A stretch of 35,718 bases of DNA from an uncultured Thermomicrobium sp. GTDB lineage: Bacteria > Chloroflexota > Chloroflexia > Thermomicrobiales > Thermomicrobiaceae. The notes under the pieces were generated by a model. That model searched no databases and was not told where the DNA came from. It was given only the letters and a program-made list of their open reading frames with translations. The translations under genes were made by a program, and so were the position numbers. This document shows positions 1 through 35,718 of this stretch, one piece after another (the stretch's first letter is position 1; each line of letters begins with the position of its first letter). The stretch covers positions 1 to 35,718 of the forward strand of contig CALIMB010000055.1 of the NCBI GenBank assembly GCA_938028665.1, read 5' to 3'.

Positions 1-57
1 GCATCGAACTTGGTACACTGCGGCGGAGGGCTGCCGGTGTGACCCCGGACGGAGAGC

Positions 58-1182
58 ATGAAAGCACGCCATACCGTGCGAGCGCTGGCGAGAAGTGCCG
101 TAGAGCGGACAATCGACCTTGCCTGCCAAATTGCTGCGGTGCCCGCTCCAACGTTCGACGAGTGGGAGCGAGCCCGCCTTGTGGCCCAACTCTTTGTGCA
201 ACGCGGTGCCCAGCCTGAGGTGGATGCAATCGGGAACGTGATTGTGCGCCGTCAAGGGGAGGGACGTGAACAGAGTTTGCTTCTTGCGGCGCATTTAGAT
301 ACGGTCTTCCCGCGTGACACACCGCTCACGATTGAGCGCGGGGAATCCTGGGTTCGCGGACCTGGGATCGGCGATAACGCCCTCGGCGTGGCAGCACTTA
401 TCGTTCTCTGGGAGCTGCTGGAGACGCTCGCGTTGCGGACGCCCGGTGATCTACTCTTTGCGGCTAATGTTGGTGAGGAGGGTCTTGGCAACCTCCGGGG
501 CATGCGTGTGCTCATTGAGCGGTTTAAGCCGGAACTTGGCGCTGTGGTCGCGGTTGAAGGGCATAACCTGGGACGCGTGACGAACGCGGCGGTGGGGTCG
601 ATTCGTTTACGCATCATCGTGCGCGGCCCAGGGGGACATAGCTGGGGGAACTTTGGTACCCCAAGCGCGATTCACGAGCTTGCACACATTATCTGTGCCT
701 TGACAGAGACGCCGGTGCCGCGTTCGCCCAAGACGACGTACAATGTTGGTACGATCGAGGGAGGTGTCTCCGTCAACACCATCGCGCCGTTGGCTCAGGC
801 CGTCATCGATCTCCGCTCGATCGACGGGCGAGAACTGAGGAGACTCCATCGGACAGTAGAAGAGATTTGCGAACGTCACCGTTCTGCCAACATCACTGTG
901 GAACTGGAGCTCCTGGGTGAGCGGCCAGCCGGCGAGACACCAGTTGATGTTCCGCTTGTGCAGGAAACGATGAAGATCTTACGCGAGTTGGGAGTCGAGC
1001 CGGTGCTTGATGCGTCGAGCACTGACGCGAATGCAGCGATCGCTGTCGGCATTCCGGCGGTGTGTGTCGGATTAACCCGTGGGCAGGGAAGTCACACCGT
1101 TACGGAAACGATTGAGGTTGCTCCGCTCGAGCTCGGCCTCATGCAATTAGTGTTACTTGTCGAACGTTTCCCAGTTTCCTGA
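58..1182 (+). CDS. M20 family metallopeptidase
   Basis: A 374-residue zinc-dependent amidohydrolase of the M20 (ArgE/DapE/PepT/CPG2) group, which cleaves peptide or N-acyl bonds in the cytoplasm. Visible motifs are AAHLDTVF (H79, D81), GIGDNALG (D106, bridging metal ligand) and GEEGLG (E140 catalytic base, E141 ligand), with a late QGSHTVTE (H346) that fits the last metal ligand. The dimerisation domain lies between, near residues 180-290. Length suits the family. The ATG has GGAGAGC just upstream. There is no signal peptide. The substrate cannot be read from sequence; carboxypeptidase, aminoacylase and tripeptidase are all possible. The dinG-like gene starts 17-29 bases downstream, so the two may be cotranscribed. 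Confidence 0.85.
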   Translation: MKARHTVRALARSAVERTIDLACQIAAVPAPTFDEWERARLVAQLFVQRGAQPEVDAIGNVIVRRQGEGREQSLLLAAHLDTVFPRDTPLTIERGESWVRGPGIGDNALGVAALIVLWELLETLALRTPGDLLFAANVGEEGLGNLRGMRVLIERFKPELGAVVAVEGHNLGRVTNAAVGSIRLRIIVRGPGGHSWGNFGTPSAIHELAHIICALTETPVPRSPKTTYNVGTIEGGVSVNTIAPLAQAVIDLRSIDGRELRRLHRTVEEICERHRSANITVELELLGERPAGETPVDVPLVQETMKILRELGVEPVLDASSTDANAAIAVGIPAVCVGLTRGQGSHTVTETIEVAPLELGLMQLVLLVERFPVS

Positions 1183-1199
1183 ACGGAATCGAGCGAGAG

Positions 1200-4163
1200 G
1201 TGTCGAACGACATGGCACGGATCTACGTCGCGCTCGACATCGAGGCGACGGGTATGGATCCGGAGCGAGACGAGATTATCGAGGTGGCGGCGATCAAGTT
1301 CCGCGACGAGCAGGTGCTCCAGCGGTTCGAAACGCTTGTGCAGCCGCGGCGTCCAGTTCCGCTATCGGTCTCCAGTCTCACCGGGTTAACGATGCGAGAC
1401 CTGCGGCGAGCGCCTACCTTTCCCCAGATTGCACCACGTCTGCGCCAGTTTGTGCGCAATCATCCGATCGTTGGCCAGTCACCGGAGTACGATTTGCAGA
1501 TGCTTGCTGCCCACGGCTTGGAGCTCCGAAATCCGGTCTACGACACGTTCCGCTTAGCGACCATCCTCTTACCAGACCTCCCTGCCTATTCGCTGGCGAG
1601 TATCGCCGCACGTCTTGGTATTTCGGTCGCACAGCAACATCGGGCCATGGCTGATGTCGAGACAACGATGGCTGTGTTCCTTGGCTTGTGCGATCTGCTC
1701 CGGGAGTACGACCTCGACACGCTGCGCCGGCTCGCTGAGTATACGGCACAGGCGGGATTGCCTGAATCGGATGTCTTTGAGGCGATCTATCGTGAACTCG
1801 TTGAGCAAGGAATCGGCCAGCTCGGCGGAATGTTGGCCGAGCGGCTGCGCTCGGCTGTACCTGGCGTGCATCATGCGACCGAACTTGTCTTTCTCTTGCC
1901 GCGTGAGCGTCCGCCGCGTCTGGAACCAAGTGGGCGCATGCCGCAACTGGACACGGAGTGGATTGGTCAGCTCTACGGTCCGACAGGCCTCTTGGCTCAA
2001 GCGTTGCCCGGGTACGAGCACCGTCTGGGGCAAATTTTGATGGCGCAGGCGGTCGCTCGGACATTTAACCATGGTGGGCAGCTCCTGGTGGAGGCGGGAA
2101 CCGGCACCGGCAAGTCGCTGGCATATCTTCTGCCCGCAGTGCTTCACGCCGTGGAACGGGGCGAGACAATCGTGGTATCGACCGATACCTTAGCACTGCA
2201 GGATCAGTTATTTGCAAAGGACTTGCCGCTTCTCCGACGCGCGCTCGAGACGGCAGCCGAAGAGGATCGGCGATTGGCGCAGGCTGCTCAGTTCCGAGCA
2301 ACTGTGCTGAAGGGGCGTTCGAACTATTTGTGTTTGCGTCGTTGGTTTCTGCGACAGCGTGAGCCGTTCCAGAGCCGTGCGGAGGCGCTGCTGGCTGCCA
2401 AAATCACTGCCTGGTTGCCACAGACAGAGACGGGTGACCGAGCCGAACTGCATCTGACCAGTGAGGAGCAAGCGGCCTGGGCCCAAGTTGCTGAGTCGGA
2501 AGGGGCATGCTTGCCGCAGCGTTGTGTGTTCAGTCGCCGGAATCAATGTTTCCTCTACCGGGCACGAGCCATTGCGGAGAGTGCCCACATCGTCATTGTG
2601 AACCATGCGCTCCTTCTCTCGGATCTCCTTGCCGAAAATCGGGTCCTTCCCCCATACCGCCATCTCATTATCGATGAGGCGCATCACTTGGTTGACGAGG
2701 CGACGCAGCAGTTCGGCTTTCAAGTGGCACAAGAGGATGTACGCGAACTGGTTCGGCGCGTGCTGGCATTGGATCATCTTGGCCGGTTCGCTGGTGCGCT
2801 GGGTGAGTTGTGGACAGCGCTGACCGCGATCCCCGATGCCAGCGCCCGTGCGTTGGCTCGCGAACTAGGAGAGAAGTTCACCGAGTGGTGGACACGGGTG
2901 GAGGCACTCCACCAGCAGGCGGAGAGCTTGTTCATGCTGCTCGGGAACCTGGTGCAGCAGCATGCGGCAGAAAATGGGGGCTATGACCGGCAGATCCGAA
3001 TCACACACAGTGTCCGGCGTGAGGCGACTTGGAGCGCGGTTGAGGAGGTCGGGCAGATACTGACAACGCATCTTCGCTCGGTCTATTCAGCGTTACACTG
3101 GGTCAGTTCGCGGGTGGACGCGCTCCCCGAGGTGGTTCGAGACGAAGTGAGCGAATTGGTGACGGAGCTTGATGTGCTCGAGCGACGAGCACGGGAACTG
3201 CACGATGGGCTCCAGGAAGTGCTGTTTGCTCCACGAGCGGAGCATGTCTACTGGTTGACATGGCGGGTGCAACCACCTCACCTGAGCCTCAACATGGCAC
3301 CACTCGAGGTGGCTTCGCTGCTCAACCAGCTTCTGTTCAATCGCCTGGAGACATGTATCCTCACTTCGGCGACGTTAACTGTGGATCGCTCATTCACGTT
3401 TATCCGTGGGCAGTTGGGGCTTGCTGATGCGGACGAGCTTATTGTCGACTCACCGTTCGACTACGCCAATTCGACACTGCTTTGTTTGGCGGAAGATATC
3501 GCTGAGCCGGGAGAACCCGGGTATCAGCGGCAGGTCAATGAGACACTGCTCGGACTTTTGCGTGCGACACGGGGGCGTGCATTAGTGCTCTTCACGTCGC
3601 ACAGTGCGCTCCAAGCGGCCTATCGGGCGATCAAGCGGCCGCTGGAACAAGAGGGGATCCTGGTGTTGGGCCAGCGGATCGATGCGAGTCCCCGGCAGCT
3701 CATTGAACGGCTCAAGGCCCGACCGGAGACGGTCGTACTGGGCACGAACGCGGTGTGGGAGGGGGTAGACGTGCCCGGGGAAGCCCTCAGCGTACTCGTG
3801 GTTGCAAAGCTCCCGTTTGCCGTGCCAAGCGATCCGATCTTTGCGGCCCGCTGCGAAGCCTACGATGATCCGTTCCACCAATATGCAGTACCACAGGCTG
3901 TGTTGCGTTTCAAACAAGGATTCGGGCGCCTCATCCGTAGCACTCGGGACTACGGGGTCTGTGTCGTCCTGGACCGACGTGTGGTGACCCGTCGCTACGG
4001 GCAGTTGTTTGTGCAATCGCTGCCACCGTGCACTGTTCGGCAGGCGACAACTGGACAGATTCCACGACTCGCCCAAGAGTGGTTAGTACGGCAACAGGAC
4101 CGACTGGCCGCGAGCACAACGAGTGGGAAAGGGGAGCCAAGCGATGGATCAGCTGGATCGTAA
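1200..4163 (+). CDS. dinG: DinG-family helicase with N-terminal DnaQ-like exonuclease domain
   Basis: Large DNA repair protein (987 residues from GTG at 1200). Residues about 7-170 are a DEDDh 3'-5' exonuclease: [10 protein letters not shown] (Exo I) and a late [10 protein letters not shown] (Exo III). Residues about 250-960 are a superfamily 2 XPD/DinG-type helicase: Walker [10 protein letters not shown] near 298-306, IIDEAHH near 489-495, LTSATL near 720 and QGFGRLIRS near 905. Four cysteines (about C377, C436, C442, C450) sit where DinG/XPD helicases hold a 4Fe-4S cluster. This fused arrangement is known from Firmicutes and Chloroflexota. A GAGAGG sits 11 bases before an in-frame ATG at 1212, so the true start may be 1212, four residues in. 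The 3' end overlaps glpX by 20 bases. Confidence 0.92.
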
Positions 4164-5151
4164 CCTGGCGATGGAACTCGTCCGTACGACAGAAGCTGCA
4201 GCGCTGGCGGCAGCTCAATGGGTTGGGCGGGGAGACAAAAATGCGGCGGATGCTGCGGCGGTGCGGGCCATGCGGCGCATGCTCTCGACCGTGCATATGA
4301 GAGGGATCGTTGTCATTGGTGAAGGCGAAAAGGACCAAGCGCCGATGTTGTACATCGGAGAGGAAGTTGGAACTGGCGAGCCACCTGAGGGAGATCTGGC
4401 TGTTGATCCGATCGATGGAACGCGGTTGTGTGCGAACGGGATGCCGGGCGCCGTCTCGGTGGTGGCGTTAGCAGAGCGCGGCTCCATGTACTATCCGCCG
4501 GGGATCGTCTATATGAACAAGATTGCGGTCGGGCCGGAGGCTGCGCATGCGATTGACATCCGTCTTTCGCCGACGGAGAACTTGCAGCGGATTGCCGAGG
4601 CGAAGCGGATGAATGTTCGGCTCCTCACGGTTGTGGTGTTAGACCGTCCCCGCCATCAGGCGCTGATTGAGGAAATTCGCCGTGCGGGGGCTCGGATCCG
4701 CTTGATCACCGACGGTGATGTCGCTGGAGCGGTCATGACCGCGTTTCCAGAGTCGGGCGTCGATGTCTTAATGGGGATAGGCGGAGCGCCGGAGGCGGTG
4801 GTTGCGGCGGCAGCGTTGAAGTGTGTGGGTGGGGCGATCCAATGCACGCTCTATCCGCGTGACGAGGAAGAGCGCCAACGGGCGCTTGCGCAGGGGCTGG
4901 AGCTCGAGCGGGTCTTTACTGCCGATGATCTGGTTCGTTCCGACAACGTGTTCTTTGCTATGACAGGGATCACCACGGGAGACCTTGTCGAGGGTGTGCG
5001 CTTCACAGGGTATGGTGCACGCACGCACTCGATTGTCATGCGGTCCCGGACAGGAACGCTGCGGCGTATTGAGGCAGAGCATCGGTTGACCAAGGTGCAG
5101 GAGTACCAAGCAGTGATGTTTGACGGAGAAGGTCGGGCTGTGGTAGAGTAA
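4144..5151 (+). CDS. glpX: class II fructose-1,6-bisphosphatase
   Basis: Hydrolyses fructose 1,6-bisphosphate to fructose 6-phosphate in gluconeogenesis. It belongs to the GlpX family of Mg/Mn-dependent Li-sensitive phosphatases. Diagnostic segments are [21 protein letters not shown] (about residues 57-76, shown only in part as family signature) and DPIDGT (88-93, metal and phosphate binding), followed by a glycine-rich MGIGGAPE. The 335-residue length is normal. A GTG 21 bases upstream (4123) would add seven residues, but AAAGGGGAG at about 4128-4136 is placed for the ATG at 4144. It overlaps the end of the dinG-like gene by 20 bases, so translation is probably coupled. Confidence 0.93.
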
Positions 5152-5193
5152 GGTGGCGCGGGATCGCCGCGTCACGTGCCTCTCCCTGGTACC

Positions 5194-5233
5194 CCGGTCT
5201 CGGTAAGTCCGTTCGCCCGCGTTGGGAGACCGG
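5194..5233 (+). terminator. weak hairpin after glpX
   Basis: CCGGTCTC (5194-5201) and GAGACCGG (5226-5233) can form an 8-bp stem with a 24-base loop, 42 bases after the glpX stop. No U-tract follows, so factor-independent termination is doubtful. It may be only a 3' end stabiliser or part of the rho leader. Confidence 0.3.
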
Positions 5234-5457
5234 AGGTTCTCACACGAAACACCGAAGGATGTAAGAGGTTCTCCTTGTCCGCACAGCGACCGGCACAGCC
5301 TTGCACAAACGTTCCGCGGGACTTAAATGGTGTGTTCCCAGCTGTGGGCACGACTTGATAAGTCTCGGTAAAGGGCTTTGCTGCTTGCGCACTTGAACGG
5401 TGGAACTTAGGAGATTAAACGTTGGCAAAAAGATCAAACTAGAGGAGGATTGCAACA
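5234..5457 (+). promoter_or_regulatory. rho upstream region with candidate promoter
   Basis: There is no convincing gene between glpX and rho. TTGCAC at 5301-5306 and TTAAAT at 5323-5328 are 16 bases apart and form a plausible sigma-70-type promoter, leaving an untranslated leader of about 120 bases. Rho leaders in other bacteria are targets of Rho autoregulation, but nothing here demonstrates that. The leader ends in a strong ribosome site, AGAGGAGG, at about 5441-5448. Confidence 0.35.
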
Positions 5458-6759
5458 ATGGATACGGTAACGCCGGCCACAACTGTCGAAGAGATCAAGG
5501 AATCCCCCGCGCTGACTGCTGCTGAGCTGCAGGAGAAAAGTCTGGAGGAGCTCCAGGCCATCGCTCGCGACTTCGGTATTCCAAGTGTCCAGCGTCTGCG
5601 CAAGATGGAACTGGTCAACAAGATCCTGCGGGCACAGACAGAACGAGAGGGTGGCATCTTCGGGGAGGGTGTTCTGGAAATCACCGAGGACGGATTCGGC
5701 TTCCTGCGCGGTGAGCGGTACTTGCCAGGACCCAATGATGTGTATGTCTCGCAGTCGCAGATCCGGCGCTTTGGACTGCGGCAAGGGGATTGGGTCGCCG
5801 GGCAGGTACGACCGCCAAAGGAGAGCGAGAAGTACTATAGCTTGCTCCGCGTCGATGCCGTCAACGGCATGGATCCCGAGCTGGCGCGGCGGCGCCCGAG
5901 CTTCGACACGCTAACGCCCATCTTCCCGATGGAGCTTATCAATCTTGAGACGGAGCCCCACATCCTTTCGACGCGCCTTGTCAACCTTGTGGCCCCGATC
6001 GGTCGTGGACAGCGAGGCTTAATTGTCTCTCCGCCCAAGGCCGGTAAGACGGTGCTGCTCAAGCACATTGCCAATGGCATCACGACGAATTACAAGGACA
6101 TCCATCTGATTGTGCTGCTGATTGGTGAGCGCCCGGAGGAGGTCACGGATATGCGGCGCTCGGTCGATGGTGAGGTGATCTCCTCAACCTTCGACGAGCC
6201 TGTGGAGGACCATATTCGGGTTGCTGAGATGACGCTTGAGCGAGCGAAGCGGTTGGTCGAGTGCGGGATGGATGTGGTTATCCTGCTCGATTCGATCACG
6301 CGATTGGCCCGAGCCTACAACTTGAGTGTCCCGCCGAGCGGACGGACACTCTCTGGTGGTATCGATCCTGTGGCACTCTATCCCCCCAAACGCTTCTTCG
6401 GCGCGGCACGCAATATCGAGGGGGGCGGAAGCCTGACTATCATCGCAACCTGCTTGGTTGACACCGGTTCCCGCATGGACGACGTGATCTATGAGGAGTT
6501 TAAGGGAACCGGAAACATGGAACTTCATCTCGACCGTAAGCTTGCTGAGCGACGCATCTTCCCTGCCATCGATATTCAGCGGTCGGGGACACGGCGTGAA
6601 GAGTTGTTGCTGGACGAGCAGACATTGCGCCAAGTCTGGACAATGCGCCGCATGGTCTCGATGCTTGGTGGTACCGACGGGACGGAGCTTGTGCTGGGTC
6701 GCTTGGCGCGTACGCAGAATAATGCAGAGTTCCTCGCCACCCTTCACAAGGATCTCTGA
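5458..6759 (+). CDS. rho: transcription termination factor Rho
   Basis: RNA-dependent hexameric ATPase/helicase that releases transcripts at Rho-dependent terminators. Residues about 25-65 form the Rho N-terminal helical domain ([14 protein letters not shown]). DGFGFLRG near 78-85 is in the cold-shock-like RNA-binding domain. Walker A is PPKAGKT near 192-198, Walker B is [16 protein letters not shown], and the Q- and R-loop region ends in [13 protein letters not shown]. The 433-residue length is the short standard form with no inserted acidic or Arg-rich domain. The start follows AGAGGAGG with good spacing. Many stem-loops in this window lack strong U-tracts, so a functional Rho could matter for gene ends here; that link is inference. 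Confidence 0.97.
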
Positions 6760-6788
6760 CGGGTAATAGGTAAGGAGATCACTACCCG

Positions 6789-7235
6789 ATGAACCAGCAC
6801 TCGCTGTTGCACTCCCCAAGGCAGGAGCGTGCGTGGAGTGATCAGGATGTCCTCACAGCGGTTGCTGTCGGTGTGACGGCTGTGCTCTGGCCTATCGGAC
6901 TTCTGCTTGCCTGGGCAAGTCCACGCTGGCGACTGGTCGACAAACTGATTGCCACGGTGTTGCCACTAGTTGGCTTGATGTTCTCCTTGCTTGTCTTACC
7001 GGCTGGGGCACGTGGCCTCGGACTGAGCGCGCCAGCGCGCATGAACTGGCTTGTCGAGTTGGGCCATTACGGTGGACTGCTGGGCGCACCGCTTGTGGCA
7101 GCCTTCTACTTGGGAGTTCGAGCGGGCTTGCCCAGGAGACTTTTGGCGGGCTTAATCGTGTTGGCACTGTTGGTGCTCGCGCTTGGGCAACTTGCGTTTT
7201 TCCTGGGCTCGCAGCTTCATCCGGGTCGTCCCTGA
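6789..7235 (+). CDS. hypothetical four-helix membrane protein
   Basis: A 148-residue protein I do not recognise. Hydrophobic stretches near residues 22-43, 50-72, 88-110 and 115-138 suggest four transmembrane helices, with a short polar N-terminus. TAAGGAG precedes the ATG by about 10 bases. It starts 29 bases after the rho stop and so may ride on the rho transcript. Its last 19 bases overlap the end of the convergent alpha/beta hydrolase gene. No catalytic motif is visible. Confidence 0.65.
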   Translation: MNQHSLLHSPRQERAWSDQDVLTAVAVGVTAVLWPIGLLLAWASPRWRLVDKLIATVLPLVGLMFSLLVLPAGARGLGLSAPARMNWLVELGHYGGLLGAPLVAAFYLGVRAGLPRRLLAGLIVLALLVLALGQLAFFLGSQLHPGRP

Positions 7236-7996
7236 ATCGGTGACCGAGTACGCTCGACCCGTAGCAGAAAATCCAGGAGCACTTGGCCTGTCAGATGTGG
7301 CATGGCGCGATGGGGGAAGTGTCCGGCGCGGGGCAGAAGACAAACTTCCCCGTGCCGGAGCCGCCCGGCAAGCGCGACGAGCCACTCGGCGGGTGCGACC
7401 GGATCGTTGTCTCCAGCAAGCAGCAGGATCGGCTGATCGAGGCATTCGATTCCCTGGGCCCATTCCTGCATCTCGCGCGGCCGTTCAATCATGTCCTGCG
7501 CATAGTTCACGAGTAATCGTCTTCGCGCATGATCGGGACCGAGGGCGCGATGGGCGTGGGCATACTCGTCCTCATAGGCTGGGAACAACTCTTCCAACAC
7601 GGAGCGTGTGTACTCTGCAGTTGAGGGTGCTGCAAAGTTGGGTGGACCAATGAAGACAAGCGAGTGTGCTTTGACGGCACCAGAGAGAGCCAGTTGTGCA
7701 GCGACCATTGCGCCCAAGCTTGCGCCGATCAGGTGCACTTCTCCAAGCTGAAGGCAGTGCAGGAGCTCGGCGACATCACCAGTAAAGGCGCCCAGCGTTA
7801 GGCGACCACCAGGATCGCTACTCCGTCCGTGTGCTCGCAGGTCGGGTGCGATGACGTCGCAGTGCCGGCGAAGCATGTCGAAGATAGCCAGCCAGCTCTC
7901 ACTCGTCCCGAAATACTGGTGTAGGAGAACTACTGGCACTCCGGTTCCCGCGCGGTTGAAATACATGGATACCTGGCTGAGCTCGCAGTACGGCAT
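7217..7996 (-). CDS. alpha/beta-fold hydrolase
   Basis: A 259-residue esterase/lipase-like protein of the alpha/beta hydrolase superfamily. The oxyanion segment VVLLHQYFG is near residues 22-30, the nucleophile elbow GASLGA has Ser93, AGDNDPVAP supplies the acid, and RAGHFP the catalytic His. The motif VIAPDLRAHGRSSDP is typical of the haloperoxidase/3-oxoadipate enol-lactonase group, but the substrate cannot be assigned. A TTG at 8008 is in frame, but GGAG six bases before the ATG at 7996 supports the shorter start. It is divergent from the ATPase gene and convergent with the upstream membrane protein gene, overlapping it by 19 bases. Confidence 0.82.
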   Translation of the reverse strand: MPYCELSQVSMYFNRAGTGVPVVLLHQYFGTSESWLAIFDMLRRHCDVIAPDLRAHGRSSDPGGRLTLGAFTGDVAELLHCLQLGEVHLIGASLGAMVAAQLALSGAVKAHSLVFIGPPNFAAPSTAEYTRSVLEELFPAYEDEYAHAHRALGPDHARRRLLVNYAQDMIERPREMQEWAQGIECLDQPILLLAGDNDPVAPAEWLVALAGRLRHGEVCLLPRAGHFPHRAMPHLTGQVLLDFLLRVERTRSPIQGRPG

Positions 7997-8096
7997 CTGG
8001 TACTCCAACCTCTCCCGCGTGGGCCGACTCTCGGCGACGGCCCGCGCTCTGAATGGCCACTATACTCTGGCTCATGGTTCGAGGGGAGGGAAGCGC

Positions 8097-9818
8097 GTGC
8101 GGGACATTGGCGCACTTCGGTCGATTCTCCGACGGATTGACCGGCGCGGCTACAAAGCGTACGAAGAGATCCGTGGTCTGTATCGCGCTGGAGATATCCT
8201 CGTTGCGATCGATCATGTTCAGGGTGATCCCTACGCACCACCCTCACGTGTGCGATTAATCGTCGAGCGTCAGCGCTTGACTCTACCCGCAGTGTCCAGT
8301 CGCGTCCGCCGCATCGCGCTTGAGGATTACCTCGCACGCCGAGCACGCCGGGCTCTTGAGCAGCTGGGGCGACGTCGTGCTGGCAGTGGCCGGTCTGGTC
8401 TCATTACGATCGATGCCGGTGGACAGGAGGTCCTGGAGCGGACGGCGTGCCGCATCGCACCCGATCGGGTGGAGCTGCGGCTCTCGGTCGGCTTGCCCGC
8501 GGCCGGGCGAACTATCCTGGGTGATGTTGCAGAACAGCTACTCGCTGATTTCCTCCCAGAACTGGCGCGCATGACGCTCTGGTTGGATCGTCCTGCTCTG
8601 GCGGAGGCCGAGCGCTTCTTCGCGGTCGTCGAAGACGCCGAGGCACTCCGTGAGCAGCTCCGACAGCAGAGGCTGGTGGCCTTTGTCGGCCGCGGTGCGA
8701 TCCTTCCCCGACGGAGTGGTGTGAGCCAGGAGCCGTTGTTGGAAGGGGTCGTTCCCTTTGAACCGCCAGCGAGTCTCGAAGTGGAGCTTCTTACGCCACA
8801 CAGTGGTCGAGTCCGCGGGATGGGTATTCCTGAGGGTGTGACACTCATCGTCGGTGGCGGCTTCCATGGGAAGTCAACCCTTCTTGAGGCGCTAGCACGC
8901 GGGGTCTACAACCACATCCCAGGAGACGGGAGAGAGCGTGTCGTCACACGGAGTGATGCGGTGGTCATCCGAGCGGAGGACGGGCGTCGTGTCGTGGGGG
9001 TTGATCTCTCCGCTTTCATCCGTGATCTCCCACTCGGTCGTTCGACGACCTGCTTCACTAGTGATGACGCGAGCGGCTCGACATCCCAAGCCGCCAATAT
9101 TCTCGAGGCACTGGAAGTAGGCGCGCGTGTCCTTCTGCTGGATGAAGATACGTGCGCGACCAACTTTATGATCCGGGACCATCTCATGCGTGAGCTCGTG
9201 CCGGCGGATGCAGAGCCGATCGTACCTTTCATCGATCGCGTCCGGCAACTGTATCGAGAGGCTGGTGTCTCGACAGTTCTCGTCATGGGTGGTGCGGGGG
9301 ATTACCTCCACGTGGCAGATACGGTTATCTGGATGCATTCGTACCGTCCAGTGGACGTCACGGCGCGGTCTCAAGAGCTGGTTCGTCGTCATGGTGACGG
9401 GCATTTTGAGGCCCCCAATCCCTGGCCAGGAGTGATCCCGCGCGTACCACTTCCAGAAAGTATCGATCCGCGACGACGCGAACGGACGCGTGTGCGAGCA
9501 TATGGAACAGAGGAAATCGCTTTGGGATACGAGTCGATCGATCTCCGGCACGTGGAGCAGCTCGTTGATCCCAGCCAAACCCGCGCCATTGGTTTAGCGC
9601 TGGTCTACGCCCTGGAACACGGCTACATCGATGGGCACCGAACGCTCGCAGAAGTGCTTGATCTGCTTGAGGCGGTCATCGATCGAGAGGGCGTGGACGT
9701 TCTTTCACCGTTCCGTGGTCATCCTGGCGACTTTGCGCGCCCTCGTCGCTACGAACTCGCTGCAGCGCTGAATCGGTTGCGGACACTGGAGGTTCGCCAA
9801 GTGCGAATGAAGTCGTGA
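8097..9818 (+). CDS. ABC-class ATPase (COG3044 / PF09818 type)
   Basis: A 573-residue soluble predicted ATPase of an uncharacterised family. After an N-terminal region (about 1-235) comes GGGFHGKST (about 253-261), a Walker A with an unusual FH, then VYNHIPGDGRE, typical of this family, and a Walker B-like ARVLLLDEDTCATNFM near 344-358. A C-terminal helical region follows. No membrane segments or transporter partner are seen. Role unknown in the literature I recall. An open frame extends back to 7851, but GGGGAGGG at 8082-8090 is correctly placed for the GTG at 8097 and the family's usual N-terminus starts there. A TATACT at 8061-8066 could be its -10 box, without a clear -35. Its last 143 bases overlap the antisense 3' end of rsmE. 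Confidence 0.85.
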   Translation: MRDIGALRSILRRIDRRGYKAYEEIRGLYRAGDILVAIDHVQGDPYAPPSRVRLIVERQRLTLPAVSSRVRRIALEDYLARRARRALEQLGRRRAGSGRSGLITIDAGGQEVLERTACRIAPDRVELRLSVGLPAAGRTILGDVAEQLLADFLPELARMTLWLDRPALAEAERFFAVVEDAEALREQLRQQRLVAFVGRGAILPRRSGVSQEPLLEGVVPFEPPASLEVELLTPHSGRVRGMGIPEGVTLIVGGGFHGKSTLLEALARGVYNHIPGDGRERVVTRSDAVVIRAEDGRRVVGVDLSAFIRDLPLGRSTTCFTSDDASGSTSQAANILEALEVGARVLLLDEDTCATNFMIRDHLMRELVPADAEPIVPFIDRVRQLYREAGVSTVLVMGGAGDYLHVADTVIWMHSYRPVDVTARSQELVRRHGDGHFEAPNPWPGVIPRVPLPESIDPRRRERTRVRAYGTEEIALGYESIDLRHVEQLVDPSQTRAIGLALVYALEHGYIDGHRTLAEVLDLLEAVIDREGVDVLSPFRGHPGDFARPRRYELAAALNRLRTLEVRQVRMKS

Positions 9819-10566
9819 GGTCGGGCGCCCTGTCCACGGTGCGTGCCCGGACGGCTGCAATACCAGCGATTGCAGCAGTCTCCGCCCGCAAGATGAGTGG
9901 GCCGAGCGAACGGAGAGCCGCGCCGTGGTGCCGTAGGAATTCGATCTCTTCAGCGGCCCAGCCCCCCTCAGGACCGATCGCGATCGCAACTGGGACGGTG
10001 TGGTCAAACTCGTCGCGCACAATCGGTGTGGCATCAGGCCCCTCCCAAAACACGACGAGATGGTGTGCGGCGACCAGCCCGAGAGCGTCACGAAGCGAGT
10101 AGGGGGCAGTGATATCTGGCAAGACGCCGCGGCCGCACTGCTCACTTGCTTCACTGGCGATCCGTTGCCAGCGCGCCAGACGGTGCAGGGTACTGCAGTC
10201 ATCCAAGTGCACCACTACCCGCTGCGTACGCAGCGGCACGATCCGGACGACGCCTAGTTCCGTCGCTTTCTCGATGACGAGGTCGAAATGATCGTGACGC
10301 AAAAGCGCTTGGAGCAGCGTGATTGGTGGCGCAGGGAGTGCCCGAGAGGGCTGGCTACATTGAATGACAGCGAGCGCCCTCTCCGGCTGGACATACTGCA
10401 GCTTGGCAATGAAGTCGACGCCGCGACCATCGAAGAGGACGATAGAGTCACCGGGGCGCAGCCGGAGTACACGTGCAAGTTGCCGAGAAATCCGCTCGGG
10501 GAGCTCGACTGTGCGCCCGACATCCAACAGAGTGGGGAGGTAGAAGCGATATCCGGCTCGACTCAT
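9676..10566 (-). CDS. rsmE: 16S rRNA (uracil-1498-N3)-methyltransferase RsmE
   Basis: SPOUT-class enzyme that methylates U1498 of 16S rRNA using SAM. An N-terminal PUA-like domain (RFYLP, LRLRPGDSIVLFDGRG) precedes the knot-forming domain with EKATELGV, ERW-like ARWQRIASEASEQCGRG, AIGPEGGW and LGPLILRAETAA. The ATG at 10566 overlaps the prmA stop as ATGA, which decides the start; an upstream in-frame ATG at 10599 lies inside prmA. The enzyme core ends near residue 242. The remaining about 54 residues are low in recognisable motifs, and about 47 of them lie antisense to the end of the ATPase gene. Such a tail is unusual for RsmE (normally about 240-250 residues). Confidence 0.92.
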   Translation of the reverse strand: MSRAGYRFYLPTLLDVGRTVELPERISRQLARVLRLRPGDSIVLFDGRGVDFIAKLQYVQPERALAVIQCSQPSRALPAPPITLLQALLRHDHFDLVIEKATELGVVRIVPLRTQRVVVHLDDCSTLHRLARWQRIASEASEQCGRGVLPDITAPYSLRDALGLVAAHHLVVFWEGPDATPIVRDEFDHTVPVAIAIGPEGGWAAEEIEFLRHHGAALRSLGPLILRAETAAIAGIAAVRARTVDRAPDLTTSFALGEPPVSATDSALQRVRSDEGAQSRQDDHGTVKERPRPLDR

Positions 10567-11483
10567 GGCCGTGTCCTGGAGAGCAGGAGACTCACCCAAT
10601 CCCCGTCCTGACGCCGCTCGAGGAGCTCGGTGCCGAGCTTCCGGTAGCGAGCGCGCACGTCTTCTTCAGCGGATGCGATGATGCCGCTGAGGACGATGAA
10701 GGCACCAGGCCGAGCTGCGCGGACCAGCCGTGGTGCAGCATCGATAAGGACGCGTGCCACAATGTTGGCAAGGAGAAGGTCGTAGGCCTCACGCTCGTGC
10801 AGATCACGTGTCACGTCACCGATATGCACCGTCGCGCGTTCCAGGACGCCATTGCGGTCAAGATTGGCGCGCAGTACATCACCGGCGACCGGATCGAGTT
10901 CGATCGCAGTGACGGAGGCTGCCCCAAGCTTGAGGGCAGCGATGGAGAGAATCCCCGAACCGGACCCGGCGTCCAGCACAACATCGCCGGGCCGAATAAT
11001 CTGCTCGATCCACAAGAGGCAGTGCTGGGTCGTCGGATGGAGACCGGTGCCAAAGGCCATACCGGGATCCAAGTCGATGACGACATCATCGGCACGCGGC
11101 TCGTAGGAAAGCCAAGAAGGACGAATGACCAAGCGGTGCCCAATCCGTGTTACCGGAAAGTGTTGTTTCCATGTTTCTGCCCAGTCCTCCTCAGTTAACG
11201 TTCGAAACTGAAGTTCTCCCACTGTGCCGAGCAGGCTGAGATGCCAGAGGGCCTGCTGCAGAGACTTGATCGTCGCGTCAACGTGTTCATCTAGCGGGAG
11301 ATAGGTTGTCACTCTCACCGGCGTTGTAGGGTCAAGGGTAGCGTGCTCACCGTCCGGGTCTTGTCGAACCGGATGGAACACGGCAACTCCTTGTTGGTAG
11401 CCAAACCGTGCGAACAGTTCGGTGACAGCGTCGGCGGACTCAAGGTCAGCCTCAACAGAGACTTCAAGCCAGCGAGAAGCCAT
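10563..11483 (-). CDS. prmA: ribosomal protein L11 methyltransferase
   Basis: SAM-dependent methyltransferase that modifies ribosomal protein L11. Residues 139-152 carry the PrmA signature DPGMAFGTGLHPTT, followed by the SAM-binding DAGSGSG (171-177), the acidic IELDP end of strand 2 and the LLLANIVARVL motif. The N-terminal about 90 residues fit the substrate-recognition domain. The ATG is preceded by GGAGAG at good spacing. It sits three bases after the nucleotidyltransferase gene and overlaps rsmE by four bases, so the three are probably one transcript; prmA-rsmE pairs are common in bacteria. Confidence 0.94.
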   Translation of the reverse strand: MASRWLEVSVEADLESADAVTELFARFGYQQGVAVFHPVRQDPDGEHATLDPTTPVRVTTYLPLDEHVDATIKSLQQALWHLSLLGTVGELQFRTLTEEDWAETWKQHFPVTRIGHRLVIRPSWLSYEPRADDVVIDLDPGMAFGTGLHPTTQHCLLWIEQIIRPGDVVLDAGSGSGILSIAALKLGAASVTAIELDPVAGDVLRANLDRNGVLERATVHIGDVTRDLHEREAYDLLLANIVARVLIDAAPRLVRAARPGAFIVLSGIIASAEEDVRARYRKLGTELLERRQDGDWVSLLLSRTRP

Positions 11484-11486
11484 CGA

Positions 11487-12479
11487 TTACTCTCCGTCAC
11501 GTTCTGCGAACGTGATCTCTGAGGAATCGCCAACATTGACACAGAGGAAGTCGCCGATGACGCGCGCGCGTCGACCGACAATGGAGCGGTGGAGCATTAC
11601 TGCCTCAATTGTTGCACCTTCGTCAATGATCGAATCAGTGACGATGGCATGGGAGACGACAGCCTGCGGTCCGATACTGACATAAGGGCCGATGACTGCA
11701 TGCTCAATGGTGGCGGTGGGATCGATGACGACGGGTGGAACAACGACGCTCGTCGGAAAGGATGGTTGGGGGCCAGCTTGTCGGTCCAGTAAGAAACGAT
11801 TTGTTTGCAACAACGCCTCCACCGTTCCGCAGTCCTCCCAAACGGAAACGGGTTGAGCGACGATGGTTGCGCCGCGGTCGATCAAGATCTGGATCGCCTC
11901 TGCCAGGTAGAACTCATTCCCACGCCGGCGATCCTCTCTGATCTGCTGTTCGATCGCCTCGAGGAGGGCTGCGAAATCGCGGAAATAGTACACACCGACG
12001 ACGGCAAGATGACTAACGGGTGTCCGGGGCTTTTCAACAAGCCGCACGATGCGCCCGTCCTCAACAATGACGACGCCGAAGCGCCGAGGGTCGTCCACCT
12101 CCTTGACGAAGATGACACCGTCCCAGCGACAGGTCACCAGAGATTCAAGATCAGCATCGAATATGAGGTCGGGAAAGACGACAAGTGTTGGTCCATCGAT
12201 CAGCCCTTTGGCCTGGAGCAGTGCATGCGACTGACCGAGCGGCTCTGGCTGCTCGACGAATATGACTTCGAAGCGATAGTGCTCGCGCACAAATTCTGCA
12301 ATCTGTTCACCCAAGTAGCCAGTGACAAACACCACGCGTTCGAGCGGAAGCCGCAGGAGGCGATCAAGGACATGACCGAGAATCGGTTTGCCTGCGACAG
12401 TGACGAGCGGCTTTGGCTTACTCCATGTGTGCGGACGGAGCCGCGTGCCGAGGCCGGCAACGGGAATTACCACATGCAT
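11487..12479 (-). CDS. NDP-sugar pyrophosphorylase (nucleotidyltransferase plus left-handed beta-helix)
   Basis: A 330-residue sugar-1-phosphate nucleotidyltransferase. The N-terminal Rossmann-like domain begins with IPVAGLGTRLRP (residues about 5-16), the pyrophosphorylase signature, followed by the KPKPL lysine segment. From about residue 245 hexapeptide-like repeats (IDPTATIEHAVIGPYVSIG) indicate a left-handed parallel beta-helix. This resembles glucose-1-phosphate thymidylyl- or uridylyltransferases of thermophiles; the nucleotide and sugar are not determinable here. An in-frame ORF extends to 12566, but the ATG at 12479 has GAGGAGGTG just upstream and starts exactly at the domain. It is the first gene of the operon with prmA and rsmE. 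Confidence 0.88.
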   Translation of the reverse strand: MHVVIPVAGLGTRLRPHTWSKPKPLVTVAGKPILGHVLDRLLRLPLERVVFVTGYLGEQIAEFVREHYRFEVIFVEQPEPLGQSHALLQAKGLIDGPTLVVFPDLIFDADLESLVTCRWDGVIFVKEVDDPRRFGVVIVEDGRIVRLVEKPRTPVSHLAVVGVYYFRDFAALLEAIEQQIREDRRRGNEFYLAEAIQILIDRGATIVAQPVSVWEDCGTVEALLQTNRFLLDRQAGPQPSFPTSVVVPPVVIDPTATIEHAVIGPYVSIGPQAVVSHAIVTDSIIDEGATIEAVMLHRSIVGRRARVIGDFLCVNVGDSSEITFAERDGE

Positions 12480-12869
12480 CGCCTCACCTCCTCGGTCAAG
12501 CAAATATGGGTTGCAACGCGCAGGATAGGGCAGCTCCAGTGTGAGCGTGGCATCGGTGTTCCACAAGGCGAGCTGAGAAGCGAAAATGGAGACAACGCGC
12601 GCATGAACTCCCGTAGTCCTCGAGGCGGAGGTACAACGAGCGCACTGTTCTTTTCAGCTGGGGAGCGAGATCGATCCTGTTGATCAAATCGAATGCGTCG
12701 TGAATGCTGTACCGGAAGCCTCCCGTGTCGGAACGTGTGGTGACAGTATCGCATGCTGGTGCGTCGTCCTGCCAGCTATCGTTTCTGTGACCAACCAATG
12801 GTGTAGCGTTGGCCAGACCCTCGTTACCCGTCTCTTGTGCACTTCTGAGCAACATGCTGCAGGAGGTAG
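12480..12869 (-). other. 390-base gap: upstream region of the pyrophosphorylase operon
   Basis: This stretch contains only overlapping short frames with no family features. It lies between the tRNA-Glu 3' end and the pyrophosphorylase ribosome site. Weak promoter-like pairs can be drawn on the minus strand (for example TTGTGG with CACACT at 17 bases) but none is convincing. I see no repeat or strong hairpin. Confidence 0.4.
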
Positions 12870-12943
12870 TGCCCCCAGCGGGATTCGAACCCGCGATCTC
12901 CACCTTGAAAGGGTGGTGTCCTGGGCCTCTAGACGATGGGGGC
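12870..12943 (-). tRNA. tRNA-Glu (UUC)
   Basis: The minus strand folds into a full cloverleaf of 74 bases: acceptor GCCCCCA/TGGGGGC, D-arm GTCT/GGAC, anticodon stem CCACC/GGTGG with loop CTTTCAA (anticodon TTC, reads GAA/GAG), a five-base variable region, T-arm GCGGG/CCCGC with loop TTCGAAT, and discriminator A. The CCA end is not encoded; the next bases are CTA. The body resembles bacterial tRNA-Glu. It stands alone, divergent from the DUF2085 gene. Confidence 0.96.
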
Positions 12944-12965
12944 ATGCGCCCACACAATCTCTCAC

Positions 12966-12995
12966 AGTATAAACTTGCCAGAGAGTGTTCGTCAA
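12966..12995 (-). promoter_or_regulatory. promoter of tRNA-Glu
   Basis: Minus strand: -35 TTGACG (12990-12995), 18-base spacer, -10 TATACT (12966-12971). This puts initiation about 15 bases upstream of the mature tRNA 5' end. It is one of the best consensus matches in the window. Confidence 0.75.
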
Positions 12996-13019
12996 AGAGC
13001 TGCAGCACGGACAGACCAA

Positions 13020-13631
13020 ATGGGAAGTCAGAGTGGTGCCGGAAATCTCATTCCGACGGGGGAGCGGACTGGCTGGGAACGTAGGGTCGACCGTGTTGTA
13101 GCGGTTTGGGCTCGTCATTGGCTCGCCAGTCTGAACGTACTGACGGGACTGTTTGCGGCGCTTCCGCTCCTTGCCCCGTGGCTGATGGCAAGCGGCCATC
13201 CCAGGTTGGCTGAAGTTCTCTATACCGCTTACCGATTTGTTTGCCATCAGATGCCGGAGCGGAGCTTCTTTCTCTTTGGCCATCAGATGGCATATTGCCA
13301 ACGCGATCTGGCGATCTATACGGGTATCTTCGTCCTCGGTCTGGTGTACGCGATTGTGCGACGCTCCTTACAGCCACTCTCCTGGCGCGGTGCGTTTCTT
13401 TTGTCCTTGCCGATGGCACTCGATGGAACGACGCAACTCGTTGGCCTGCGTGAGAGCACATGGCAGCTACGGCTCATCACCGGCATGCTGTTTGCGCTTG
13501 CCACGGTGTGGTTCGTCTATCCTCGTCTCGAGCTCGGATTCGCAGAAATCCGAGCAGTTCTTGCCAGGCGCGAGCAAGACTCGAACGTTTCAGTGAGAGC
13601 AGCCGGGGAGGAAGCGTGCCGCGGGTCTTAA
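13020..13631 (+). CDS. DUF2085 family membrane protein
   Basis: A 203-residue integral membrane protein. The diagnostic segment YRFVCHQMPERSFFLFGHQ, followed by YCQRD, is typical of DUF2085, whose conserved Cys and His residues hint at metal or redox chemistry; no function is established. About four hydrophobic helices follow the soluble N-terminal 30 residues. The open frame extends upstream into the tRNA gene, so the first in-frame ATG beyond it (13020) is chosen; its ribosome site is weak. The end overlaps the coaBC start region: the TAA shares a base with an ATG at 13631. Confidence 0.8.
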   Translation: MGSQSGAGNLIPTGERTGWERRVDRVVAVWARHWLASLNVLTGLFAALPLLAPWLMASGHPRLAEVLYTAYRFVCHQMPERSFFLFGHQMAYCQRDLAIYTGIFVLGLVYAIVRRSLQPLSWRGAFLLSLPMALDGTTQLVGLRESTWQLRLITGMLFALATVWFVYPRLELGFAEIRAVLARREQDSNVSVRAAGEEACRGS

Positions 13632-14827
13632 TGGGGAAACGGATCGTCGTTGGCGTGACAGGGGGGATCGCGGCGTATAAGACCGTGGAGCTCGTCCGTG
13701 GCTTGGTCCAAGGCGGTGCTCAAGTCGATGTTGTCATGACGCGAGCAGCAACCGATTTCGTGGGGCCACTGACGTTTCAAGCCCTTACGAAACGACCCGT
13801 GCAGGTAACCACGATCGGTGTTTGGCAAGGTGAACAAGCTGGTCATGTCACGCTTGGCGCTTCGGCGGACCTTATGGTTGTCGCTCCCGCAACCGCAGAC
13901 GCGCTTGCTAAGCTCGCTCACGGCATCGCTGATGATGCAGTCACGTTGACGGCGCTCGCTTGCCCAGCGCCGCTGATCGTTGCCCCGGCGATGGATCACT
14001 ACATGTACCGGCATCCGGCCACGCAAGCGAATCTCGAACTGCTGTGCTCGCGTGGAGTCATCGTTGTGGGACCTCAGTACGGGCCGCTCGCATCCGGGAT
14101 GATTGGCGAGGGACGGATGGTTGAGCCTCACGAGCTCTTGGGTGCCATTCGTGCTGTCCTCGGGCGATCTGGTCCGCTTGCCAACCGGATTGCCGTAGTC
14201 ACCGCCGGACCGACGCGGGAACCGCTTGATCCGGTGCGGTTCCTCAGCAATCACTCGAGCGGGAAGATGGGTTACGCGCTCGCCGAGGTGGCTCGAGATC
14301 GCGGCGCGCGCACGATCCTCATTAGTGGCCCAACCCCTCTCCCGGCACCGTACGGAGTCACGCGTGTCACTGTGGAAACGGCAGCGGAGATGCTGCGCGC
14401 GGTGGAGGAGGCGCTAGCCTCGGCAGATGTGCTGGTGATGTGTGCCGCAGTCGCAGATTATCGTCCTCGAGTCGTCGCACGGGAAAAACTGAAGAAGCGG
14501 CAGGAAACTCTCCTGCTGGAACTCGAGCCGACCGAGGATATCTTGGCGACCGTCAACCGGCCGGGACTGGTTAAAGTAGGTTTTGCGGCTGAAACGGAGC
14601 GGCTGCTGGAGCATGCGACGCAGAAGCTGGAACGGAAGGGCCTGCAGCTTCTCGTCGTTAACGATGCACGGAAAACGATGGGAGCACCAACGGCGCAGGT
14701 CACACTGCTGCGCCCTGGCCATCCGCCGGAGGTGTTGCCAGAGCTTCCCAAAGAGGAGGTGGCTGAGTACATCTGGGACGCTATCCAGGCACTTTTGGTG
14801 CAGCGCCCTGCTGCGGATGAACAATGA
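13616..14827 (+). CDS. coaBC: bifunctional phosphopantothenoylcysteine decarboxylase / phosphopantothenate-cysteine ligase
   Basis: Catalyses two steps of coenzyme A synthesis: condensation of 4'-phosphopantothenate with cysteine (CoaB) and FMN-dependent decarboxylation (CoaC). The CoaC half (about 8-180) shows GVTGGIAAYK, H77 in GHVTLGAS, APATADALAKLAHG and PAMDHYMY (124-131), the last with Asp where many family members have Asn. The CoaB half starts near 190 with TAGPTREPLDPVRFLSNHSS, then AAVADYRP and KLKK. GGGGAGG sits just before the GTG at 13616; an ATG at 13631 six codons in overlaps the DUF2085 stop and is the alternative. The stop overlaps the next gene as ATGA. Confidence 0.94.
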   Translation: MPRVLMGKRIVVGVTGGIAAYKTVELVRGLVQGGAQVDVVMTRAATDFVGPLTFQALTKRPVQVTTIGVWQGEQAGHVTLGASADLMVVAPATADALAKLAHGIADDAVTLTALACPAPLIVAPAMDHYMYRHPATQANLELLCSRGVIVVGPQYGPLASGMIGEGRMVEPHELLGAIRAVLGRSGPLANRIAVVTAGPTREPLDPVRFLSNHSSGKMGYALAEVARDRGARTILISGPTPLPAPYGVTRVTVETAAEMLRAVEEALASADVLVMCAAVADYRPRVVAREKLKKRQETLLLELEPTEDILATVNRPGLVKVGFAAETERLLEHATQKLERKGLQLLVVNDARKTMGAPTAQVTLLRPGHPPEVLPELPKEEVAEYIWDAIQALLVQRPAADEQ

Positions 14828-15165
14828 GCGCTGGCACTCCGGTTCGTACGCGACGCCCACGCCGCCGAGCCCATCTCGCGCCGCGATTGGCGCATTGGAT
14901 CATGGTGCTGATATCGCTGTATTGGACGCTCCTCTTCGCTCGCTGGTGTGTTTGGGTTCTCGCATCCGTGATTGGGGATCCACGCGGGATCCTGACAGGC
15001 TTACACAGGTGGTTTGCCTGGCCGTTCGTGCTTCTCCCAGGGGTGGCCCGTTTCCCCTTCCTTGCCGACCTGGTTGCGGTAGCCGTGACTGGGACGGTCA
15101 CTCTTGGGTTGATCGGTATCCTCGCCGGGTGGTGGCGGGAGGCTGGCGCACGACGCCGCACGTGA
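14824..15165 (+). CDS. small membrane protein
   Basis: A 113-residue protein that I do not recognise. A basic N-terminus (RTRRPRRRAH) precedes two hydrophobic segments, near residues 24-48 and 75-103, so it probably spans the membrane twice. Its ATG overlaps the coaBC stop (ATGA), which strongly supports translation as the next gene of that operon. No motif indicates a function. Confidence 0.6.
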   Translation: MSAGTPVRTRRPRRRAHLAPRLAHWIMVLISLYWTLLFARWCVWVLASVIGDPRGILTGLHRWFAWPFVLLPGVARFPFLADLVAVAVTGTVTLGLIGILAGWWREAGARRRT

Positions 15166-15298
15166 AAGGCCGGATGTGAGCCAATCATGTTGTTCGGTAG
15201 GTACTCAAACAATGCCGGGCAGGCGACATGGTAGACTGCTCTCGGACACACTGATTCGCGGCTGGAGGGCCGTCGTGGGGGTGAGGGGAGCGAATCCG

Positions 15299-15418
15299 AT
15301 GGTACGGAATCTTGTGCGCGGTATCCTGAACCTTGTCTTGGCGGCTCTGGCCACCTGGCTGGCGAATTATCTGGTCGAGCGGCTCTTTGGACCGGAGGAA
15401 CGCCCTAGCGGGCGCTAA
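15299..15418 (+). CDS. 39-residue single-pass membrane protein
   Basis: A very short frame: a basic start (MVRNLVRG), one hydrophobic helix (ILNLVLAALATWLANYLV) and a charged end rich in Glu, Pro and Arg. GGGGAG eight bases before the ATG at 15299 supports this start. The same frame is open back to 15176, giving at most 80 residues, but the upstream part has no hydrophobic or family features. Function unknown. It lies 47 bases before the eRF1-like gene. Confidence 0.5.
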   Translation: MVRNLVRGILNLVLAALATWLANYLVERLFGPEERPSGR

Positions 15419-15465
15419 GTGTTCCGTGTTGGTTGATCTCAAAGCGGGTATGGGGAGGGTTTGGC

Positions 15466-16635
15466 GTGGAGATTACGCGACGTGAAGTCGAGGAATTGGG
15501 TGCACTTCGGAGCGATGAATGGCCTATTGTGAGTCTCTATCTTCGCGTTGATAAGGAGCATGTCACTGATGACCATTACTCAATTCGTCTGAAGAACTTG
15601 CTGCGTGAACTCGAGCATGCCAAGGCGCAGATCGGACTCACCAGGGCACAAGCAATAGCGGTTGACGAAGACATCGAGCGGATTCGCGCATTCTTCCGCG
15701 ATCATGGAGACGAGTTTGGTCAGGGTGTGGCACTCTTTGCGAGCAGCCGGGCTGGTATTTGGCGCGTGTATCATGTTCCGCGCGAAGTCGGGAACGAGGC
15801 TGATCTGGACTTTCGTCCGATGATCGGACGGTTGGTGCGGGTGGTTGAGCTCTTCGAGCCAGTTTGTACCTGCCTCATTTCCCGAGATCGAGCGCGGATC
15901 TTTACCGGGCACTTGGTAGATTTTCGCGAGGTTGCGGTGCGACTAGACGAGGAAGTTCCTGGCCAGCATGGGCAGGGAGGCTGGTCGCAGGCGCGCTTTG
16001 CTCGGCACATCGAAGATCACGTGCGACAGCACTTCCAGCAGGTTGGACAAGTGCTTTTTCAGTTGTTTGAGCAGCAGCCGTTCCGTTTCCTGGTTGTGGC
16101 TGGACCAGACGAGGTGGTGATGGACTTTGTGGACGGGTTGCATCCATATCTGCGTGAGCGGTACATCGGTTCGTTCAATTGTCTAATGGAATCGACGGCG
16201 AAACAGGTGCAGGAGGAGACGAAGCGGATCATCACAGCCTGGCAGGCGCAGGAGCGTGAGCGATACCTCGACATAGTCCTTGAAGAAGCGCTGAGCCAGG
16301 ACATGGCGGTTGTGGGACTTGACCGAGTCATCGACGTTGTACAAATGCGGAACGTCAATGCGCTGGTCATCGATGACACGCTCAGCGTGCCGGGGAAATA
16401 CTGCTTACGGTGCGGAGCGCTGCAACCGCTCGAGAGCGATAGCACCGAGTGCCAATACTGCGGGGGCCCAGTCCGTGCACGCCAGAACATCGTTCCGGAG
16501 GTCTATGCCGAGGCGTATCGGCAGAACGCGAATCTGGTGTTCCTCACGGAGCCAGCCCTTCGTGCACGGCTACAGCCATACGGTGGGATCGGCGCCATCC
16601 TCCGCTATCGGATAGGAGCACCGGCGACTTCATGA
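15466..16635 (+). CDS. eRF1/VLRF1-like protein with zinc ribbon
   Basis: A 389-residue protein resembling the bacterial eRF1-like families (baeRF, VLRF1). These are peptidyl-tRNA hydrolase-like release factors related to eukaryotic Vms1/ANKZF1. The central motif GQGGWSQARFARHIEDH (GGWSQ at about 171-175) matches the position of the GGQ catalytic loop in release factors. The C-terminal domain has a Cys4 ribbon, C313xxC316 and C329xxC332. GGGGAGG seven bases before the GTG at 15466 supports that start over an in-frame TTG at 15433. The stop overlaps the lipid kinase start (ATGA). Assignment to eRF1-like proteins rests on motif layout; activity on stalled ribosomes is inference. Confidence 0.7.
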   Translation: MEITRREVEELGALRSDEWPIVSLYLRVDKEHVTDDHYSIRLKNLLRELEHAKAQIGLTRAQAIAVDEDIERIRAFFRDHGDEFGQGVALFASSRAGIWRVYHVPREVGNEADLDFRPMIGRLVRVVELFEPVCTCLISRDRARIFTGHLVDFREVAVRLDEEVPGQHGQGGWSQARFARHIEDHVRQHFQQVGQVLFQLFEQQPFRFLVVAGPDEVVMDFVDGLHPYLRERYIGSFNCLMESTAKQVQEETKRIITAWQAQERERYLDIVLEEALSQDMAVVGLDRVIDVVQMRNVNALVIDDTLSVPGKYCLRCGALQPLESDSTECQYCGGPVRARQNIVPEVYAEAYRQNANLVFLTEPALRARLQPYGGIGAILRYRIGAPATS

Positions 16636-17543
16636 AGGCACATCCAACTTTAGCACTGGTGGTTAATGCTGGTGCGGGGCGCGTCCGCCCGGCAGTTGTC
16701 GAGCATGTGACTCGCGTGTTGGAGCAACGATTTCGGGTCGATATTCAGGTTGGCTCGAATCCCGAAGAAATCGGACTGCTCGCCCGTGCGGCTGCGCAGG
16801 TGGCAGAGATTGTTGTAGCGTTCGGGGGCGACGGAACTGCAAGCCGCGTCGCTGCCGGTGTGATCGGATCACCTGCATGCTTTAGCGTCTTGCCCGGGGG
16901 GTCGACGAACCACGTGGCGCGTCTCCTTGGACTGCCCAGCGAACCAGTCCGTGCCGCGCAGGCGCTGGCAGGTCCCGTTCGCTATCGGTACCTAGACGTG
17001 GGGCGAGTGACCTCCGATCGCGTTCTCTTATTTCTTGGTGGGATGGGGATCGATGCCGAGATTGTGGCTGATGCCTCACCAAACGTGAAGCGGTTCTTCG
17101 CTTGGCGAAGCTATCTCCTCCCCGGACTCTGCCATCTTGGTGATGGACCGTGGCCGTTTGTCGTGGACATCGACGGAGAGTCGCGGGAAATCGAAGCCCG
17201 GACTGTGCTTATCGCCAATGGGTCATTCCTTGTTCATCCCCACTTCCAGTTGGCCGCAGATATTGATCCGAGCGATGGATTTCTTGATGTACTCTGTTTG
17301 CGACCCCCGAACATGGCTGGTTGGGTAGAAGTGTTTAGCTGGGCAGCACTAGGCCGCTTGTGGTGTTCGCGCTTTGTGGAACATTGGCGCGGACGCCGAG
17401 TATCGATCCGCTCAGGTGTCCCGGTTCCCGTTGAGGTTGATGGGGATCGTTGCGCCAATGCGATGGAGTTGACGGTCGTCGTGGAGCCGAAGGCCTTGAC
17501 AGTGGTGGTCCCTGCGTTCTCGCGCGGTATTGGTGAAGGGTAA
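16632..17543 (+). CDS. diacylglycerol kinase family lipid kinase
   Basis: A 303-residue member of the DAGK catalytic-domain family (YegS/DgkB/BmrU). It phosphorylates a lipid such as diacylglycerol at the membrane face. FGGDGTASRVAAGV (GGDGT 65-69) is the nucleotide-binding loop and LPGGSTNHVARLLGLP (from about 87) the conserved second motif. The C-terminal VPVEVDGD fits the second beta-sandwich domain. The ATG at 16632 overlaps the eRF1-like stop, so it is probably translationally coupled. No transmembrane helix is seen. The exact lipid substrate is unknown. It converges on the RodZ-like gene with 25 bases between. Confidence 0.87.
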   Translation: MKAHPTLALVVNAGAGRVRPAVVEHVTRVLEQRFRVDIQVGSNPEEIGLLARAAAQVAEIVVAFGGDGTASRVAAGVIGSPACFSVLPGGSTNHVARLLGLPSEPVRAAQALAGPVRYRYLDVGRVTSDRVLLFLGGMGIDAEIVADASPNVKRFFAWRSYLLPGLCHLGDGPWPFVVDIDGESREIEARTVLIANGSFLVHPHFQLAADIDPSDGFLDVLCLRPPNMAGWVEVFSWAALGRLWCSRFVEHWRGRRVSIRSGVPVPVEVDGDRCANAMELTVVVEPKALTVVVPAFSRGIGEG

Positions 17544-17568
17544 GTCAGGGTGGCGGAAGTGGCAACCA

Positions 17569-18426
17569 TCACGGATAGGTTGCCGTCTGGTCCCAACGTT
17601 GACCCAGGGGACCGCGATCCTCACCATCCACGATCACCCGGACGAGGGGCGCATTACCAGAAGACACGGTCATTGTCTGTCCTCGGTATGTCCGTCGTGC
17701 TCCTGCTTCAAGGACCTCGGCCAATACGGTACGTCCGTCTACTGTCGCTTGGACCCAAACGCGGCCGGTGGTGACAATTTCAAAGAGATGCTCACTGCGA
17801 GGTGACCCCGGGCTCGCTGGAGGAGTGGGCTCGGCACTGGGGTTAGGCGTCTGCTGTGGAGCCGAGGATTCTGGAGTCGATGCTGACGACACGCTCAACA
17901 TGGTCGAAGCGGCGGGCGATAGGGAGTGCGTAGCACCGGGTGAGTGAATTGCTGCGGGCGCGTCCACGTTCAAACTGGGAGCAGCCGTCGGGACAGGAGT
18001 CGTGTTTTCGGTAGAGGCAAGAAGTGTGGGTGTTGGTTGTTGGCGGGGGGCGAGATAGGTGGTGTACACAAGGGCAAAGACGATTGCGGAAATTGCCAGC
18101 ATGAAGGCGATGACTGCAAAGTTTGGTGCCCAGTGCATGAGCGGTTCCTGAAGAGGACGACCGGTTGGTACTATGCGGAAAGCCATACTCCGCTGACCAT
18201 GCACCTCTTCGAACTTAGCGAGCACGGTCACCGGATCAAGACCAAGGTACTGTGCGTAGATGCGCACGATGCCCCGTGCGTACGTGAGCGGAGGAAGCTG
18301 ATCAAAGGCTTCCTGTTCCAGCGCGGCGAGATACCGACGATTGATGCGGGTCGCACGCTCGGCGTCGACCAAGGAAACGCCGCGATACGCTCGCGCGTGC
18401 CGCAGGAGTTCGCCGAACTCACCCAT
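17569..18426 (-). CDS. RodZ-like helix-turn-helix membrane protein
   Basis: A 285-residue single-pass protein with RodZ architecture. It has an N-terminal HTH_25 domain (about 3-70: LLRHARAYRGVSLVDAERATRINRRYL), one transmembrane helix near 106-128, a Pro/Ser/Thr/Ala-rich linker to about 205, and a C-terminal DUF4115 beta domain (WVQATVDGRTVLAEVLEAG). RodZ links the MreB cytoskeleton to the cell-wall elongation machinery; whether this copy does so is unknown, as no mre genes are in the window. The ATG is preceded by GAGG. It starts 11 bases after the four-cysteine protein gene, so both are probably one transcript. Confidence 0.85.
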   Translation of the reverse strand: MGEFGELLRHARAYRGVSLVDAERATRINRRYLAALEQEAFDQLPPLTYARGIVRIYAQYLGLDPVTVLAKFEEVHGQRSMAFRIVPTGRPLQEPLMHWAPNFAVIAFMLAISAIVFALVYTTYLAPRQQPTPTLLASTENTTPVPTAAPSLNVDAPAAIHSPGATHSLSPAASTMLSVSSASTPESSAPQQTPNPSAEPTPPASPGSPRSEHLFEIVTTGRVWVQATVDGRTVLAEVLEAGARRTYRGQTMTVSSGNAPLVRVIVDGEDRGPLGQRWDQTATYP

Positions 18427-18437
18427 CGACTAGTACC

Positions 18438-19211
18438 TCAGGAACTCGCACGACGTCGCCGCTCCTGTTGCCGTTCGGTATGCAACTGACGCAAGAACTC
18501 GTCGACATGGGGTGTTGGTTGGCCATGATGGGAAATATCAGCCTGTTGCAGCCACCAATCATCGCTTGGCAACCACCAGGAACCGAGCGTGCCGTAGCAG
18601 GCCAACTGGTCGGCTCTAACCAGTGTCCGTTGGGGGAATGCATACGAGTTCGCGCACCAGCCTGTGCGTCCATCGCCGGTAGGGCGGAAGTCTCGACATG
18701 TCCGACAGATGCGGGGTAAGGCGTCGAGCACTGCTTGGGCATCGGGGGGTACGTCCCCCGCAGGTGGTTCTTCTGTGAAATCCATGGATTCGTTTGGCTC
18801 AGCTTGATCCACCAATGGCAACGGTTGTGTCTCACCGCTCTGTTCCTTGCGCGAGCCGAGCCCGCCTGTCTGATGGAGATCGGGCGTGATCGATGGTGCG
18901 TCGCCAGTGCGTAGAGAAGAGAAGAGTCGATCGGCAGGTGGAGATGGCGGTAGCTCTGCAGAGGAGGACGGCAATTCTGGTGTGTCAGTGTGGTGATGCC
19001 ACGAGCCAGTGATCACCGAGAGAGCCGGACGTTCCTCGGTGGCACGCGGTTCCCAGAGGTCTTGATCCCATCCAGTGCGGCATGCCAGTTCGCCGCGACG
19101 GACGTAGACCATGTGCTGAAGGTCTCGCCGCTGCGGATGGTGGCACCACCCGGAGCCGGCAAGCCCTCCTTCTTCGAAATAGCGGCAGGTGCCGCAGCGT
19201 CGCTGTGTCAT
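18438..19211 (-). CDS. hypothetical protein with a duplicated four-cysteine domain
   Basis: A 257-residue protein that I cannot assign to a family. Two similar modules sit at the ends: C6-x2-C9-x13-C23-x20-C44 and C169-x2-C172-x13-C186-x18-C205. Both share CR-aromatic after the second Cys, GWC at the third and LAC at the fourth. The spacing could bind zinc or an Fe-S cluster. The 115-residue linker between them is Pro/Ser/Glu-rich and looks disordered. The C-terminus is strongly basic (RRRR). AAGGAGGGTCT directly before the ATG at 19211 decides the start; an in-frame start nine residues upstream is less likely. It precedes the RodZ-like gene by 11 bases. Confidence 0.7.
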   Translation of the reverse strand: MTQRRCGTCRYFEEGGLAGSGWCHHPQRRDLQHMVYVRRGELACRTGWDQDLWEPRATEERPALSVITGSWHHHTDTPELPSSSAELPPSPPADRLFSSLRTGDAPSITPDLHQTGGLGSRKEQSGETQPLPLVDQAEPNESMDFTEEPPAGDVPPDAQAVLDALPRICRTCRDFRPTGDGRTGWCANSYAFPQRTLVRADQLACYGTLGSWWLPSDDWWLQQADISHHGQPTPHVDEFLRQLHTERQQERRRRASS

Positions 19212-19406
19212 AGACCCTCCTTGCAGAGCCGAGCACACGCGATACTTCGCGTCGAAGGTAGGTCATTCGGCTCGTCGGCTACCTCCTCGTGTGTATCCTA
19301 GCACAGGGAGTGAGCAGCGCGGCCGGGAGGTTTTGCGGCTTGCTGTGGGGTATACTGATAGACTGTACGACGACACGGGCGCGTTGCGCCTGTGGGGGGA
19401 GATTCC

Positions 19407-20783
19407 ATGCAGCACATCCAGCTTCAACCACGAGCGACACCGCTCCTCGAAGAAGAACCGGGCGTGAAGCGCTTCCATATCTGGACGATCGGTTGTCAGA
19501 TGAATGAGGCTGAGTCGGCGAAAGCGGCTGCCGTGCTGCGACAGGCGGGATACCTTCCGGCGGCACGTGAGTGGGATGCGGATGTCGTCATCGTCAACAC
19601 ATGTGTAGTGCGGCAGCAGGCTGAGGACAAAGCACTCGGATATATCGGTGCCCTGGCGCGGTTGAAGCGGCGCAAGCCGCATGTGCGGATTGCGGTGACG
19701 GGTTGTCTTGTCACAGGTCAGGAACGGCGGCTTGCTGAGCGCTTCCCCTGGGTCGATCTCTGGTACGGACCGTCGGAGTTCGAGCGGCTTGGTGAGCTGG
19801 TGCCAGAGCTGGCTGATATTGACATCGATCTTGTTGAACTTCCCCACTATTACGACGAGGGACAGGCAGATCCAGAGGTTACCGCCTTTGTCCCAGTGAT
19901 TTATGGATGCAACTTCGTTTGCTCCTACTGTATCGTGCCGTACCGGCGTGGCCGCGAGCGTAGTCGCCCGATCGAGCAGGTTGTCGCTGAGGTTGAGAAG
20001 CTTGCGGCGCGTGGTGTGCGCGAGGTCACGCTGCTGGGTCAGACAGTGAACGCGTATGGGCATGATCTCCCTGGGCAGCCGGACCTTGCTGACCTTTTGG
20101 CACGGGTGCACGAGGTGCCGGGAATTGAGCGGATTCGCTTTTTGACGTCGCATCCAAAGTACTTCAGCGACAAGCTGATTCGTGCGATTGCAGAGCTCCC
20201 GAAAGTCTGCGAACATGTCAACTTGCCGGTGCAAGCCGGCGACGATGAGGTGCTGCGCCGTATGCGGCGGAACTACACGGTGGATGAATATCGGGAGCGG
20301 ATTGCGCGGATCCGGGAGTTGATTCCCGAGGTAACCCTTTCGACCGATATTATAGTAGGATTTCCAGGAGAAACCGAGGAGCAGTTCCGCAATACCTACC
20401 GACTTCTTGAAGAGATTCAGTTCGACAAAGTGCATGTGGCGATGTACTCCCCGCGGCCGGGAACGCTCTCGGCACGCTGGCCAGACGACGTGCCGCGCCA
20501 GGAGAAGCGGCGGCGTCACCGGGCGATCGAGGAGCTGCAGGAACGGATCGCTCGGGAGCGGAACCAACGCTACCTTGGCCGGACGGTCGAGATTCTTGTA
20601 GACGGCCTCGCCCGGGGACGCTGGCGCGGTCGGACGCGTGGTAATACGCTTGTGTTCTTCGAGGCACCGGGCGAGTGGCGGGGACGTCTGGTGCAGGTGC
20701 GCGTCACGCATGTAAGCCCCTGGTATGTGCTGGGGGAGCTGGTCGCTGTTGAGTCTCTCCAGCCGGCCGGTGTCGCAAGCTGA
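19407..20783 (+). CDS. miaB: tRNA-2-methylthio-N6-dimethylallyladenosine synthase MiaB
   Basis: Radical-SAM methylthiotransferase that converts i6A37 to ms2i6A37 in tRNAs. The N-terminal UPF0004 domain has C30, C66 and C100 for the auxiliary 4Fe-4S cluster. The radical-SAM cluster motif is GCNFVCSYCIVPYRRG (C168, C172, C175). A TRAM RNA-binding domain occupies about 390-450. The 458-residue length is typical. GGGGGGAGA five bases before the ATG at 19407 favours it over an in-frame GTG at 19392. A TATACT at 19351-19356 may be its -10 box, but no good -35 is seen. The TPR gene follows 24 bases later. Confidence 0.93.
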   Translation: MQHIQLQPRATPLLEEEPGVKRFHIWTIGCQMNEAESAKAAAVLRQAGYLPAAREWDADVVIVNTCVVRQQAEDKALGYIGALARLKRRKPHVRIAVTGCLVTGQERRLAERFPWVDLWYGPSEFERLGELVPELADIDIDLVELPHYYDEGQADPEVTAFVPVIYGCNFVCSYCIVPYRRGRERSRPIEQVVAEVEKLAARGVREVTLLGQTVNAYGHDLPGQPDLADLLARVHEVPGIERIRFLTSHPKYFSDKLIRAIAELPKVCEHVNLPVQAGDDEVLRRMRRNYTVDEYRERIARIRELIPEVTLSTDIIVGFPGETEEQFRNTYRLLEEIQFDKVHVAMYSPRPGTLSARWPDDVPRQEKRRRHRAIEELQERIARERNQRYLGRTVEILVDGLARGRWRGRTRGNTLVFFEAPGEWRGRLVQVRVTHVSPWYVLGELVAVESLQPAGVAS

Positions 20784-20807
20784 ACGGGATGGAGGCAAAG
20801 GAGAGCA

Positions 20808-21704
20808 ATGTCAGCGCTTTTCAATCAAAGTAGCCAAGAACGCCGTCTCTTGCGGCGGCTGACGCAGGCTGCAAAGCATGCGGCCTTCCAGGGTGAGTGG
20901 CAGCGCGCAGTAGAGCTGAACCGACGAATCATTGAGTTGGCGCCGCGTGACGTCACCGCGTGGAACCGGCTTGGACACGCCTATGCCGAACTCGGTCGGA
21001 TTGCTGACGCGCGAGCCGCGTACCAGCGTGCGCTGGAGATCGAACCGACCAATGCGATTGCACAGCGGAATGTCACGCGACTTGAGTGGTTGGCTGAGCA
21101 GACGGCAGACGGGGTGATCTCCATGCCAGCTGGGCGGCCGTCACCGCGAGCAGACGTTTTCATGGAAGAGATGGGGCGAACCTACGTCACCGACCTTCTG
21201 CGGCCTGCTGCGTCTGTCATTCTGGCGCGCCTTTTCCCCGGCCAGGAGGTCTTCCTGCAGTTCAGAGAGGGCATGGTCTTCGTTGTCGATGCGGACGGTA
21301 CTCGGCTCGGGCAACTCGAAGGACGACTCGCTCGGCGGCTGATTCAGTTCTCGCGGGAAGGTAATCAGTACCGCGCGTTTGTTCTGCAACTGACAGGTGA
21401 CACGCTCCGTATCATCTTGCGTGAAGTCTTTCGCATGCCGCACCTTCTCAACGTTCCGTCTTTCCCGCCGCAGCCGAAGATCGCACCGCCACTTCCCTAT
21501 CTACCGGAGGGACGCAGGCCAGAGGAGATCGAGGAAGAGGAGCTGTTCCCCGAGGAGGAAGTCGAGGTCCTGGGTGCGGAAGAAGAGGTGATTGAAGTCG
21601 AAGAAGAGGAAGAAGAGGCGGAAGTCGCCGAAGAATTGCTCAGTTCAGTTGATGAGGAGTCGCTGGTCGTTGACCTTGACCTCGACGAGACGATTGGCGG
21701 CTGA
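20808..21704 (+). CDS. tetratricopeptide repeat protein with acidic tail
   Basis: A 298-residue cytoplasmic protein. Two or three TPR-like helices lie near residues 25-95 (WNRLGHAYAELGRIADARAAY, then a repeat ending in LEIEP). A middle domain of about 130 residues lacks known motifs. The last 60 residues are extremely acidic, with long Glu runs. TPR domains mediate protein-protein contacts; the partner is unknown. AAAGGAG sits six bases before the ATG. It probably shares the miaB transcript and ends at a strong hairpin. Confidence 0.78.
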   Translation: MSALFNQSSQERRLLRRLTQAAKHAAFQGEWQRAVELNRRIIELAPRDVTAWNRLGHAYAELGRIADARAAYQRALEIEPTNAIAQRNVTRLEWLAEQTADGVISMPAGRPSPRADVFMEEMGRTYVTDLLRPAASVILARLFPGQEVFLQFREGMVFVVDADGTRLGQLEGRLARRLIQFSREGNQYRAFVLQLTGDTLRIILREVFRMPHLLNVPSFPPQPKIAPPLPYLPEGRRPEEIEEEELFPEEEVEVLGAEEEVIEVEEEEEEAEVAEELLSSVDEESLVVDLDLDETIGG

Positions 21705-21720
21705 GCAGCTGCAGCATTCT

Positions 21721-21754
21721 CCTGGTGCCTGCTTCGAAGGAAGCGGGCACCAGG
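21721..21754. terminator. hairpin between convergent genes
   Basis: A 15-bp stem (21721-21735 with 21740-21754, one G-T pair) closes a GAAG loop between the convergent TPR gene and the small minus-strand gene. No strong U-tract follows on either strand (only CCTTTAA, about 18 bases later, on +). It is likely a bidirectional transcript end. Confidence 0.7.
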
Positions 21755-21767
21755 ATTGTGGCTACCT

Positions 21768-22025
21768 TTAACGCAAGAGGACCGTGAGCACGGCAAGTAG
21801 AGTCAGTAAGAGCGCTGTGACCCAGGCAAGTCGCTTCAAGTCGGCCTGAATCAGAGCATATTCTTCATCGACCCGTCCCCAGGGGCTAATAATGCCGGCC
21901 ACGGTGTTTGCCGGCTGGGAGACCGACGTTGCAGCTTTGGACACGGGGGGCGACGAGATCGTTGTCGCTCGGCCAGTGCGCCTTGTTGTCTTCCGTCGTG
22001 ATTTCGTTGTCTGCACGCGTCCCAT
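21768..22025 (-). CDS. small protein with C-terminal membrane anchor
   Basis: An 85-residue protein. The first about 50 residues are basic and Ser/Thr-rich. The end reads EYALIQADLKRLAWVTALLL and continues as one hydrophobic helix. The pattern E-Y-x(5)-DL-(K/R)-R before a tail anchor recurs in small Chloroflexota and Actinobacteria membrane proteins, as I recall, without known function. An AGGAG ten bases before the ATG at 22025 is preferred to an in-frame TTG at 22046. A TATACT at 22061-22066 (minus) could be a -10 box. It lies 49 bases after the SAM hydrolase gene and may also be read with it. Confidence 0.6.
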   Translation of the reverse strand: MGRVQTTKSRRKTTRRTGRATTISSPPVSKAATSVSQPANTVAGIISPWGRVDEEYALIQADLKRLAWVTALLLTLLAVLTVLLR

Positions 22026-22074
22026 TGGTGCCGGACTCCTGCTCAACTATCCACATGGGCAGTATAGCACTCAT

Positions 22075-22887
22075 TCACTCGGCGAGGACGTGTACCTCTA
22101 CGAGGCTACCACGGACAATACCCCATTGGGCTGCGGCGTTCCCATCACGGACCGCGAGTTCAAGGCCGCCGTGACTACCCAGAAGTGCGAGAGGCTGGCC
22201 AGGGGGAACGTCGGCGAAGGTACGGGAGAGGCCACGGATCATGAGGTTGTTGCAGCGTACGAGAAGTCGCTGAGGTGCTCCAGGTAATTGCTCGAGTCGG
22301 ATGAGAGTTCGGCAGTTGCCAAATCGATCAATGGAAACGACAGGTCCGCTGACATAATCTGCCCCGATGTGTACTGATGGTATCGGCAGACGGATGAGCG
22401 TTGTGGGATCCAGTGGGGAGCCAAGATCTTGCGGTGGGGTCCCAGTAAGGAGCGCTGCCGCGATGGGCGCAAAGAGATCTCGTCCGTGGAATGTTGCCGA
22501 TACAGGATGCCGAAAGAACTGTGGTCGGTCGAGTTCCCACGCTGCAATCGATGACGCTTCTGCGAGAATGAAGGTTGCAAGGCCGTTATCCGGGAGGACG
22601 AATGCGTGCTCATCTGCAACAAGGAGCACGGCGCGGCGTGCTGTGCCAACTCCAGGATCGACGATGGCGAGATGAATAGTGCCAGATGGAAATGCTCTCC
22701 AGGCCGTGAGAAGTTGGAAGGCTCCCTCAACAATGTCCTGTGGTGGAATGAGATGCGTAATGTCAACGATAATTGCCTGTCGAGCGTGATAAAGAATGAC
22801 GCCTTTCACTTGCGCCACGTAACTGTCTTGAAGTCCGTAATCACTGAGGAAAGTTACAATGCCAGATCCCTGCCAAGTCCGCGGCAC
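22075..22887 (-). CDS. SAM hydrolase / SAM-dependent halogenase-like protein (DUF62)
   Basis: A 270-residue protein of the DUF62 family. Characterised members hydrolyse S-adenosylmethionine to adenosine and methionine, and relatives are fluorinases and chlorinases. Signature segments are FLSDYGLQDSYV (D16, near 13-24), DITHLIPPQD, IVDPGVGTARR (75-85), LPDNG (98-102) and FHGRDLFAP. The C-terminal beta-barrel domain contains VSIDRFGNCRT. The GTG at 22887 has AGGAAGGAG at correct spacing. It lies 18 bases after the gamma-glutamyltransferase gene. Hydrolase activity is the safest guess. Confidence 0.88.
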   Translation of the reverse strand: MPRTWQGSGIVTFLSDYGLQDSYVAQVKGVILYHARQAIIVDITHLIPPQDIVEGAFQLLTAWRAFPSGTIHLAIVDPGVGTARRAVLLVADEHAFVLPDNGLATFILAEASSIAAWELDRPQFFRHPVSATFHGRDLFAPIAAALLTGTPPQDLGSPLDPTTLIRLPIPSVHIGADYVSGPVVSIDRFGNCRTLIRLEQLPGAPQRLLVRCNNLMIRGLSRTFADVPPGQPLALLGSHGGLELAVRDGNAAAQWGIVRGSLVEVHVLAE

Positions 22888-22905
22888 AGTCGCCGCTCCT
22901 TCCTG

Positions 22906-24537
22906 TTACCATGCGATCGCGTACGCATCGCTCCGCGGATCGGCCGCCGCTTGGAGGACTGACGACTTTCCAATTCGATAGACTGCTTGACATGAACCGA
23001 TAGGACCCCACGGCGGTAATCGCTGGACCCGATGCCCGCGCGCTTGCAATCCCTCGATCGTCGAGTTGGGCAGTCGACCTTCAACTTGAACAAGGTCTAC
23101 CGATCCGTGAGGCCAGTTTGACTCCTGCCCTGGGGCGTGGTGCTGCCAGCGTGGGAGTTCGACCGCTGGTTGCAGCTCAACACCGTAATTGATGAGGTGA
23201 ACAAGCACATGCAGCAAAATCTGGACCTGCGCATCACCGCCTGGAGTGCCAATGCCAAGAACTGACCGGTCTCGGGTCAAGAGGATGGGGCTGAGTGTCT
23301 GCCGCACACGCTTGCCTGGCTGCAAGTGATTGGGGTGTCCGGCTTCAAGATGCCAGTACGTCATGCGATTGTTGAGTAAGATTCCGGTGTCGCCGGCGAC
23401 AAAACCGGAGCCGAATGCCATATTGATACTGGCAGTGACCACAGTCATGTTCCCGTATGGATCTACCACTGAGAACGACGTTGTCTGTGATCCAGTCTGC
23501 TCGCGACGCTGTGGAGCTGGATGCGTGCGGTGCGGATCGATGGTGTGCGCCAAGGCACGCAAGCGCTCCGGATCAAGCAGATCCTTTGGGAGCACGTAGC
23601 CGAAGCGGGGATCCCCGGTGAATTGCTCCCGATCTGAGAACGCAAGCTTTTTCGCTTCGATCATGACATGGAGCAACTCAGCCGAAAGTGGTCGCCACGA
23701 GTCGAGTGGCAGATGTTCAAGGATACCAAGCATTTCCAGTAGGGTATGGGCACTGGAGTTGGGTGGAGGTGCCCAGACCAGCCAGCCGTGGTATGGTAGC
23801 GAGAGCGGCGCTACCACTTCCGCTTCCGCCAGTGCCAAAGACTCGAGGGTGAGGAAACCGCCTGCCTCTACGACAGCACGAGAGAGACGCTCGGCAAGCT
23901 CACCCTCGTAGAGGGCAGTAGGACCGTTTCTGGCAATCGTCTCGAGCGTTCGGGCCAGCTCGGCCTGTCGTAGGAGTTGCCCTGGTTGTGGGACATTCCC
24001 CTCGGGCAAGAAGATTCGGGCGGAGGACGGATACCTGGCAAGTAGATCAGCATGTGCTCGTAGAGAAACGGCAAGGTTATGACTGACCGGGAAACCTTCG
24101 TGGGCAAGTTCGATGGCTGGAGCCAGTGACTCGGCGAGTGAGAGACGTCCCCAGCGCTGAGCGAGCACTTCCCATGCTCGTGCCGCTGCTGGAACCGAGA
24201 CACTGAGCGGCCCACGTTCCGGTATGCCTCCTCGGAAACGCTCCGGTATGGCCTCAAGTGGGGCTGGACCGGTACCGTTGACTGCCCAGACGGTATGAGT
24301 ATCTGCCTGGTAAACGAGCGCGAAGAGGTCGCCACCGAGCCCAGACATGTGTGGTTCGACGACGTTGAGTGCGGCCGCAACAGCAACCGCAGCGTCGGCG
24401 GCTGTCCCGCCACGCTGAAGTATCTGAGCTCCTGCCCAAGAGGCGAGAGGATGGCCGCTGGAGACGGCCCAGCGGCGTCCCATCAGGATGGGGCGACCCG
24501 CCTGCTCCGCGAAAGACAGGTTTGTCACCGCTGTCAC
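22906..24537 (-). CDS. ggt: gamma-glutamyltransferase family protein
   Basis: A 543-residue N-terminal nucleophile hydrolase of the GGT family. It matures by self-cleavage before a catalytic Thr; QTTSFSVVDPYGNMTVVT places this near T352, giving a large subunit of about 351 and a small one of about 192 residues. MSGLGGDLFALVY near 65-77 and NNRMTYW are other conserved parts. Family members transfer or hydrolyse gamma-glutamyl groups (glutathione, poly-gamma-glutamate) or act as cephalosporin acylases. There is no signal peptide, unlike periplasmic GGTs, so it is probably cytoplasmic. The GTG start overlaps the mobA stop as GTGA, implying coupled translation. Confidence 0.9.
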   Translation of the reverse strand: MTAVTNLSFAEQAGRPILMGRRWAVSSGHPLASWAGAQILQRGGTAADAAVAVAAALNVVEPHMSGLGGDLFALVYQADTHTVWAVNGTGPAPLEAIPERFRGGIPERGPLSVSVPAAARAWEVLAQRWGRLSLAESLAPAIELAHEGFPVSHNLAVSLRAHADLLARYPSSARIFLPEGNVPQPGQLLRQAELARTLETIARNGPTALYEGELAERLSRAVVEAGGFLTLESLALAEAEVVAPLSLPYHGWLVWAPPPNSSAHTLLEMLGILEHLPLDSWRPLSAELLHVMIEAKKLAFSDREQFTGDPRFGYVLPKDLLDPERLRALAHTIDPHRTHPAPQRREQTGSQTTSFSVVDPYGNMTVVTASINMAFGSGFVAGDTGILLNNRMTYWHLEAGHPNHLQPGKRVRQTLSPILLTRDRSVLGIGTPGGDAQVQILLHVLVHLINYGVELQPAVELPRWQHHAPGQESNWPHGSVDLVQVEGRLPNSTIEGLQARGHRVQRLPPWGPIGSCQAVYRIGKSSVLQAAADPRSDAYAIAW

Positions 24538-25181
24538 TGTTCACCCTCATTCCTTCGACTTGGATACTCAGTCTTTGCTGCACGCATCAGTGCCTGCCAG
24601 TAGGCATCTGGCGTGTTGGCGTTGAGGAAGGACAACAATTCCGGATCGTAACGACGAAGCTCAGCCTCAGGTACGCGCCGAACTCGTACCTCAGAGAAAA
24701 AGCCGATGATCTTGAATTCGCCGCGCACCAACCGTTGCGCGATCGCTGGAATACAGGATTTGGCGTAGATTGCATGCAACGTCTCCAATGTTTCATCTCC
24801 TCCCTGGCCCGTCTGCACTGCACGTGTGGGAACGAGTACGTCATAGTCGCGGGGCAGAGCGAGTAAGGCCTCTAAAAGTTGTGGGTTGATGAATGGGAGA
24901 TCACAGGACAGGACAAGACAATAGTCATGCTGGGCGGTCAAAAGAGCAGTGTAAATGCCGCCGAGTGGCCCACTACCCGGCAGTTGGTCGGGAACCACTG
25001 GCACGCCGAAGCGTACGTATTCAGGGCGACCGCTTGCCACAACGAAAAGATCATCGGTTAGTGGTCGAACCCGACGGAGCACCCGCGCGAGCAGCGGTTC
25101 GCCGTGAAAGTCAAGGAGGGCTTTGTCTTGTCCCATGCGCCGGCTCTGTCCACCGGCCAGGATGGCAATGCTCGCTGTCAT
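24534..25181 (-). CDS. mobA: molybdenum cofactor guanylyltransferase
   Basis: A 215-residue nucleotidyltransferase that adds GMP to molybdopterin to form the guanine dinucleotide cofactor. The diagnostic motif AILAGGQSRRMGQDKAL lies at about residues 6-22. PLGGIYTAL and LSCDLPFI follow, the latter with the metal-binding Asp. The open frame runs 60 residues further upstream without family features; GGAGGAACTC right before the ATG at 25181 fixes the start. It is the first gene of an operon with ggt. The link between molybdenum cofactor and the other two genes is not evident. The related CTP-specific MocA family is an alternative. Confidence 0.85.
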   Translation of the reverse strand: MTASIAILAGGQSRRMGQDKALLDFHGEPLLARVLRRVRPLTDDLFVVASGRPEYVRFGVPVVPDQLPGSGPLGGIYTALLTAQHDYCLVLSCDLPFINPQLLEALLALPRDYDVLVPTRAVQTGQGGDETLETLHAIYAKSCIPAIAQRLVRGEFKIIGFFSEVRVRRVPEAELRRYDPELLSFLNANTPDAYWQALMRAAKTEYPSRRNEGEQ

Positions 25182-25375
25182 GAGTTCCTCCAGCAGTGAG
25201 TGTAGCCTGCCCAGAACGCGGCGTGTGCGGCTCACTGGACGTTTCAGGACAAGGCGTTGAGGCAACGAACAGCGAGAACCATCGCGGTGTCCCAGTCTCG
25301 CGTGCTCCCATAGACAGAAGTGGCACGGCTGCGCTCTGCTCGCGGCGGGGACAATCGGCACTCATCCGCACTCGA

Positions 25376-25404
25376 TTGCTGCCTAGCTGCAGCTGCGCTA
25401 TACT
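25376..25404 (+). promoter_or_regulatory. promoter of the SWIM-protein leader
   Basis: TTGCTG (25376-25381), 17-base spacer, TATACT (25399-25404). Initiation near 25411 would give a leader of about 160 bases before the SWIM gene. Confidence 0.65.
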
Positions 25405-25410
25405 GGTTTG

Positions 25411-25570
25411 TAGCTACTCCCATAGAGCCGAGAGGACCCCGCTATGCACGGAGGTCCCACAACTGAGAGTGGTCACAGGGGCACCAGGATTAGGGGGTTC
25501 TGGTGCCCCTGGGCATTTTGGGGTGAGGGGTCGTTGTTCGACCGCAGAGGAGACGAAAGGAGCCACGGCG
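25411..25570 (+). promoter_or_regulatory. structured leader with terminator-like hairpin
   Basis: Two hairpins are visible. The first (25434-25457) pairs GGACCCCG with CGG-A-GGTCC around a CTATGCA loop. The second is a perfect 12-bp stem, CAGGGGCACCAG (25476-25487) with CTGGTGCCCCTG (25500-25511), followed by GGCATTTTGG. The second looks like an attenuator or the end of a short RNA of about 105 bases. No known riboswitch consensus (TPP, SAM, cobalamin, T-box) fits. It could be a leader of the SWIM gene or an independent small RNA. Confidence 0.5.
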
Positions 25571-25834
25571 ATGAACTCGAGCCTCATCGGGAAGATCGAA
25601 AAGGCCCGACGGTACGCAGCGGAGCCAGAGCGCGCAGAGATCCGCTCGCTTCACGTGCGGTTCCGCGGTGATCACGATGTGTACGACGTTCGTTTCGAAG
25701 AAGGCGCGTGGTCTTGTACCTGTCACTCATTTGAGGCGCTAGGAATCGGAACCTGCAGTCACATAATGGCGCTCGAGCGCCTGCTTGGGCCTCTGACTCC
25801 GCAGCCAGCAGGCCAGGTCGAGCAGGCTGTCTAA
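25571..25834 (+). CDS. small SWIM zinc-finger protein
   Basis: An 87-residue protein whose core is a SWIM domain, CxCx10CxH: C49, C51, C62 and H64, in WSCTCHSFEALGIGTCSHI. SWIM domains bind zinc and contact DNA or proteins; larger bacterial SWIM proteins accompany SNF2 helicases, but no helicase is adjacent here. The open frame starts far upstream, but AAAGGAG nine bases before the ATG at 25571 and the leader structures upstream support this start. The C-terminus after residue 70 is short and proline-rich. Confidence 0.8.
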   Translation: MNSSLIGKIEKARRYAAEPERAEIRSLHVRFRGDHDVYDVRFEEGAWSCTCHSFEALGIGTCSHIMALERLLGPLTPQPAGQVEQAV

Positions 25835-26007
25835 AGGATTGCTGCGACTTCCCCGAAGCACGTGGGATAGGCTCGACGCGCTGCTGGGTATACATACGGA
25901 CAAGCACAGCGCAAGAGGGGCTCGAGCGCGGCTGGGTGTCGAGTAGCGTTGCACACGACTCGTCGTGTTGGGCCGTGCGAGGAGTTCGGTAGAAAGGGGG
26001 AACGGAG

Positions 26008-26670
26008 ATGACGTTCTCAATAACCTGGTACGCACAGTCTGCGTTCCGTCTTGATGTCGATGGCCTGCGTATCTATCACGACCCCTTTCGAATACCGGAG
26101 GGAGAGCCCATAGCGGACGTGATTCTGATCAGTCACGATCACTTCGACCATTGTTCGCCGTCAGACATTGTCAAGATTCGTGATCTCCGCAAAACCTTGG
26201 TAGTGGCCAATCCGACCGCAGCAAGCGCAAACGAAGTGACCCCGCCGGTGCAGGTGCTTCGGCCTGGCGGTGAATTACGTTATGAGGGACTCTATGTTCG
26301 AGCAGTTCCAGCGTACAACCTGAATAAGTTCCGCAGCCCTGGAGTTCCGTATCATCCACGCGAGCTCGAGCACGTTGGCTATCTCTGTCAAGTGGGTGAT
26401 GTGACCTGGTACTTTGCTGGCGATACCGATGTGATTCCCGAGATGGCGGGGCTCGGACCAGTTGACTATGCCTTTTTGCCGGTCAGTGGCACCTACGTGA
26501 TGACGGCTGAGGAAGCGGCCGAGGCGGTGCGTATGCTCCGGCCGAAAGTGGTCATACCAATGCATTACGGAGCAGTGGTTGGATCTGTAGAGGACGCCAA
26601 GCGGCTGGCTCAACTGGTTGGGACTCTCACCGAGGTACGTATTCTTGAGCCTCGGGGTCGGAGGGCTTGA
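26008..26670 (+). CDS. UPF0173 metal-dependent hydrolase (MBL fold)
   Basis: A 220-residue metallo-beta-lactamase-fold hydrolase. The metal motif ILISHDHFDHCSP supplies H43, H45, D47 and H48. YFAGDTD adds the bridging Asp and VIPMHYG the final His. Its short length and N-terminal ITWYAQSAFRLDVDG match the UPF0173/UlaG-like group. The substrate is unknown. A purine-rich GGGGGAACGGAG precedes the ATG. It is 173 bases downstream of the SWIM gene and converges on the deacetylase gene 11 bases away, with no evident terminator between. Confidence 0.88.
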   Translation: MTFSITWYAQSAFRLDVDGLRIYHDPFRIPEGEPIADVILISHDHFDHCSPSDIVKIRDLRKTLVVANPTAASANEVTPPVQVLRPGGELRYEGLYVRAVPAYNLNKFRSPGVPYHPRELEHVGYLCQVGDVTWYFAGDTDVIPEMAGLGPVDYAFLPVSGTYVMTAEEAAEAVRMLRPKVVIPMHYGAVVGSVEDAKRLAQLVGTLTEVRILEPRGRRA

Positions 26671-26681
26671 GAGGGTCGAAC

Positions 26682-27527
26682 TTACCGGGTAAGCAGTGCC
26701 GCAAACTGAGCCAGTGTGAGATCGCCCGTGACCCGGAGGCGTGGTAAGGCAAGCGGGTCATCATCTGGTGTTGCCCAACGAGGCTGGGTCGTAACAGCTT
26801 GCAGAAAGCCGGCTTCCCGCACGGCTGTCTCGACACGAGCGTCAAACTTCCCTGCAGGATAAGCAAAAGCGGTTACTGCGTGTGCCACTGCACGCTCCAG
26901 TATCTCTGTGCAAGCCCGAATCTCAGTTTCTGGATGGGGAAGCGTCGTCAGATCTGGGTGGTGTACAGTGTGTGCGCCGATCTCGACCAGTCCAGAGCGG
27001 TCCAGTTCCGTAATCATCTCCCAAGTAAGGTAGCGCTCTTGCCCAACGAACCCAGTAATGACAAAGATCGTGGCATGGAAGCCGTGTGCACGCAGGATAG
27101 GGAAAGCGTTCTGGTAGAAGTCGCGATATCCGTCGTCAAAAGTCAGAACAATTGGATGGGACGGGGCTGAAATCAGTCCGGCACGCAGCGCAGCGAGTTC
27201 GGACAGGGTGATCGGTGTAAAGCCATGCTGCGCCAGCCAATCCATCTGGGCTTGAAACATGGCCGGATCAACCGAAAGACGTTGACCAAGTGGATCATCG
27301 TTCCCAGGACGCGGACGGATGTAATGGTACATAAGGATAGGTATAGGGTCTCGAAAGGGGGAGTAGGGAAGCGTGGCGGATGATGTCGCGGGTGGCGTGG
27401 ACTCTAGTGGTGGCGGAAGAGTACCGGTAGCCGTGGGTGCCTGGTCCAAAGTCTGTAGCATTCCCGCCTGTGTTGCCCGTGGTCTCTGCTGCCGAGAAAG
27501 TACCCGTCGGGAAACACTGGTGACCAA
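26682..27527 (-). CDS. polysaccharide deacetylase (NodB domain), detached from its anchor
   Basis: Carbohydrate esterase family 4 deacetylase, which removes acetyl groups from peptidoglycan or extracellular polysaccharide. The NodB domain (about residues 60-281 of this frame) is intact: ILMYHYIRP, LTFDDGYRDF (metal-binding Asp-Asp), AHTVHHPDL (metal His) and AFAYPAGKFD. A Pro/Thr-rich linker precedes it. The first start in the open stretch is a TTG at 27527 with no good ribosome site. Upstream in the same frame is a stop (TAG, 27555-27557) and beyond it a membrane-anchor sequence starting at an ATG at 27659. The gene is thus probably interrupted, mis-sequenced or restarted; see the next feature. 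Confidence 0.75.
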   Translation of the reverse strand: MVTSVSRRVLSRQQRPRATQAGMLQTLDQAPTATGTLPPPLESTPPATSSATLPYSPFRDPIPILMYHYIRPRPGNDDPLGQRLSVDPAMFQAQMDWLAQHGFTPITLSELAALRAGLISAPSHPIVLTFDDGYRDFYQNAFPILRAHGFHATIFVITGFVGQERYLTWEMITELDRSGLVEIGAHTVHHPDLTTLPHPETEIRACTEILERAVAHAVTAFAYPAGKFDARVETAVREAGFLQAVTTQPRWATPDDDPLALPRLRVTGDLTLAQFAALLTR

Positions 27528-27554
27528 GGCGCGATTGCGCCGGGACAGAGCGCT

Positions 27555-27659
27555 CTACGGAGCTCCGAAGCGAGCGAATGGCGTCATGCTCGGCCGTACA
27601 ACGAGCACTCCAATGATGCACAGAAGGACTATCAGGTGGACGAGACCCCGCGATGGCAT
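27555..27659 (-). other. signal-anchor segment of the deacetylase ending in in-frame TAG
   Basis: Reading the minus strand from the ATG at 27659 gives 34 codons: MPSRG, then a hydrophobic HLIVLLCIIGVLVV, then RPSMTPFARFGAP and TAG at 27555-27557. Nine sense codons later the same frame reaches the TTG where the deacetylase frame begins, so only this one stop separates anchor and enzyme. Extracellular CE4 enzymes usually carry such an N-terminal anchor. A promoter lies just upstream. This looks like one original gene of about 325 codons with a nonsense mutation or a base error. Confidence 0.65.
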
Positions 27660-27696
27660 CGATGGTCGCCCCCCGCACAATCCTCGATTGTCAAAG

Positions 27697-27723
27697 ACTA
27701 TAGATCCGTGCTCTCGTGTGCAA
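27697..27723 (-). promoter_or_regulatory. candidate promoter of the deacetylase
   Basis: Minus strand: TTGCAC (27718-27723), a short 15-base spacer, TATAGT (27697-27702). Initiation near 27690 would lie about 30 bases before the ATG at 27659, which supports that ATG as the original gene start. Confidence 0.5.
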
Positions 27724-28227
27724 GCCGGAACACGTTGCGGCTTGATCGGTTGGAAACTGGTTGCGTTGAGACCTCAGAAGTTCCGTGGCGATTCGATGAG
27801 GCTTTGGCACCTCCCAGCAGTGGGCACGATCTATGTACTGCATTTGGATGCGAGCCCCGGGGAAACTCGTGGTCCCCCTTGTTCCTGCATTGGTATCGCG
27901 CGGCACTTCCAGGTCGTGCTGACGCGAGCTGATCGGTCTCTTGTGTCAAAAACTCGGTATTGCTTGGAAGGGGGAAGCGCAGACTCGTACTCAGCGAAAA
28001 GTTGCTCAGGGGAGCGGACAAATCTGCAGGGGATGCTCTTCTGCCAGTGTACGTGTTTCTCGCGTGATCCTTGCTATGAGCGAATCTTCGATCTGGCGCT
28101 CAATCGGCCGGAATACCTCGGGGGATGTTGGGCGAAGTATAGGTGCAATGGCTCCTTTCTGTTCCTTTGCAGCGTATTGTAAGTGTGCGAGAGAGGAGGA
28201 GAGGGTACTGACTCGTGTCGAGACCGG
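27724..28227. other. 500-base gap without a convincing gene
   Basis: GC is about 50-55%, lower than the neighbours. Frames exist on both strands but lack ribosome sites and family features. On the minus strand, fragments such as FRPIERQIEDSLIARITRET, LFAEYESALPPSKQYRVFD and IQMQYIDRAHCWEVPKPHRI read like protein but lie in different frames, so a decayed gene is possible. I see no tRNA, repeat or strong hairpin. Confidence 0.35.
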
Positions 28228-28233
28228 TATAAT
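28228..28233 (+). promoter_or_regulatory. -10 box upstream of the ThDP enzyme
   Basis: A perfect TATAAT, with only a weak TACTGA-like -35 about 16 bases upstream. Initiation near 28240 leaves about 38 bases to the ATG at 28278, too short for an attenuator. Confidence 0.5.
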
Positions 28234-28277
28234 CGCCGCGCTGTGCCGTCGGCGGGGATGGAAGAGGAGAAGCGGGC

Positions 28278-29885
28278 ATGCGGGTTCGCGGTGGAGAGGC
28301 TGTCGTTCGAACGCTGGAACGACTCGGTGTGGAGGTGGTCTTTGGTATTCCTGGCGTACACACGCTTGAAATCTATGATGCATTGTTCTCGTCACCGATC
28401 CGGCATGTGCTGGCGCGCCACGAGCAGGGGGCCGGCTTCATGGCCGACGGGTATGCCCGTGTCTCTGGGAAACCGGGCGTTGCCATTGTCATTACTGGTC
28501 CAGGGGTGACGAACATCGCGACCGCGATCGGAGAGGCCTTTGCCGACTCTTCACCAGTCATCGTAATCGCTTCGAATGTGGAGCAGCCATGGCAGGGAAA
28601 GATGCTCGGTCACTTGCATGACTGCAAGGATCAGTTGGGCATCATGCGGGCACTGACCGCCTGGGCCGAGCGGGCTCGGACGGTGCAGGAAGTGCCCGAG
28701 CTTCTGCGTGAGGCGTTTGCGCGGGCGCTCGGGGGGCGAGCACGTCCAATGTATGTCGAGATACCCCTTGATGTGTTGCGTGAGAGCGGCGATGTCCATA
28801 TCGATTCGCTGACACGACCGCTACCTGTACGTCCCGAACCCAACGCTGTGGCGATTGACCTGGCTGTCGCGGCCATAGAGGAGGCAGAACGCATCGTTCT
28901 CTATTGCGGGGGCGGTGCCGTGGCTAGTGAGGCTGAACAGGAGCTTGTCGAGCTTGCGGAGCGTCTGGGAGCTGCAGTGCTTACCTCGCTTCAGGGGAAA
29001 GGCGCGGTTCCTGAAGATCACCCACGTTGTCTTGGGAATCTTTGGGAGCCGGGTAATGCAGTCGACGAGCTGCTGCGTCAAGCGGATCTTGTGTTGATCT
29101 TCGGTTCGAAACTTGGAGCACAAGACACCGGCAACGGCCGGATGCCTTTGCCGGAGCGGCGAATCCGTATCGATATCGATCGTGAAGAGATCTTGCGCCA
29201 GTATCCACCGACGTTACCGATCGTCGCCGATGTGCGGGTCGCGGCACGCGTGCTCCTCGCAGCGCTCGAGTCCCGTGGCATATACCGAACAGGTTGGCCA
29301 GTTGAGGAGCTCCGCGCGCGGAAGCAGGAAGCGCTTGCCCAGGCGTGGGGTGCCTCGCATGCAGGATGGATCCAAGCAATCCGTGCTGCATTGCCACGTG
29401 ACGGGATTCTGGTGAACGACATGACCATGATGGCCTACGTTGGTAATCGCCACTACCCGGTCTATCACCCCCGCACCTACCTGTTTCCGACCGGCTACGG
29501 AACGCTTGGGTTTGCGTTGCCCGCTGCTATCGGTGCGAAGATCGCGCGTCCAGACGTACCCGTGGTCGCTCTCGTCGGTGATGGGGGATATCAGTTCACC
29601 ATGCAGGAACTTGCGACCGCTGTGCAGTTCCGAGTAGGGATTCCGATTGTCATCTTTGATGACGCATGCTACACAGCGGTGAAGGACGAACAGGCACGTT
29701 CGTATGGTGGGCGCTTTATCGCGGTCGACCTGGTGAATCCAGATTTCGTTCATCTGGCGAAGGCGTACGGCGTTCGGGGCGTGCGTGTCATGACACCGGA
29801 GCAGCTGAGTGAGGAACTTGTGATCGCACTGGGGCGTGATGTCCCGACCATCATTGACGTGCCGATCGAGTTCCCTCTCGGGTAA
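28278..29885 (+). CDS. thiamine-diphosphate enzyme, acetolactate synthase-like
   Basis: A 535-residue ThDP-dependent decarboxylase/synthase of the acetolactate synthase superfamily, cytoplasmic. The N-terminal Pyr domain has the catalytic Glu (ARHEQGAGFMADGYAR, about E49), the middle domain spans about 185-330, and the C-terminal PP domain has VGDGGYQFTM (G434-D435-G436). The second metal motif is IFDDACYTAVK, with DD where many relatives have NN or ND. Length is a little short for IlvB and no ilvN-type regulatory gene follows, so it may be an acetolactate synthase, a 2-oxoacid decarboxylase (AruI-like) or another family member. AGAGGAGA precedes the ATG. It lies upstream of cimA but has its own -10 box. 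Confidence 0.85.
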   Translation: MRVRGGEAVVRTLERLGVEVVFGIPGVHTLEIYDALFSSPIRHVLARHEQGAGFMADGYARVSGKPGVAIVITGPGVTNIATAIGEAFADSSPVIVIASNVEQPWQGKMLGHLHDCKDQLGIMRALTAWAERARTVQEVPELLREAFARALGGRARPMYVEIPLDVLRESGDVHIDSLTRPLPVRPEPNAVAIDLAVAAIEEAERIVLYCGGGAVASEAEQELVELAERLGAAVLTSLQGKGAVPEDHPRCLGNLWEPGNAVDELLRQADLVLIFGSKLGAQDTGNGRMPLPERRIRIDIDREEILRQYPPTLPIVADVRVAARVLLAALESRGIYRTGWPVEELRARKQEALAQAWGASHAGWIQAIRAALPRDGILVNDMTMMAYVGNRHYPVYHPRTYLFPTGYGTLGFALPAAIGAKIARPDVPVVALVGDGGYQFTMQELATAVQFRVGIPIVIFDDACYTAVKDEQARSYGGRFIAVDLVNPDFVHLAKAYGVRGVRVMTPEQLSEELVIALGRDVPTIIDVPIEFPLG

Positions 29886-29964
29886 GCGGTGTTTCGGATC
29901 CTTCCGCCTGGGTACTCTCTTGTGGGTGCATGGGGAAACAGACAGTAGATGTGGACTACTGGTC

Positions 29965-29993
29965 TTGACAGCGGGTGCTTTTCGGAGTAGGCT
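29965..29993 (+). promoter_or_regulatory. promoter of the cimA leader
   Basis: A perfect -35 TTGACA (29965-29970), 17-base spacer, -10 TAGGCT (29988-29993). Initiation near 30000 places the leader ORF's GGGGAG just inside the transcript. A second -10-like TATAGT at 30003-30008 has no good -35 and would start the RNA beyond that ribosome site. Confidence 0.7.
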
Positions 29994-30024
29994 CTCAGAC
30001 AGTATAGTGGGGAGCAGGTTGACC

Positions 30025-30126
30025 GTGGCTCGGAACCTGAACGCCGCAGTGATGATTATTGGGATTATTCGGCCCCGCGTGGCGGGGCAAGCGGCGTTGG
30101 GGAGGAGCGAGCTGCGAAGCGCGTAA
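30025..30126 (+). CDS. Ile-rich leader peptide of cimA (33 residues)
   Basis: A short ORF, GTG at 30025 to TAA at 30124-30126, preceded by GGGGAG (30009-30014). It contains the run VMIIGIIRPR: four ATT isoleucine codons at 30055-30060 and 30064-30069. An ATG at 30052 is a possible internal start giving 24 residues. It lies between a strong promoter and cimA, which commits carbon to isoleucine. Clusters of codons for the pathway end product are the hallmark of ribosome-mediated attenuators such as ilv and thr leaders. No homologous peptide is expected to be conserved beyond the codons; its role is to report charged tRNA-Ile. Confidence 0.75.
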   Translation: MARNLNAAVMIIGIIRPRVAGQAALGRSELRSA

Positions 30127-30180
30127 CACAGCGAGTCAAAGAGAAGGAAAAGGCGGCCTCCCCAGCGCGGGGAGGCCGCC
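30040..30180 (+). promoter_or_regulatory. transcription attenuator of cimA
   Basis: Mutually exclusive pairings are visible. 1:2 is AACGCCGC (30040-30047) with GCGGCGTT (30091-30098), enclosing a small hairpin GCCCCGC-GTG-GCGGGGC (30072-30088). 2:3 is GCGTTGGGGAGG (30094-30105) with CCTCCCCAGCGC (30157-30168), 12 pairs with one G-U. 3:4 is the terminator stem (30152-30163 with 30169-30180). A ribosome stalled at the Ile codons would cover segment 1 and free segment 2 to pair with 3, preventing the 3:4 stem. The mechanism is inferred from this layout. Confidence 0.75.
30152..30180 (+). terminator. cimA attenuator stem (3:4)
   Basis: A perfect 12-bp GC-rich stem, GGCGGCCTCCCC with GGGGAGGCCGCC, around an AGCGC loop. 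It is followed by GAGCGTTTGG, a poor U-tract, so termination may be partial or helped by Rho. Confidence 0.65.
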
Positions 30181-30207
30181 GAGCGTTTGGACTGCAGAGG
30201 AGGTTGC

Positions 30208-31827
30208 ATGAACGAGAATACTGAGCGACGGGTCGTGATCTACGATACAACGCTGCGTGACGGAACGCAGGGCTCCGGCGTTTCACTCACGACCGAGGAC
30301 AAGCTGAAGATTGCTCGCGCGATGGATGAGCTCGGTGTTGCGTACATCGAGGGTGGCTGGCCAGGATCGAATCCAAAGGATATGGCGTTCTTCGAGCGAG
30401 CGCGTACCGAGAGTTGGCGGAACGCGCGCGTTGTGGCCTTTGGGAGCACTCGGCGTGCTGGCAGCGCGGTCGAAGATGATGCGAACTTGCGACTGTTGAT
30501 TGAAGCCGGCACACCAACCGTGACAATTGTTGGCAAGGCTGCACCATTCCAAGTGCTTCAGATCCTTGGCACCACGCTGGAAGAAAACCTTCGTATGGTT
30601 GCGGAGTCGGTAGCCTACCTAAAACGGGCAGGACGCGAGGTTATCTTTGATGCCGAGCACTTCTTCGATGGATATGCCGAGGATCCCGACTACGCGCTCG
30701 CTGTCCTCCGTGCTGCTTGTGACGCTGGAGCCGACGCAGTGGTGCTCTGCGATACGAATGGTGGGACGTTGACGGATCCTCTGGTGCGGGCAGTGCGTCA
30801 TGCGCTTACGACAGTTTCGTGCACAGTTGGGATCCACACGCACAACGACTGTGAGTTGGCTGTAGCCAATACGATCGCAGCCGTGCTCGTGGGCGTAACA
30901 CACGTCCAGGGAACGATGAACGGACTGGGCGAGCGGATCGGCAATGCCAACCTCTGCTCGGTGATTCCCATCCTGGAGTACAAGTTGGGCTATCGGTGTC
31001 TCCCACCAGGGAACTTGCAGAAGCTGACCGAGACGTCTCGCTATGTCGCCGAGGTAGCGAATCTCACCCACGATCCACGGTTGCCGTTTGTGGGTGCGTT
31101 TGCCTTTACCCACAAGGCTGGGCTACACGTAAACGCGATCGCCAAGCATCCCTCTGCCTACGAACACATCCCGCCGGAGGTTGTTGGGAACACACGGCAC
31201 ATCTTGGTTAGCGAACTTAGCGGACGCAGCAATATCGTGGTGAAGGCGCGCAGCTTTGGAATTGAGCTTGGAGATAAGCCGGATGTTGTGCGGCGGGTGC
31301 TCGAACAGATTAAAGAGCTGGAGTTTCAGGGGTACTGGTTTGAAGACGCCGATGCCTCGCTTGAGCTTCTGATCCGACGTAATCTGCCAAACTATCGGCC
31401 GCCATTCGAAGTGCTAGACTATACGGTCTTGACGGAGTACCGCAATGGACGCGGCATGTTGGCTGAGGCGATGGTGAAGTTGCGCATTGGTGGTCAGGTG
31501 TTCCACACGGCTGCGGAGGGAAACGGCCCGGTGAACGCTCTGGATCAAGCAACGCGTAAGGCATTGCAGGAGTTCTATCCGGAAATTGCTGCAGTGGAGC
31601 TTGAGGACTACAAGGTTCGCGTGCTTGACGATCACCACGGGACAGGTGCCAAGGTGCGTGTCTGGATCCGCTCGGGGGATGCGCACGGCAGCTGGAACAC
31701 TGTTGGCTCCTCAACGAACATCATCGAAGCATCGTGGCTGGCCCTTGCTGACAGCCTATCGTATCCGCTCGTGACACGGCCAGAGCTTGCGGCGCGAATT
31801 CCTGAATTGGAGCCGGTTCGCGTGTGA
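30208..31827 (+). CDS. cimA: (R)-citramalate synthase
   Basis: A 539-residue enzyme that condenses acetyl-CoA and pyruvate to citramalate, the entry to the threonine-independent route to 2-oxobutyrate and isoleucine. The TIM-barrel HMGL-like domain starts with IYDTTLRDGTQGSGVSL (from about residue 11), with IHTHNDCELAVAN and HVQGTMNGLGERIGNANL. FTHKAGLHVNAI, the linker region and a C-terminal LeuA-type allosteric domain (about 400-539) follow. The C-terminal domain normally gives feedback inhibition by isoleucine or leucine. Length and motifs match CimA better than 2-isopropylmalate or homocitrate synthase. GAGGAGG before the ATG at 30208 overrides an in-frame start at 30187. The gene sits behind the Ile leader. 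Confidence 0.9.
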   Translation: MNENTERRVVIYDTTLRDGTQGSGVSLTTEDKLKIARAMDELGVAYIEGGWPGSNPKDMAFFERARTESWRNARVVAFGSTRRAGSAVEDDANLRLLIEAGTPTVTIVGKAAPFQVLQILGTTLEENLRMVAESVAYLKRAGREVIFDAEHFFDGYAEDPDYALAVLRAACDAGADAVVLCDTNGGTLTDPLVRAVRHALTTVSCTVGIHTHNDCELAVANTIAAVLVGVTHVQGTMNGLGERIGNANLCSVIPILEYKLGYRCLPPGNLQKLTETSRYVAEVANLTHDPRLPFVGAFAFTHKAGLHVNAIAKHPSAYEHIPPEVVGNTRHILVSELSGRSNIVVKARSFGIELGDKPDVVRRVLEQIKELEFQGYWFEDADASLELLIRRNLPNYRPPFEVLDYTVLTEYRNGRGMLAEAMVKLRIGGQVFHTAAEGNGPVNALDQATRKALQEFYPEIAAVELEDYKVRVLDDHHGTGAKVRVWIRSGDAHGSWNTVGSSTNIIEASWLALADSLSYPLVTRPELAARIPELEPVRV

Positions 31828-31830
31828 GAA

Positions 31831-31871
31831 AGGGGCAGCCGGTCCTCGAGTGCGAGCGGCCTGCTGCCCCT
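31831..31871. terminator. hairpin between cimA and asd
   Basis: AGGGGCAGC (31831-31839) pairs with GCTGCCCCT (31863-31871), with an inner CTCG-CGAG pairing. It fills the gap between the convergent stops, so it can serve both genes. No U-tract is seen. Confidence 0.6.
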
Positions 31872-31877
31872 GGTTGC

Positions 31878-32930
31878 TCAGAGCCAACCTTCTCGATAAA
31901 AGAGTTCCGCATTAAGCACTGATGCGCCAGCGGCACCGCGGATCGTATTGTGCCCCAGCACAACAAAGCGGACGTCGAACACGGGGCATGGGCGAATACG
32001 CCCGACAACTGACGCCATCCCATGCTCAACATCGCGATCGAGAACTGGTTGGGGGCGGTCAGGCTGCTCTACTACGACAATTGGCTGGCGTGGTGCGCTG
32101 GGAAGTTCGAGTTCTTGTGGCCGAGCACGGAAGGAGCGGAGGACATCGGCGATCTCGCTCGGTGTCGCGGGACGAGCGAGCTTCAAGCTGACCGTCTCCA
32201 TATGGCCGTCGCGGACAGGGACGCGATTGCAGTGGGCGCTGAGTGTGAGCGGGGCGTCGTGGAATGTTCCGTCAGCCCAGGTTCCCAAGATCTTCCGAGA
32301 CTCCGCTTCGATCTTCTCCTCCTCACCACTGATGAAAGGAACCACATTGTCGACGAGGTCGAGTGAAGGAACACCGGGGTAACCGGCACCAGAGGCGGCC
32401 TGGAGTGTCGTGACGATGCCTTTCTCGATCCCAAAGGCAGCGTAGATGGGTTTGAGCGCTAAAACGAGATGAATCGTCGAACAGTTGGGATTAGCTACGA
32501 TGAAGCCCTCACGCCAACCGCGCAGTTGTCGTTGGCGCTCGATAGCGCGTGCGTGGTCCGGATTGACTTCTGGAATAAGCAGGGGAACATCAGGATCCAT
32601 CCGGTGATCACGTGCATTGGTGAAAACCTTTTTCCCCTCGGCAGCAAGAGCCTCCTCGATCTCTCCAGCCACCCCGCCCGGGAGAGCTGAGAAGACGAGA
32701 GGGCTCTCGATCGGCTCCTCAATATGCTTGACAACAAGGTCGCGGACTTCCTCGGGTGGTGCCGCGCTGATTCGCCAGTTCACTGCCTCGGCATATCGTT
32801 TGCCGGCGGAACGATCGCTGGCGACGAGCTCCGCGATTCGGAACCAGGGATGTTTAGCAAGGAGCTGAACAAAGCGCTGCCCAACACTGCCCGTTGCTGC
32901 CAAGATGGCGACATCGATCCGTTCGGTCAC
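31878..32930 (-). CDS. asd: aspartate-semialdehyde dehydrogenase
   Basis: A 350-residue NADP-dependent reductase converting aspartyl phosphate to aspartate semialdehyde, the branch point toward lysine, threonine, methionine and isoleucine. The N-terminal nucleotide-binding loop is LAATGSVGQRF (10-20). The nucleophile is C150 in NPNCSTI and the acid-base residue H233 in SAHCNRVPV. The sequence pattern (SGAGYPGV, SAHCNRVPV) is that of the archaeal/yeast class rather than the E. coli class. The GTG at 32930 has GGGAGG five bases upstream. A leader of about 230 bases with a Thr-codon peptide and terminator precedes it, and hom is divergent. Confidence 0.94.
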   Translation of the reverse strand: MTERIDVAILAATGSVGQRFVQLLAKHPWFRIAELVASDRSAGKRYAEAVNWRISAAPPEEVRDLVVKHIEEPIESPLVFSALPGGVAGEIEEALAAEGKKVFTNARDHRMDPDVPLLIPEVNPDHARAIERQRQLRGWREGFIVANPNCSTIHLVLALKPIYAAFGIEKGIVTTLQAASGAGYPGVPSLDLVDNVVPFISGEEEKIEAESRKILGTWADGTFHDAPLTLSAHCNRVPVRDGHMETVSLKLARPATPSEIADVLRSFRARPQELELPSAPRQPIVVVEQPDRPQPVLDRDVEHGMASVVGRIRPCPVFDVRFVVLGHNTIRGAAGASVLNAELFYREGWL

Positions 32931-32956
32931 TGTAGCCTCCCTTCTGTGCGTCCTCT

Positions 32957-32993
32957 AAACGACAAAACCGGCAGAGGTCTAGACCTCTGCCGG
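32957..32993 (-). terminator. asd attenuator terminator (3:4)
   Basis: A perfect 26-base palindrome (32968-32993; arms CCGGCAGAGGTCT and AGACCTCTGCCGG) is followed on the minus strand by TTTTGTCGTTT (32957-32967). This is a textbook intrinsic terminator, 27 bases before the asd start codon, so it can only act as an attenuator of asd. Confidence 0.88.
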
Positions 32994-33016
32994 CGCTCGC
33001 TCGAGATTGACCGCGA

Positions 33017-33100
33017 TCACGGGCTGCCCGAGCGCACGCCGGCGCAACGTGTTGCGGTTGTCCCGGTTGTGGTCAGTGGTGCTGCGTGCACGGCGTTCAT
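33017..33100 (-). CDS. Thr-rich leader peptide of asd (27 residues)
   Basis: An ORF from ATG (5' base 33100) to TGA (33017-33019). It contains PLTTTGTTATRC: six Thr codons in eight (ACC ACA ACC GGG ACA ACC GCA ACA, 33050-33073). It lies between a good promoter and the asd attenuator. This is the same logic as the E. coli thr leader, though that one controls thrABC. The GAGGG ribosome site is almost directly next to the ATG, so translation may be weak or start differently. A second overlapping frame begins at 33119 and ends inside the terminator palindrome; it lacks a ribosome site and a codon run. Confidence 0.75.
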   Translation of the reverse strand: MNAVHAAPLTTTGTTATRCAGVRSGSP

Positions 33101-33164
33101 CCCTCGGAGTCGTGCCCATTGCGCGAGGCGCCCAGGCTCGCCTACCCTGTCAGCGCCTGGGCTG

Positions 33165-33193
33165 ACTGTACCAGGTAGCGGGAAGAAGGTCAA
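33165..33193 (-). promoter_or_regulatory. promoter of the asd leader
   Basis: Minus strand: TTGACC (33188-33193), 17-base spacer, TACAGT (33165-33170). Initiation near 33158 gives a leader of about 228 bases. The promoter lies within 55 bases of the divergent hom start codon, so the two genes' control regions overlap. A hairpin (33130-33137 with 33055-independent partner 33155-33162) would form at or near the RNA 5' end. Confidence 0.65.
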
Positions 33194-33217
33194 GCGGGTA
33201 CGAGAGGAAGTGCAACA

Positions 33218-34216
33218 ATGCAGACAGTCGGGGTTGCCTTGCTCGGGGTAGGCACAATCGGGAGTGCGGTTCTTCGCACCATTCTCCAAGAGCGCGAGAC
33301 ACTGGCGCAGCGGACAGGTCTTGCGCTTGAGGTTCGGTGGGGAATGGCGCGGCATCCCGAGCGTGTGGTGCAGGCGGGATTGCCGGAACGCGCAGCAACA
33401 ACCTCGATCGATCCGATTTTGGAGGATCCCGCAGTAACGGTCGTAGTGGAGGCGATGGGTGGGGAAGAGCCGGCAGCAACCTATATGAAACGGGCCCTTG
33501 AGGCAGGCAAACACGTTGTGACGGCGAACAAAGAGGCGCTGAGCAAGCACTTTGCCGAGCTCGTGGCGACGGCACGCCAACATGAGCGGGCATTGCTCTT
33601 TGAGGCAAGTGTTGGTGCTGGAATTCCCTTGATGGCCAGCTTACGGCAGTTGCTCACGGTGAACCGGATTTACCGCATCCGTGGCATCGTGAACGGAACG
33701 ACAAATTACATCCTCACGGCGATGGCGGAAGAAGGGATACCCTATCAGGAAGCGTTGCGGGAAGCGCAGCGACTCGGCTACGCCGAACCTGACCCGACAG
33801 CGGACGTTGAGGGATACGACGCGGCCTACAAATTGAGCATCTTAGCGTCACTTGCTGCCGGACGCCATATTCGCCCGGAGTTTGTCGAACGACGAGGCAT
33901 CACCGCAGTTACTCCAGACCAAATCCTCGATGCACGGGCGCGTGGTGGGGCGATGAAACTAATTGCCCAGGCCGAACTTGCAGACAGGAATTGGCACCTG
34001 CGCGTGCATCCAGTCTTTGTGCCGGGCAGTGACCTGTTGGCCCATGTTCGCCTGAACCTGAACGCGATCGAGTTGACCGGTGACCGGGTCGGAACGGTCG
34101 TGCTCTACGGTCCGGGAGCTGGCCCAGCACCGACAGCCAGTGCGCTGGTCGCTGACATTCTTGATGCGGTACGGTTCGGTCCTGCTTTACTTCCGATGCT
34201 CGAACCTTCCGTCTGA
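33218..34216 (+). CDS. hom: homoserine dehydrogenase (short form, no ACT domain)
   Basis: A 332-residue NAD(P)-dependent enzyme reducing aspartate semialdehyde to homoserine, the precursor of threonine and methionine. The nucleotide loop is LLGVGTIGSAV (about 8-18), with K105 in TANKEALS, IVNGTTNYILT (158-167) and EPDPTADVEGYDAAYK with the catalytic K205. It ends right after the catalytic domain, lacking the C-terminal ACT domain that gives threonine feedback in many bacteria, so allosteric control by that route is unlikely. AGAGGAAG precedes the ATG. A weak promoter, TTGCGC (33119-33124) and TACCCT (33143-33148), is possible. It is divergent from asd. Confidence 0.93.
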   Translation: MQTVGVALLGVGTIGSAVLRTILQERETLAQRTGLALEVRWGMARHPERVVQAGLPERAATTSIDPILEDPAVTVVVEAMGGEEPAATYMKRALEAGKHVVTANKEALSKHFAELVATARQHERALLFEASVGAGIPLMASLRQLLTVNRIYRIRGIVNGTTNYILTAMAEEGIPYQEALREAQRLGYAEPDPTADVEGYDAAYKLSILASLAAGRHIRPEFVERRGITAVTPDQILDARARGGAMKLIAQAELADRNWHLRVHPVFVPGSDLLAHVRLNLNAIELTGDRVGTVVLYGPGAGPAPTASALVADILDAVRFGPALLPMLEPSV

Positions 34217-34243
34217 AGAGGGGGCGAGGTCAGGATGAGGAAA

Positions 34244-34283
34244 CGGCCGAGAGGCCGGACCGCGTTGTCCAGCCTCTCGGCCG
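34244..34283. terminator. bidirectional terminator between hom and metX
   Basis: A perfect 12-bp stem, CGGCCGAGAGGC (34244-34255) with GCCTCTCGGCCG (34272-34283), is extended after one mismatch by GGAC/GTCC around a six-base loop. GGTCTTGTT follows on +. It separates convergent hom and metX. Confidence 0.8.
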
Positions 34284-34326
34284 GGTCTTGTTCGGCTGCC
34301 CTAACCAGGGCAACCAGCCTCTGTCC

Positions 34327-35439
34327 TTAGGGTTCGCCAAGAAAGTCAGCGATCACTGGACCAATCTGATCGAAGTCTTTGAGAAAGGCGTCGTGGCCGT
34401 TTGGGGAATCAAGCTCCCAATAGCGGGCGTCGACGCCAAGGGCGCGGAGATCGTCGGCGAGGCCTCGAACCTGGCTTGGCCAGAACAGGATATCAGAGCG
34501 GATCCCAATACACAGTGTTCGGGCACGGATCCGAGCGAGTCCAGCATGATACCCGCCGCGCCCGCGGCCGAGGTCGTGAGAGTCCATCGCCCGAGTCAGA
34601 TAGAGATAACTATTCGCATCGAAGCGCCGAACCAGCTTGTCCCCTTGGTAGTGAAGGTAGCCTTCGACATCGTAGCGACCTAGAAACTCTGGCCAAGCAG
34701 TATAGCGTGCCTCTGTCCGTCGCTGGAAGCGTGCTGACATGAGCTCATCAGACTGGTAGGTGATCATGCCAAGCATCCGGGCGATGGCCAGACCGAGGCG
34801 AGGTCCCTCTCCATCTTCGTATTCACCGTTTTGCCACGCCGGATCCAACATGATGGTACGGCGCTGTACTTCGTTGTAGGCGATTCCCTGGTCGGAAAAG
34901 TATCCCCCGACTGCGATCGGCACGATCCGCTCAACACGCTCCGGATACAAAGCCGCCCATTCAAGCACCTGCATTCCACCTAGTGAACCACCGATTACCG
35001 CATAGACTCGGTCGATTCCGAGTTGGTCAAGGAGCATCGCTTGGGTACGAACAATATCCCGGACCGTGATCAGTGGGAAACGGAGATTATAGCGTCGCCC
35101 AGTGCGTGGATCGATCGAGCGTGGGCCGGTCGAGCCATAACAGCTGCCAAGGACGTTGGCGCAGATGACGAAGTAGCGGTTGGTGTCGATGGGACAGCCA
35201 GGCCCGACCATCGGATCCCACCAGCCGGGGGAATCATCCGGACCGTGCGGTGCAACGTGACTACTCCCGGTCAGGGCGTGACAGATCAGGACGACGTTGT
35301 CACGGTTCGGACTGAGTTCGCCCCAGGTTTCATAGGCGATGTCGACGACCGGTAAGACCTCGCCCTGCTCGGTGATGAACGGCTGCTCAGGCGTGGCGAT
35401 GCGTGCGAGGCGATATGTACAAGGTACGGTCGTCGTCAC
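34327..35439 (-). CDS. metX: homoserine O-acetyltransferase
   Basis: A 370-residue alpha/beta-hydrolase-fold enzyme that acylates homoserine at the first dedicated step of methionine synthesis. The nucleophile elbow is GGSLGGMQVLEWA (S152), the acid is D316 in IRSDILFWP and the base H349 in NGHDAFL. RFDANSYLYLTRAMDSHDL is typical of MetX. Acetyl-CoA is the usual donor, although some MetX proteins use succinyl-CoA. An open frame runs upstream to 35709 through the riboswitch, but GGAGGGAGAACT before the GTG at 35439 fixes the start. The SAM-I riboswitch upstream supports a methionine-pathway role. hom, which makes its substrate, is the convergent neighbour. Confidence 0.93.
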   Translation of the reverse strand: MTTTVPCTYRLARIATPEQPFITEQGEVLPVVDIAYETWGELSPNRDNVVLICHALTGSSHVAPHGPDDSPGWWDPMVGPGCPIDTNRYFVICANVLGSCYGSTGPRSIDPRTGRRYNLRFPLITVRDIVRTQAMLLDQLGIDRVYAVIGGSLGGMQVLEWAALYPERVERIVPIAVGGYFSDQGIAYNEVQRRTIMLDPAWQNGEYEDGEGPRLGLAIARMLGMITYQSDELMSARFQRRTEARYTAWPEFLGRYDVEGYLHYQGDKLVRRFDANSYLYLTRAMDSHDLGRGRGGYHAGLARIRARTLCIGIRSDILFWPSQVRGLADDLRALGVDARYWELDSPNGHDAFLKDFDQIGPVIADFLGEP

Positions 35440-35538
35440 AGTTCTCCCTCCGTTTCCTCTCACGTGCCCTTGTGGGGGAATGTGTCCTCCCCGACACGGG
35501 CTCGGTAGTGGCTCATCGTTTCGTGTGGAGGGATGATG

Positions 35539-35566
35539 AAAAACCCTCCACAGCATGGTGGAGGGG
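35539..35566 (-). terminator. riboswitch-controlled terminator before metX
   Basis: Minus strand: CCCCTCCACC (35557-35566), a short loop, GTGGAGGG (35544-35551), then TTTTTC (U-tract at 35539-35543). It lies 20 bases after the SAM-I aptamer and about 100 before metX: the usual expression platform. Confidence 0.88.
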
Positions 35567-35586
35567 CTAGCATCGCTACAAGGACC

Positions 35587-35698
35587 GCGCTCATCGTGCG
35601 GAGTATCTTTACTCCGCCGGCATTGGCACCTGGCGCAGGGGCCTGCGCTGGTTGCCGGGTTTCCTCGGGCCGTTCCCTCCACCGCTCTGGATGAGCGC
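35587..35698 (-). promoter_or_regulatory. SAM-I (S-box) riboswitch aptamer
   Basis: On the minus strand the SAM-I core is nearly complete: closing helix P1 GCGCTCATC (35690-35698) with GATGAGCGC (35587-35595), then AGAGCGGTGGAGGGA, GGCCCGA, GAAACCCGGCAACC, a P3 hairpin (GCGCAGG-CCTGCGC), GGTGCCAATGCC, and a P4 hairpin (GCGGAGT-ACTCCGC). SAM binding stabilises P1 and lets the downstream terminator form, lowering metX when SAM is plentiful. The promoter must lie at or beyond the right window edge. Confidence 0.96.
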
Positions 35699-35718
35699 CG
35701 GCCTCTCAATTGTTGGCC

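Follow-up and report, generated by a model that had tools for sequence, protein, structure and literature searches.

A threonine-codon leader peptide and predicted transcription attenuator upstream of asd in Thermomicrobium and other Thermomicrobiales

The aspartate-semialdehyde dehydrogenase gene (asd) of an uncultured Thermomicrobium sp. is very probably controlled by a classical ribosome-mediated transcription attenuator that senses charged Thr-tRNA, with Ile and Met sensed as well in relatives. We read this from a window of 35,718 nucleotides (the whole stretch of contig CALIMB010000055.1 that was analyzed), where a promoter, a leader open reading frame (ORF) and two mutually exclusive RNA helices precede asd on the minus strand, and from related genomes, in which the control codons are conserved and both helices are conserved and covary. 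Leaders of this kind were found in 44 Thermomicrobiales genomes belonging to five families (f1–f5).

The regulated gene, asd (31878–32930, minus strand; GTG start at 32930), is apparently monocistronic in the source genome. Its product matches TIGR00978 (asd_EA) with 455 bits against a cut-off of 301, and the closest matches are from bacterium HR28 (95%) and Thermomicrobium sp. SKYB23 (90%). The neighboring homoserine dehydrogenase gene hom (33218–34216, plus strand) is divergent from asd, an arrangement shared by those relatives from f1 and f2 that were inspected, and the 287-base gap between the two genes holds the promoter, leader ORF, terminator and U tract on its minus strand; no other gene was found on that strand between hom and the asd leader. 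The promoter that the initial annotation placed in front of the leader was recovered as an extended −10 type (33165–33193, minus strand), with TTGACC (33193–33188), a 17-nt spacer containing TG, and TACAGT (33170–33165). It is the sole promoter match in 500 bases, with 0.0 expected, and a TG-extended promoter was recovered upstream of all 24 leaders that directly precede asd, the −35 element being variable in genus g5. From the promoter spacing, transcription of asd is predicted to start at about 33158.

A likely hom promoter, TTGCGC-18-TACCCT (33119–33148, plus strand), lies within the asd 5′ leader, and equivalent hexamers were spotted by eye in the leaders of several relatives. The two divergent transcription units would therefore overlap and could interfere with each other. 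A conserved stretch between the asd promoter and the leader ORF was considered as an RNA element and rejected, as it fits the divergent hom promoter on the opposite strand better. Elsewhere in the window, a SAM riboswitch (RF00162, 86 bits; 35588–35697, minus strand) lies upstream of metX, encoding homoserine O-acetyltransferase, so that methionine is under separate RNA control here.

The leader ORF had been described as 27 codons long. An ATG at 33100 and an in-frame TGA ending at 33017 are indeed present, but the conserved start is a GTG at 33091–33089. Because this GTG is conserved in genus relatives, unlike the ATG, at whose position some relatives carry ACG or GTG, we regard it as the probable start; a purine-rich, Shine-Dalgarno-like stretch precedes it in the same relatives. 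The resulting ORF of 24 codons (33017–33091, minus strand; stop TGA at 33019–33017) would encode VHAAPLTTTGTTATRCAGVRSGSP, its first residue being Met if GTG is the start codon. Six of eight consecutive codons (ACC ACA ACC GGG ACA ACC GCA ACA, 33050–33073, minus strand) specify Thr, as annotated. Across all six reading frames, no other eight-codon window of the 35.7 kb holds at least six Thr codons, and 18 of 20 shuffled sequences contained none. Attenuators characteristically have a short leader ORF in which codons for a pathway end product are clustered.

The attenuator reading had been made to depend on conservation of the Thr codons among asd orthologues. When the leaders were aligned from the stop codon, Thr occupied codon −13 (ACC, 33058–33056 in the source) in 23 of the 24 asd leaders. 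This near-invariant Thr is spelled ACC, ACT, ACA and ACG across the set; that all four synonyms occur shows that the amino acid is kept, not the RNA letters. Across the same 24 leaders, 118 of 384 in-frame codons specify Thr, versus 14 and 13 in the other two frames, and in-frame stops are absent from codons −24 to −9. From this frame conservation we infer that the leader ORF is translated.

The RNA at the end of the ORF can form either of two helices. Segment 2, GCCGGCGTGCGCTCG (33029–33043, minus strand), lies within the leader ORF just ahead of the stop and forms the 5′ side of the antiterminator; segment 3, CGAGCGAGCGCCGGC (32989–33003, minus strand), forms its 3′ side. Of the 15 positions 14 pair, 13 by Watson-Crick and one by G-U pairing, and one is a mismatch, the same count as first proposed. 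Segment 3 shares CCGGC with the intrinsic terminator, whose stem is the perfect palindrome originally reported, CCGGCAGAGGTCTAGACCTCTGCCGG (32968–32993, minus strand). The U tract, TTTTGTCGTTTA (32956–32967, minus strand), follows directly; it is interrupted by G and C and confined to the minus-strand side of the palindrome. The stem ends 37 bases ahead of the asd start and the U tract about 27 bases ahead of the GTG, the latter distance again as annotated. The terminator is thus situated between leader ORF and structural gene, and the antiterminator overlaps both the end of the ORF and the 5′ arm of the terminator, as in known attenuators.

Every asd leader can form the antiterminator (−36 to −50 kcal/mol). 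Most outdo nearly all of their shuffles. Over the asd and lysC-asd leaders together, the 2:3 duplex of a few has only a modest edge on shuffled sequences (L006, 51/300; L004, 21/300; L241, 57/200; L236, 41/200). In the alignment the antiterminator is 84% paired with a covariation of 0.268, compared to 0.139 in shuffled alignments (0/500) and at most 0.075 when the register is slid; full pair swaps include C-G to U-A and G-C to C-G. The terminator is 92.9% paired with a covariation of 0.296. These values bear on whether the element might instead be a fixed partial terminator, or a source of small RNA, with the Thr-rich ORF incidental to it. A strong terminator by itself would reduce asd expression, and terminated RNAs of ∼200 nt could act independently; a fixed terminator would not, however, require a covarying antiterminator, and the Thr codons are kept in frame despite synonymous change, which leaves this explanation very unlikely.

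The initial annotation also likened the geometry to that of the classical attenuators, and both the order and the geometry of the parts are correct. Classical attenuators also have a protective 1:2 helix, by which termination is restored when the leader goes untranslated. The helix involving segment 1 exists, but its support is confined to the genus: GTGCACGC (33084–33091, minus strand) is able to pair with GCGTGCGC (33039–33032), a helix that is not significant for this sequence alone (50/300 shuffles), and helices of this 1:2 type are supported in some Thermomicrobium leaders and unsupported outside the genus.

Folding of the source sequence gave the terminator base a probability of 1.00 with a ribosome masking the stop, and the antiterminator a probability of 1.00 when the stall was placed at codon −13 on a transcript still lacking the terminator 3′ arm. 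For the full transcript at equilibrium under a Thr stall, the terminator base is narrowly ahead of the antiterminator (0.57 vs 0.43), which implies a kinetic switch; some relatives have a low modelled probability for the antiterminator. From these structures we infer ribosome stalling, its timing, the efficiency of termination and a response to Thr, in the following sequence. RNA polymerase would initiate near 33158 with a ribosome trailing on the leader ORF. With ample Thr-tRNA the ribosome would reach the stop at 33017 and mask segment 2, leaving segment 3 free to fold with the 3′ arm and form the terminator; transcription would end in an RNA of ∼200 nt, and asd mRNA would not be made. With Thr-tRNA scarce, the ribosome would stall at the Thr codons, its A site holding codon −13 and segment 2 lying immediately ahead of its leading edge, and segments 2 and 3 could then pair ahead of synthesis of the terminator 3′ arm, allowing asd to be transcribed.

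Stalling could in principle have another cause, namely a leader peptide whose sequence halts the ribosome making it, or one that works in trans, rather than codon-specific hunger. The C-terminal tail AG(V)R(S/A)G, conserved within f1, would suit such a peptide, but it coincides with segment 2, so that RNA pairing explains its conservation. Moreover, the control residues switch among Thr, Ile and Met by lineage, as suits tRNA supply and not a fixed arrest peptide, and we consider arrest by the peptide extremely improbable. Scarcely any weight falls on a ligand-binding riboswitch or a tRNA-binding T-box leader as governor of the terminator either. The source genome does use a riboswitch in this pathway, the one before metX, but the asd leader matched no Rfam family above the gathering score and nothing plausible at E-values up to 10, and from genus to genus the RNA that links promoter and leader ORF shows poor conservation while codon identity persists.

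The predicted attenuator recurs among the related genomes, 51 of 61 of which gave a match in the asd protein search. In 24 genomes (families f1 and f2, G005 included) the leader directly precedes asd. A covariance model located it in another 20 genomes (families f3, f4 and f5) before lysC in a lysC-asd operon, with peptides such as MMSMTIMITTTTTTPGWPGGESA and MNDRGRTTTGTMAMTVISTTEITTIPPAGSGVRG; among the 20, G035 has a reading frame that is disturbed near the stop. The view that f3–f5 lack the leader, none lying directly before asd there, was discarded on finding it upstream of lysC. Asd had been called an unusual target, as it also feeds lysine and methionine; it is less odd than first thought, since the leader precedes lysC-asd in three sister families, and of that operon it is asd that lies behind the leader in the source genome. 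In eight f1 and f2 genomes, no leader of this kind was found before thrC-thrB or lysC. Beyond the order, a search of the position directly before asd, as opposed to that before upstream operon genes, found no Thr leader of this layout in other Chloroflexota or in other phyla, and the only two covariance-model matches outside the order, among 158 genomes of the class, proved to be ordinary gene-end terminators.

Codon content indicates what the leader senses. In the control region of the asd leaders, Thr, Ile and Met codons are enriched over background 7.6-, 2.7- and 3.2-fold, and Lys codons stand at 0.2-fold, in a set of related sequences; for the lysC-asd leaders, likewise related and non-independent, the corresponding values are 6.0-fold for Thr, 5.5-fold for Ile and 6.7-fold for Met. 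Lys codons are not enriched in the control region of either group. Thr, Ile and Met are the amino acids made via homoserine. The proposal that Thr-tRNA supply controls asd is thus supported by codon conservation and refined in scope: order-wide the sensed set is likely Thr, Ile and Met, and in Thermomicrobium essentially Thr. By listening to the whole homoserine branch, the leader offers a likely answer to the puzzle of asd feeding lysine and methionine.

Citramalate synthase (cimA) provides a Thr-independent route to Ile. Leaders without an Ile codon occurred in 10 of 14 genomes with this enzyme, compared with 0 of 28 genomes that lack it (Fisher 7e-7, uncorrected for phylogeny, with few events on the tree, mainly in one clade); cimA was called by TIGR00977 above its cut-off, in a set in which some genomes are incomplete. 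Both cimA and Ile codons are present in G002, G009, G010 and G019. A search for ilvA added no information, because many related enzymes scored. The pattern is suggestive of a loss of Ile codons where Ile need not be made from Thr. We put forward only tentatively, at slightly less than an even chance, the full proposition that an order-wide attenuator of asd or lysC-asd reads Thr, Ile and Met together and not lysine, with a codon set that follows metabolism, Ile codons disappearing from lineages that possess the citramalate route.

Leaders of similar layout precede other amino-acid genes in the order. In the source genome, a leader ORF with an aromatic run (QVWFAYYFTPPALLAG; peptide MGSVSLQHQVWFAYYFTPPALLAGRRVLKR) and a terminator lie directly upstream of a DAHP synthase gene (TIGR01361, 388 bits; L223, G000:C14:74847-74965). 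Further DAHP synthase leaders, reached through the same covariance model as the lysC-asd leaders, range from Thermomicrobium to family f4 (L226, L227, L229 and L230), and this group is likely a Trp/Phe/Tyr attenuator. In six genomes (L165 in the source genome, L160–L164 in the others) ilvB has an upstream leader ORF with branched-chain codons and alternative pairings; in the source, the 3′ end of the leader LLSLVVVLLILTGLPLAGG is complementary to GAGCCTCCC, and the latter sequence alternatively folds into a hairpin ahead of ilvB without a good U tract. The model also picked out, in other genera, a leader and terminator of the same layout upstream of pheS (L224, G008:C25; L228, G009:C4), with a peptide that has His codons and few Phe codons. 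Given these sister aromatic and branched-chain leaders, attenuation seems general in the amino-acid control of the order, which suggests that it is a main mode of such control in Thermomicrobiales.

In enteric bacteria, thrL combines Thr and Ile leader codons, exclusive antiterminator and terminator helices and a stop near segment 2 in control of the aspartate pathway. The asd leader resembles thrL and its operon thrABC in having a Thr-codon leader, mutually exclusive helices, a stop near segment 2 and an aspartate-pathway target. It differs in that the target in the distantly related Thermomicrobiales is asd or lysC-asd, thrC-thrB there having no leader, and in that Met codons are also enriched; the Rfam Thr_leader family (RF00506) gives no match to the asd leader above the gathering score. 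In the open literature covered, which did not include the 2010 survey by Lopatovskaya and colleagues, reportedly a broad survey of attenuators, we found no case from Thermomicrobia or Chloroflexota, and an earlier prediction for Thermomicrobium is possible.

Leader-peptide attenuators of Actinobacteria and Firmicutes extend the same principle beyond Proteobacteria, for other amino acids. Leader-peptide systems had been known only in Proteobacteria and Actinobacteria, to which Firmicutes hisS was added (PMC2965389), and no conserved RNA structures were seen before threonine operons in Actinobacteria (PMC1262725). The branch point of aspartate kinase and aspartate-semialdehyde dehydrogenase is not among the attenuated genes in either study (PMC1262725, PMC2965389). 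With the Thermomicrobiales leaders, Thermomicrobia and Chloroflexota gain a clear comparative example of classical attenuation, and 44 leaders whose codon sets differ alongside differing pathways allow a natural test of the way in which regulatory peptides track metabolic change. The predicted mechanism is the same as that of thrL and trpL: a known mechanism with a new target in a new lineage.
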